NCBI GenBank assembly: GCA_026986435.1
Contig: JALSOP010000041.1
Location: 1 to 53,402 of the forward strand
Reading direction: 5' to 3'
Origin: Desulfurococcales archaeon
GTDB taxonomy: Archaea > Thermoproteota > Thermoprotei_A > Sulfolobales > NBVN01
DNA: 53,402 nt
Both the position numbers and the translations under genes were made by a program. Shown piece by piece: positions 1 to 53,402 of the stretch. Within the stretch, counting starts at the first letter, position 1. Each line of letters opens with the position of its first letter. The notes beneath the pieces were generated by a model. It had not been told where the DNA came from. It did no database searches and saw only the letters and a program-made list of their open reading frames with translations.

Positions 1-324
1 TACCTGGGTTTCATAGGGAGGGCCGTGAGGTACATGAGCAGGTACTTTCCTCAGATCCTCGAAGCGAACCTACTCCGGGTGTGGACGGGGTACTACATCA
101 AGACACCGGATCACCATCCAATAATCGGTAGGGTACCGGGCTACAGTAACATATACTTCGCCACGGGCTACTCCGGCCATGGCTTTATGATGGCACCGAT
201 TGTCGGTAAGGAGCTGGCAAACTACGTGATGAAAGGTTGGCCGAGCCTGTCCGAGACCAGGAAGCTGGTGCCGGAGAGATATGAGAGAGGAGAGTTACTC
301 GAGGAAAAAGCTATCTTCGGTTAA
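1..324 (+). CDS. C-terminal part of FAD-dependent oxidoreductase (DAO / glycine-D-amino-acid oxidase family), truncated by window start
   Basis: Frame open from base 1; HHPIIGRVPGYSNIYFATGYSGHGFMMAPIVGKELANYV is typical of the DAO-family C-terminal end. Confidence 0.85.
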   Translation, partial: YLGFIGRAVRYMSRYFPQILEANLLRVWTGYYIKTPDHHPIIGRVPGYSNIYFATGYSGHGFMMAPIVGKELANYVMKGWPSLSETRKLVPERYERGELLEEKAIFG

Positions 325-1445
325 GTAAAGCTACCTAGCAGGAACCTGGACACATTTTCTAGTATGTCTTTTTCTTTGAAGAGACCCCACTCGCTTAGTG
401 ATTCCCTGGACTTCTCAATTCTCTTAAATACCTTTGCCAAGGCGGGGGCAGCAGCTATTAATCCGATGATCAGTCCCGCGATTCCACCGATCGCTGCCAT
501 GGTTCCACCCGCTAGTGCACCGCCCACAGCTGCTCCCACGACAGCGGGCGGTATTATTGTAGCGGTGCTCATTATGCCTGCCATCTCCTTTGCCTTCCAC
601 GCGATTGGGTGCTCTGCGAAGACAACCCTTCCTGACGATGCGTCAACGAGTCCTACGAGCGGTATTCCTCTGTACTCATACCTTAGCTCCCATAAGGGAT
701 AGTGAGTGACGCCCAGGTACTTGAGCTTTACATCGGTTATGGTCTTCCTCCCGGCGCAACCGCTTTCTAAGTCTTTCATGAGTGAGTTCCTTATGGCGTT
801 GTCAGCTGCCTTAAGCGCAGTTTCCTTATCCGATTCTATCGGGTAGTATTTCCCTATCTTCATCACCCTAGGCTTGAAGTACTCCCTTCCCCTCAAGCTA
901 AAGCGATAGCCCTTCAGTTCGTCTAGATAAGGGAACTTTGTGGTTGCTGGCAGGAATATGTCCCTGACCTCAATGAAGTCTCCTGTATATGACTTCTTCC
1001 AGAACCAGAGCCCCTCATGGTATTCGCACTCACCCTCAGCCTCTGCGTGGACGGCATGTATTGGTACATAGTGAAGTGTGGCTGACCTGAGGCTCGTTGC
1101 TGAGGCGAAGTCTTCGGGTGCGCCGAAGTTTCTTGCAATGAATGAGAGCATTCTCTGGAACGCTCTCCCTGACGAGAACACTACCTTAAAGTAGTAGTGC
1201 TCTCCAACATCCTTGCCTGACTTTACGTAGAAGTAGTACCCACAGTAAGGGCACGTGGCTGCATTAACCATGTGGGGAGCTCCGAAAGTTGCTCCACAGT
1301 AGGGGCATCTGAGGACGGTAAATTCCCTGCCGCACTTCGAGCACTTGACGGTCTTGGCTCCCTTGCTTACTGTGTTTACTGCTCCGCAGTAGGGGCACTC
1401 CACACTTTCAGTTCCGAACTCAGTGCTCAAACCTGACACCTCCAA
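321..1445 (-). CDS. Membrane protein with multiple N-terminal zinc ribbons and C-terminal glycine-rich TM segment
   Basis: 374 aa; several CPYCG/CSKCG pairs at N terminus, hydrophobic Gly/Ala-rich C-terminal region; start may lie slightly downstream of 1445. Confidence 0.75.
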   Translation of the reverse strand: MEVSGLSTEFGTESVECPYCGAVNTVSKGAKTVKCSKCGREFTVLRCPYCGATFGAPHMVNAATCPYCGYYFYVKSGKDVGEHYYFKVVFSSGRAFQRMLSFIARNFGAPEDFASATSLRSATLHYVPIHAVHAEAEGECEYHEGLWFWKKSYTGDFIEVRDIFLPATTKFPYLDELKGYRFSLRGREYFKPRVMKIGKYYPIESDKETALKAADNAIRNSLMKDLESGCAGRKTITDVKLKYLGVTHYPLWELRYEYRGIPLVGLVDASSGRVVFAEHPIAWKAKEMAGIMSTATIIPPAVVGAAVGGALAGGTMAAIGGIAGLIIGLIAAAPALAKVFKRIEKSRESLSEWGLFKEKDILENVSRFLLGSFT

Positions 1446-2445
1446 CGGCTTTATGCATTAAGTAGAATGCTCCGAGAAGCCCCAGGAGTGACACTATCAG
1501 AATGTATCCTTCATGAACGGCGGCCGCAATAGCTGTTGCCGCCGCGCCGAGGGACGCTAACGTTGCGGCGCCCGCCGTGTACTGGATCATGTGTTTTGTG
1601 AATACGGGCTCCATTGCCACGAGCTGCTTGCCGTCGAAGCCTGAGAAGGCGATGCCGTAGATGCCTCCTCTGAGCTTGTATGTTATAACGTAGATTGGTG
1701 CCAGGATCGCCTTAACGGACTTCGTCTTGACCCTGCACAGAAACGCCAGCATCCTTGTGAGGTTCTTCTCTCTATAGATCCTCTTCTTGATGTCTTCCGC
1801 AACGATATCCTTAACCATCTGTGGTACCTCCCTAGGCTCGTAGTCGAAGCCGAGCACGGTCTCTATGTATCTCTCCCAATTGTATTCCTTGGCCGGTATG
1901 AGGGACTTCTCATCGATCTGTTCAATGGCGTCACCCAGCTCCTTCATCCCCAGCTCCTCAACGTACCTCCTGCCGGGTATGGCTATTCTTCCCGACTCAC
2001 TTCCGCTACCTCTCACCTTTATGATCTTAGTGACTACTCTCGTGTTTTTCCCACTTCCCTGAACCTCGGTCTTGGTCTTCTCACCTATATAGTACCACTC
2101 GGCGTCGTAGTTAGCGAGGTAGAATGGGGCATAAATGAAGGTAATATCGGTTATTTGTATCTCCCCTACGTAAGGCGACATATCCGGGTCCTTCTTCATC
2201 CTCTCCCAGAACCTGCGCTCTATCTCCGCCTTATCCAGGGCCTTGAGGACATAGACATCGTACCCTGGGTCACGGAATTCTGTGTATCCGCAGTACTTAC
2301 AAACAATGACTAGCGTATCTGGTGTTATCTCGATTGGTGCCCCACAATTCGGGCATTCGAAGTGCTCAACTATCTCTTCCTCCTCGGGGGGCGGAGGCGC
2401 TGGTGGCTGAGGCAAGGAAGTGGATAGGGCACTGCTCTTATACAA
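1420..2445 (-). CDS. Zinc-ribbon membrane protein, probable paralogue of the downstream gene
   Basis: 341 aa; CPNCGAPIEITPDTLVIVCKYCG zinc ribbon, two C-terminal hydrophobic segments; resembles 321..1445 in domain order. Confidence 0.75.
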   Translation of the reverse strand: MYKSSALSTSLPQPPAPPPPEEEEIVEHFECPNCGAPIEITPDTLVIVCKYCGYTEFRDPGYDVYVLKALDKAEIERRFWERMKKDPDMSPYVGEIQITDITFIYAPFYLANYDAEWYYIGEKTKTEVQGSGKNTRVVTKIIKVRGSGSESGRIAIPGRRYVEELGMKELGDAIEQIDEKSLIPAKEYNWERYIETVLGFDYEPREVPQMVKDIVAEDIKKRIYREKNLTRMLAFLCRVKTKSVKAILAPIYVITYKLRGGIYGIAFSGFDGKQLVAMEPVFTKHMIQYTAGAATLASLGAAATAIAAAVHEGYILIVSLLGLLGAFYLMHKAVGGVRFEH

Positions 2446-2520
2446 ACGTTACACCGTCTTAAGGAATCTAGCAGACCAAAATATAGTTTAAAACCGTATC
2501 AATGAGGAGATTAAGCGCCG

Positions 2521-3111
2521 ATGACGTTGAGGAGCAAAAAAGTGCTGATATTCGACATAGATGGGACACTGGTAAACTCGGGAATAGACTGGGAGAGGAT
2601 CCGCAAGCTATTCCGGACTTCAGTCAATATCGACATTGATGGTAAGCCATTAGCAGAGGTGATATCATCGCTCCCAGAGAAGGTCAGAATATCGCTTGAG
2701 GAGGCTATAGCGGAGGCTGAGACCTCCAGCCTCAAATATGTAAGGGCCGACGAGGAGTTAAGGAACCTCTTTATGAAGGCTAAGCGACTCGGTTATGTCA
2801 TTGTTGTTATTTCTTTAAGAACCCGAAGCACTGCAACTGAGGTGCTGAGGCGGCTTGGTGTTATGGAATTTGTCGATATCTTAGTGACAAGGGATGATAC
2901 ACCTAGGAGGGATGAGCAACTAGCGGAGGTCCTTAACGTTCTTAAGGCGGAGTCAAAGCACGTAATATTCTTTGGTGACACACCATGGGATGCTGAGGCT
3001 GCGAAATCCCTCAGCATTCGGTTTATAAGAATAGTTGGGGACGGCAGGGTTGGTAGTCCTCCGGAGAACCTATTAAGAACGCTGAGGGAGGTCTTAGGAG
3101 CTTGCCAATAA
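2521..3111 (+). CDS. HAD-superfamily hydrolase
   Basis: FDIDGTLVNSG motif I and FFGDTPWDAEAA motif IV. Confidence 0.88.
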   Translation: MTLRSKKVLIFDIDGTLVNSGIDWERIRKLFRTSVNIDIDGKPLAEVISSLPEKVRISLEEAIAEAETSSLKYVRADEELRNLFMKAKRLGYVIVVISLRTRSTATEVLRRLGVMEFVDILVTRDDTPRRDEQLAEVLNVLKAESKHVIFFGDTPWDAEAAKSLSIRFIRIVGDGRVGSPPENLLRTLREVLGACQ

Positions 3112-3131
3112 GGCGGTGAGGTGACATAGTC

Positions 3132-4001
3132 ATGGGTGCCTCAGTCACGGACTACGCGGGCAAACCTGTACTGCCGCCAAGCCTAGTCGGCGAGACCGAG
3201 TTGCTGGAGCTTTTAGACGAGATGATAGAGTCCATAGTCACGCTCCCCCCACTAATCACTGTGAAGCCCCCGGCATTAGTTGTTGGTGACCTTCACGGCG
3301 ACTACATCTCCCTTCTTAAAGCGCTCTCAGTTGCCGGAAAGCTCTGTATGCCAGGATGCAGGGTAGTCTTCCTGGGTGACTACGTTGATAGGGGCCCACA
3401 CCAGCACGAAATAATAGTTGAGCTCATGCGGCTGAGGCTGAGTGACCCTGACAAGTACTTCATGATTAGGGGCAACCACGAAACCTGGTCAATATCCTTC
3501 AGGTACGGGTTCCGCAAGACACTCGCCAGAATGTACCCTAACACCTGGGCCATCATATACGACAGGTTCCTGCGCATGTTCGCAGGACTCCCTTACGCAG
3601 CACTAATAGGGGACTACCTCGGCATCCACGGTGGCTTGCCCAAGGGTGCGTCAAGGCTCGCTGACTTCATGGGTCTGAGGAAGGGGCTAGTAGAGCCTCT
3701 CCCCAACGAGAACGAGATAGAGTACCAGATCCTGTGGAACGACCCAAGCGATCAGATTAGAGGATTCATACCGGGGCACAGGGGCCCTGGCTCGTACCTC
3801 TTTGGACCTGACGTCACCAAAGCGTTCATTGAGAGGAACTCACTTAAGGGCATAATCAGGTCACATGAGCCTGCCCCAAAGGGTTTTGCATATTATCATG
3901 GGGGCCTTGTCCTTAATGTTTTCACGTGCAGGTACTACGGTTACCCTACGTCAGTCGCTCTTGTTGATGAAAGAGGTGTTAAGCCAATCCTTCTTGAATA
4001 A
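3132..4001 (+). CDS. PPP-family serine/threonine protein phosphatase
   Basis: GDLHGDY, GDYVDRG and RGNHE signature motifs. Confidence 0.93.
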   Translation: MGASVTDYAGKPVLPPSLVGETELLELLDEMIESIVTLPPLITVKPPALVVGDLHGDYISLLKALSVAGKLCMPGCRVVFLGDYVDRGPHQHEIIVELMRLRLSDPDKYFMIRGNHETWSISFRYGFRKTLARMYPNTWAIIYDRFLRMFAGLPYAALIGDYLGIHGGLPKGASRLADFMGLRKGLVEPLPNENEIEYQILWNDPSDQIRGFIPGHRGPGSYLFGPDVTKAFIERNSLKGIIRSHEPAPKGFAYYHGGLVLNVFTCRYYGYPTSVALVDERGVKPILLE

Positions 4002-6117
4002 GTATCTCCTTAGCCGACATTATTATTTCCTTAGCTAGCTTGAGTCCCGTACCAGTAACCTTCGAAATAACTTCCGGGTCAGCAGAGGCCACATCATTGA
4101 CGTCGCGGAAGCCTGCCCTGTAGAGCGCCCTTGCCCTAACCCTGCCGATATAGCGTATGCGAATGAGGTTGAGCAGTTCTTCCCTCACACCGTGCTCTAT
4201 TCTCGTAGCGAGCTTGGCTAGAGGCTCTTGATGCATTCGCACGCTCCCGGGGCTCAGGTATCCCACGATCTTCGACATGGCTGTCACAATCCATGACGCA
4301 GTGTCCACATACACCCTCAAGTCTCCCGGCCCTATCCCGTACCTCACCACGATCTCATCAACCGGCGCCTCCTCTATCCAGGACTTCAGTATTAACGCGA
4401 GCTTGTATGCTCTCAACCACTCATTGAAGCTCAGCCAGTCGGGCTGACCAGGTATTACCCCAGAGTCGAGAGCGGCGAGCGCGTCCTCCTCAAGGGCACT
4501 GTACTTGATCACGCGGACGTCCGAGAAGTCCGGGGTCATAGCGGCTGTATGAAGGTAGTATAGGTCGCCCGCTGGGGCTGCCGCATCCTTAAGCACATCC
4601 CTCACAGCAAATGCCGTGAACGGGTCTATGTATAGTCTCGCCACGGCAGCACCGAGGGGCGTAGGCTCTAGTGCCCTTCCTCTCACATTTATGAAACCTT
4701 CCTCAACAAGCCACTCTATGGTCCACCTCACATAGTCCTCTAGCGCGTCCCCAACCTTGTGGGATGCGAATGTTCTTGAGAAGAACCTGTATAGCTCAGT
4801 AGTGTCCCTGGCGTACCCGGAAGCCACTGTTGCGAGGACATGTATCCTGAGATTCCTCCTGCTTGTAAGGGATGAGGTGACCGGCTCGGGGTAACCGTAT
4901 ATGTAGGAGTGGGCGCTGTCCTCCCCGCGTGCGTCAACTATGACGGCCTCACCTATTGGGTCGTACTGGGGCCTACCAGCCCTGCCTGCCATCTGCTTGT
5001 ATTCAGCAACCGATATGTAGACCATGCCGTACCCTGCGGAGTACCTCCTCACGCTCACCAACACCCTCCTTGCAGGCATGTTGACGCCGGCGGCCAGTGT
5101 TGGGGTAGCGACGACGAAGTATATCCTGCCCTCCCTAAACGCCTCCTCGACAGCCTTCCTAGCACCCTGCGAGAGGCCTGCGTGATGGTAAGCGACCCCC
5201 TTCTCCATGAGAGGTGCGAGGGACTTCACCTCTGTCTTCGTGGCCCCGTGTTCTTCGAGGAACTCTGTTGCCCTCCCCCACACTTGCGGCATTGTTTTAG
5301 CCACTCTCACAGCGGTTGACTCGACCCTCGACCTCGAATGTATGAATGCGAGGGCCTGCCAGCCCTCAGCCCTTGCCTTATGGGCTGTAAAGGTGTAGAG
5401 GTCGCCCCTCACAGGCTCTCTGTGCCCGGTTGTGAAGATTATCTCGCCCCTTCCCGGCGATTTTCTCCTATACCATCCCTCAACGAGGTCGACAGGCCTC
5501 CACCCGCTGACGACCGCCTTAGCTCCTAACCACTCAGCCAGCTCCTCGGGGTTACCTATGGTTGCTGAGAGCCCGATTATCTGCATCCCGTAGTCCTTAG
5601 CCCTCACAGCAACCAACTCGACTACAGGTCCCCTCTTCTGATCTCCTATCATGTGGAACTCATCTATTATCAGGGTTGAGACGCTGGGGAGCCACGAAGG
5701 CCTGAGTCTGAAGAGGGAGTCAAGCCTCTCGTAGGTGGCAACAATTACGTCATAGCTCCTCAGCCATTCGCCGGGTGAGTCGTAGTCACCGGTCGTTATG
5801 CCGACACGAAAACCGAGTCTGTCACCCCACTGCTTGAGATCCTCGAACTTTTCCTCAGCTAGAGCCTTTAGGGGTGTGGCATAGACGGCTTTCTTTCCCT
5901 CGGACACTGCTCTAAGCATGGCTATGTATCCGATGAGTGTCTTGCCCGATGCTGTGGGGGCAGCAACAACTACATCAACACCGTCAGCCACACCTGCCCT
6001 TACAGCGTCGACCTGGGGCGGCGTTAGGGCCGTGTAACCCATTTTCTCAAGCATCACCGCTATGTGCCCCGGCAGTCCTGCATCCTTTAACGATGTTAAG
6101 TCGCTCCTCAACCTCAC
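3979..6117 (-). CDS. hel308: Hel308-like superfamily 2 DNA helicase
   Basis: APTASGKT (Walker A), DEFH (Walker B), LSATIGN, QMAGRAGRP, C-terminal helix-hairpin-helix. Confidence 0.9.
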   Translation of the reverse strand: MRLRSDLTSLKDAGLPGHIAVMLEKMGYTALTPPQVDAVRAGVADGVDVVVAAPTASGKTLIGYIAMLRAVSEGKKAVYATPLKALAEEKFEDLKQWGDRLGFRVGITTGDYDSPGEWLRSYDVIVATYERLDSLFRLRPSWLPSVSTLIIDEFHMIGDQKRGPVVELVAVRAKDYGMQIIGLSATIGNPEELAEWLGAKAVVSGWRPVDLVEGWYRRKSPGRGEIIFTTGHREPVRGDLYTFTAHKARAEGWQALAFIHSRSRVESTAVRVAKTMPQVWGRATEFLEEHGATKTEVKSLAPLMEKGVAYHHAGLSQGARKAVEEAFREGRIYFVVATPTLAAGVNMPARRVLVSVRRYSAGYGMVYISVAEYKQMAGRAGRPQYDPIGEAVIVDARGEDSAHSYIYGYPEPVTSSLTSRRNLRIHVLATVASGYARDTTELYRFFSRTFASHKVGDALEDYVRWTIEWLVEEGFINVRGRALEPTPLGAAVARLYIDPFTAFAVRDVLKDAAAPAGDLYYLHTAAMTPDFSDVRVIKYSALEEDALAALDSGVIPGQPDWLSFNEWLRAYKLALILKSWIEEAPVDEIVVRYGIGPGDLRVYVDTASWIVTAMSKIVGYLSPGSVRMHQEPLAKLATRIEHGVREELLNLIRIRYIGRVRARALYRAGFRDVNDVASADPEVISKVTGTGLKLAKEIIMSAKEILIQEGLA

Positions 6118-6250
6118 TGGCCCAGAGCTAATTGCTTCGTCCTTAATTTCTTAGTTGTTTCAGATGTGTCTTGATGCTCTTCCGTAACTTGCTTATGTTT
6201 GTTTAAACGAAACGTCTTCAAGTAATTATGGGTTAATACGATGTTAACGC

Positions 6251-6261
6251 ACTTTTAAATA
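6251..6261 (+). promoter_or_regulatory. Candidate archaeal TATA box of glutamate dehydrogenase
   Basis: cttttaaataa about 40 nt upstream of the ATG in an AT-rich intergenic region. Confidence 0.45.
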
Positions 6262-6293
6262 ACCCCGCCCCCCTATATAAACGGGTAAACAAC

Positions 6294-7565
6294 ATGGCAG
6301 AGTCCTACCTTGAGTGGATGCTTAAGGTTCTGAAAGAAGCTGTCGAGCTCGGCGGCTTCCCTGAGGAAGTCTATAAGTACCTCAGCAAGCCTGACAGGAT
6401 ACTCATCGTCAAGATCCCCGTCCGGATGGACGATGGCAGACTCGAGATATTCGAGGGCTACAGGGTCCAGCACAACAACGCACTCGGCCCGTACAAGGGC
6501 GGCATCAGGTTCCACCCCGAGGTCACCCTCGAGACAGACATGGCGCTCGCCCTCGGCATGACCCTCAAGAACTCCCTTGCTGGCATACCCTACGGCGGCG
6601 GTAAGGGCGCCGTCAGGGTTGACCCGAAGAAGCTCTCTAAGAAGGAGCTCGAGCAGCTCTCAAGGGGTTACGCCAGGGCGATAGCCCCGCTCATCGGTGA
6701 CCAGATCGACATACCCGCTCCGGACGTGAACACCAACCCACAGATCATGGCTTGGATGGTTGACGAGTACAGCAAGCTCAAGGGCTATAACGTACCCGGA
6801 GTCTTCACCGCCAAGCCTCCGGAGCTCTGGGGTAACCCGGTAAGGATCTACTCAACCGGCTTCGGCGCTGTTGTCGCCGCCAAGGAGGCTGCTGAGAGGT
6901 GGCTAGGCGGCTTCGAGGGCAAGACCATCGCCATCCACGGCTTCGGCAACGCTGGCCAGTACGCCGCGCTCTGGGCCACCAAGTGGGGCGCTAAGGTAAT
7001 AGCCATCAGCGACACCTCTGGCTCAGTCTACGACCCCGAGGGCATCGACGTCGAGCTGGCGATGAAGGTCAAGAACGAGACAAGGAAGGTCATAAACTAC
7101 CCGAAGGGCCAGAAGTTCCCAGGCGACAGCGAAGTCCCGCTCTTCGTGGACGCAGACATACTCATCCCGGCTGCTATCGAGAACGTCATCACTGCCGAGA
7201 ACGTCGACAAGGTCAAGGCTAAGCTCATCGTCGAGGCAGCGAACGGCCCGACCACCCCGGACGCTGAGAAGAAGCTGTACGAGAGGAAGGACTTCGTCGC
7301 TGTCATTCCAGACATCCTTGCGAACGCTGGCGGCGTCATAATGTCCTACCTGGAGTGGGTAGAGAACCTACAGTGGTACTTCTGGGACGAGGAGGAGACC
7401 AGGAACAAGCTCGCCGCAATCATGAAGAGGAACTTCCACCGCACCGCTGACAGGTGGGAGAAGCTGAAGTCGGAGAAGGACTTCATAGTAACGATGAGGG
7501 ACGCGGCCTTCGTCCTTGCCGTGGAGAGAGTTTACACGGCTATGAAGCTAAGGGGTTGGCTCTGA
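6294..7565 (+). CDS. gdhA: Glutamate dehydrogenase
   Basis: 423 aa; [31 protein letters not shown] dinucleotide-binding motif, [15 protein letters not shown]. Confidence 0.97.
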
Positions 7566-7760
7566 AGAAATCGGGGCATAATTATTTCTTTTTCTTGCAT
7601 TATCATCACTGCGTACTTCTCTCGTCCGATGCCATTATCTATATCTGATATCGGCCTGCACAATTATGTAATGACAGGAACTAGGGTATTTCCCGAGTTA
7701 ACTTCTTTTCTGCTTTCGCACTATCTACATAGGCAGTATCGTGTACCTGGAGGGATTAAG

Positions 7761-8258
7761 TTGAAGGAAGAGGTAAAGAAAGCGCTCGAGGAGCTTAAGT
7801 GGCTAATCGAGAACAAGCTAGTAAACAAAGCCGGGAGGGCGATGGATCTTATCGATGAAGTGAGGGCCGACATAGAGGATGGCTTCATAGAAGACGCAGT
7901 AGAGAAGGCAGTTGAGCTCTGGCAGATACTGCTGGAGATGCTGATCATAAGGTTCGTTGCTGAAGAGAAGATGAAGCGGTTGGAGAGGAAGACTAAATTG
8001 AAAGTCGAGGAGGTGAAGGATGTTATGTGGATAGTTAATAATGTTGAGCAGATCGTTAGGGAAAACATGGAGAAAGGTGCCAGATACTTGCTTAGGTATC
8101 TAGGGGACGAGAGGATCTCGATCTACACATATATGGCCTTGATGTTAAAGGAAAGCCTTGAAACGGGAAGGACCGCTGGTATGGAGGTTAAGGCTTATAG
8201 AATAACCCATGTTGTTGAGGAGATGCTGAAGGACTACTTCCTTGATCTCATCCCGTAA
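7761..8258 (+). CDS. Conserved hypothetical helical protein (TTG start preferred over the 7629 ORF start)
   Basis: Amphipathic charged helices begin at LKEEVKKAL; ggaggg Shine-Dalgarno-like sequence just upstream of TTG at 7761. Confidence 0.6.
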   Translation: MKEEVKKALEELKWLIENKLVNKAGRAMDLIDEVRADIEDGFIEDAVEKAVELWQILLEMLIIRFVAEEKMKRLERKTKLKVEEVKDVMWIVNNVEQIVRENMEKGARYLLRYLGDERISIYTYMALMLKESLETGRTAGMEVKAYRITHVVEEMLKDYFLDLIP

Positions 8259-8284
8259 GGGCTGTGGTATAGGAAAAAATCTTG

Positions 8285-9790
8285 CTATAGGTATTTGCTC
8301 CGGATATACTTTATGAAAGGCTCGGCACTATACTCCGATCCGATGGCTTTTCGTAGAAGATCCTTAGGTGGATATGTTGCGCCCCACCTGTGTATCTTCT
8401 CCCGAAGCCACGTCCTTATCCTGCCGAACTCCTTCGCTCTGATTACCTCATCTAAGCTACCCAGTTCTTTCTCGATCGCTTCAGCTATCTGTGCGGCAGC
8501 GATAGTACCCAGGGTGTAGGTCGGGAAGTACCCTATGCTCCCCATGCTCCAGTGGATGTCCTGCAGTACTCCTTCAGCATCATTCTTGGGCCTTATACCG
8601 AGGAGCTTTTCCATTAGGTCGTTCCACGCACTAGGGAGATCCGATACCTCCATACTCCCCTCAATGAGGGATTTCTCTAGCCTATACCTTAGCACTATGT
8701 GCATATTGTAAGTTACTTCATCCGCCTCAACACGTATCAGGCTCGGTCTGACCACGTTGAAGTAGAGGAACACCTCCTCAGGCCCGTACCCACTCACGAA
8801 CGGGAGATACTTCTCGATCAGGGGGTAGACTGTGGTAACGAATGCCTTGCTCCTCCCGATGATGTTCTCCCAGAACCTTGACTGGCTTTCGTGTATTCCG
8901 AGGCTTACTCCGCTGGCAAGTGGGGTCATGGCTAGTCTCTCGTCTATCTGAAGCTCGTAAAGCGCGTGACCGAACTCGTGAATAACCGCTAAGTAGGAAC
9001 GTTTGAAGTCCTTTCCTTCGTACCTCGTAGTTATCCTCACATCATTTATTCCGATGGACTGAGTGAATGGGTGAGCTGACTCATCCAATCTCGCCCTCTC
9101 GCCGAGAGGGTACCCGAGTAACCTGAGTGTCGCTAGATTAAGCTCTTTCAGGTCATCTTTCCTGTATGCTAGGTCCTCTAGTGGGTGCCACTGAGGATAG
9201 CGCCCCTCCGACAGCACCTTCTCAATGACCTTCCTCAACTCTGACTCAAGCTTGTCGAAGAGGGGGTCAAGATCCCTTACCCTCACACCCTCCTCATAAA
9301 TATCTAAGAGAGCATCATACGGGTGTTCCTCGTATCCGAGATACTCAGCTATCTTCCTCTCGAGATCAACGATCTTTTCGAGGTAGGGCTTGAACAAGCT
9401 AAAGTCGCTCTTCTGCTTCGCCTCCCTCCAAACAACCTGGGCCTCGCCCGTCGTCTTGATGAACTCACGGAGGACCTCCGGCGGTATCTTTCTCATTTTA
9501 TCGATCTCCCTCTTCAACACCCTCACCAGGCCCCTCTCGTAGTCGTTCGCCAGCTCGGCCTCGGATGCCTTCTCAACAAGGGACACGAACTCTGGGTCCA
9601 GGAGGAGCTTCTGGCTAAGCACGCCTAGCTCAGCTGAGGCAGCGCTCCTCTCCTTAACACCTGCTGGAGGCATGTAGACCTCGAGGTCCCAGCCCATCAG
9701 CGCCGAGGCGTGCCCTATGGCCCAGATGACGCGGTATTTCTCGAGAATTTCCTTGATTATCGGAGTCACGAATACCTCGTCACCACTCAT
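8285..9790 (-). CDS. M32-family thermostable carboxypeptidase
   Basis: 501 aa; HEFGHALYELQ (HEXXH) and HESQSRFWEN motifs. Confidence 0.95.
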   Translation of the reverse strand: MSGDEVFVTPIIKEILEKYRVIWAIGHASALMGWDLEVYMPPAGVKERSAASAELGVLSQKLLLDPEFVSLVEKASEAELANDYERGLVRVLKREIDKMRKIPPEVLREFIKTTGEAQVVWREAKQKSDFSLFKPYLEKIVDLERKIAEYLGYEEHPYDALLDIYEEGVRVRDLDPLFDKLESELRKVIEKVLSEGRYPQWHPLEDLAYRKDDLKELNLATLRLLGYPLGERARLDESAHPFTQSIGINDVRITTRYEGKDFKRSYLAVIHEFGHALYELQIDERLAMTPLASGVSLGIHESQSRFWENIIGRSKAFVTTVYPLIEKYLPFVSGYGPEEVFLYFNVVRPSLIRVEADEVTYNMHIVLRYRLEKSLIEGSMEVSDLPSAWNDLMEKLLGIRPKNDAEGVLQDIHWSMGSIGYFPTYTLGTIAAAQIAEAIEKELGSLDEVIRAKEFGRIRTWLREKIHRWGATYPPKDLLRKAIGSEYSAEPFIKYIRSKYL

Positions 9791-9839
9791 TTAGGAACCC
9801 AAAAAGATGTTCGAGGACTCAACTAAAACTGTTGATCCC

Positions 9840-10238
9840 TCAGACCTCACCTGGCAGGAAGACCTGGCCCCATTTGCTGAGGTTGTACTCGTCTACCTCC
9901 TTAACCACCTCTATCGGCACGAACTTCTTCAGGTTCTTTATGATGTTCCTGGCGTATGACTTGTTGGCGCCGTAGCCGATGTTGAGGAGCCCGCCTCCGC
10001 CTGCCGTGGCTATGACCCTTACGATGACCCCGGAGTCGGTCTCCTTCACTATCGTCACCGACGATGCCCAAGAGCTTGTTCGTAAGAACAGCTTCTCCCC
10101 AATGAAGATGGCTGCCCTCTTAGGCCCAGTGAAGTACTCCACGTGGACGGATGATGCCTCGCCTATCTGGCGGAGCCCGTTGACAACGTCTTCGAACTTG
10201 GCGGGGGAGCGGGCCACGATGACGTGGGACTTCGCCAA
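9840..10238 (-). CDS. Conserved hypothetical protein
   Basis: 132 aa ORF with intact coding character in the gap between M32 and MBL genes. Confidence 0.6.
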   Translation of the reverse strand: MAKSHVIVARSPAKFEDVVNGLRQIGEASSVHVEYFTGPKRAAIFIGEKLFLRTSSWASSVTIVKETDSGVIVRVIATAGGGGLLNIGYGANKSYARNIIKNLKKFVPIEVVKEVDEYNLSKWGQVFLPGEV

Positions 10239-10343
10239 AATTTACACCAATAGATAATGAGCTACTTGATATGTATAAACGTTTCTTTCGCTCTAGGAAG
10301 AGGCGTGGGAATGTTATTAGCTCTCCAGCACCTGAATGCCTAG

Positions 10344-11627
10344 GTGCGGAAGATGCAGGAAAACGGAATAAAGCTGGAGGTACTAGGAAGCGGCGGAGAG
10401 GTAGGGCGCGCCGCGCTCCTTATCAGGTACCGCGGCAGGGGCCTCCTCCTTGATTACGGCGTGAATTTCGACGAGGAAGACAGGCCCCAGTTCCCCCTAC
10501 ACGTGCGTCCAACCGATCTGGACGGCATAGTGCTGTCACACGCCCACCTAGACCACACCGCCGCCGCTCCTTTCCTCTATACGACCTACAGGGTCCCCGC
10601 CGTGATGACAAGGGTGACGAGGGACCTCATTAGGGTGATGCTGAAGGACTTCCTCCACATAAGTGGGTACTATGCACCATACGAGCTCTCCGACGTCCGC
10701 GCTATGATAGAGAACACAATAGCGGTGGACTACGGGAAGGAGGTGATGCTGGGCGACTTCAAGGTGAGGTTGCTCAACGCTGGGCACATACCGGGCTCAG
10801 CTATGACGCTGGTCGATGTCGGCGGCACTAGAATACTCTACACAGGTGACGTGAACACCATAGATACTAGGTTAGTTACTGCCCCCGACCTGGGTGGCCT
10901 CAAAGCAGACTACCTCATAACGGAGGGAACCTACGGCGCCAGCACACACCCGGACAGGAAAGAGATCGAGGAGGAGTTCGTGAAAGCTGTCGAGGAGGTG
11001 ATCGAAGGCGGTGGCAACGTCCTTATACCCGCATTCAGTTTGGGAAGATCACAGGAAATACTTGCTTTACTCTACGAAAAACTTGACTGGGCGCACGTCT
11101 GGTTCGACGGGATGACTAGGGTCATAAACGGCATAATTCTTTCATACCCTGAGTACCTTAACAGGTATGACCTACTAGCAAGTGCTGTGAGAGAGTTCAG
11201 GATGGTGAGGTCATCCAGTGACAGAAGAAGAATAAGTAAGGGAAGTGAGAACGTGGTGGTCGCCACAGCAGGCATGTTGAAGGGAGGGCCTGCTCAGTAC
11301 TATCTCAAAAAGTGGATGGATGACCCAACCAATGCTGTGTTTCTGGTTTCCTACCAGGCAGAGACCTCTCCAGGACGTGAGTTGATAGAGACTGGTAGGT
11401 TCCTTGACTTAGGCCTAGTAAGGGCTAGGGTACAGTGGTTCGACTTCAGTTCACACGCAGGGGCAGATGGTCTGCTGCATATCGCCAGGAGTGTAGGAGG
11501 ACTAAAGAAGGTGATTATAGTACATTCTGACGTAGATGTTAGGGAAGTGCTTGCTCAGAGAATAAGCGAGGTGTTGGGTATTGAGACAATCGTCCCCGAC
11601 AACGGCGACATTGTTAAGTTGACCTAG
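10344..11627 (+). CDS. MBL-fold beta-CASP exonuclease/ribonuclease
   Basis: SHAHLDHTAAAPFL (HxHxDH), GHIPGSAM, YTGD, TEGTYG, C-terminal FSSHAG motifs; start may be a few codons downstream. Confidence 0.9.
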   Translation: MRKMQENGIKLEVLGSGGEVGRAALLIRYRGRGLLLDYGVNFDEEDRPQFPLHVRPTDLDGIVLSHAHLDHTAAAPFLYTTYRVPAVMTRVTRDLIRVMLKDFLHISGYYAPYELSDVRAMIENTIAVDYGKEVMLGDFKVRLLNAGHIPGSAMTLVDVGGTRILYTGDVNTIDTRLVTAPDLGGLKADYLITEGTYGASTHPDRKEIEEEFVKAVEEVIEGGGNVLIPAFSLGRSQEILALLYEKLDWAHVWFDGMTRVINGIILSYPEYLNRYDLLASAVREFRMVRSSSDRRRISKGSENVVVATAGMLKGGPAQYYLKKWMDDPTNAVFLVSYQAETSPGRELIETGRFLDLGLVRARVQWFDFSSHAGADGLLHIARSVGGLKKVIIVHSDVDVREVLAQRISEVLGIETIVPDNGDIVKLT

Positions 11628-11676
11628 GTACTGTACCCTTTTATTTAACCCCGTTAAAGGAGTAAGGGACAGCGAA

Positions 11677-12036
11677 ATGAGCAGGGAGATCGTTGTGGAG
11701 AGAAGGGGTAGCGTTTACCTCGTCAGATTCGAGGACGGATCTAAAGCGTATCTCGCTATAAGGGAAGACCCGGAGAGAGGGGTCATGGAGCTAGTGGAGA
11801 CATACACCCCTCCTCAACATAGGGGTAAGGGTGTAGCGAAGGCTTTGGTAAAGAAGGCGGTTGAGGATGCGAAGAAGAAGGGCTTAAAAATAGTGCCAAT
11901 TTGTTCTTATTCGGTCTATTATTTCATAAAGCACCCTGAGGAAAGGGAAATCCTTGCAGACGAATTTAGAAGATTAGGGGATGAAGGGTTGCGGAACTAC
12001 TTCAAAGAGAGGCTTGCGGCTGAGAAAGGACATTAG
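11677..12036 (+). CDS. GNAT-family / YjdJ-like N-acetyltransferase
   Basis: TYTPPQHRGKGVAKALVKKAVEDAKKKGLKIVPICSY acetyl-CoA binding motif. Confidence 0.85.
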   Translation: MSREIVVERRGSVYLVRFEDGSKAYLAIREDPERGVMELVETYTPPQHRGKGVAKALVKKAVEDAKKKGLKIVPICSYSVYYFIKHPEEREILADEFRRLGDEGLRNYFKERLAAEKGH

Positions 12037-12206
12037 CATTTTCCATTATGTAACCTATCTAGGCGAATTTTATTTAGGAGATTGTACGTGAGGTTTGACC
12101 GGCATAGTCACGTAAAATAAACATTTTTTAACCAATAATGTTTTCCTAGAAATGTTGCCCTCTTAATCTCTTTCAACTACCTAATGGCGAACATTTAACC
12201 TGCGCT

Positions 12207-12220
12207 AGTTAATGAAACTT
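12207..12220 (+). promoter_or_regulatory. Candidate TATA element of the liv operon
   Basis: AT-rich aaacttatataatg about 55 nt upstream of the first liv gene. Confidence 0.35.
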
Positions 12221-12271
12221 ATATAATGATGCTTCTAGGCAAATATATCAAGACCCATAAGGTGATGTACA

Positions 12272-13543
12272 ATGGCGCTCGACACCAAAGCAATAGGGTT
12301 ACTAATCCTCGGCCTGATCATCGGGGCCGCAATCGGGTACGGAGCGACAGCCTTCACCGGAGGGGGTGGCGCGACAACCCCTTCAGGAGGTACGGAGACA
12401 GCAGGGCCGCAGGAACAGCAGACTGTGACTTACAAGATAGGTTTCACACTCCCGCTGTCAGGGCAGCTGTCATCGATAGGTAAGCTCTGGGAAAAGGTAG
12501 CTTACATGGCTGTTGATGATCTAAACAAGATGATGGCGTCCTATCACCTCCCGTACAGGTTCGAGGCGGTTGTGCTTGATGATGGCACTACTGAGGAAAA
12601 GGCGCTTCAGAACGTTCAGACATTTGCTCAGCAAGGGATCAAAGTAGTTATAGGGCCTGCAGCGAGCTCCCAGGTTAAGGCGGTTAAGTCTTTCGCCGAC
12701 TCTAATCACATCGTCATAATCTCTCCCTCCTCTACAGCGCCGACCTTAGCTATCCCGAACGATTATATATTCAGGAATACTGGTAGCGACGCACTGCAAG
12801 CTAAGGCTCTGGCAGCCCTGGTTAATCATGAAGGTATAAAGAAGGTCGTGGTATTCTACAGAGACGATGAGTACGGCACGGCGTTCGCTGACTTCTTCAA
12901 GAAGGAGTTCGAGGCCCTCGGCGGGCAGGCAATCCTACTCTCGTACGCAAGCAACCTGGCAGACTTCGCCTCCGAGGTCGCCTCACTCTCATCCAAAGTG
13001 CAGAGTGAGGGAGCTGAGGCAGTTGTCCTAATCTCCTTCGACACCGACGGTGCCAACATACTCTCGCACGCAAAGGACGACCCGGTACTGTCTAAGGTTA
13101 GGTGGTTCAGCGGTGAGGGTATACACGGTGCCTCAGAACTCCTGCAACCATCATTAGCTGAGTGGCTAGACAGCATCAACTTCTTAGGAACTAGGCCAGT
13201 CTTCATATCGAACCCGCTATACGAGGAGTTCAAGAAGAAATTCGAGAACTTGACAGGCACCGATCCACCGGTCTTCTCTGAGAAGCTCTATGACGCAGTC
13301 TTCCTAGCCGGCTGGGCCATTGTCAGGGCAGGCACGTACGACGGTGAGGCCATAAAGAACGCGCTCCCAGAGGTTGCTAAGCACTACTATGGCGCCAGTG
13401 GCTGGTGTATCCTCGATAAAAACGGTGACAGAGCATTCCAGGATTATTCTATCTGGACGATAAAGCAAGTGGGCGGCGAGTACAAGTACGTCGACATCGG
13501 CACCTACTCCGGCGGGACCCTAACCTTCACGGAAAGCCCGTGA
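12272..13543 (+). CDS. livK: ABC transporter substrate-binding protein, branched-chain amino acid (Liv) type
   Basis: N-terminal hydrophobic segment; YKIGFTLPLSGQLSSIG and IGPAASSQ periplasmic-binding fold motifs; first gene of Liv operon. Confidence 0.9.
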   Translation: MALDTKAIGLLILGLIIGAAIGYGATAFTGGGGATTPSGGTETAGPQEQQTVTYKIGFTLPLSGQLSSIGKLWEKVAYMAVDDLNKMMASYHLPYRFEAVVLDDGTTEEKALQNVQTFAQQGIKVVIGPAASSQVKAVKSFADSNHIVIISPSSTAPTLAIPNDYIFRNTGSDALQAKALAALVNHEGIKKVVVFYRDDEYGTAFADFFKKEFEALGGQAILLSYASNLADFASEVASLSSKVQSEGAEAVVLISFDTDGANILSHAKDDPVLSKVRWFSGEGIHGASELLQPSLAEWLDSINFLGTRPVFISNPLYEEFKKKFENLTGTDPPVFSEKLYDAVFLAGWAIVRAGTYDGEAIKNALPEVAKHYYGASGWCILDKNGDRAFQDYSIWTIKQVGGEYKYVDIGTYSGGTLTFTESP

Positions 13544-13645
13544 TAGGCCGGAATAAATAGTAACTATTTTTACCGACTCATTATTAAATAAATCAAACCC
13601 CACCCTCGTACACCACATCACGTAGGATGAGCCAGGTGGTGTCAA

Positions 13646-14593
13646 ATGGTAGGAGTGTCAGAAGTACTAAACACGGTGCAGATGGGCCTGGCATATATGG
13701 TGATAGCTCTACCGCTGACCCTCAGCTACAGAGTTACTCAAGTCATTAATTTCGTCCACATAATCTTCATCACCCTCGGCGCTTATACCGTGGCTTTATT
13801 GGGGCTCATTGGTCTGACCAATGTCTGGATCGCTTTGGGGATAGCTTTCCTTTTGGGCGGTGCTCTAGCTGTGCTAGATAACGTTGCTGTCTTCGAGCCG
13901 CTTTGGCGGAGAGGTAGTGATGTGCTCATCATTATGGTCGCGTCCTTGGGTCTATGGATATTCTACAAGTACCTTATCTATGCTGTCCTGGATAAACTCT
14001 TCATAATACTGAGAACTAACACCCTCTCAGTGCTTGTCCGCACAGAGGGGTTCCCCAGCGTAACGCTCGGCGCCGTAACGATCGATGGTTACCTGATTGA
14101 TACAGTCGTAACATCAGTGGTGGTTACCCTAGCCCTCTACCTTATTCTTATGAAGACAAGGATAGGTAAGGCAATAAGGGCGATAGCAGACAACCAGACA
14201 CTGGCGGAGATCTCGGGCATACCTCGAGGGAGAGTTCTCAACTTCATGTGGTTCTTAGCCGGAGGAACAGCAGCCGTAGGCGGTGTGCTCTGGGCACTCT
14301 TCCAGACAACAGTAACTCCTGAGATTGGCGACCAAATAATTCTACAGGTATTCTCAATAGCTGTCATTGGAGGCCTTTACTCACTAACCAAGACAGCTCT
14401 CGGTGCCTTCATAGTCTCCGGAACCGAGAACATAGTAATAGCAGTATTACACGACACGTTCGGCCTGCCGCTGAGCTTCAGGCCATTCCTAGTGTTCTCA
14501 GTCCTACTCATCGTCATCCTGGTATGGCCGCCCCTTGGCGCTGGCGGCGGACTTCCATATAGGTTTAGGATAAGGCCCAGAGCAAGGAGGTGA
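13646..14593 (+). CDS. livH: Branched-chain amino acid ABC transporter permease
   Basis: Multi-TM protein, GKAIRAIADNQTLAEISGI permease EAA-like loop. Confidence 0.92.
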   Translation: MVGVSEVLNTVQMGLAYMVIALPLTLSYRVTQVINFVHIIFITLGAYTVALLGLIGLTNVWIALGIAFLLGGALAVLDNVAVFEPLWRRGSDVLIIMVASLGLWIFYKYLIYAVLDKLFIILRTNTLSVLVRTEGFPSVTLGAVTIDGYLIDTVVTSVVVTLALYLILMKTRIGKAIRAIADNQTLAEISGIPRGRVLNFMWFLAGGTAAVGGVLWALFQTTVTPEIGDQIILQVFSIAVIGGLYSLTKTALGAFIVSGTENIVIAVLHDTFGLPLSFRPFLVFSVLLIVILVWPPLGAGGGLPYRFRIRPRARR

Positions 14594-14599
14594 GGCGTC

Positions 14600-15643
14600 A
14601 TGGAGTTCCTCATAAACTTCATTATCTCTTGGCTTCCCATATTTGCAATATATGGAATATTATCGATATCGCTTAACCTAGAAATCGGCTACACAGGCAT
14701 GGCTAACTTCGGCAAAGTCGCGTTCTACGCTATCGGAGCGTACCTCAGCGCCGCTCTCACGATGTCGGTGATGCTCTCACTTGTCGGAAAGAGTGTCCCG
14801 CTGTACTCCATTGAGGCAGTGCAGGCATTAAGCACGCCGGGTACTGGAGCGATATACACGCACCCTGCTGCGTATGTTGGTTTGTTTGTGTTGTCGCTCG
14901 TACTCGCATTCATAGTGGCTGGTGTAGTAGGATATTTCATAACGTATCCGACACTCAGGGTAGGGCCGGCATTCCTAGGTATCACGGTGCTGGCATTCGG
15001 AGAGATGTTCAGGGTGTTTATGAGGAACTACGAACCCCTGGGGAGCACTAAGGGCCTCTTCGGGCTGAATAACCCGTTCATATGGATAGGTAACCCACAG
15101 CTATCTCAAGGGCTGTTCGCTCTCGTATCACTTGCTCTTCTCCTGGCAATATACATCTACGCCGAGCGCTTCGTGAACTCGCCCCTCGGGAGGACGCTTA
15201 GGGCTATAAAGGATGATGAGGTGGCAGCGCTCTGCCTTGGAAAGCACGTGCCTAGGGTTAAGGCGACAGTGTTCTTCATAGCCTCGGGGATGGCTGGTGT
15301 GGCTGGTGTGCTCTGGACATTCTATCAGGGCTCAGTTCAGCCAGACACGTTCGTTCCGATACTGACGTTCTATGTCTGGGCGATGGTGATATTGGGTGGG
15401 ATGGGCAATAACTTAGGTGCGTTATTGGGTGCTGCAGTGTTCACGCTGGTTGATAGGGTGTTGACCTTCGCCGCGGGTATGATGGGTCCGAGCCTGATCA
15501 TACCGCCCAACTACCTCAGATGGATGATAGTAGGTATAGTGATCGTTCTCGTGCTCTTATTCAGGCCTGAAGGGATTAGACCAGCTAAACCTATCAAGAC
15601 ACCTGCCTGGGAAGCAGTTAAGGAGGTGAGTGAGGGTGGCTGA
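14600..15643 (+). CDS. livM: Branched-chain amino acid ABC transporter permease
   Basis: Multi-TM, GRTLRAIKDDEVAALCLG loop, VILGGMGNNLGALLGA. Confidence 0.92.
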   Translation: MEFLINFIISWLPIFAIYGILSISLNLEIGYTGMANFGKVAFYAIGAYLSAALTMSVMLSLVGKSVPLYSIEAVQALSTPGTGAIYTHPAAYVGLFVLSLVLAFIVAGVVGYFITYPTLRVGPAFLGITVLAFGEMFRVFMRNYEPLGSTKGLFGLNNPFIWIGNPQLSQGLFALVSLALLLAIYIYAERFVNSPLGRTLRAIKDDEVAALCLGKHVPRVKATVFFIASGMAGVAGVLWTFYQGSVQPDTFVPILTFYVWAMVILGGMGNNLGALLGAAVFTLVDRVLTFAAGMMGPSLIIPPNYLRWMIVGIVIVLVLLFRPEGIRPAKPIKTPAWEAVKEVSEGG

Positions 15644-16397
15644 GCCGATACTTGAGGTAAAGGATGTGGCGAAGTACTTCGGCGGAGTTAGGGCCCTTGA
15701 CGGTGTTACTCTCTCAGTTCAGAAAGGTGGGCTAATAGGGTTAATAGGGCCTAACGGTTCCGGAAAGACGACACTATTCAACGTAATCACGGGATTCTAC
15801 GTACCGACTAGGGGTGAAGTGTGGTTCGAGGGTGAGCGCATAGACGGACTCAACCCGAACGAGGTCTACCTGAAGGGGATTGTCAGGACGTTCCAGATAC
15901 CGAGGCTGTTCCCGTCGCTGACAGTATTGGAGAACGTACTGCTTACACCTCCCAACCAGATAGGCGAGAAGCCCCTATACGCGGTATTAAGGAGCAGGTG
16001 GGAGAAGCAGGAAAAGGAACTGGCCAAGAAAGCAGTAAAGCTACTTAGGAGGTTCGGCTTAGGCAGGTACATACACGCTAATGTGAGTGAGTTATCGGCG
16101 GCGCACATAAAGCTCCTAGAGACCATAAGGGGGCTTATGACGAACGCCAAGCTTTATCTTCTTGATGAACCTGCTGCGGGAGTCGCCTACGATATGGCTA
16201 AGGAGATGTTCTCATTCGTAAAGAGGTTGAGGGATGAGGAAGGCCTCACGTTCTTCATAATCGAGCACAGGCTGGAAGTACTGATGGAGTTCGTCGACTA
16301 CGTATATGTCCTCCACAACGGGAAACTCTTAGCTGAGGGCAAGCCCGACGAAGTAGTTCAAAACAAAGCCGTGATCGAGGCCTACCTGGGTGGTTAA
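15630..16397 (+). CDS. livG: Branched-chain amino acid ABC transporter ATP-binding protein
   Basis: GPNGSGKTTLF Walker A, LLDEPAAGV Walker B. Confidence 0.93.
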   Translation: MRVAEPILEVKDVAKYFGGVRALDGVTLSVQKGGLIGLIGPNGSGKTTLFNVITGFYVPTRGEVWFEGERIDGLNPNEVYLKGIVRTFQIPRLFPSLTVLENVLLTPPNQIGEKPLYAVLRSRWEKQEKELAKKAVKLLRRFGLGRYIHANVSELSAAHIKLLETIRGLMTNAKLYLLDEPAAGVAYDMAKEMFSFVKRLRDEEGLTFFIIEHRLEVLMEFVDYVYVLHNGKLLAEGKPDEVVQNKAVIEAYLGG

Positions 16398-17118
16398 GAT
16401 GATGGAAGGTAAGATCCTCGAGATCAGTGAGCTCCGGTCTGGTTACGGAAAAATGGAGATACTTCACGGAATAGACTTGGTTGTGAGTGAGGGGGAGATA
16501 GTTGCCGTTCTGGGTCCGAATGGTGCAGGTAAGACGACGTTGCTCAACACGATCTTCGGCCTCGCAACAATCCATGCAGGAGAGATAAGGTTCCGGGGGC
16601 AGAGCATTGTCGGGCTAAAACCGTACAAAATAGTGAGGTTAGGGCTAGGGTACGCACCGCAGCTCAACAACGTCTTCCCTAATATGACGGTCCTAGAGAA
16701 CCTCCAGATGGGGGCCTACCTTAGGGGGAGCGACCCTGACGTTGAGAGGGATATTGAGGAGGTGTTCCAGCTCTTCCCAGAGATAGCGAGAAGGAAGAAC
16801 CAGAAGGCAAGGACACTATCCGGAGGCGAGAGGCAGATGCTTGCCGTTGCTAGGGCCCTGATGTCCAGGCCGAAGATACTCCTCCTTGACGAGCCAACGA
16901 CGGGCTTAGCTCCTAAGGCAGCGTCCATACTGATGAAGAAGATAGCCGAGATCAGGGAGAAAGGCGTGACGATACTTGTTGTGGAGCAGAACGTCCACAA
17001 GGCTCTGGAGGTAGCTGACAGGGCCTACGTCCTCGTGAGCGGGAGGATAGTACGTGAGGCGGAGCCGAAGACGCTTCTAGCGGAGGGTGTGGAGAAGCTC
17101 TTTTTCCAAACGACATGA
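16390..17118 (+). CDS. livF: Branched-chain amino acid ABC transporter ATP-binding protein
   Basis: GPNGAGKTTLL, LSGGERQMLAVARAL, LLLDEPTTGLAP. Confidence 0.94.
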   Translation: MVKMMEGKILEISELRSGYGKMEILHGIDLVVSEGEIVAVLGPNGAGKTTLLNTIFGLATIHAGEIRFRGQSIVGLKPYKIVRLGLGYAPQLNNVFPNMTVLENLQMGAYLRGSDPDVERDIEEVFQLFPEIARRKNQKARTLSGGERQMLAVARALMSRPKILLLDEPTTGLAPKAASILMKKIAEIREKGVTILVVEQNVHKALEVADRAYVLVSGRIVREAEPKTLLAEGVEKLFFQTT

Positions 17119-17199
17119 ACAGAGCTTTTTACGCCATAATCAGGGTGTGCAGGTTTGTGTTGCCAATAGTGGTCTCGTTTTTATTTGATAATTACGATT

Positions 17200-17219
17200 A
17201 TGATAATGATGATTATCAT
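17200..17219. repeat. Inverted repeat ATGATAAT-gatg-ATTATCAT overlapping the start codon of the archaeal ATPase gene
   Basis: Perfect 8-bp arms with 4-nt spacer read directly. Confidence 0.8.
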
Positions 17220-18552
17220 GATAAAGTTCGTCGACAGGGATGAGGAGCTCAAGGCACTAAGAGACAGGCTACGAAGCGATAGATTTGAGTTAGTGGTAAT
17301 CTATGGGAGGAGACGGATCGGTAAGACAAGGCTCGTGTTAGAAGCCATTAGGGATTTTGAGTATGTGTACTACTTAGCTGTCGAGGGAGATAATCTAAGA
17401 CACTTCAAGAGAGTGGCTTCCAGGGTTGTTCCCGAGCTGAGGTACTCTATGGAGGATTGGGAGCCCTATTTTAACTTTCTGATAAACAGGATCGTGGTCA
17501 TTGATGAGTTCCCTAACCTCATTAAGGAGAATCCGCGCATTATTTCCGTGTTCCAGCGTGTTGTTGACACACTTTTAAAGAATACTAGAACAAAGCTAAT
17601 TCTGTTAGGTTCCTCCGTGTCATTGATGAGTAGTAGGGTACTGAGCTATAGATCCCCGCTATACGGGAGGAGGACAGCCTCAATCAGGTTAGGGCCGCTG
17701 AAGTTCCACTACCTCAAGGAGTTCTTTCCCCGCACAAATTGGGAGGAGTTAGTTGAGATATATGGACTGACTGGTGGCGTGCCCTACTATATTGAGAAGG
17801 TCAGGCCACCTTTCTGGGAATGGCTGGAGAGGGAACTAAGGAAGCCTGACACGTTCTTAAAAGATGAGGTAGACTTTCTGATGAAGTACGAGTTCAGCGA
17901 TGTCTCTACTTACAAGAAAATACTTGAAGCAATTGCTCTGGGCAAGAACACACCCAAAGAGATCAGAGAGTACTTGAGAATGAGGCACTCTGACATCACG
18001 CCCTACCTAAGGAATCTAATTGAGACAGGCTTCGTTGTTAGGGAGGTTCCGGTTACCGAGGGTCCGAGATCTAGAAAAGGGAGGTACTACATAGCTGATA
18101 ACTTCACGTCCTTCTGGTTCCGTTACATATACCCAAACCTCTCGGCGATAGAGGAGGGTGTATTCGATGTTAGTGAGGTGAGGGAGGACTACCCCAACTA
18201 CCTCGGCCGAATCTTCGAGGTGGTAGGAAGGCAGTTGCTCATCGAGCTAAGCAAGCGCGGCGAGTTACCCTTCAGGCTGACAAAGATTGGGAGGTGGTGG
18301 CACAAAAACCTGGAGGTAGACATAGCGGCCCTAAACCGGAGGAAAAGGAAGGCATTGCTCGTGGAGGTTAAGTGGAGCAGACTAACTAAGAGGGACATCT
18401 CGCATATTAAGGCAAAACTAGAGCACGTTTCTGCCTCAATGGGCCTTAGAGATTACGAGATATACTATGGCGTAATATGTAAGGAGGCTGAGGTTAAGGA
18501 GGGCTTGATCTGGGACTTGAAGGATTTCGATAAGGTAATAGGCAAGCACTGA
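17218..18552 (+). CDS. Archaeal ATPase (AAA-type) with C-terminal DUF234-like domain
   Basis: FVDRDEELKAL, IYGRRRIGKTRL P-loop, VVIDEFPNL, C-terminal EVDIAALNRRKRKALLVEVKW; ATG at 17218 preferred over 17185. Confidence 0.88.
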   Translation: MIKFVDRDEELKALRDRLRSDRFELVVIYGRRRIGKTRLVLEAIRDFEYVYYLAVEGDNLRHFKRVASRVVPELRYSMEDWEPYFNFLINRIVVIDEFPNLIKENPRIISVFQRVVDTLLKNTRTKLILLGSSVSLMSSRVLSYRSPLYGRRTASIRLGPLKFHYLKEFFPRTNWEELVEIYGLTGGVPYYIEKVRPPFWEWLERELRKPDTFLKDEVDFLMKYEFSDVSTYKKILEAIALGKNTPKEIREYLRMRHSDITPYLRNLIETGFVVREVPVTEGPRSRKGRYYIADNFTSFWFRYIYPNLSAIEEGVFDVSEVREDYPNYLGRIFEVVGRQLLIELSKRGELPFRLTKIGRWWHKNLEVDIAALNRRKRKALLVEVKWSRLTKRDISHIKAKLEHVSASMGLRDYEIYYGVICKEAEVKEGLIWDLKDFDKVIGKH

Positions 18553-18558
18553 AAGCAG

Positions 18559-18595
18559 TTGCGTCACCACCGACAGCTTATGTGTCGGCACGCAA
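18559..18595. terminator. Hairpin between convergent genes
   Basis: TTGCGT...ACGCAA outer stem and CCGACA-gcttatg-TGTCGG inner stem. Confidence 0.45.
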
Positions 18596-18637
18596 TAACG
18601 CTATTTACAATTCTTAATTAATGATGAGTTCTCAGCC

Positions 18638-19465
18638 CTAATTATGCAGAGACTCGTGCACGGCCCTCAGCAGTGCCTCAGCCCTCTCCCCATCGTAGCC
18701 AACAACTATGCAAGGCACTCTAACGAGGGTGTCTATCCTCACGCCAGACACAGGTGACCCATCACATGCAAGCGCAACACTCCCTAGGGTTGAGGCTATG
18801 GCCACGGAAGCCGCTATGTCAACGTTCCTCAGCTTTGCACGGGCGTCTATGAAGCCCTCCGCACGCCCCAGCCCCACGTAGACTATGTCCAGCGCGGCAG
18901 AGCCCAGGGACCTCAAGGCGGCCCTCTTACCCCTTATCTTCCAGTAAGCTGGCACTGGCTTGTAGGCCTCAGGCACCTCGAAGTAACCGAGGAGCATTGC
19001 CTTAGGCGGTGACCTCCGCCGGGGAGGGGAACCATTAACTGTGACAGCGCCGGAGTCGAGGACATACCTCACATCCCTGAACACCTCGGCGACGACGGCA
19101 GACGACACTTCGCCCACAGTAACGCCCTCCCTATACGGGGCAGCAGCTACGGCCACCGACGCCCACGGTATACCCACATCGTAGTTCGTGCTGCCATCGA
19201 CGGGATCAGCGATAACGACCCACTCTGGCTCACCCTCGCCAACGACCCTCACACCGAGTTCCTCACCAACGAATAGTACTGCCCTACCCAGGTGCCTAGC
19301 AACCCCTTCAGCGATAATTTGCTCCGACTCAACATCAAAACCCTTGCTCACATCACCGAAAGCGCCCCTGCCCACGACCTCCTTGTTCACCGACCCGCTC
19401 CTAAGGTAGTTTAGGGCCTCATCCACGGCTTTCATGAGGGCCTCCGTGACCTTGGTTACCATCAC
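18638..19465 (-). CDS. Inositol monophosphatase / fructose-1,6-bisphosphatase family protein
   Basis: DPVDGSTNYDVGIPWASVAVA signature, C-terminal RNVDIAASVAI. Confidence 0.87.
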   Translation of the reverse strand: MMVTKVTEALMKAVDEALNYLRSGSVNKEVVGRGAFGDVSKGFDVESEQIIAEGVARHLGRAVLFVGEELGVRVVGEGEPEWVVIADPVDGSTNYDVGIPWASVAVAAAPYREGVTVGEVSSAVVAEVFRDVRYVLDSGAVTVNGSPPRRRSPPKAMLLGYFEVPEAYKPVPAYWKIRGKRAALRSLGSAALDIVYVGLGRAEGFIDARAKLRNVDIAASVAIASTLGSVALACDGSPVSGVRIDTLVRVPCIVVGYDGERAEALLRAVHESLHN

Positions 19466-19655
19466 CCAACCACCGCACTATGATGACGCCCCAAACAATT
19501 AAGCGTGAGTCGGCGACGTTAATTTGCTAGGGTCCTACATAAATAACCTATTTAAAGGGTTCGTTCTCTCCACGATTTTTTATGGAGAGACGGGGAGGTC
19601 GGTGAAAGTTACAACATTTATAGAGTCGGTACCCAAAACAATAGTGTGTGAGTGT

Positions 19656-20081
19656 ATGAGGAGGAGCAGGAGGAAGGGCAGAGACCCTGGGGACGAGTGG
19701 CCGGATGACGAGATAGCCGTGCCCGGTTGGCAGGGTGACAGTGTATACGATATGGCGTCCGCTGGTGAGGTAATAGATGCTCCAGTCGTTTATGAGGACT
19801 ACGACGAGGCCGAGCCAGCGGCTGAGGTAGAGGATCTCGGCGACGAACTCGTCGTCTACCTCGAGGCACCCGGGTCGAAGGCAGAGGACCTGAGGGTCGT
19901 CTACTCAGGCCTCACACACGTCGAGCTCGAGTTCAAGTACAGGGGTTCAAGGGTAACAAAGACGATATTCACCGAGCAGCCGGTTATACCTAGGCCCGTC
20001 GATGTAAGTGTGAAGAACGGGGTGGCGAGGGTCAGGTTTGTTAAGGTATCGGCAGCGAGGAAGAGGCGCTCTAAAGGCTAA
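19656..20081 (+). CDS. Hsp20/alpha-crystallin-like small protein
   Basis: DELVVYLEAPGSKAEDLRVVYSGLTHVELEFKYRGSRVTKTIF...GVARVRFVK beta-sandwich pattern; ATG at 19656 preferred. Confidence 0.6.
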   Translation: MRRSRRKGRDPGDEWPDDEIAVPGWQGDSVYDMASAGEVIDAPVVYEDYDEAEPAAEVEDLGDELVVYLEAPGSKAEDLRVVYSGLTHVELEFKYRGSRVTKTIFTEQPVIPRPVDVSVKNGVARVRFVKVSAARKRRSKG

Positions 20082-20772
20082 GCCTAAGCCTTCCAGACTT
20101 AACTAGCCTCGCTATCAGGCCCTCAACGGTTTCTTCGGGCCCAACACACTCCTCGAGAAAGACACCGGTCCTCCCTATCTCAGCCCTCCTCCTCAGTATC
20201 TTGACCCTCTCCATAACTGTCTCCGGGCTCACACCAACAACCGAGGCCACGTAGTGCTCATTACCTACCACGGGGTACTCTAAGTGCCCGTACTCAGTGG
20301 GGACGATGAGCTTGAGCTCCTTACTCACACCCGGAACCCTAACACCCTTCATGAGAGCCTCGAGGTCAACCTCACCGCCGAACCTGTAAAACTCCCTCTC
20401 CCTAGGGTTTAGCTCCCTCAGTGGGTGCGAAACAACGGTCTTCCCTCCATAGTCGAGGTCATAGTAGACCTTAGGTGTGTGCGCCGGCGTTGCCTGAACG
20501 ACGCACGCCCTATAGATGCGGAACCCCTTAAGCTCGAGGCACGAAACAAGTCTAGACGGAGCGACTGGGAACGGGACCACCACGTCAACGTCGCTCCCAG
20601 GCTTCACATCGCCCCTCGCTATCGATCCATGGGTTATTGAGGGGATGCTGCACTCGGCCAGCGCTCTCATCACCTTAGCAGCCCTTTCCCTCAGCCTCCA
20701 AAGGAGGCCCCACCTACCCTCGTCATACACGACCTCGGCAACGTCCTGCTTACCTCTCCCCACCCACGCCAT
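20071..20772 (-). CDS. Predicted nucleotidyltransferase
   Basis: HGSIARGDVKPGSDVDVVVPF nucleotidyltransferase motif. Confidence 0.83.
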   Translation of the reverse strand: MAWVGRGKQDVAEVVYDEGRWGLLWRLRERAAKVMRALAECSIPSITHGSIARGDVKPGSDVDVVVPFPVAPSRLVSCLELKGFRIYRACVVQATPAHTPKVYYDLDYGGKTVVSHPLRELNPREREFYRFGGEVDLEALMKGVRVPGVSKELKLIVPTEYGHLEYPVVGNEHYVASVVGVSPETVMERVKILRRRAEIGRTGVFLEECVGPEETVEGLIARLVKSGRLRLSL

Positions 20773-22150
20773 GGGCTCTCAGCACCCGCCCCCAAGTAAC
20801 GAGGTAACCCAGCGCCCTCACACCCTCCTCGGGGGTCTTGAACGCGGGGACCCTGGCCTCTCTCTCGATCATCCTCAAGTTATTCGTCGTGTACTCACCA
20901 CCGGGCCCGACGAACACGACGGGCTTCCCATACTTCCTCACCGCAGACCTCACAGCCTCCATAGTCTCCCTCGGCCTGAAGGCAGGGGACTGCATTATGC
21001 CTATCACCAGAACGGCGTCAACACCCGGGTCAGCCATGACCGCGTCAACGGCGACCTCATACCTCTCCGGCGGCGCGTCCCCCAGCACATCAACGGGGTT
21101 GCCGACGGCCGCCGCTGGCGGGAGCCTCTTCCTCAGGTAGCCTATCGTATCGCTCGATAGGTCCGCCATCCTCAGCCCGCCGAGCTCTATGGCGTCAGTG
21201 GCAAGCACTCCGGCACCGCCGCCGTTAGTCACTATCCCTATCCTGTCGCCCCTCGCTACGGGGAGCCATGAAAGCGTCTTCAGGGCCACAACGAGGTCAT
21301 TGAGCTCATTAACTACTATGGCGCCGGCCTGCTTGAGGGCGGCCTCATAGACCCGGTATGAGCCGGCCAGGGAGCCGGTGTGGGAGGATACAGCCCTAGC
21401 CCCCCTCTCCGACTTCCCTGCCTTCAGAACCACCACGGGCTTCCCAGCCTTGACGGCCTCCTTGACGGCCCTCATGAACGCTCTCCCATCCTCCACCCCC
21501 TCAATGTAGGCGCCTATGACCCCCGTCTTCGGATCGTGGGATAGGTACTCTATGAGCTCCCACTCCTTTATGTCGGCCGCGTTTCCGTAGCTGATGAACT
21601 TGCTCATCCCGATCCCGGACTCATGCAGCCAATCGAGTATGGCCGCCCCAAGAGCGCCTGACTGAGAAATGAACGCCACGTTCCCGGGGCCGGGCTTCCC
21701 CTGCCTATCGCTCGGGTTGAAGATCGTGTCGAGGCCTGTGTGGGCATCGTACACTCCCAGGCAGTTGGGGCCGAGAACCCTCAGCCCTGTCTCCCTCGCG
21801 GCCCTAACGAGCTCCTCCTCGAGTCTGGCGCCCTCGGGCCCCACCTCCTTAAAGCCGGCGCTTATCACTATGGCGGCCTTCGCCCCCACCTCACCAGCTT
21901 CCCTAATGACCCCTGGCACAAACTTCGCTGGGACAGCGACAACCACGAGGTCGGGTGCCTCGGGGAGCTCGCTAAGCCTCGGGTAGGCTCTCAGGCCCAG
22001 CACAGTCCTCCTCTTAATGTTCACAGGGTATATCGTCCCCTTGAACCTCTCAAGAAGGTTCACCATTATCGCCCTACCAACCGAGCCCTCCCGCTCCGAC
22101 GCGCCGACGACCGCCACAGACCTGGGTGAGAACAGTTCGTCTGGTATCAT
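20750..22150 (-). CDS. Acyl/acetyl-CoA synthetase (ADP-forming), alpha subunit
   Basis: 466 aa CoA-binding domain start (LFSPRSVAVVGASEREGSVG), GPNCLGVYD, SSHTGSLAGS. Confidence 0.92.
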   Translation of the reverse strand: MIPDELFSPRSVAVVGASEREGSVGRAIMVNLLERFKGTIYPVNIKRRTVLGLRAYPRLSELPEAPDLVVVAVPAKFVPGVIREAGEVGAKAAIVISAGFKEVGPEGARLEEELVRAARETGLRVLGPNCLGVYDAHTGLDTIFNPSDRQGKPGPGNVAFISQSGALGAAILDWLHESGIGMSKFISYGNAADIKEWELIEYLSHDPKTGVIGAYIEGVEDGRAFMRAVKEAVKAGKPVVVLKAGKSERGARAVSSHTGSLAGSYRVYEAALKQAGAIVVNELNDLVVALKTLSWLPVARGDRIGIVTNGGGAGVLATDAIELGGLRMADLSSDTIGYLRKRLPPAAAVGNPVDVLGDAPPERYEVAVDAVMADPGVDAVLVIGIMQSPAFRPRETMEAVRSAVRKYGKPVVFVGPGGEYTTNNLRMIEREARVPAFKTPEEGVRALGYLVTWGRVLRAHGVGGER

Positions 22151-22218
22151 CTACCGCACCCTCATGGTTTCGAGGCCTAGATAATATTCTCTGTCACCGC
22201 CCCATACGCCGAAGAAAC

Positions 22219-22680
22219 TCAGCCACTGCCCCCAAGCTTCTTCGAGACGGCGAGCGCCAGGGCAGAGTGCTTCCTCTCCTCCTCTGATAAGAGCCTGAGG
22301 AGCCGGCTCAGGGTCGTACCCGGCGGGGCTAGGTCGGCGAGGTCCTGATATCTCGCCGCGGCGATATCCTCGAGACTGGAGGCCTCCGCGAGGAGTTCTT
22401 TAACGTTGTCCTTCTTCGTGGGCGCTGGCTTGTTTAGTAGGTAAGACACGCACTTGAGGGCCCTAATAACGGCCCAGGCTATTTCCCTATGAAGTATTGA
22501 GTCGAAGAGTATTGTGAAGATCTTCTCCCTCGCCTCCTCATCCTCCAGGACTTCATAGATCTCCCTATACGCGTGTACCTCGCTTGCCTCATCAAGTGCT
22601 ATCTCCTCGAGTTCCGAGACAATGCGGGAGAGCCTTCCTCTCAGATCGTCCCTCAAAAGGTCACCTAAGGTATTATTCAC
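22219..22680 (-). CDS. Hypothetical helical protein, possibly ferritin-like
   Basis: 153 aa helical, Glu/His-rich segments such as LHREIAW and EEERKHSALAL. Confidence 0.5.
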   Translation of the reverse strand: MNNTLGDLLRDDLRGRLSRIVSELEEIALDEASEVHAYREIYEVLEDEEAREKIFTILFDSILHREIAWAVIRALKCVSYLLNKPAPTKKDNVKELLAEASSLEDIAAARYQDLADLAPPGTTLSRLLRLLSEEERKHSALALAVSKKLGGSG

Positions 22681-22753
22681 CCTGCCAATGAAAAACCTGA
22701 CACAGAACTCAATAACCCGATCCCCGGAAGAGTTATCGGTGCCTTACTTGCTT

Positions 22754-23419
22754 ATGCCGGACATCGCGGCCCTGACTAAGGAGGCCGTGATAGGCGTGGT
22801 CCTCCTCTCCTACGCTTTCGGCATCGTCTACCTCACGAAACTCACCTACCGCATCATGAGGTCGAAAGACTTCCCCCACAACGTAGCAGTCTACTATAAC
22901 AGGAAAATCATTCACGTACTTGCCGGCGGTGCCATCGCTCTCCTCGTACCCAGGTTCTTTACCTCACCAATCGTCCCGGCCGTCATGGCGGCTATTCTTG
23001 CCGTCGCAACGTACATACCGCACAGAACAGGAAAGCTCATGGAGTGGTTCCAGGTCCCGGACAACATGTACGAGGTGAACTTCTGCATTATGTGGGGAGT
23101 CTCCGTCACGGTGGCCTGGGTACTCCTCGGCGACCCCGTATACGCTCTGGTGCCGATAGCCTTCATGGCGTTCGGGGACGCCGCCACGGGGTTCACCAGG
23201 AATCTCCTCTTCAGGAGGAGGACGAAGTCGTGGGTGGGAAACATAGCCATGTTCGCCGTCAGCGCCCCAGTCGCCTACGCTCTAATAGGCGCTTGGGGTG
23301 TCCCCATCGCTGCCGCCGCATCCATAATAGAGCACTTCGAGTTCGGCCCCATAGATGACAACGTGCTTGTGAGCGTGGTCGGTCTAGTCGGTGTCGCCCT
23401 CATCAGGGCTTTTGTCTGA
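22754..23419 (+). CDS. Dolichol kinase / phosphatidate cytidylyltransferase-like membrane protein
   Basis: Multi-TM with RKIIHVLAGG and FGDAATGFTRNLLFRRRTKSWVGNIAMF motifs; start could be GTG 22739 or ATG 22754. Confidence 0.75.
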   Translation: MPDIAALTKEAVIGVVLLSYAFGIVYLTKLTYRIMRSKDFPHNVAVYYNRKIIHVLAGGAIALLVPRFFTSPIVPAVMAAILAVATYIPHRTGKLMEWFQVPDNMYEVNFCIMWGVSVTVAWVLLGDPVYALVPIAFMAFGDAATGFTRNLLFRRRTKSWVGNIAMFAVSAPVAYALIGAWGVPIAAAASIIEHFEFGPIDDNVLVSVVGLVGVALIRAFV

Positions 23420-23794
23420 CACCACCCTGAGGGCTGGCATGTAGTACTCCAGCCCCTCCACGGTTCTGCCGACCTTACCGAGCACGACCTCAACCTCGGC
23501 ACCCTCCACCAGCTCCTCAGCACCCTCAACGACCTGTGCCATCACCTTAGCTCCTCCCAGGTCAGCTACCGCGATGACTGTGGGCTTCGGGAAGCCCTCG
23601 ATGGGCACGTTGATCACGGTGTAGGTGATCACTTTCCCCCTCCTCGGTAGGGCAACCTCCTCAAGGTCCCTGGAGCCGCAGTACGGGCACGCCCTCTTAG
23701 GCGGGTATATGACCTCCCCGCACCTACGGCACTTAAGGGCCTTGAGGCCCAGGTACTCGCGGGCCCTCCTCCAGAGCCTCTGAACCGACGTCAT
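23384..23794 (-). CDS. DUF35-type zinc-ribbon/OB-fold acyl-CoA-associated protein
   Basis: KCRRCGEVIYPPKRACPYCGS zinc ribbon and GKVITYTVINVPIEGF OB-fold. Confidence 0.9.
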   Translation of the reverse strand: MTSVQRLWRRAREYLGLKALKCRRCGEVIYPPKRACPYCGSRDLEEVALPRRGKVITYTVINVPIEGFPKPTVIAVADLGGAKVMAQVVEGAEELVEGAEVEVVLGKVGRTVEGLEYYMPALRVVSDKSPDEGDTD

Positions 23795-23800
23795 GCATCA

Positions 23801-24940
23801 TCACCTCCTAAGAATGGTTGTTGTGACATTAGATCCGACCCCGCCAACATTCTGAGCCGCCCCCACCTCGGCAGCTACCTTAATGCCGGGGAAGTCACCC
23901 CTCAGCTGCATGACCACCTCGACCACCTGGTACACGCCGGTTGCTCCGACGGGGTGGCCTCTGGACTTCAGCCCACCTGACGGGTTGATCGTCGGCTTGT
24001 CACCCGGCGCGAACCTCCCCTCGTGCACGAGCTTTGCCGCCTTACCTATCTCGGCGAAGCCCATCGCTTCCACGCCCAGTACACCTGTTATGCTGTAGGC
24101 ATCGTGTACTTCAGCGACATCTACGTCCCCTGGCCCTACGCCAGCGAGCCTGTAGGCCTCCCTCGCAGACATGATGGCCGCCTCCAGCCTGTCAAGGTAC
24201 TTCCTCGAGAGAACGTCCACAGCGTCCGTGGCGTTTGCTACCGCCGCCACCCACACTGGCGTGTCGCTGAGCCTCCTCACCTCATCCTCGGCGGCGAGGT
24301 ACACGGCGGCGGCGCCGTCGCTTATGGGGCAGGCATCAAAGAGCCTAATCGGGTCAGCGATCACTGGCGAATTAATCACTGTCTGGAGGTCGACCTTCTT
24401 CCTTATGTGTGCGTACGGGTTCCTATACCCGTTCTCGTGCATCAGCACAGCCCATGAACCCATCTCCTCCCTACTCACGCCGTGCTTACTCATGTAGTGC
24501 CTCATGAGCAGGGCATTGAGCCCCGCGAAGCTCGGGCCGTGAACGAGCTCGTAGTCAGCGTCGGACGCCCACGCAAGCCTCCTAGTAGTCACGGGGGTCG
24601 GGGCCTCCGTGAGCTTCTCAACACCGATCACAAGAACTCTTCTTATCCCGGCCCTGACAAGCGAGTAGCCCACAGCGATGGCAGCACCGCCGGAGCCGCA
24701 AGCAGCCTCTACCTTGAACGCTGGCACACCCCTGTACCCGAGGTAGTCCGCTATTAGGGCCCCGAGGTTTTCCTGCTCCGACAGAGAGGACAGCATGTTG
24801 CCGACGACGATAGCCTCCGGCGGCTCCCACCCCGTCTCCTCAATCGCCTTTAGCCCGGCCTCAGCAGCGAGGTCACGGATACTCTTATCAACCAGTCGCC
24901 CAACTTTCGTCATCCCGACACCTACAACCGCTACCCTCAC
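23801..24940 (-). CDS. Thiolase-family acetyl-CoA acetyltransferase
   Basis: EAACGSGGAAI, HDAYSITGVLG, NPSGGLKSRGHPVGATG motifs; GTG start at 24940 overlaps the upstream stop as GTGA. Confidence 0.92.
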   Translation of the reverse strand: MRVAVVGVGMTKVGRLVDKSIRDLAAEAGLKAIEETGWEPPEAIVVGNMLSSLSEQENLGALIADYLGYRGVPAFKVEAACGSGGAAIAVGYSLVRAGIRRVLVIGVEKLTEAPTPVTTRRLAWASDADYELVHGPSFAGLNALLMRHYMSKHGVSREEMGSWAVLMHENGYRNPYAHIRKKVDLQTVINSPVIADPIRLFDACPISDGAAAVYLAAEDEVRRLSDTPVWVAAVANATDAVDVLSRKYLDRLEAAIMSAREAYRLAGVGPGDVDVAEVHDAYSITGVLGVEAMGFAEIGKAAKLVHEGRFAPGDKPTINPSGGLKSRGHPVGATGVYQVVEVVMQLRGDFPGIKVAAEVGAAQNVGGVGSNVTTTILRR

Positions 24941-25602
24941 ATTGACCACCTCGGAAGAGATATTAGGAGACCCCACTCACTCAGGCCGATGAAGAGCGTC
25001 CTTCTTGAGCCCTCGCCCAAGCACTTACCCAGAGTATATGCCGCCATATCCACGGGGCCCAATCCAAGCTTCCTTACCTCTTCAACATACCTGAACGCGT
25101 CGGGAGGGCTGCCCTTAAGGTATCTCGAGAGTCTCCGAACTAGCCTCTGGCTCGGGAGAGATGCCGCTACACACTCGATGGATGCGGTGTCCACACTAAC
25201 CTTTGTGAGGGATTCGGAGAGCATCGATGGGAATGTATCCTCGAGCAGCTCCAGATACTCGGGTGATGACCCAGTGAACAGCTTCTCCATGAGGACTACC
25301 TCTGCGTTCTCCAACCCGCCGCTAAAGAGCGCGCTAAACTGGTTACCTATGATAGCTAGGGCGGAGTCTCTCACGAGGCCGGCGAACTCAATAGCTTTTA
25401 CTGGGTCGCTTAGATGGAGGAAGTGCTTGAAATTTCTTCTCCACAGTGCGGGGATGGGGTCGAAGGAACCGTTTTGGGCTATTATGAGTGTTTGTCTTGC
25501 CTGAGCATCCAGGCCGTTAAGGAGGAAGTCAAGAGTCTTGAGAGGATCATCCTCTTCTGGGTGGTGCATTAGTTTGTGGAGCATCACAGCACCGGGCACC
25601 AA
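24937..25602 (-). CDS. Uncharacterised helical protein, first gene of thiolase-DUF35 operon
   Basis: 221 aa; no family recognised; stop overlaps the thiolase GTG. Confidence 0.6.
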   Translation of the reverse strand: MVPGAVMLHKLMHHPEEDDPLKTLDFLLNGLDAQARQTLIIAQNGSFDPIPALWRRNFKHFLHLSDPVKAIEFAGLVRDSALAIIGNQFSALFSGGLENAEVVLMEKLFTGSSPEYLELLEDTFPSMLSESLTKVSVDTASIECVAASLPSQRLVRRLSRYLKGSPPDAFRYVEEVRKLGLGPVDMAAYTLGKCLGEGSRRTLFIGLSEWGLLISLPRWSM

Positions 25603-25616
25603 ATCAGTTTAGAGAA

Positions 25617-25631
25617 ACCGTATAATACGGT
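25617..25631. promoter_or_regulatory. Palindromic operator candidate ACCGTAT-A-ATACGGT
   Basis: 7-bp perfect arms with 1-nt centre in a divergent intergenic region. Confidence 0.5.
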
Positions 25632-25689
25632 AACGCCGGGGGGCTTTAGGTAATTAAGAGGAGGATACCCTAATCATGAGGGTGCCGTT

Positions 25690-26919
25690 TTGGTTGAGGT
25701 GGTGGCTGTCACAGCGGCCTCACCGATCCACGACGAAAGAGCCGTGGAGGAAGTTGCTACAGAGTTCCTCAAAGAAGTCTCTGGACTTTACACGAAGTAC
25801 GTTGGAAAAATCACATCCCCCGGATCCGGGATAGGGGGTGATCTGGCCCTAATACTGATCGCTACGGGCGGCTCGGAAAGAGTAGTAGTTGATATCGCGA
25901 AGAGTGCAGGTTCTGCAGTCCTCATAGCTCATGATGCCATGAACTCCTACCCCGCTGCCCTGGAAGCTCTCTCATACCTGAGGGATGAGGGTGTTGCTGC
26001 CACTATTGCGGTACTCGGCAAAGCAAGGCCCGTTGCTGAGGCCGCTGTAGCAGCTACCACTGCAGCAGCTACCTTAAAGGATCTTAAGATAGGTATCCTT
26101 GGCGAGCCATCCCCTTGGCTCGTCTACTCCGGAAAGAACATTAAGCAGATCGAGAAACAATTGAGGCTAAAGCTCGAGGTCGTGGGGCTTGAGAAGCTCT
26201 ATGACAGGTTCAGAAAAGTGGAGCCAGCAAAAGTGGATGCGGCGATCAGTGGCGCTACCGAGATAGCTGTCAAACCCCACGATATAGATAAAGCTTCGAA
26301 GCTATACGCGGTCCTCTCAGCGATGGTTGAGGAAAAGGAGTGGTCGGCCCTCACTATCAGGTGTTTTGACGTGATAAAGGACCTTGGAGTGACCCCCTGC
26401 CTGCCGCTGGCTATGCTTAACAGCGAGGGAATTGTTGCAGGGTGCGAAGCCGATCTTCCTGCAGTAGCCACAATGCTTATTCTCAAGCTTCTGAGTGGGA
26501 AACCGGCATTCATGGGTAATGTGGTGAGAGTTGAGGGGCAGTACATATGGTTAGCGCACTGCACGGTCCCTCTCGCCATGACTTCAAGCTACTCTCTCGT
26601 CACGCACTACGAGACAGGGCTCGGGGTCGCGGTACAGGGCACGCTCCCCGTGGGCCTGGAGGTGACTTTGGCGAGATACGACCATAATAAGAGGCTAGTT
26701 AGAGTGTTTCGAGGAAGAATAGCTAAGGGTGACCAGTTTAGCAGACATACTTGCAGGACACAGGTTATAGTAAAGGTCGACGGCGATCCTTCCATCATTG
26801 TGCGGGAGCCCATAGGGAATCACTACGCTCTTGTATATGGTGACGTAACTCGCTCACTTCGCTTCTTAGCCAGCATCCTTGACCTTATGTATGAAGGCGA
26901 CGGTGAAGATATTGCTTAG
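25690..26919 (+). CDS. L-fucose/L-arabinose isomerase-like family protein
   Basis: LNSEGIVAGCEADLPAVATMLILKLLSGKPAFMGNV...LAHCTVP resembles the isomerase C-terminal domain. Confidence 0.7.
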   Translation: MVEVVAVTAASPIHDERAVEEVATEFLKEVSGLYTKYVGKITSPGSGIGGDLALILIATGGSERVVVDIAKSAGSAVLIAHDAMNSYPAALEALSYLRDEGVAATIAVLGKARPVAEAAVAATTAAATLKDLKIGILGEPSPWLVYSGKNIKQIEKQLRLKLEVVGLEKLYDRFRKVEPAKVDAAISGATEIAVKPHDIDKASKLYAVLSAMVEEKEWSALTIRCFDVIKDLGVTPCLPLAMLNSEGIVAGCEADLPAVATMLILKLLSGKPAFMGNVVRVEGQYIWLAHCTVPLAMTSSYSLVTHYETGLGVAVQGTLPVGLEVTLARYDHNKRLVRVFRGRIAKGDQFSRHTCRTQVIVKVDGDPSIIVREPIGNHYALVYGDVTRSLRFLASILDLMYEGDGEDIA

Positions 26920-27937
26920 TAAAATTAGGAAATACGCCTTCATCGCTGTTGTTGTCGGGCTTTTATCGTATGCTATAATATTCCTTGTTATATATCGGGG
27001 TTCGATAGGTGAGTTCATAGATATTGTTTCGCACGGTGATCCGATCGCGGCATTATTTGCTGCTTTATTCCGTGCCTCAGCACTCATTATGCATGGAATC
27101 ACCTTCTTCATCATCCTTTACGCGCTCTCGAGGGAGATGAGGCTCATGAAAGTCATACAAATAACATCGACCTCCATATTTGTGGAGTTCATAGCGCCTG
27201 TCGGAGGCATCACTGAAGTAGCTAAGATATACTTCCTCAAGGAGTTAGGGATCGCTAGCGTTGAGGAAGCGTACGCTGCGGTCGCGATGCACAGGATCCT
27301 CCTCACGGGTTCCGTGACCGCGGCAACGGTTGTTTCCCTCTCCATCCTTCATGCCCCAATGCTCATGTGGTTAGTTCTCGTAATTCCGGCACTGGGGCTT
27401 CTGGCAGCGAACACAGCCATACTCCTGGCACCAGCATCCCCTAAAATAGAGGGCCTCATAGTCCGTGTCAGCACAAAGTTCGGCCACGATCTTAGAGGAT
27501 TTTCCAGTAAGTACAGAGAGGTCTTTATGAGGCTCCTTAGCTCGAAGAGATACTTAGCCCTTGCCTTAGTGATGGCATTCGGGGAGAGGCTCTCTAACGC
27601 AGTATTCGGCGTCGCGACGGCGGGCATCCTCGGGGTGCAGATACCGGTATGGGAGGCGGTCATAATATTTGACTCGCTCCAGACAATAATCTGGTTGTTA
27701 CCTGCCATAACCCCTGGCGGTGTCGGCATATACGAGCTTCTGCAGACTCTCTTAGCTACGTGGCTGGGAATAAGCCCCGACACATCCGCGGCTTTAGCCA
27801 TAATGACGAGAGCGCTCTTCATAATAGGTGAATACCCTATTTTCCTTGCATCGACGATGGCGTTGGGCCTATCACTTAAAAAGGTTGTGAGTCTGGCGGA
27901 GAAAGAGAAGGGGGCGATCGGGGCACCTATGGCTTAG
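26891..27937 (+). CDS. Flippase-like (UPF0104/lysylphosphatidylglycerol synthase TM-type) membrane protein
   Basis: Multi-TM; FIAPVGGITEVAKIYFL and PAITPGGVGIYELLQTLLAT motifs. Confidence 0.82.
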   Translation: MKATVKILLSKIRKYAFIAVVVGLLSYAIIFLVIYRGSIGEFIDIVSHGDPIAALFAALFRASALIMHGITFFIILYALSREMRLMKVIQITSTSIFVEFIAPVGGITEVAKIYFLKELGIASVEEAYAAVAMHRILLTGSVTAATVVSLSILHAPMLMWLVLVIPALGLLAANTAILLAPASPKIEGLIVRVSTKFGHDLRGFSSKYREVFMRLLSSKRYLALALVMAFGERLSNAVFGVATAGILGVQIPVWEAVIIFDSLQTIIWLLPAITPGGVGIYELLQTLLATWLGISPDTSAALAIMTRALFIIGEYPIFLASTMALGLSLKKVVSLAEKEKGAIGAPMA

Positions 27938-29603
27938 GACTGAGTTTCGGGACGTTACCGACTCCCAAAGCCCTAGCTACATCATTAAGAATTAACTCCC
28001 CCGCGACGACGGGGTACTCTATCCCGAGAGCGCTCAATACCCTCGGATGTATCTCGCCAACTAAACCAACATCCTCTCCATTAACAATTATTGAGGCTGT
28101 TCTTCCATGTATAGTGACCGGTGTCTTGCCGGGTCTTAGGAATACTTCAGCACCGAGTGAGCGGAACAGAGCCTTCACAATAACGAGTCCGTCGGTTAAG
28201 CTGAGCTTTGTGTTTGCTATAACAAAACCTAGTCCCCTGTAGGTGATTGGCTCGCCATCCACTAGCTTTACAGCATCCCCTATCTCGAACATCTTCAGCG
28301 GCGGGGTGAGACCCGTGTTTTCTTTTACCGTAAGGAGCATGGATGGCAGGAGCGAAGGCCTTACCGCAGAGTACGTAACCATCTTAGGGTTCTCTATCTC
28401 AACGAACCTCTCGTACCCCAGCCCCCTAAGGAGTTTGGCATCGATGAGCATGTAGTTAACGACCTCACTGAACCCCAGGCCAAGCATAACGTCCCTCACT
28501 ACCGACGACATTCGCTCAAGTATGTGCTCCCTACCCCAGTGAGTGGGTGGCAGGATCTCTGGTCTGAGCTTCCAGTACCCGTACCCTGCGGCTATGTCCT
28601 CAGCGACATCAACCCAGGATAACACATCCGTTCTCCACGGCGGTGCCCACACAACAACAGCATCCTTGAAGAGTCCCTCCACCGAGTACCCCATCCTCTC
28701 CAGCACAGCCTTGACGTCGTTAGCGCTCCCCACCCAGCCAATAAGGCCGCTAACATCCCTTAGCTCCACCCTCAGTACAGAGCCTCTGAGGTCGGGAGTT
28801 CTCTCGGGCACTCCCTTGGCGCCCACGATCTCAACGGATTCGACGGTAGCTCTCCCATAACCTCTCTCCAGCACGGAGGTAGTGACTATGTTGAGCACCT
28901 TCAGCATAAGCCAGGGCTCTGTGCCGGTAACGTCTATTAAAACATTTTTAGTCTCCTCAGTGACCTTGTTCGTCTCCGAGTTCAGTATGGGCGGGAAAGA
29001 CATCACTTCGCCGGAGGAGTCCACAAGGAGCGGGTACTCACCCTTCCTCACTAGGTCGGCATATCTAACACCTTTCTCTGTCCTCTCAAGGACCTCGCCC
29101 AGGCTCATCGTCTTGTCATAGCCTAAGGGAACGAACTCAGCCTCCTTAACAGCTACGTACCTGAACGGGGGCTTCAGCCTGTCGAGGTCGTACAGCCCTA
29201 TAGAGACTAGTGCCCTATCACCGCAGTGGCTGAGATGTAGCTTCTCCTGAAGCTGGAATAGCTGCCTTATCGCCTCATCATCGAGCCTCACACCCCTAAC
29301 TATCGCCAGGAAGGCGTATGGCCTGTACCTAGGGGCCGCCGATATGTCTAGCTCTGTGACGGGATCCTTAACCACGTAGCGTCCTTGCCTTCTCTTCCCC
29401 AAGTAGATGGCTGCGGCCCTCCCAAGGCCCTCGGCGGAGTAGAGGTCAGGCCTGTCGTGGCTGGCCTCGTAGGTGAGGGTGTCATCGCTTACCTCCTCCA
29501 CCTCCGCCTTCAGCACAGTGAGCACTCTCTCGAGCTCCTCCAGCGATATGTCCATGTTAGCGACCCTGGCGACGTCCCAGAGCTGTACCTCAACGACCGG
29601 CAC
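27927..29603 (-). CDS. pheT: Phenylalanyl-tRNA synthetase beta subunit
   Basis: 558 aa; B5 and class II-like core; adjacent to pheS. Confidence 0.95.
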   Translation of the reverse strand: MPVVEVQLWDVARVANMDISLEELERVLTVLKAEVEEVSDDTLTYEASHDRPDLYSAEGLGRAAAIYLGKRRQGRYVVKDPVTELDISAAPRYRPYAFLAIVRGVRLDDEAIRQLFQLQEKLHLSHCGDRALVSIGLYDLDRLKPPFRYVAVKEAEFVPLGYDKTMSLGEVLERTEKGVRYADLVRKGEYPLLVDSSGEVMSFPPILNSETNKVTEETKNVLIDVTGTEPWLMLKVLNIVTTSVLERGYGRATVESVEIVGAKGVPERTPDLRGSVLRVELRDVSGLIGWVGSANDVKAVLERMGYSVEGLFKDAVVVWAPPWRTDVLSWVDVAEDIAAGYGYWKLRPEILPPTHWGREHILERMSSVVRDVMLGLGFSEVVNYMLIDAKLLRGLGYERFVEIENPKMVTYSAVRPSLLPSMLLTVKENTGLTPPLKMFEIGDAVKLVDGEPITYRGLGFVIANTKLSLTDGLVIVKALFRSLGAEVFLRPGKTPVTIHGRTASIIVNGEDVGLVGEIHPRVLSALGIEYPVVAGELILNDVARALGVGNVPKLSPKP

Positions 29604-31105
29604 TACCTCATCACCTCCTTGGGGTATGGTGTGGACCTTATCTTGGTGAGGTTATTGGTGTAGAGGTCTCGGATATCGTTTATCCCGAGCACCAGCATGG
29701 CTATGCGGTCAATCCCGATGCCCCACGCCGCCACATTCACCCCGCTTACCCCCGCCGCATTAAGCACCTCCGGCCTGAACATGCCTCCGGGGAAGACCTC
29801 TATCCAACCGAGCTTAGGGTGCTTTATGTAGCCCTCAACAGACGGCTCGGTGAACGGGAAGTACGCCGGCCTGAACATCACCTCCCCTAGCCCGAGCTCC
29901 TTAGCCAGTTCAGTGAAGAACCCGAGGAGGTGCCTAAACGTGACCCTCTTCCCAACGATTATACCCTCGAGCTGATGGAACTCCATGAGGTGAGTTGGGT
30001 CAGGGGTGTCGGGCCTGAATACTCTGTCAAGCGAGAACACCCTGTACTCCCCCGCCCCCCGCTTCATCAACGTTCTGATAGATACCGGGGTTGTGTGGGT
30101 TCTGAGTACTAGTCTTAGAGCCCTTTCCGGCGACCACTTATACCTCCATCCCTTCTCATGAATTTCCTTAACCCTTTCAACTAATTCACGGCTCACTCTC
30201 TCAAGCCTCGGTAACCCCTTAACGAAGTAGACGTCCGTCCCCCTCCTCGCGGGGTGGTACTGAGGTACGAAGAGGGCGTCGAAGTTGAGGAGCTCCGACT
30301 CTATGTGCGGGCCCTTAACCTCCACGAACCCCATCCCGACCAGTATCTCCCTAACACGCTGGAGGAAGTAGGCGTAGGGGTGCTTCCTCACGGGGTGTAT
30401 GGTGGGTACCTCTATGCTGAGGTCGAACTCCTTGAACTCAGCCCCCTCCCACTCACCCGACCTTATTATCTCTGGGGTAAGTGCCGTGATAACCCTCGCC
30501 CTAATTACCCTGCCCTCGCTCCAAGCCAATGCCCCCTCCTTGGTTACCTCAATGATCTGTGTCTTGCTAACAACCTCCTTCACAAGTCTCCTCCTCCTTA
30601 GCTCGCCGAAGTTGGGCGGGTACCTTCCCTCAGCGACCTCCTTCAGCCCTTTGACGACATCGGATACGGTCTCAAAGAAGCTAGACCGGTCACTCCCAAC
30701 TAGCCTCACAATGCCCCCACTAATCTCGACCAGTCCGGCTCTCCTCAGCCTGCCGAGTGCCGCTTTAAGTTCCTTATCAATGACGCCGGACTCCTTTGCC
30801 AGCTCGCTGATCGATGCCTCACCGCCCAGGGCCTCAAGCGTGTTGAGCACCCTAACCTCCGGTAATCCGTTCTCTAGAACCTCCACACCCTCCGGGGTTA
30901 GCTCCGGTCTCTTAATTACGTCCTTAATTACCTTCACAAGACCGAGTCTCTCGAGCTCCGCTAAGTCCCTCTGTATGTCACTTGCTCTCTTCCCTAATGA
31001 ACGGGCGAGCTCCTCTGCAGGGGCGCGTCCCCCGAGCCCGATAAGCACCTCAAGCACGCGGTAGACCCTATCCGGGAGGACGATCCTCTCGTTCTTCCCC
31101 ATCAT
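29603..31105 (-). CDS. pheS: Phenylalanyl-tRNA synthetase alpha subunit
   Basis: 500 aa; N-terminal winged helices; FRPDTPDPTHLMEFHQLEG, GIGIDRIAML class II motifs. Confidence 0.96.
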   Translation of the reverse strand: MMGKNERIVLPDRVYRVLEVLIGLGGRAPAEELARSLGKRASDIQRDLAELERLGLVKVIKDVIKRPELTPEGVEVLENGLPEVRVLNTLEALGGEASISELAKESGVIDKELKAALGRLRRAGLVEISGGIVRLVGSDRSSFFETVSDVVKGLKEVAEGRYPPNFGELRRRRLVKEVVSKTQIIEVTKEGALAWSEGRVIRARVITALTPEIIRSGEWEGAEFKEFDLSIEVPTIHPVRKHPYAYFLQRVREILVGMGFVEVKGPHIESELLNFDALFVPQYHPARRGTDVYFVKGLPRLERVSRELVERVKEIHEKGWRYKWSPERALRLVLRTHTTPVSIRTLMKRGAGEYRVFSLDRVFRPDTPDPTHLMEFHQLEGIIVGKRVTFRHLLGFFTELAKELGLGEVMFRPAYFPFTEPSVEGYIKHPKLGWIEVFPGGMFRPEVLNAAGVSGVNVAAWGIGIDRIAMLVLGINDIRDLYTNNLTKIRSTPYPKEVMR

Positions 31106-31162
31106 CAGCGCCGTTAGAGGACTACGTAGGGGGATTAATTTGTGAGGTACTCCTCCAGGTTA

Positions 31163-31188
31163 TTTCATGTGTTTAAACAAGCATGAAA
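31163..31188. promoter_or_regulatory. Inverted repeat TTTCATG-N12-CATGAAA upstream of osmC-like gene
   Basis: 7-bp perfect arms flanking a GTTTAAAC core. Confidence 0.55.
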
Positions 31189-31207
31189 CTGTAATTACAT
31201 AATTAAA

Positions 31208-31224
31208 TATATCGAAGCGATATA
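31208..31224. promoter_or_regulatory. Inverted repeat TATATCG-aag-CGATATA just upstream of osmC-like start
   Basis: 7-bp perfect arms with 3-nt spacer overlapping the downstream edge of a TATA-like element. Confidence 0.6.
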
Positions 31225-31225
31225 C

Positions 31226-31684
31226 ATGATGGGTATAAACATGCCAACCTTGAAACCAAAAAAGATGACTATTAAGGCTCATTACGAGCCTCCAACTAAA
31301 GTCATCACCGAAATAGGTGGGTTCAGGCTCGTGCAGGATTTACCCAAAGAGATCGGGGGAACAGGTGAGGGTCCGACACCGACCGCACTCCTTCTCGCCT
31401 CACTCGCGGGGTGCTTCGGCATAGTCTCGGCTATACATAGGGACAGGTTCGGCGTTAATGTCGAGTCGATGGAGATAGAAGTATCGGGACTCATAGATGT
31501 TAGGGGCTTTATGGGAGAGAACGTCAAGCCAGGATTCACTGAAGTATCCGCTGTTATTAGGATAAAGAGTGATGCCCCGGAGGAGGCTGTGAAGAAGCTA
31601 ATAGAGTTCGTGAGAGAGCACTGCCCCATCGAAGACACGATTGAGTCGCCCACTCCCGTTAGGGTTGAGGTAATTAAGGAGTGA
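31226..31684 (+). CDS. OsmC/Ohr family protein
   Basis: LLASLAGCFGIVSAIHRDR and EHCPIEDTIESPTPV with two conserved Cys; start could be 31241. Confidence 0.9.
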   Translation: MMGINMPTLKPKKMTIKAHYEPPTKVITEIGGFRLVQDLPKEIGGTGEGPTPTALLLASLAGCFGIVSAIHRDRFGVNVESMEIEVSGLIDVRGFMGENVKPGFTEVSAVIRIKSDAPEEAVKKLIEFVREHCPIEDTIESPTPVRVEVIKE

Positions 31685-31712
31685 ATCTCTACTCGTCACA
31701 GCGGCTTTTTTC

Positions 31713-32489
31713 TTGAAAACACATATCCCAGTGGTGCGGTTGTTGAGTAAACACATACATAACATCCGCTTGTGGGCGACGGGATGTAAAGGTACATATG
31801 TGATCATAAGGGGCAGCCGTATCGTCGCAAAAACCGCGAGCACCCTCCCTCTTAGAGGAGACTACGTGATTGGAGCTTCCTCAACGAGGTCAGTTAGGGG
31901 TCTTGAGGGCACATTAGTCCTCCGGGTATCGGTCAGGTCGCCCGAGGGGGTTATCTGGGAGGGCGAGCAGTGCATTATCGGTAAGGAAGCGTGTCCCCTC
32001 AGCAGGTACACCAAGGCATTGTCCCTGAGTCCCGGGGAGTATGTGCTGGACGTGGACCTGGCGGATACGCCACCCAGCCTTGAGGCGGAGGTATGCATCA
32101 GCCCCGTACCCGTGGAGGGAGGTTTGCTCGTTTCCGGGGCTAGACCGGGTAGGCGCACTAGAATGAGGCCAGCACAGGGTTCAACGAGATCGTGGTCGCT
32201 TATGGTCGGTGAACCGGTTAGGGCAATGGACGCCTGTATTCAGAGGTACTGGCTCTGGTTCTTCGAGCCCCTGACACCTCGGAACAAGGCACTCGTTATC
32301 AGGTTGGAGATAGGTGAGGGCCTAGTGGACTCTATTCACACGGAGCTCCTCCGGGTGGGTGTCTACTCGGAGGTGGTTGTTGATGTACTGACCCCACCTG
32401 GGGGCGGTAATGTTGTGTTCCTCGACCCGGCTAACTTAACACACCCGTTGTTCACCATGCATACGGAGGGGTGCGGTGGTGTTAGCTGA
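31713..32489 (+). CDS. Orphan protein, two beta-rich segments with Cys motifs
   Basis: 258 aa; no known family recognised; GKEACPL and TPRNKALVIRLEIGEGL segments; N-terminus uncertain. Confidence 0.55.
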   Translation: MKTHIPVVRLLSKHIHNIRLWATGCKGTYVIIRGSRIVAKTASTLPLRGDYVIGASSTRSVRGLEGTLVLRVSVRSPEGVIWEGEQCIIGKEACPLSRYTKALSLSPGEYVLDVDLADTPPSLEAEVCISPVPVEGGLLVSGARPGRRTRMRPAQGSTRSWSLMVGEPVRAMDACIQRYWLWFFEPLTPRNKALVIRLEIGEGLVDSIHTELLRVGVYSEVVVDVLTPPGGGNVVFLDPANLTHPLFTMHTEGCGGVS

Positions 32490-33009
32490 GCCCGTCTACA
32501 TTGACCCGTCGGGGGCGAAGGTCAAGGAGAAGCTCCTGGTTTGGTACCCTGTCTCGCTGGTGAGGTTCGGGTGCAGGGATGACTTCCACCTCGTTGACTG
32601 CGTCCTGCCGAGGATCAGCGGGGTGCACTACCACTGGCTAGTCCTCATTGTAAGGGCCGGGGACGACGTAGTCACGAGGTCCGCTCCCCCGGTAGAGGCG
32701 CTCACGCTCAAACACCCCGGGTGCTCCCCCCAGGACCTGAGGATGGCTGTGGAGGCTGATGAGGCGAAGGCAAGAGAGGCCAAGAAGCTCAGCTGGGCGT
32801 ACTACTTCAAGGAGATAAAGGAGATGCTCTGCCTGGACGAGGAACCGATAACGTGGACACCTGCCTACGCACTGACCGAGATTAGGAGGAGGGACGCCAG
32901 ATTCCACTTCCTGGTTTCCGGGAAAAGGATAAGGTCGCTCAACCACCAGAGGCTCATCAGGTTGCTAGGTGTCGACGACTTCCTCTCCCTCGCCGGGGCG
33001 AAGGGTTGA
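32476..33009 (+). CDS. Orphan protein, translationally coupled to upstream orphan
   Basis: 177 aa; GTG start overlaps the upstream ORF end; no recognised family. Confidence 0.6.
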   Translation: MVLAEPVYIDPSGAKVKEKLLVWYPVSLVRFGCRDDFHLVDCVLPRISGVHYHWLVLIVRAGDDVVTRSAPPVEALTLKHPGCSPQDLRMAVEADEAKAREAKKLSWAYYFKEIKEMLCLDEEPITWTPAYALTEIRRRDARFHFLVSGKRIRSLNHQRLIRLLGVDDFLSLAGAKG

Positions 33010-33014
33010 GGTCC

Positions 33015-34859
33015 TTACTCGCCAGCGATTATCCTACCCACATCGACGTGCCCCAGCAGCGGCGGCGGGGTCCTCATGAATGCGTAGCCCGACCTAACAG
33101 CAGGGGTCTTAAGCATGGCTACCCTGTCAGGGGCTAGCTCAAGGACACCCAGGATCTCCCTCGGCACACCGAGGTCCTCTAGGTACTCCCTATCGCTCCT
33201 CAGTATGACCTTAGTGTTAGTGAGCTGGATCACCACTCTGTGCACGTCCCTCGGCGTGTGGGTAGAGAAGATAAGGCCCAGGCCCCTCGCCCTCCCGAGC
33301 CTCGATATCCTGGCTATGAAGTCCGCAAGAACCTCAACCTCCTCCTCAGAGGTGCCCTCGGCGGGGAAGAACCTGTGGGCCTCATCAAGCACGACTATGG
33401 CCGGCCTGGCACCCTCCCTCGCCGACTTCTTCCAGGCGAATAAGCGCCTCAGATACTCGTACGCTATTATGTTGGTTATGAGGTAATGGGCACCCCTGAC
33501 AGCCGCGTAGTCGAGGTCAAGGATCACGGGACCCCTGTAGTTCCTGGCGAGGTCTCTGGCGTAGGGCATCCCTATGAAGCTGTCCCCGACCCTCACATCG
33601 ACCTCCTCGGCGGACGCTATGAAGTTCAAGGCCCTCTCGATGTTCTCGAGAGTCCTTCTATGGATCTTCAGCGTCTTGATAATTCTCTCACTCATCTCCC
33701 TCAAGAGGGCGTAGAGATGGGTGAACGAGACGACCCCGCCTGACTCATGCTCTATGAAGCCGATAACGTTGTCGAGGTAGACCTTCGCCTGCCTAGAGAA
33801 GATCGGGAATATCGAGAGGTTAGGCCTCAGTTGCTGGTACGTAAGCCCTATAGGCAGGAACTCGACAATAGACTCCGAGGCGTCCGGGAACATGATCCTA
33901 AGGATTATCGACCTAGCGCTCCCGAAGTCCCTCCCGGCATCGACGTCGACCTCGACCCTGGGCTCCTCGCCGAACACGAGCTTCGCGGGGGCGGCGACCC
34001 TCTCCATAACATACTCGACGGCGAGCCTATCGAGGCCCTCATCACCTCTCCTAATTGGGACAAGGGCCGTTACCCACCTGGGGGCGGCGTCGGGAGAATA
34101 AACTGCTGCTTCCTCACCTCTAGCAGCGGGTATGACTATCTGCGTGTAGTCGCCCGCTGCGTCAAGAACGGAAACCACAACCTCCGGCCACTCGGTCGAT
34201 AGGGCGTAGAGGAGGTTCTTAATGAGGGTCGTCTTACCCGAGCCTGTCGTGCCTATGATAAGCATGTGCTTGAAGAACTCTCTTCTCGGCAAAGCGACCT
34301 TCACCCTACCCCCGGCGACCGGGTGCGAGCCTGTGTGAAGGTACCCCAGCGTTACACCCTCCTCCGGGAGGCCGAGGACCCTCTCCACCACTCCCGGATC
34401 TGAGGGGATCACGACAGGGGACTGAGGCTCGATTGGTGAGAGGAATGGCTCCCCGTCAGCCGTTAGTATGGTCACGGCCTCTATGACGGCGTTCGTGAGG
34501 AGGGCCTGGGGCTCGGGCTCGAGCGTGGGCGGGGGAGCGGCGCCGAGCTCTGAGGCAGCGTCCTCTCTCCTCATAGACACTACCCTCAGCCCGACAGGTT
34601 TGAGGGTTCGGGCATCAACGGCTATCAAGACGTCGCCAACCCCTATCGAGGAAGCTGTGCTGTAGTATTTGCTTGGTGGGACATCCACTAATACCTTGGA
34701 GTAGCCCTCGCTGACCGAGGAAGGTGCTCTCCTCGACACCACACCGACTAACTCGCCTATACCCTCAGCTATTTTCCTAGCCTTCTCTAACCTTGCCACC
34801 AGATCATCTATCAGGTCAAACAACCTCGCCACCCCCGTAAATAAGGGCCGCTCCGGCAA
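33015..34859 (-). CDS. herA: HerA-family hexameric ATPase/helicase
   Basis: IIGTTGSGKTTLIKNLL, IVVLDEAHRFFPAEG, STHTPRDVHRVVIQLTNTKVILRS; start may be downstream of 34859. Confidence 0.92.
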   Translation of the reverse strand: MPERPLFTGVARLFDLIDDLVARLEKARKIAEGIGELVGVVSRRAPSSVSEGYSKVLVDVPPSKYYSTASSIGVGDVLIAVDARTLKPVGLRVVSMRREDAASELGAAPPPTLEPEPQALLTNAVIEAVTILTADGEPFLSPIEPQSPVVIPSDPGVVERVLGLPEEGVTLGYLHTGSHPVAGGRVKVALPRREFFKHMLIIGTTGSGKTTLIKNLLYALSTEWPEVVVSVLDAAGDYTQIVIPAARGEEAAVYSPDAAPRWVTALVPIRRGDEGLDRLAVEYVMERVAAPAKLVFGEEPRVEVDVDAGRDFGSARSIILRIMFPDASESIVEFLPIGLTYQQLRPNLSIFPIFSRQAKVYLDNVIGFIEHESGGVVSFTHLYALLREMSERIIKTLKIHRRTLENIERALNFIASAEEVDVRVGDSFIGMPYARDLARNYRGPVILDLDYAAVRGAHYLITNIIAYEYLRRLFAWKKSAREGARPAIVVLDEAHRFFPAEGTSEEEVEVLADFIARISRLGRARGLGLIFSTHTPRDVHRVVIQLTNTKVILRSDREYLEDLGVPREILGVLELAPDRVAMLKTPAVRSGYAFMRTPPPLLGHVDVGRIIAGE

Positions 34860-35826
34860 CCCTCAAGGCGGCCTCAGCCTGCCTAGCGAGGTACCTGGCT
34901 ATGACCTTACTCACGTAGTCAGCGCTGTGGATGGGTGCAGGCACGGGTACCCCGCTGGCTAGGGCTGACCTGGCCATGAAGGCCGATACTTCTTCGGGGC
35001 TGAGTGGAGAGCACTCCGGAACCTCGACCCTGAATACCGAGTAACCCCGGTAGGGAGCGTGCCTGACGGCTACGTACGTTATGACGTATCTGATCCCTGC
35101 CCTTAGCGCCTCGGCCTCTCCCAGGAGCAGTGCCGGCCCGCTGGCCTCCCGAAGAGCGAGGGCCAGGATGTCGTGGTCGGCCAGGGCGTGGCCCAGGAGG
35201 CTAACACCCCACACTCTCTTGACCACGAACGCCACAGCGACCCCTTCCGAGCAGGCCCTCTTGACAAGGCCGGCTCTCTCAGCATATAGGGCCCTTACTT
35301 CCTCGGCCCACCTCACGTCCTCTATGCTCGGAGTATGCGATGGCGGACCATCAACAGCTATCAACCAGCCCTCTCCAGCTCTCTCGGCCGCTCTCCGCAG
35401 GGCCTCATTTTCCAGCCCTATCCTGACGTCAGAGGTCGGGACACCCATGACGAGGTCGGGGTCGTCCGCGAACCTGCTCCCGAGCTTGAGGTATCTCGTA
35501 GTCACGCCCGGCCTGTCCTCACCGGCTGTTGCGGCTACGAAGGGCGGCCCCCCTGTTGGGGGTGTGTGAGTGTGTGGGTAAGTTATGGATATCTCTGGGC
35601 CCACGACAGCGTAGGACGCTATGCCGAGCTCTCCCCCTGCCACCATGAGGGTCGCTGAGGCGGCATCAACGCCCATCACGGGAAGCGCCTTGACCCTCCC
35701 GACCTCCCTAACCCTTATCACAGGCTCGGGCTGGGAGTCTGGTTCTAGTGGTGTGCCTGCTCTGGCGGCTATGTTCTCAGCCCTCGACAGAGCCCTCGCT
35801 ACGCTGGCCAGGATGTCCGCGATCAT
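34816..35826 (-). CDS. nurA: NurA-domain nuclease
   Basis: PVMGVDAAS...GIASYAVV, IAVDGPPS, VVKRVWG blocks; directly upstream of and overlapping herA. Confidence 0.85.
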   Translation of the reverse strand: MIADILASVARALSRAENIAARAGTPLEPDSQPEPVIRVREVGRVKALPVMGVDAASATLMVAGGELGIASYAVVGPEISITYPHTHTPPTGGPPFVAATAGEDRPGVTTRYLKLGSRFADDPDLVMGVPTSDVRIGLENEALRRAAERAGEGWLIAVDGPPSHTPSIEDVRWAEEVRALYAERAGLVKRACSEGVAVAFVVKRVWGVSLLGHALADHDILALALREASGPALLLGEAEALRAGIRYVITYVAVRHAPYRGYSVFRVEVPECSPLSPEEVSAFMARSALASGVPVPAPIHSADYVSKVIARYLARQAEAALRVAGAALIYGGGEVV

Positions 35827-35872
35827 ACCAGATAATTCCTCGTGGGGGTAAGTGTTTAAGACCTTTTAAGAA

Positions 35873-36247
35873 TCAGGAGCTAAGACCGATTACCTCCTTC
35901 CTAACCGGGTATGACCTGATGAGGGAGGGGCACTTAATAACGTCCCTCTCGTCGATGACGACCTTACCCACCCCCTCCCCTATAGCTATTCTCACCACGT
36001 AGTACATGCCCCTCGGCGGCGTGCCCTCGAAACCGCAGAGACTTGGTCGGCAATGCTCGTCACCCTTGATGACCCTGTCGATGTAGACTACTACGTCCCC
36101 ATCCAGGTCGCTGAACCTTACCCTGAAGAAGGTACATGGGTCCCTCCGCTTCCTTATTATGAGGAGGTACCTCCTGCCCCCCTCCTCAACGACGTAGTTA
36201 CCGGGAGCGGGTTTAGGGGGCTCATCCACGTACTCACCGACTAGCAA
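35873..36247 (-). CDS. Small Cys-pattern orphan protein, paralogue A
   Basis: 124 aa; C-x27-C-x4-C-x34-C with GDEHCRPSLC; similar to 37266/37278..37637. Confidence 0.65.
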   Translation of the reverse strand: MLVGEYVDEPPKPAPGNYVVEEGGRRYLLIIRKRRDPCTFFRVRFSDLDGDVVVYIDRVIKGDEHCRPSLCGFEGTPPRGMYYVVRIAIGEGVGKVVIDERDVIKCPSLIRSYPVRKEVIGLSS

Positions 36248-36302
36248 TCACCCACCCACGTCACTAATAATGCGCTATAGGGTATATACGTTGAGCACCT
36301 CA

Positions 36303-37229
36303 TCACCTGTACGGACGGAAGCTGAAGCTCCAGCCCGGCTCTGACTTATCCCTAATGAACTTCGCCACCCTAACGGCGTCGACTGTCTCCCTCACGTCAT
36401 GGGCCCTCACTATGTGAGCGCCGTTCCACACAGCTATCGCTGCCGCCGCTAACGACCCCGCCAGCCTCTCTTCGGGCTTCTCTCTCCCAGTTATGGCCTT
36501 GAGGAATGACTTCCTGGATATGCCAACCAGTATTGGGAGGCCGAATGCCCTAAGTATGTCCAGATTAGCTATGACTGTGGCGTCCCACACGTACCACGGC
36601 GGGTTCTTGGGCCTGATGAACCCTATGGCGGGGTCGATAACGATCTTCGCGACGTCCACACCAGCGTCCTCAGCTATCCTGATCGACTCCTCCAAAGCGG
36701 TCATCACTGTCCTGATGGGGTCAGCCCCCTCAATTCTCTGGCCGAGGGGATTAGCCGCGACTATGACAGGGACCCCGTACTCAGCCACGACCTTACACAT
36801 CCTCGGGTCCCCCTTAAGCCCCTTGACATCGTTCACTATGTCAGCTCCTGCCTCGATGGCCTTCTTTGCCACGAACGCCCTGGTAGTGTCTACCGATACC
36901 GGCGCCTTCACGGACGAGTTCTCCTTAATCGCTTCAATGATCGGAACCACCCTCCCGGCCTCCTCCTCCGGGGTCACGTAAGTGTCCAGGTAGGGCGCTG
37001 TCGACATCCCACCTACATCTATGAATGATGCCCCCTCCCGAACCATTTCCTCGGCAAGAGACGCTGCCCTCTCTGGATCCGTCACCACAGAGCCCTTATA
37101 GAAGGACTCCGGCGACGCATTGATCACACCCATAACCCTCACGGGCTCTTCGTCACCGACCGGCACCCCAGCGATCACGGCCTTGATGATGTTGCTCACG
37201 GCATACACCGTAGGGTATACACTGACCAC
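36303..37229 (-). CDS. folP: Dihydropteroate synthase family protein
   Basis: VMGVINASPESFYKGS, GASFIDVGGMST, VDTTRA, VNDVKGLKGD, GISRKSFL. Confidence 0.93.
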   Translation of the reverse strand: MVSVYPTVYAVSNIIKAVIAGVPVGDEEPVRVMGVINASPESFYKGSVVTDPERAASLAEEMVREGASFIDVGGMSTAPYLDTYVTPEEEAGRVVPIIEAIKENSSVKAPVSVDTTRAFVAKKAIEAGADIVNDVKGLKGDPRMCKVVAEYGVPVIVAANPLGQRIEGADPIRTVMTALEESIRIAEDAGVDVAKIVIDPAIGFIRPKNPPWYVWDATVIANLDILRAFGLPILVGISRKSFLKAITGREKPEERLAGSLAAAAIAVWNGAHIVRAHDVRETVDAVRVAKFIRDKSEPGWSFSFRPYR

Positions 37230-37242
37230 CTAATTAGGTGGT
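37225..37242. promoter_or_regulatory. Perfect 18-bp palindrome ACCACCTAATTAGGTGGT at folP start / divergent promoter
   Basis: Self-complementary sequence read directly; overlaps the GTG start of folP. Confidence 0.65.
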
Positions 37243-37277
37243 GCCACTCATTACTGGGCGAGCCTGTGGAGGTAAGA

Positions 37278-37637
37278 GTGAGCAGGGTAGAGGTCGGGGA
37301 GGGTAAAAGAGGGCTGGAGTGCTGGCTGAGACCCGGTAAGGCCTTCCTGCTCATCAGGCCTGGAGCGGCGTGTGAGTCGGTTGCTGCTGAGCCAGTGGGT
37401 GATGGGGCGGTGATCAGGGTGCTGAAGCTATGGCCCGGTAACGAGGACTGTGCACCGCTTTTCTGCGCTGAGGTCGTTCCCCCGCACTCCTTCCTCGTTG
37501 AGGTATCCCTTGATGAGGGGGTGGAGCACGTTGTCTTCCACGTGCTTAAGGCCGTTGACTGCGGAGGAAAAGGTGTTGATGTGATTGGGTTAGTGGGTGA
37601 GTGCGTGCCGGGACCTCAGCCGCAGACCCCCCGGTAG
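37278..37637 (+). CDS. Small Cys-pattern orphan protein, paralogue B
   Basis: C-x25-C-x4-C-x31-C with GNEDCAPLFC; GGAGGT Shine-Dalgarno then GTG at 37278 (ORF track start 37266). Confidence 0.65.
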   Translation: MSRVEVGEGKRGLECWLRPGKAFLLIRPGAACESVAAEPVGDGAVIRVLKLWPGNEDCAPLFCAEVVPPHSFLVEVSLDEGVEHVVFHVLKAVDCGGKGVDVIGLVGECVPGPQPQTPR

Positions 37638-38416
37638 ATTTCGGGCCTCCTGAGCTTCATGAGGGGTAATATCTCTCTTGCTTTACCCAGCTCTTCCTTG
37701 CTTACTTCAGTCTCAACGTACTTCTCCCCGTAGCCTAGGTCGAGCGCTATGTACCCCATGGGGTGGATGAGCGCCGACCTGCCAGTGAAGTGGCTCCCGT
37801 ACTGAACGGCTAGGGCCAGCCACGCAACGTTTTCGTGCGCCCTCACCCTCGCTAGGGCATGCAGTATCTCCTCCTTCCCGTCACCGCGGAACCATGCAGC
37901 CGGTACAGCGAATAGCTCGGTTCCCTGTAGCGCGGCGGTGCGGAAGAGCTCCGGGAACCTGAGGTCGAAGCATATGGCCACCGACACCTTCCAGCCCTTG
38001 ATGTCCACTACTGGCGGGGGCTCCTCACCCCTGAGGAAATAGTCAGATTCCCTGGCGCCATAAGCGTCGTATAGGTGAACCTTCCTGTACGAAGCCACTA
38101 ACTCGCCATCGCTAGAGATAATGACGGCGGTGTTGTAGACGCCATTACCTGCTCTCTCATATATTCCAGCAATGATGCTTGTCCCCCTCTCCCTCGCTAT
38201 GCTGGCTAGCTCCTTAACGAATGGCCCGTCTACGGGCTCAGCCACCTTAGCAAGTCCCTCCTTGTTGAGGAGGGGTAGCGGGGCCATGCTGTACTCTGGG
38301 AGGACAACGAGGTCCGCCCTAGCCCCGCTTAGGAGCTTCCTTATCTTTGAGAGATTCTCCTCCTTGCTCGTGGCGCCCTCTAGCTGGAGAATGCCGATGC
38401 GGAGTGCCTCGCTCAT
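37616..38416 (-). CDS. Carbon-nitrogen hydrolase (nitrilase superfamily)
   Basis: LPEYSMAP (Glu), KVHLYD (Lys), VAICFDLRFPEL (Cys) catalytic motifs. Confidence 0.93.
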   Translation of the reverse strand: MSEALRIGILQLEGATSKEENLSKIRKLLSGARADLVVLPEYSMAPLPLLNKEGLAKVAEPVDGPFVKELASIARERGTSIIAGIYERAGNGVYNTAVIISSDGELVASYRKVHLYDAYGARESDYFLRGEEPPPVVDIKGWKVSVAICFDLRFPELFRTAALQGTELFAVPAAWFRGDGKEEILHALARVRAHENVAWLALAVQYGSHFTGRSALIHPMGYIALDLGYGEKYVETEVSKEELGKAREILPLMKLRRPEIYRGVCG

Positions 38417-39687
38417 CAGCCGCCCCTCCTTATCCTCTCCAGTATTTCCTTTGCCTTATCCATCCTTATGACGCCCTCCTTCAGCATCTCCTCAACGACC
38501 CTGTCAACCTCCTCAGGCCTGGCCCCGACAGATATGGCTATCTGCCTAGCGTGGAGCTTCATGTGCCCTCTCTGGATCCCCTCTGTGGCTAGGGCTCTCA
38601 GGGCGGCGAGGTTCTGCGCCAGCCCGACGGCCGCCATCACCTCCGACAGCTCCTTAGCGGTCTTCACGCCGAGTATCTTCAGCGCGACCCTAGCCACCGG
38701 GTTGACCTTGACGGCGCCCCCGACTGTGCCGACGGCTATCGGTATCTCTATGTAGCCGTGGAGGTCGCCGTTCTCGTCCTTCTCCCACACGGTCAGGGGC
38801 TCGTACCTACCCCTCCTCGCGGCGTAGGCGTGGGCACCTGCCTCCAGCGCCCTCGTGTCCTGCCCGGTCGCCAGCGCCACCGCTATGATGCCGTTCATTA
38901 TGCCCTTGTTGTGTGTCGCCGCCCTGTAGGGGTCGGCGGCGGCGAAGGCCCACGCCCAGAGCACGCCCTCCACCACGTCATCGCCGCCGATCGCCTCCTT
39001 CGGGACCCTGCACCAGGCCCTAACTATCCTCCTGTCCGCGAGGTTGCTCAGTATCCTGAGGTAGACCTTCCCACCTGTCCACTGCTCAATCAAGGGTGCC
39101 ACCGCCTCTGCCATGGTGTTCACGGTGTTAGCGCCCATAGCGTCCCTCACATCGACGATGAGGTGAACTATGACCATGGGCCCCATTGGGGAGTTAAGAA
39201 CCCTTACCTCGACGTCCCTGGCACCTCCCCCGACCTTTAGGAGGATCGGGTTGGTTGAGTTGGCTAGGTCGAGGAGCTCTTTCTTCCTCTCAATAATCTT
39301 GAATGCAGCGGCGTATGGGTTAGGTACCTTGACGAGCTGTACCTGGGCAATCATGAGCTGCTCGGAAGCAACCGCCCTTATGCTTCCCCCGGCCCTACAC
39401 ATCTTGGCGGCGTTCGACGCAGCCGCGACTACGGAGGGCTCCTCAATCGCCATCGGGATAAGGTAGTCCTTGTCGTTGATGAGGAAGTTCGTGGCTATGC
39501 CCAGGGGCAGTTCCGCCGTGCCTACCACGTTCTCTATCATCCTGTCAGCGACCTCGAGGCTGAGCGCTCCTGTCTTGGTCAGGATCTCTATGTCCTCATC
39601 GCTCAGGCCGGCGAACTCCCTGACTATGCGTACCCTCTCCTCTATGGACAGCTTGTGGAAGCCCGGGAGCCTAGAAGTTTTCCCCAA
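38416..39687 (-). CDS. Hydroxymethylglutaryl-CoA reductase, class II (bacterial/degradative) type
   Basis: PLGIATNFLINDKDYLIPMAIEEPSVVAAASNAAKM and MGANTVNTMAEAVAP. Confidence 0.92.
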   Translation of the reverse strand: MGKTSRLPGFHKLSIEERVRIVREFAGLSDEDIEILTKTGALSLEVADRMIENVVGTAELPLGIATNFLINDKDYLIPMAIEEPSVVAAASNAAKMCRAGGSIRAVASEQLMIAQVQLVKVPNPYAAAFKIIERKKELLDLANSTNPILLKVGGGARDVEVRVLNSPMGPMVIVHLIVDVRDAMGANTVNTMAEAVAPLIEQWTGGKVYLRILSNLADRRIVRAWCRVPKEAIGGDDVVEGVLWAWAFAAADPYRAATHNKGIMNGIIAVALATGQDTRALEAGAHAYAARRGRYEPLTVWEKDENGDLHGYIEIPIAVGTVGGAVKVNPVARVALKILGVKTAKELSEVMAAVGLAQNLAALRALATEGIQRGHMKLHARQIAISVGARPEEVDRVVEEMLKEGVIRMDKAKEILERIRRGG

Positions 39688-39736
39688 AGGACTACCCTCG
39701 AAAAACTATCGGCGCGGGATTAAAGGGTATTTGGAA

Positions 39737-40390
39737 TCACATAGGTTCCATAAGGGTCTTCTTCTTTTCGGAGCCTTTACCGTACACCTCCTTAATAAGG
39801 GCGTCAGCCATCTCTCCCTTAATCCCGAGTTTCTCCGTTAGAAGCTTCTTTATCTCCTCCTCGGAGGCTCCCTTTTCTTTCTTTGCTTCGATTATGGCTA
39901 GCACCCCCTCGAGGTATGCGCCTAGGGCGGCCTCTTTCAGTCCGAGTTCTTGTATAACATTATAAGCCGTTATGAGGAGTTCCTCTAGCGCCTGATTAAG
40001 TTCGTTCTTTCCAAGGGAGTACGCGCTTAGGTCGACGATGAACACTATGCCGTCGTCATCCCCGACCAGCCCTGCCTTTACCAGACTCGGGTTAGTCGAT
40101 ATCTTTAAGAGACCGTAGTAGAGCTTGAGCCTTGTGTTGTTATCCATGAACTTTGTTGGGATGAAGGGATCTATCACGAGCCTGATTATCTTGAGGTCCT
40201 CGAGCGGGTAGATGTATATTATGTATGGTATGCCCTTGTACGTCGCCATGTAGTACTTATGACCTTCAGCCTCCTTCTCAACGACCTCCCACGGGAGGTC
40301 GACGTGGTTCTTCGCGTTGGGGTCGCCCTCCCTCAGCCAGTTGATTACGTTGTTCAAGGCTTCGCTGAACGTGGTCTGTGCCTCACTCAT
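39737..40390 (-). CDS. Conserved hypothetical protein downstream of respiratory complex cluster
   Basis: ATG at 40390 (MSEAQTTFSEALNN) preferred; alpha/beta N-terminal domain and charged C-terminal helical tail. Confidence 0.7.
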   Translation of the reverse strand: MSEAQTTFSEALNNVINWLREGDPNAKNHVDLPWEVVEKEAEGHKYYMATYKGIPYIIYIYPLEDLKIIRLVIDPFIPTKFMDNNTRLKLYYGLLKISTNPSLVKAGLVGDDDGIVFIVDLSAYSLGKNELNQALEELLITAYNVIQELGLKEAALGAYLEGVLAIIEAKKEKGASEEEIKKLLTEKLGIKGEMADALIKEVYGKGSEKKKTLMEPM

Positions 40391-40443
40391 TAAATCAGAC
40401 CTCACACTATTTTTGCGCGATCGAAAAATAAAGGAAGCGGTTC

Positions 40444-41451
40444 TCATAGGGTGAGGGCGGCTACGGCGAAGATTAGGGCTATGGTTGCCGGCGTTATCGC
40501 GTACTTTATCATGAACCTGATCCCCTGGTCAGGCCTGTACCTCGGCATCATGGTGTCTATCAGGGCTATGAGGGTGAAGACTGCGAGGTACTTCAGGAGG
40601 ACGGCGACGAAGGCTAGCACGTAGTTGTCGGCGAAGCTGAACGGCGCTGCACCTCCCAGGTACAGCATGACGTACAGCATAGGCAGGACGATCTTCTCAG
40701 CGAACGCCACGAAGAACCCTAGGGCCAGCCTTGGCCCGCCGTACTCCGTGAACATTCCCCAGTATATCTCGCCCTCAGCCTCCGGGAAGTCGAACGGCTT
40801 CACGGTCATCACACCGAGGATAGCGAAGAATGCCGCCACAGCTGCTACAGCCATAACGGCGGCGTTCACTAAGCCACTCGTCCATAGGGAGGCGGCGTTC
40901 ATTATTGTCCAGTAGAGGCTGTACTGTGTCGCCGGGTTGATCCCTGCCGCCACGATCGTCGGCACAAGGAACGCTGCGAACAGGGCTGGTTCGCTGACTG
41001 TCAGGAGGGCTAGGTACCTCCCGACGCCGAGGTTCGTGTACGGGTTAGGTGCTGAGAGCCCGTACAGAGCTATAGACACCGCTACCCAGAGCAGCAGGTA
41101 CATCACTATTACTATATCGTAAGGCGACCACAGCGCCACCGGGGAGAGCGGCGTGAACAGGAGCACAGTGATTATCGCCCCCACGGCGAAGGACGTTATT
41201 AGTACCGGCAGCCGCCTGAGCATGAGCGAGTGCCTGATGTCCTCTTTAGCCAGCAACTTGAGGAAGTCCGCGAGGGGCTGGAGTATACCCGCGGGCCCTG
41301 TCCTTGTGGGGCCTCTCCTGTACGCCATCCTGGCTGCTGCCTTCCTCCACCACCACTGCGTGAATATGATCATCCCCATTATGAACATGAAGCCCGGGAA
41401 GATCAGGGCCTCGATGACCAGAGTTATTAGCGTGTTTATCCAGGCCTCCAT
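40444..41451 (-). CDS. Complex I/Mbh-like membrane subunit NuoH/MbhM
   Basis: Multi-TM; RRGPTRTGPAGILQPLADFLKLLAKED motif and DFPEAEGEI. Confidence 0.93.
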   Translation of the reverse strand: MEAWINTLITLVIEALIFPGFMFIMGMIIFTQWWWRKAAARMAYRRGPTRTGPAGILQPLADFLKLLAKEDIRHSLMLRRLPVLITSFAVGAIITVLLFTPLSPVALWSPYDIVIVMYLLLWVAVSIALYGLSAPNPYTNLGVGRYLALLTVSEPALFAAFLVPTIVAAGINPATQYSLYWTIMNAASLWTSGLVNAAVMAVAAVAAFFAILGVMTVKPFDFPEAEGEIYWGMFTEYGGPRLALGFFVAFAEKIVLPMLYVMLYLGGAAPFSFADNYVLAFVAVLLKYLAVFTLIALIDTMMPRYRPDQGIRFMIKYAITPATIALIFAVAALTL

Positions 41452-41454
41452 CCC

Positions 41455-41823
41455 TCACCACCCCAGAGCAACACCCACGCTTAGTAGGATCACGAGCATG
41501 GCTATGAGGTAGAAGTACCAGTCCTGCACGAACCTCACGGCAGCGCCCTCCTTAATCGCTCTATACCACCTGCTCACGGCCCTGCTCAGGACGGAGGTCA
41601 TTACCTCGGTCACCGGTATCATGACGTCCTCGCTGGGGGGCTCCATACCGCAGAACGCGAGGTCCTCCTTAACGGGTGTCTCGTACTTGAGCTTCCTGCC
41701 GTAGACCCTCTGGAAGAGCCAGTACAGCATGAACCAGGTAGCGCCAGCTACTAGGAAAACGAATCCGAAGGACACCAGCACCAGGACATCCGGCCCCATA
41801 CCTATCGCGGCCACGCCCATCAC
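41455..41823 (-). CDS. Mbh-like subunit, probable MbhI (NuoL C-terminal-like)
   Basis: Two TM helices with Y.TPVKEDLAFCGMEP segment; positioned between MrpE- and NuoH-like genes. Confidence 0.55.
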   Translation of the reverse strand: MMGVAAIGMGPDVLVLVSFGFVFLVAGATWFMLYWLFQRVYGRKLKYETPVKEDLAFCGMEPPSEDVMIPVTEVMTSVLSRAVSRWYRAIKEGAAVRFVQDWYFYLIAMLVILLSVGVALGW

Positions 41824-42329
41824 CCCTCGAAAATAAGCTTCGCGTAGTTCTCGAACTCCTCCGAAACGTGGGCCCTAGCGCCCTCATCCTCCGTGGTCTT
41901 CGCGTCTATCCAGTGGACGTACATGTACTTCCTCTCGGTGTCTATGTCCACGACGACTGTGCCGGGTGTGTTGGTTATTGAGTTAGCTATGGTGGTTATT
42001 GCGTAGTCATCGCTCACGGCGTACGGTATCCTCACGATCGCTGGGTCGACTGGGAGGGACGGGCTCAGTATCCTCCTTATTACGTCCAGGTGGGCCCTCG
42101 CTTCTATGACTGTGAGGTACTTCACGGCATAGATGACGAAAGCGACCCATCTCCTCGGGTCGAACACCTTGCTAGGCTTACTCACCACGAGGTCGGCGGA
42201 GAGCGCCGCTATTACGGCGGCGGCCACGCCTCCGGCTATGACGTCGACCGGGTTGGTGGTGCCTGTGTAGACCAGGTATATCCCGAGGAGGAGCAGGAAG
42301 ACCACGAAAGCTGATCCAGCCTTACTCAT
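41820..42329 (-). CDS. MrpE-like subunit (MbhA)
   Basis: SITNTPGTVVVDIDTERKYMYVHWID typical of MnhE/MrpE. Confidence 0.88.
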   Translation of the reverse strand: MSKAGSAFVVFLLLLGIYLVYTGTTNPVDVIAGGVAAAVIAALSADLVVSKPSKVFDPRRWVAFVIYAVKYLTVIEARAHLDVIRRILSPSLPVDPAIVRIPYAVSDDYAITTIANSITNTPGTVVVDIDTERKYMYVHWIDAKTTEDEGARAHVSEEFENYAKLIFEG

Positions 42330-42754
42330 TCCTCAACACCTCCCTCAATGATCTTCTGCCTTATGAGCCTCACGTCAAGGGTGCCGTAGTGCCTGTACAG
42401 GAGGATAGCTGCTGCGGAGAGGAATATGAGCACGGCGAGACCTATGACTATCGCAGTCACGACCAGCACTTGAGGCACCGGGTCAACGGCAGCTGAGGCG
42501 AACTGCTGCAGCTGCGTCGAGTTCGGGGCAGACCATTCAGTGTACGTCTGCCCGGGGTATACCGGCGGTGACGCCGCGTTCTTCCTGAACCCCATGAGCA
42601 CTGCAAGCACGTTGGCGGCGTCACCGAATATCGACAGCATTATGATCTTCTTCAGGACATTAGGCCTCCTGTAAACCCCGTACAGGCTGAGGAACACCGT
42701 GACTAGTAGCACCGAGTAAAAGTATATCCAGAGTAGCGTGGCGGCCTCCATCAT
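42326..42754 (-). CDS. MrpC/NuoK-like subunit (MbhG)
   Basis: GDAANVLAVLMGF and DPVPQVLVVTAIVIGLAV. Confidence 0.87.
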   Translation of the reverse strand: MMEAATLLWIYFYSVLLVTVFLSLYGVYRRPNVLKKIIMLSIFGDAANVLAVLMGFRKNAASPPVYPGQTYTEWSAPNSTQLQQFASAAVDPVPQVLVVTAIVIGLAVLIFLSAAAILLYRHYGTLDVRLIRQKIIEGGVEE

Positions 42755-43578
42755 TTCTTCACACCCCCACCCTTCTCGAGCACCTCAGTCGGCATGGCTA
42801 TGACCGTGAACACGAGCGCGAGGCCCGCCGAGACAGCGAATAGCTCGGCCAGGTTGAGGAATAGGAGGGTGCCGCTGAAGAGCACCCTCATCCCGGCATA
42901 GGCTATTGCGTAAGGCCACCCAACCTCTGCCCAGGCCTTCGGCTGGTTCTGCATGACGTAACCGATGCCCGCCTTACCCCCTAGGGCGGCGATGATGTAG
43001 GGCGTGCTCACAGCTATTAAGCCTATCGCGAGCAGACCAGCGGTCCTCACCGTTAAGAGCTTGCCCTTACTCCACCCCCTCTCAGCGGCGAGGCGGAGTG
43101 AGAACGCAGTTATGAGGAGTAGTGGGGCAACACCGAACGCTGCACCGCCCTGGAAGCCGCCTCCTGGGGTTAGGTGGCCGTGCAGCGCTATTGAGGCGGC
43201 TATGATCGGTATGGTGACGAACGTTATCCTCGTCACGGTCTTGACAATGACGGTCATCCCCCTACCAGAGCCGGCGGTCTCAGGCAGGAGCTTGGCGTCC
43301 CGGAACAGCGTCAGGGTAGCTATTATGGCGAGGAAGAACACCGCCGTCTCGTACACCGTGTCAAGGCCTCTGTAGTCCCAGAGTATCGACGTTATTACCT
43401 CGGGCGAGGCCCCCCACAGTTGGCTACTGCCGTTGTACACGTTCAGGAGATAGAACCTCGCCAGCGGGGTCAGGTCTGTGGAGGCCACCGGAACGAGGCC
43501 CTGCCCAACAGCGACTACCGCAAGTAGCGCCGCCGCAGCCAGGGACACGATTATGGCCAGTGCCTCCTCACTACTCAC
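42751..43578 (-). CDS. Fused MbhE + MbhF (MrpB-like) subunit
   Basis: WDYRGLDTVYETAVFF (MbhE/MrpA C-term-like) followed by HGHLTPGGGFQGGA (MrpB) in one 275 aa ORF. Confidence 0.85.
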   Translation of the reverse strand: MSSEEALAIIVSLAAAALLAVVAVGQGLVPVASTDLTPLARFYLLNVYNGSSQLWGASPEVITSILWDYRGLDTVYETAVFFLAIIATLTLFRDAKLLPETAGSGRGMTVIVKTVTRITFVTIPIIAASIALHGHLTPGGGFQGGAAFGVAPLLLITAFSLRLAAERGWSKGKLLTVRTAGLLAIGLIAVSTPYIIAALGGKAGIGYVMQNQPKAWAEVGWPYAIAYAGMRVLFSGTLLFLNLAELFAVSAGLALVFTVIAMPTEVLEKGGGVKK

Positions 43579-43868
43579 GCCTCAACCACCTCCTTCTCGT
43601 ACCTCTCAGTCCTCGTGATCACGAAGAGGAAGAGCGCTGAGTAAATCCCGAGGCCAACGGCCACGTAGGCCAGCACGAGGTCAGGGGCGTACATGACCAC
43701 GAACGCGAGGGCGTACGATACTGCCTCACCGCCCGAGTAGACCACGGCCTTAACCAGGTCTCTCTCGACCAGCGTCTTGTAGGTGAAGATCAGTGCTAGG
43801 GTTAGGAACACCGCCAGCAGTATCTCGTTCACCGTCAACCCGAATATTATTGGGCCCTGGAACATCAC
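43575..43868 (-). CDS. MbhD-like subunit (MrpA C-terminal domain)
   Basis: VERDLVKAVVYSGGEAVSYALAFVVMYAPDLVLAYVAVG. Confidence 0.83.
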   Translation of the reverse strand: MMFQGPIIFGLTVNEILLAVFLTLALIFTYKTLVERDLVKAVVYSGGEAVSYALAFVVMYAPDLVLAYVAVGLGIYSALFLFVITRTERYEKEVVEA

Positions 43869-44257
43869 TCCATCACCCCCTCCTCCCTATCCTTAGCTAG
43901 CTTGTCCTCCCTAGCGGGCTCCGGCCTGTACCCGGCCCTGTGGGCCCCCCTAGCTATTGCGTGGGAGCCGGCCGGAGCCGTTATGAGGACAAAGAACGCG
44001 GTGACGTAGGACACGCCCGCCACGTAGTACCCCAGCGGCGGGGCTATACAGAAGAGGGCGTAGGTCCCGAGCCCGATGAGGGGGTAGAACGTCCCCCCTA
44101 TTACTCCGACCGTTAGGGCGTGGAGCCTCAGGTAGAAGTTCTTGAACCTCACGAACCCTATCGCCGCTATTAAGTCGTTGACGGCCCCGACCAGGGCCAG
44201 CACCAGGCCCAGGCACCCCAGGACCTGCCCTATTAGTGTGAGTGCGTCAGTCACCAA
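43865..44257 (-). CDS. MrpG-like subunit (MbhC)
   Basis: GFVRFKNFYLRLHALTVGVIGG characteristic of MnhG/MrpG. Confidence 0.88.
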   Translation of the reverse strand: MVTDALTLIGQVLGCLGLVLALVGAVNDLIAAIGFVRFKNFYLRLHALTVGVIGGTFYPLIGLGTYALFCIAPPLGYYVAGVSYVTAFFVLITAPAGSHAIARGAHRAGYRPEPAREDKLAKDREEGVME

Positions 44258-44540
44258 GCTCCCTCCCCTCCAGGTACTTACTCATGTATATGTCGAAGAC
44301 GTAGGCCCAGATCGCGAGGGGTAAGGCCCCCACGGCCAGGTATGCGTTTTGGGTGAGTATCGAGAGCGCGACTATGAAGACGGCGAGGTCGTAGGTGAGG
44401 GAGTCGACCAGTATGACCATGTCCGGGACGGATTTCTCAGTAGCGAGCTTGTACGCGTAGATAAGCGAGGAAAGTATGTAGAGCCCGACGGCCCCGGCCA
44501 GGATATACATCTGTGTCTCGAGCGAGAGCACGACCATCAC
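44247..44540 (-). CDS. MrpF-like subunit (MbhB)
   Basis: Small 3-TM protein with VDSLTYDLAVFIVALSI in Mrp gene order. Confidence 0.8.
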   Translation of the reverse strand: MMVVLSLETQMYILAGAVGLYILSSLIYAYKLATEKSVPDMVILVDSLTYDLAVFIVALSILTQNAYLAVGALPLAIWAYVFDIYMSKYLEGRELGD

Positions 44541-45010
44541 CCCTTCTTCTTGGTCTGGTAAAGGAAGGTCTGCTTCGTTATGGTGATCCTGAAGTCTGGC
44601 TTCTCGTTCTTAGCCAGCTCGGCGGCGAGGTCGTACGGGGACCTCAGGTTGGTCCTTGTGTCGGTCGTCGTCATGTACCAGCCAGTTATGTCGGTCATGG
44701 AGAGCGCGCCGGTGGGGCAGACCTCGACGCAGAGGGCGCAGAAGGTGCATCTGTTGAAGTCGATGCCTGGGAATATCTTCTTCGGGTTCCTCTTGAAGTC
44801 GCCCTCCACCTTGTACATCTTGATGGCGTCCGCCGGGCACACCATCTGGCACATCCTGCACCCGACACACTTGCTCATATCTAGGAGGTGCCTGCCCCTG
44901 GTCCTCTCGGTCGTCATTGGGGGCTCCTTCTCTGGGACCAGCATGGTGTAGGGCTTCCTGAAGAGGTACTTCATCCCGAGTAGGAGTGCCTTGAGCGCCA
45001 TATCCACCAC
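44537..45010 (-). CDS. NuoI/MbhN-like ferredoxin-type subunit
   Basis: Two 4Fe-4S motifs CVGCRMCQMVCPADA and CTFCALCVEVCPTGA. Confidence 0.94.
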   Translation of the reverse strand: MVDMALKALLLGMKYLFRKPYTMLVPEKEPPMTTERTRGRHLLDMSKCVGCRMCQMVCPADAIKMYKVEGDFKRNPKKIFPGIDFNRCTFCALCVEVCPTGALSMTDITGWYMTTTDTRTNLRSPYDLAAELAKNEKPDFRITITKQTFLYQTKKKG

Positions 45011-45011
45011 C

Positions 45012-46151
45012 TCACCTGTCTATGTCTGGTGGGCATGGGTCGAGGCTCATCACAATTATGGGCAGGTCAGCTATTGTGATGTCCTCATGCTCTATGATGT
45101 AGTCCATGACCGTCGTCAGTAGGGGCATTGAGGGAGTGATTAGCTTGACCCTGTACGGCTTCCTGTCCTTTATGCCGACAACGTGCACCATCGCCTCTCC
45201 CCTGGCTGCCTCAACCCTGCTCATGCCCTCACCGTGCCTCGCCACTGCTGGCCACGGAAGGCTCGGCGGAGGTAGGAGAGGCATCTTCACCCTGTAGTTA
45301 AGGTCCTCGGGCTTCACCCTCTCAACAAGCTGCTCGATTATGCGCTTGCTCTGATAAATCTCCCTTATCCTGACCACTATCCTGTCGTGGGCGTCGCCCT
45401 CTGTGCCGGTCGGGATCTCAAAGTCAACGTCCCTGTACGCCTCGTAGGGGTCGACCTTTCTCACGTCATACTTTATCCCCGCTGCCCTAAGTGTAGGGCC
45501 TGTTGCGTTGAGCTGAACCGCGACGTAGCCCTTAACGACGCCTATCCCCTCCGTCCTGGCCCTGAGAATCCTGTTGTTGATGAAGGCGTCCTCGATATCC
45601 TTCACTATTGGCATGACTTTGTTCAGCGCCCTCAGTGTGACCTCCTTGAAGTCCTTCGGGATATTCCACCTTATGCCGCCAGGGGTCATGTAATGGTGGT
45701 AGATCCTGTGGCCCGTGACGTAGTCGTACCACTTCAGTATCTCTTCTCTTGCCGCCATAGCCCAGCCCGGTATGTACCTCGCCCCGGTCGCGCCGCCCAT
45801 GTGCATTAGCCAGAAGAGGTGGGACTGGATCCTGCTCATCTCGGCGACGATCGTCCTAACGACCTTGGCCTTCTCAGGCGCCTCAACGCCGAATAGGTCC
45901 TCAACGGCCAGTACGTAAGCGAGTTCGAAGTTGTCCGGGTCCTCCACGCAGTACCTAGGCGAGAGGACGACGTCTACCTCCCACCACCTGTTCTCCATCA
46001 TCTTCTCGAAGCCCCTGTGGAGGAACCCAGGCACCAGCTCGGCCTTCACAACCTTCTCTCCCTTGAGCCACACCTTGAACGCCACGTTACCTGGGGCCCC
46101 GGGGTGCTGGGGCCCGAGGAATATCATCCTGGGCTTGCTCTCCGCCATCAC
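45012..46151 (-). CDS. NuoD/MbhL-like 49-kDa subunit with CxxD in place of CxxC motifs
   Basis: LGPQHPGAPG, SPRYCVEDPDNFELAYVLAVEDL, C-terminal DPCPPDIDR. Confidence 0.93.
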   Translation of the reverse strand: MMAESKPRMIFLGPQHPGAPGNVAFKVWLKGEKVVKAELVPGFLHRGFEKMMENRWWEVDVVLSPRYCVEDPDNFELAYVLAVEDLFGVEAPEKAKVVRTIVAEMSRIQSHLFWLMHMGGATGARYIPGWAMAAREEILKWYDYVTGHRIYHHYMTPGGIRWNIPKDFKEVTLRALNKVMPIVKDIEDAFINNRILRARTEGIGVVKGYVAVQLNATGPTLRAAGIKYDVRKVDPYEAYRDVDFEIPTGTEGDAHDRIVVRIREIYQSKRIIEQLVERVKPEDLNYRVKMPLLPPPSLPWPAVARHGEGMSRVEAARGEAMVHVVGIKDRKPYRVKLITPSMPLLTTVMDYIIEHEDITIADLPIIVMSLDPCPPDIDR

Positions 46152-46717
46152 TCCTCACCCCTCGGCGGCGGTGGTTCCCTCCTCTTAACGGGCCTCTCCC
46201 ATTTCTTCCCGCCGTAGTAGGTCTCGAGCACGTACTTCACGGTGTCGAAGTCCTTCCTCAGCGGGGGCGGGCCCTCCCAGTTGTCTTCGAGTATCCAGAG
46301 CCTTAGGTCAGGGTGCCCCCTGAACCTTATGCCGAAGAACTCGTAGTTCTCTATCTCCTGCCAGTGAGCCAGTGGGTAGATGTCCCTTATGGTGTCTATC
46401 TCTGGGTTGTTCCTCGGTATCTTCGTCCTCACTATCACGAGGGGCCCGCCGAGCTTCACCGACTCGACGTAGTAGAGGAGCTCGAACACCGGCTCTATGT
46501 TATACCAGTCTATGGCCTCGATCGCTATGAATCTGTCGAAGCCCGCCACCTTCAGCGCCTCCATGACCGGCCTTAGGGCCCACGCGTCTATGAATACTAT
46601 GTACCTCCTCGGCCACCTAGTCGCGACTACCTCCTTGAACTTCCCCGGCGGCAGGGACCGCCGGATCAGCTCCAGTACCTCGTCCTTCCCCTCGGCGTGC
46701 CCCTCCGCAACGCTCAT
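46148..46717 (-). CDS. NuoC/MbhK-like 30-kDa subunit
   Basis: DTIRDIYPLAHWQEIENYEFFGIRFRGHPDLR. Confidence 0.92.
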   Translation of the reverse strand: MSVAEGHAEGKDEVLELIRRSLPPGKFKEVVATRWPRRYIVFIDAWALRPVMEALKVAGFDRFIAIEAIDWYNIEPVFELLYYVESVKLGGPLVIVRTKIPRNNPEIDTIRDIYPLAHWQEIENYEFFGIRFRGHPDLRLWILEDNWEGPPPLRKDFDTVKYVLETYYGGKKWERPVKRREPPPPRGEE

Positions 46718-47295
46718 CCTCTCTCCCTCTTGAAGCGCTCCTCCCTTGCCTGGATCTCCTTGAGGATCATCTCCTCAAGCTCCCCAGGCCTCTCCTCTAT
46801 AGGCCTCGGGGTCTGGGGTATCTTGCCCTCACGCACGAGGCGGGCTAGCTCGAGGAACCCCTTGAGCCAGTCGAAGGACCTGGGCATGCAGCCCGGTACC
46901 CAGACATCGACGGGTATGTACTCACTGATGTCCTTGATTGTTGCGTAGGAGTCCCAATAGAGCCCGCCAGTGGCGGGGCAGTTGCAGCCCACGAGCACGT
47001 ACTTGGGTTCGGGCATCTGCTCATAGAGCCTGAGGAGCACCTTGAGGGTCTTCTTGTTAACGTAACCCATCACGACGAAGGCGTCCGCCTGCCTCGGCGT
47101 CGGGGCGGGCATGAAGCCGTATCTCTCGAAGTCGAGCGGGGACATCACCACAGGCGGGAGCTCGACCGCGCCGCATGCTGAGCAGTAGTGGATCATCCAG
47201 ATGGACTTCGACCTAAACCAGCCGCTGAACCACGCCTTCTTCCCCTTTTTCTCAGCCCCCTTACGGGGTTTCTTCTCCTGCTTTACTTCACTCAT
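46714..47295 (-). CDS. NuoB/MbhJ-like 20-kDa Fe-S subunit
   Basis: YCSACGAVELPP, VGCNCPATGG and PVDVWVPGCMPR motifs. Confidence 0.94.
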   Translation of the reverse strand: MSEVKQEKKPRKGAEKKGKKAWFSGWFRSKSIWMIHYCSACGAVELPPVVMSPLDFERYGFMPAPTPRQADAFVVMGYVNKKTLKVLLRLYEQMPEPKYVLVGCNCPATGGLYWDSYATIKDISEYIPVDVWVPGCMPRSFDWLKGFLELARLVREGKIPQTPRPIEERPGELEEMILKEIQAREERFKRERG

Positions 47296-47297
47296 AC

Positions 47298-48923
47298 CTA
47301 ACCACCCACTGAAGAAATGGTTACGACCTGATTAAGGAGGGCCTGAGCAGCGTCTACGTACGCCTTCCTCGCGGTGGGGTCGAGGAGGGACCTCGCCGCC
47401 GGCTCTATGATTGCTGGTGCTATGTAGTAGTAGGCGATGCCCGTAGCTATTACTCCGAGAGCGAAGAGGAGTATCATCGCCCTGAAGCTGGCCGGGACCT
47501 CTATCCCGTCAACGGGCTTCGAGATGTTGAAGTAAGCGGCGTAGAACGCCCTCATGAACCCCACAAGCGCGAGGGCGGAACCAACAGCTATTATGATTAT
47601 GAGTGGGTACATCCCCGTCTCTATCGACGCTATCACGAGGCCTAGCTTAGCAAAGAACAGGTTGAGCGGGACGACGCCCGCGACCGCGAGGCCGCCCACT
47701 AATAGCCCGAACCCGAGTATCGGGGAGGCCCTCAGCCTCCCCCCGATCTCGGGGAGGGAAGTCGTCCCGATGCTGTGCTCTGCTGCCCCCGCAACCATGA
47801 AGAGGAGGGGCTTCACAACTGCGTGGGAGAGGATGTAGTAGAGGGTCGCCGCAATGGCTGCCTGGGTCCCTATGCCCAGACCTATGAACATGAAGCCCAC
47901 GTCGAGGACGGCCGAGTACGCTATCATCTTCTTGAGTCCGTTCTGTATCGCCAGCGCGTACCCGCCGAAGATGACGGCGGCTGACCCGAGTATGAGCATG
48001 ACCCACCTGAGCCACTCAACGTGCTCGGCCCCGCCGACCGTGTACATGAGCCTCGCTATGGCGTATATGTAGACACCCTCAGCCACGGCGGCCAGCGATG
48101 CCGACGCCGTAGCTGGGGCGGCTGAGTAGGCGTCGGGTAGCCAGAAGTGCATCGGGAAGAGCGCCGCCTCAATCATGAGCGCCCAAGCGGCCAGGCCCAG
48201 GAAGACGGCGAGGGCTAGGTAGGGGTTTGCTGCGAAGCCCTCTCCGAAGTATGTGCTGAACGCCCCGCCGTAGTTCATGACTATAGCGGCTATGTTAGCC
48301 ATGTTCAGTGTGCCGAACGAGTAGTACGCCATCACCGCGGCGATGAAGTAGACGGTTGTGGCGACAGCTCCTATGAACGCGTACTTAGTGCTCGCCTCGA
48401 GCGTGTGCCCCCTCTCCCTACGGAAAGCTATGACGGCGTAGGTAGCGACGGAGGCCACCTCCATCATGACGAATAGGTTGAAGATGTCGCCGGTGTAAGC
48501 GATACCGAGGAGGCCTGCCTCCATACCCATTGTTATGGTGTAGTACCACTCGTCCCCACCGACCACCTTAATGTATGTATAAGCGAAGATATTCACAAGG
48601 AAGAAAACAGCCGCGACGAGGAGCCCGATGAAGGCATTGATGTGGTCAACGATGTACGTTATGCCGAGGGGCGGCGGAAAAGCGGCGAACTCATACGTGA
48701 TGACGCCCCCGCCAGAGTAGACAGCGAACGCAGCGTAAGCGCTCGCGGCGAGGGCGAACAACATCCCCAACTCAGAAACAAGCCACGCAACGAAACGGCT
48801 CTTAGTCGCCATATGCAGTATCGGGATGAGGAAAGCCGTGATGACAGCCACTAGCGGGGCTAGGGCAACGCACTGCCGGGCAAGCGCTGGGTCAGGCTGG
48901 ATCACCTCCTCGACCCCGACCAT
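47298..48923 (-). CDS. MrpD/NuoN-like antiporter subunit (MbhH)
   Basis: 541 aa multi-TM; TGDIFNLFVMMEVASVATYAVIA, WALMIEAALFPMHFWLPDAYSAAPA. Confidence 0.94.
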   Translation of the reverse strand: MVGVEEVIQPDPALARQCVALAPLVAVITAFLIPILHMATKSRFVAWLVSELGMLFALAASAYAAFAVYSGGGVITYEFAAFPPPLGITYIVDHINAFIGLLVAAVFFLVNIFAYTYIKVVGGDEWYYTITMGMEAGLLGIAYTGDIFNLFVMMEVASVATYAVIAFRRERGHTLEASTKYAFIGAVATTVYFIAAVMAYYSFGTLNMANIAAIVMNYGGAFSTYFGEGFAANPYLALAVFLGLAAWALMIEAALFPMHFWLPDAYSAAPATASASLAAVAEGVYIYAIARLMYTVGGAEHVEWLRWVMLILGSAAVIFGGYALAIQNGLKKMIAYSAVLDVGFMFIGLGIGTQAAIAATLYYILSHAVVKPLLFMVAGAAEHSIGTTSLPEIGGRLRASPILGFGLLVGGLAVAGVVPLNLFFAKLGLVIASIETGMYPLIIIIAVGSALALVGFMRAFYAAYFNISKPVDGIEVPASFRAMILLFALGVIATGIAYYYIAPAIIEPAARSLLDPTARKAYVDAAQALLNQVVTISSVGG

Positions 48924-49014
48924 TCTTCGGGGTCACGGTTATAAACTCACCGCACCAAATTATATACAGGTTTAAAAATAGACAAAATAAATAGAAAAGT
49001 TATTAATCATAGTT

Positions 49015-49036
49015 TCTTTAATTATATAATTAAAGA
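49015..49036. promoter_or_regulatory. Perfect 22-bp AT-rich palindrome TCTTTAATTATATAATTAAAGA
   Basis: Self-complementary over 22 nt, in a non-coding divergent region. Confidence 0.65.
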
Positions 49037-49146
49037 TAGGCCCGGAAGAACCCGGTAACACTGCACACAGAATATTGCATAAACCGCATGAGGGAATGTA
49101 TAAACACCAAGGGGCAGTATAGTTTTTGGTGGTTTGAGCGTCTTAA

Positions 49147-49200
49147 TTTGGTGGTCTCGGAACCCCGAGACCAACTCCAAAAGGGCGGTAAGAGGCCCTG
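49147..49200 (+). ncRNA. Candidate structured RNA / hairpin pair in long intergenic region
   Basis: TTTGG-TGGTCTCGG-aacc-CCGAGACCA-act-CCAAA (49147-49181) plus AGGGC-ggtaagag-GCCCT immediately downstream; strand uncertain. Confidence 0.35.
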
Positions 49201-49304
49201 AGTCGTGCCGTGATGAGCCTGAGGGTGATAGCAAACAATTACTCCCGGGTGAACAGCACCAGCAAGAGTAATAGGGTTCCTTCCGAGATAGGCTGGGGAT
49301 CTAG

Positions 49305-49766
49305 GTGAGGATAGGGGTAGTGGACACCACCTTCTCCAGGGTCGACATGGCTAGGCACGCTATTGAGGCGATAAGGGATGCTGCCCCAGGAGCGGAGATC
49401 ATCAGGTACACAGTCCCAGGGATCAAGGACATCCCGGTTGCGGCCCTCAAACTCCTAGAGGATGAGGGGTGCGATGGCGTGATCACCCTGGGGTGGGTGG
49501 GCGCATCCCTAACCGACAAGCTCTCCTACGTCGTGGCGTCGATGTCTCTCCAGCTAGTGCAGCTCAGGACCAAGAAACACGTGATCGACGTAACGGTGCA
49601 CGAGGACGAGGCGGAGTCACATGCCGAGCTAAGGGAGATAGCGGCTGACAGGGCCAGGAAGCACGCCCTCAACCTTGTCGCCCTCCTCAAAGGCGGTGGG
49701 GAGGCGCTGCGCAGGTTCGCGGGTAAGGGCCTGAGGCAGGGCAGGACCCATGAGGGGCCGATATAA
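49305..49766 (+). CDS. ribC: Archaeal riboflavin synthase (RibC type)
   Basis: RIGVVDTTFSRVDMARHAI, YTVPGIKDIPVAALKLLEDEGCDGVITLGWVG; GTG start. Confidence 0.9.
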   Translation: MRIGVVDTTFSRVDMARHAIEAIRDAAPGAEIIRYTVPGIKDIPVAALKLLEDEGCDGVITLGWVGASLTDKLSYVVASMSLQLVQLRTKKHVIDVTVHEDEAESHAELREIAADRARKHALNLVALLKGGGEALRRFAGKGLRQGRTHEGPI

Positions 49767-51027
49767 GCTCGCCGCCGTAGCGGCAGCTGCTCTCATTGCT
49801 TACTCAGTGCTCGCTGCTTCCCTACCCACAGCGCCGCCCAACCCCGTACTCATCGTTGACCTTCCTGAGAGAGCCTGCATAGGGGCTGGGTGCCTCTACC
49901 CCCAGACCTTCGCAGTCATAGTCTACGCTCCCTCACCCCCTGGTGGTGTGCCGTTTATCGATGTGGAGTACGTCTCCCCAGGGAGTAAGGCGCTCTTTGA
50001 CCTACCGCCCACGCTTTACGACGCCTGGGCAAGGTACCTCGTCAGTGGAGGCGGCCCAGCTCTTCCTTCGGTCGGCGTCATCGCCCTGGCCTACACCTCG
50101 AGGGACATCGCTTACTCCATCGAGGTCGTAGCGAATACCTCCTCACCGCTCGCACCCATGTCCCCGGGTATCAAGGAGGTGATCATTGATGAGGGAGCAT
50201 TCCGAGTCGTTGCCGCAGAACCACCACCTATCCCCGGGTATGGCCCACCCGATAACGTTCCTGTGGGCGTTAGGTGGGGTGATATAGCGTCGGCCGGGGT
50301 ACCCCAAATAGATGATTCACCAGTAGTGATCGAGTCAAGGATAGGGGAGGCAGCTGGTTCACCCTACGTGAAGGCGCCTGTAAAGCTTTCGGCGGGCGAG
50401 GTATGGGTTAATGTGTCGGGTACCCCGGCAGTGGTCAGGTCAGGCGGGGGCACGGCCTCGATCTCCGCCTACCTCGGGAAGGGGCTGTACGCTGTCATCA
50501 TGACCTATGAGGGACTCCCAATCTATGTGGCAGGGGTTGTCAGGGCGGCCTATGCCGGGGTGCTCGCGAAGGGTAACGCCACGGTAGCGCTTAATGTGTC
50601 GCTCACTGCCTGGGTAAGAGGCACCGAGGCGATCCCGCTACTTTACCCTCTTAGCCTCAACTCCACGCTACTCTACTGGGTACCCACGCCCCTAGTCTTC
50701 ATCGGGGACATCAACTTCTCGCTCACCGAGGGCGGGGAGTGCCCCGAGGTCCCGATGAGTGTGAGGGGAGGTGAGGCCATCATCGAGCTGGGCAGGGATG
50801 TGGAGGGCCTTTACGTAGGGGGCCTCACCGCCCCAGGCGCCTCCTACAGAGTAAGCCTGGAAGCGTCCCTCTACCCGGTGGGGGCCGACGCCGCGGTCAT
50901 GGCCTACTCAAGCTCGCCAGTCGTGGAGGTTGGTGTGAAGAAAGGCATCCTCGGCGGCCTATGCGTTATGGGTCACGAGAGGGGCGGCTGGGGAGGCGGG
51001 TGCGTCGGCGGGTACTGCCCGGGTTAG
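49750..51027 (+). CDS. Secreted/surface-exposed hypothetical protein with Cys-Gly-rich C-terminus
   Basis: Signal-like MRGRYKLAAVAAAALIAYSVLAAS; NVS/NAT sequons; C-terminal GGLCVMGHERGGWGGGCVGGYCPG. Confidence 0.75.
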   Translation: MRGRYKLAAVAAAALIAYSVLAASLPTAPPNPVLIVDLPERACIGAGCLYPQTFAVIVYAPSPPGGVPFIDVEYVSPGSKALFDLPPTLYDAWARYLVSGGGPALPSVGVIALAYTSRDIAYSIEVVANTSSPLAPMSPGIKEVIIDEGAFRVVAAEPPPIPGYGPPDNVPVGVRWGDIASAGVPQIDDSPVVIESRIGEAAGSPYVKAPVKLSAGEVWVNVSGTPAVVRSGGGTASISAYLGKGLYAVIMTYEGLPIYVAGVVRAAYAGVLAKGNATVALNVSLTAWVRGTEAIPLLYPLSLNSTLLYWVPTPLVFIGDINFSLTEGGECPEVPMSVRGGEAIIELGRDVEGLYVGGLTAPGASYRVSLEASLYPVGADAAVMAYSSSPVVEVGVKKGILGGLCVMGHERGGWGGGCVGGYCPG

Positions 51028-51443
51028 AGGGGCCTAAGGGTTCCTTTAGGCTCCTCCTCACTCCCTTTCCTCACGTCCATGAGGGGCGGGAGCTTACCTT
51101 TGTTGATCTCCTCCTGGGCCACCTTCTTGAGGGCTGATGTATGCCTTATGTCTAGGTCGAGGAGCTTATCCAGGACCTCGTAGGTAGTCTCCCAGACCTC
51201 TAGGAGCATCTCCCTCGTGACGTAGTTCAGTATGACGGGGTCCTCGAGCCAGTTGTCGAACGCCTTAAGGGTCTTGATCATGTGCTGGAAGGCCTGCCTA
51301 ATGGCGAGGACGAGGGCCAGCCTGTCAGCGCCCTCTATGCTCTCATTGACCTCGGCGAACAGCTCCTTTGCCTTCCTCTGCATCTCGACCCAGTTATCTA
51401 GGGAATCGAACGATGCAACCAACTTACTCACATCAACCGGCAT
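51024..51443 (-). CDS. Hypothetical helical protein
   Basis: ATG at 51443 (MPVDVSKLVASFDSL) removes overlap with the divergent cupin gene. Confidence 0.6.
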   Translation of the reverse strand: MPVDVSKLVASFDSLDNWVEMQRKAKELFAEVNESIEGADRLALVLAIRQAFQHMIKTLKAFDNWLEDPVILNYVTREMLLEVWETTYEVLDKLLDLDIRHTSALKKVAQEEINKGKLPPLMDVRKGSEEEPKGTLRPL

Positions 51444-51513
51444 TGAGGCACCTAAGAACCAGCACCCACCAGCCCTAATTAAGGCGAGCCCGAACGATCC
51501 CTCGGTAAACGCC

Positions 51514-51888
51514 ATGATCGTGAGGGGCCCGAGCGGTGAGAAGCTCGGTAGGTGGGACGAGGTAGAGGCCGAGGAAGTGCCCCCGGATATTGCGGCCAAG
51601 ACAACGATCAGGTGGCTTATAAGGAGCGCCGATGGCGCGCCGAACTACGCCATGAGGGTCTTCGAAATCGGGCCCGGCGGGTGGATCAGGGAGCACTCAC
51701 ACCCGTGGGAGCACGAGATATTCGTTCTATCCGGGGACGGCAGGATAAAGATCGGTGAGGAATGGTACGATGTAGGGGAGGGCACCTTCATATACGTCCC
51801 ACCTAACGTGCCGCACGCCTACGAGAACCCCGGCGAGGACGTGTTCAGGTTCATCTGCATCATACCAGTGGCGGGTGAGCCTAAGTGA
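51514..51888 (+). CDS. Cupin-domain protein
   Basis: GGWIREHSHPWEHEIFVLSGDGRIKIGEEWYDVGEGTFIYVPPNVPHAYENPG cupin motifs; ATG at 51514 preferred. Confidence 0.92.
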   Translation: MIVRGPSGEKLGRWDEVEAEEVPPDIAAKTTIRWLIRSADGAPNYAMRVFEIGPGGWIREHSHPWEHEIFVLSGDGRIKIGEEWYDVGEGTFIYVPPNVPHAYENPGEDVFRFICIIPVAGEPK

Positions 51889-52403
51889 GGCGGGAGTGCT
51901 TCGAGGCATGCGCCATAGGCGTCGTGCACGTCCCCCACACCGACGAGGAGGTCAAGGCCTCCTGGCTCACCGGCGGGGTTGGGGGTGTTGTGGAGGTGTT
52001 CGAGGAGTACGCTGAGGGGGTCAAGGGGCTGGAGGGCTTCAGCCACATAATCCTCATAACATGGCTCCATAAGGCACCGCCCAAAGCGAGGGAGGTCATC
52101 AAGGTTAGGCACAGGCGCTTCACGAGACTCGGGATCCCCCCCGAGGAGCTCCCCGAGGTGGGCGTGTTCGCCACCGACTCCCCCCACAGACCAAACCTCA
52201 TAGGTCTGACGATAGCGGAGGTCGTCAAGATCGAGGGGAGGTACATACACGTGAAGGGCATAGACCTCTTCGACGGCACACCAGTGCTCGACATAAAGCC
52301 CTACGAGCCCGGAATGGCGATAGAAGGCGTTACTGTGCCGAAGTGGTACGAGAGACTCCACAGGATACTGAAGGAGAGGGCAGGGAAGGAGATGCGTATA
52401 TAA
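51885..52403 (+). CDS. trmO: TrmO-like tRNA (t6A37) N6-methyltransferase (UPF0066)
   Basis: GVVHVPHTD..., GLEGFSHIILITWLHKA, RPNLIGLTIAEVVKIEG, GIDLFDGTPVLDIKPYEP. Confidence 0.9.
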   Translation: MRRECFEACAIGVVHVPHTDEEVKASWLTGGVGGVVEVFEEYAEGVKGLEGFSHIILITWLHKAPPKAREVIKVRHRRFTRLGIPPEELPEVGVFATDSPHRPNLIGLTIAEVVKIEGRYIHVKGIDLFDGTPVLDIKPYEPGMAIEGVTVPKWYERLHRILKERAGKEMRI

Positions 52404-52406
52404 AAA

Positions 52407-52682
52407 TCACTCACCCGGCGCCAGCCCCTCCAGGAACCTCCTCATGAGAAGCACGACTATCACGAGGAACGCGAGCGATATCGCAGCGGCCACGACGCCG
52501 ACGACCGCGGCGTTACTCCCCCACGAGAAGCAGAGCGGTATGAAGAGGATCACGACGCAGGCGGCTCCCGATGGGCCGTTGCCCTGACCAGCTATGGTCG
52601 CCAAGGATATGCCGAGCGCTATCAGCGCTATACCAACGAACACGATGACCAGGGCGATTGCCCTAATCGGGTGCGGCATCAC
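52407..52682 (-). CDS. Small membrane protein, possibly DUF131-like
   Basis: Hydrophobic helices with central segment, same layout as the adjacent gene. Confidence 0.6.
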   Translation of the reverse strand: MMPHPIRAIALVIVFVGIALIALGISLATIAGQGNGPSGAACVVILFIPLCFSWGSNAAVVGVVAAAISLAFLVIVVLLMRRFLEGLAPGE

Positions 52683-52912
52683 CTCACCACCAGACTAAGA
52701 ACTATCAACGCAATAATCATGACCGCAGCAAGCACTGCCGCGGCCAGTGCCGCCGACCTTGAGGAGCCGACCACGATGGGGATAGGGCCTATCACGATGA
52801 CGGCGCCTCCCTCAGCCCTCCCTCCCCCGGACGCCAGCACCATTATGGCTACGCCCAAGAACACCAGCACCGCACCGATGAACACGAGTGTGGCTGGGTC
52901 GACGGCCATCAA
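52679..52912 (-). CDS. Small membrane protein, DUF131/TIGR00304-like
   Basis: FIGAVLVFLGVAIMVLA...GGAVIVIGPIPIVVGSS typical pattern. Confidence 0.75.
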   Translation of the reverse strand: MMAVDPATLVFIGAVLVFLGVAIMVLASGGGRAEGGAVIVIGPIPIVVGSSRSAALAAAVLAAVMIIALIVLSLVVR

Positions 52913-52969
52913 GTTAGTGGGGGTCTCACACCATATAATGCCTTACCCGCGAGTGCCTTGGTAGGAGCG

Positions 52970-53402
52970 ATGTGCAGGTTGCTTGCAGCGCATCTAAGCA
53001 ACGGCCCTGGCCCGCTCCCGGAAATCATTGATGCGTTCATGAGGGCCTGCGCCCACGACGAGCTCCACCCAAGAAGAAAGAGCCACAGAGATGGTTGGGG
53101 CTGGCTCATAATAACCCCAATACGTATGATGCACTACAGAACCGTGGAACCGATCGACGAGGACAGCGAGGGATTCGAATCCCTCACTAAAGCAGTCAGC
53201 GGCATTAGGGAGGGGTTCGTGATAACCCACTGTAGAAGAGCCAGCAAGGGAATGAAGAAGTGGTTACTGGCCTCCCACCCAGCACCTTACGCATCACTCA
53301 CAGGCAAGTATGTCGAGGTATGGGTGGCGTTCAACGGAACAATCCCGCCCGAAAGGCTCGGCTGGTTAGGCGAGGCAGGGTACGTCACCGACACACACCT
53401 CA
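52970..53402 (+). CDS. Class II glutamine amidotransferase domain protein, truncated by window end
   Basis: N-terminal MCRLLAAH (Cys nucleophile after Met), RDGWGWL, THCRRASKG, HPAPY, FNGTI. Confidence 0.88.
   Translation, partial: MCRLLAAHLSNGPGPLPEIIDAFMRACAHDELHPRRKSHRDGWGWLIITPIRMMHYRTVEPIDEDSEGFESLTKAVSGIREGFVITHCRRASKGMKKWLLASHPAPYASLTGKYVEVWVAFNGTIPPERLGWLGEAGYVTDTHL

Follow-up and report, generated by a model that had tools for sequence, protein, structure and literature searches.

We found that the window, the whole 53,402-nucleotide stretch of DNA analyzed here, carries a gene pair that is a further member of the known HerA-NurA kind and a divergent second copy; we refer to its products by the labels HerA2 and NurA2, which were coined in this analysis. 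The conserved entity is the two-gene nurA2-herA2 unit, which is separate from the standard DNA-repair copy of the genome. The pair and the genes and elements around it are laid out as follows:

31713..32489, plus strand: orf1, a fast-evolving orphan of 258 amino acids, judged to lie outside the system
32476..33009, plus strand: orf2, 177 amino acids, also judged to lie outside the system
33015..34859, minus strand: herA2, a HerA/FtsK-type ATPase of 614 amino acids
34816..35826, minus strand: nurA2, a divergent NurA nuclease of 336 amino acids with a predicted RNase H-like fold
35862..35870, minus strand: CTTAAAAGG, a TATA-like element that precedes the nurA2 start codon by 36 bp
35873..36247, minus strand: orfA, a genus-restricted orphan of 124 amino acids
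37266..37634, plus strand: orfB, a paralog of orfA, 123 amino acids

The gene positions and arrangement that the initial annotation had given around herA-nurA were confirmed for every open reading frame. The orf1 and orf2 genes overlap by 14 nucleotides and lie on the strand opposite herA2, with a gap of 5 bp between the convergent ends of orf2 and herA2. The nurA2 gene is the upstream member of the pair and overlaps herA2 by 44 nucleotides, and orfA lies 46 bp further upstream on the same strand. The neighbors of the pair are housekeeping genes (pheT, pheS, OsmC, a pterin-binding enzyme, nitrilase, and HMG-CoA reductase). In comparison with the genome of the sister species (G001), nine of nine neighboring genes were under purifying selection, with dN/dS values from 0.03 to 0.25, so we consider the orphans to be real genes. 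The 46-bp spacer before nurA2 is almost unchanged in the sister species, and since CTTAAAAGG within it is plausible as an archaeal TATA element and is a candidate promoter of nurA2-herA2, the two genes may be transcribed as a unit of their own. In two other family genomes (L060 and L061, 1-2000), a pheS-like gene lies immediately next to nurA2-herA2 in divergent orientation, and proximity to pheS may therefore be an older trait of the locus than the orphans.

The window HerA matches the Pfam families DUF87 (7.7e-9) and HerA_C (5.4e-7), both above the Pfam cut-off. Within its Walker A motif (G203-T210), residues G203, T204, T205, G206, G208, K209, and T210 are invariant among 25 sequences, as are D492 and E493 of Walker B. 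We also found that herA2 is the most constrained of the genes compared, with a dN/dS of 0.030 versus 0.051 for herA1 and 0.075 for pheS. The score against the NCBIfam helicase_HerA model is below its cut-off (41.5 bits versus 970), and the best PADLOC match is PDLC01055 (2.7e-46). Anti-phage HerA proteins (NCBIfam HerA_antiphage, NF042943 and NF042944) are alike in having a HerA-type ATPase. However, the window HerA reaches 34.7 bits with NF042943 and 26.2 bits with NF042944, compared to cut-offs of 800 and 850, and, unlike in the anti-phage systems, its partner is a NurA.

The window NurA2 has no Pfam, NCBIfam, or PADLOC match and falls below the Pfam NurA gathering score; its sequence diverges fast between genera, and 19 of 29 relatives match Pfam NurA at E ≤ 1. 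Alignment to the canonical NurA profile with hhalign gave a probability of 98 and an E value of 1.7e-13. Since searching PDB sequences with the NurA2 profile returned nothing even at E ≤ 10, a comparison of folds was needed. When the AlphaFold2 model of NurA2 (pLDDT 87.5) was searched against PDB folds, the first match was Sulfolobus NurA (2ygk, E = 5.6e-8), followed by other NurA structures. In Sulfolobus islandicus NurA, the critical residues are D58, E116, D133, and K202 (PMC4351679). Residues D54, E139, D159, and K203 of NurA2 are invariant or almost so among its relatives and correspond to these catalytic positions, the first three as placed by motifs and K203 as placed by the hhalign alignment to canonical NurA. 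Together, the profile match, the predicted fold, and the four catalytic residues indicate that the nuclease gene and its HerA partner are a real HerA-NurA pair.

A Pfam NurA search of the genome identified two further NurA genes besides that of the window. On contig C122, the gene order is rad50 (906 amino acids, open at the contig start), nurA1 (413 amino acids), and herA1 (547 amino acids), and mre11 (418 amino acids) lies on contig C153. At the end of the C153 stretch, an open reading frame on the opposite strand looks like an antisense version of the start of rad50, so we conclude that one mre11-rad50-nurA1-herA1 set is split across the two contigs. The remaining NurA-like sequence is a fragment of 207 amino acids (G000:C121:2-625, L077) that matches Pfam NurA at 2.3e-6 and is cut by a contig edge. 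The initial annotation had seen no mre11 or rad50 in the window. The pair is indeed unlinked to mre11-rad50, since the sole mre11 match in the genome is the one on C153 and rad50 was seen next to nurA1-herA1 on C122. The genome-wide copy count that it had proposed places the window pair as an additional one, since the canonical set is present on other contigs, and the idea that the window holds the only HerA-NurA pair of the genome is ruled out. Compared to the canonical Mre11-Rad50-HerA-NurA operon (for example, S. islandicus SiRe_0061-0064), the window pair is alike in its HerA-type ATPase with an adjacent NurA, and it has the catalytic residues and the predicted NurA fold in common. It differs in lacking linkage to mre11-rad50, in belonging to a separate HerA clade, and in coexisting with the canonical set.

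Among the 31 genomes of the family, 21 contain one strong match to the window HerA, weaker matches occur across the order, and the adjacent NurA follows this distribution. The 10 genomes with no HerA2 match include four well-assembled members of one genus. In the neighborhoods that were collected first, NurA2 adjoins HerA2 in all but one, where the contig stops. In 61 of 70 distinct loci, both genes lie on one strand with at most 100 bp between them; most of the other nine have a csm6-type gene in between or the two genes in convergent orientation, and in one of the nine herA is split. The HerA2 and NurA2 distance matrices are correlated (r = 0.70, 0 of 2,000 permutations). In the tree, HerA2 forms a clade distinct from canonical HerA1 (SH-aLRT 99 to 100) with family-level subclades, a grouping as expected of an old paralog that would have been inherited mostly vertically. 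Canonical HerA1 has matches in most of the order, and both sets are seen in several genomes. In one genus of the family (L068, L070, L071, and L072), nurA2-herA2 lies about 10 kb or less from the canonical nurA1-herA1, which in L071 and L072 is itself adjoined by mre11. Our literature searches turned up no relevant description of HerA2/NurA2 from Sulfolobales.

Split genes were also observed. The herA2 of G011 (L066, 6371-8226) is in two open reading frames, and in Vulcanisaeta (L115, 4912-7968) both nurA and herA are in two open reading frames each; a frameshift, a sequencing error, or decay could account for either case. The lack of a match in some family members and the split herA2 of L066 are what a decaying duplicate without function would leave behind, but the dN/dS values of 0.030 and 0.088, the near-saturated dS, and the intact catalytic motifs make such a fate extremely improbable for the pair, and we consider it refuted by the strong purifying selection.

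The initial annotation had proposed a HerA-associated system in which the unknown neighbors were candidate effectors or regulators. The pair and its status as an extra copy stand, and the membership of the orphans does not. Among 60 genomes searched, orfA and orfB were found in just the two genomes of their own genus, and the two are paralogs by hhalign (E = 3.3e-6), with cysteines in common. The orfB gene, which was absent from the earlier description of the locus, is fast evolving (60% identity in the sister species, dN/dS 0.25), and orfA and orfB flank the pterin-binding enzyme gene. Weak homologs of orf2 are present in 13 other genomes of the family, on contigs other than that of herA2 where both are known; these 13 include five from one genus in which no HerA2 was detected. 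A homolog in that genus (L178) lies beside a pheS-like gene, and those of another genus (L173 to L175) lie beside ribosomal-protein-like genes and ndk. The orf2 product belongs to an uncharacterized family-wide protein group (the window plus L173 to L178). Its structural model is confident (pLDDT 86.5), but the predicted fold has no PDB or viral-model match at E ≤ 0.001, and an assignment of function by fold was dropped. The orf1 product is 58% identical in the sister species and otherwise has weak matches only, none of them linked to HerA2; a relationship to orfA and orfB, suspected from Cys and Pro patterns, was rejected because the hhalign probability was under 2%.

The one other member of the genus keeps orf1, orf2, orfA, and the pair in the same order, as would be the case if HerA2-NurA2 and these three orphans made up one new system. 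We give this model very little credence, since the linkage is not conserved outside the genus, orf1 and orf2 are on the opposite strand, orf2 homologs are found in genomes in which HerA2 was not detected, and nurA2 has its own conserved TATA-like element. The initial annotation had itself held that mre11-rad50 elsewhere in the genome and orphans without conserved linkage in relatives would speak against its reading, and this is largely what we found; the missing linkage also rules out the orphans as conserved partners of HerA2. Because the unknown neighbors are not consistently part of the locus, we regard the pair as an extra of known kind and not as a new multigene system.

HerA2 relatives are also found in CRISPR loci. 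CRISPR-associated nurA-(csm6)-herA genes of Thermoproteales were published in 2012, together with the finding that Pyrobaculum genomes have at least three nurA-herA pairs each (Bernick et al., PMC3396285), and NurA and HerA are named as putative CRISPR auxiliary genes in a legend (PMC10910872). PADLOC labels both PDLC01055 (HerA) and PDLC01056 (NurA) "Type III coevolved"; the former matches 25 of 25 HerA2 relatives, and the latter matches 20 of 29 NurA2 relatives. Sulfolobus acidocaldarius also has a match to PDLC01056. In L079 (6720-10667), nurA-herA ends a type I-A cassette, following genes with PADLOC matches to Cas7a, Cas5a, Cas3', Cas3'', and Cas8a, and, judged by reading the sequences, L081 (250-4226) and L194 (2031-6513) appear to be arranged alike. 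The pair of Caldivirga L106 follows a Cmr1/Cmr6 protein and precedes a CARF protein, a CARF protein is also encoded downstream of the pair in L108, and in Thermoproteaceae (L183 to L191) csm6-type proteins, identified by eye, are encoded between or beside nurA-herA. The window HerA falls in the same HerA2 superclade as these CRISPR-associated pairs and shares the PDLC01055 match. In contrast, its lineage is stand-alone, the window NurA2 has no PDLC01056 match, and the tree places most CRISPR-linked HerA2 proteins in one clade (support 99) that excludes the window HerA2, with L200 elsewhere.

The window HerA2-NurA2 lineage is not CRISPR-linked, as judged from cas1 and from repeats in the window. 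No array-type direct repeats and no CRISPR repeat were found in the window, and no cas1 was detected in its own genome (93.6% complete) or that of the sister species (99%), a result still compatible with an interference module (cas10 and the like). The genes examined beside the window pair included no csm6, and the repeats and cas1 results led us to reject a CRISPR module in the window. Among 66 good genomes, 24 had both HerA2 and cas1, 12 HerA2 only, 17 cas1 only, and 13 neither (Fisher P = 0.45), in a test that is rough because of the relatedness of the genomes and because every match at E ≤ 1e-20 counted as HerA2; on this basis, we dropped a general tie between HerA2 and CRISPR adaptation.

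These observations bear on whether the pair acts on its own as an anti-invader nuclease, degrading linear or cleaved virus or plasmid DNA, an activity for which its relatives would have been recruited into CRISPR loci. The patchy distribution of HerA2 within the family and the CRISPR-linked cousins make this a real alternative, as do the strongly supported HerA2 subclade in nurA-csm6-herA loci of Thermoproteaceae and at type I-A cassette ends and the PADLOC matches of the relatives. We nevertheless place it on the unlikely side, since the window lineage lies outside the CRISPR subclade and among housekeeping genes with no cas1 detected in its own or the sister genome, HerA2 and cas1 are not associated, and herA2 is highly constrained and tracks family-level relationships. 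A more far-reaching version, in which the stand-alone HerA2-NurA2 would be an uncharacterized, CRISPR-independent innate immune DNA-clearance machine of Sulfolobales-type archaea and ancestral to the CRISPR-linked nurA-herA, is a speculation that we consider unlikely.

The pair could also export DNA for cell-to-cell exchange, as proposed by analogy with transjugation in Thermus, in which the HerA-family ATPase TdtA, with a NurA encoded directly upstream, is required for DNA donation (PMC5365140); we liken the two on gene arrangement. The window genome encodes five DUF87-type ATPases in total, one of them with a CedD-like N-terminal hydrophobic stretch identified by eye. With this CedD-like TM-ATPase and another ATPase of the HerA/VirB4 family, which is the second of its kind, the genome may also provide an import side. 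However, the integrative element in which TdtA resides also encodes a restriction enzyme and an integrase, whereas the window pair has housekeeping genes around it. The neighboring genes examined include no integrase, restriction enzyme, or methylase, and no conserved membrane or pilus gene accompanies the pair. Thus, a role in export seems very unlikely.

On balance, we favor, with some reserve, a model in which the stand-alone nurA2-herA2 operon encodes an accessory machine for DNA end processing or clearing in chromosome maintenance, independent of Mre11-Rad50 and outside CRISPR, with the orphans as mere neighbors. By analogy with known HerA-NurA complexes, HerA2 would most likely assemble into a hexameric ring and, starting at a DNA end, drive double-stranded DNA into a dimer of NurA2. 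This dimer would unwind the DNA and cleave it with a metal-dependent RNase H-like active site. HerA2-NurA2 would do so without Mre11-Rad50 and apart from CRISPR, serving chromosome maintenance. The pair probably has a general role in DNA maintenance, a reading that we prefer because herA2 is strongly constrained, vertically inherited, and set among housekeeping genes. Against it, 10 of the 31 genomes of the family have no match, and core repair genes would not usually be dispensable in this way; the rapid divergence of NurA2 between genera also speaks against it.

In Sulfolobus, DNA end resection requires HerA-NurA (PMC4351679), and S. islandicus cannot do without the canonical pair. Many related archaea keep a second, separately conserved pair that is unlinked to Mre11-Rad50. 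Sulfolobaceae relatives in our data set carry both pairs, which suggests that the second pair is no substitute for the canonical one. Once established, the role of the stand-alone pair, whose relatives have been drawn into CRISPR loci, would link archaeal DNA repair with immunity.
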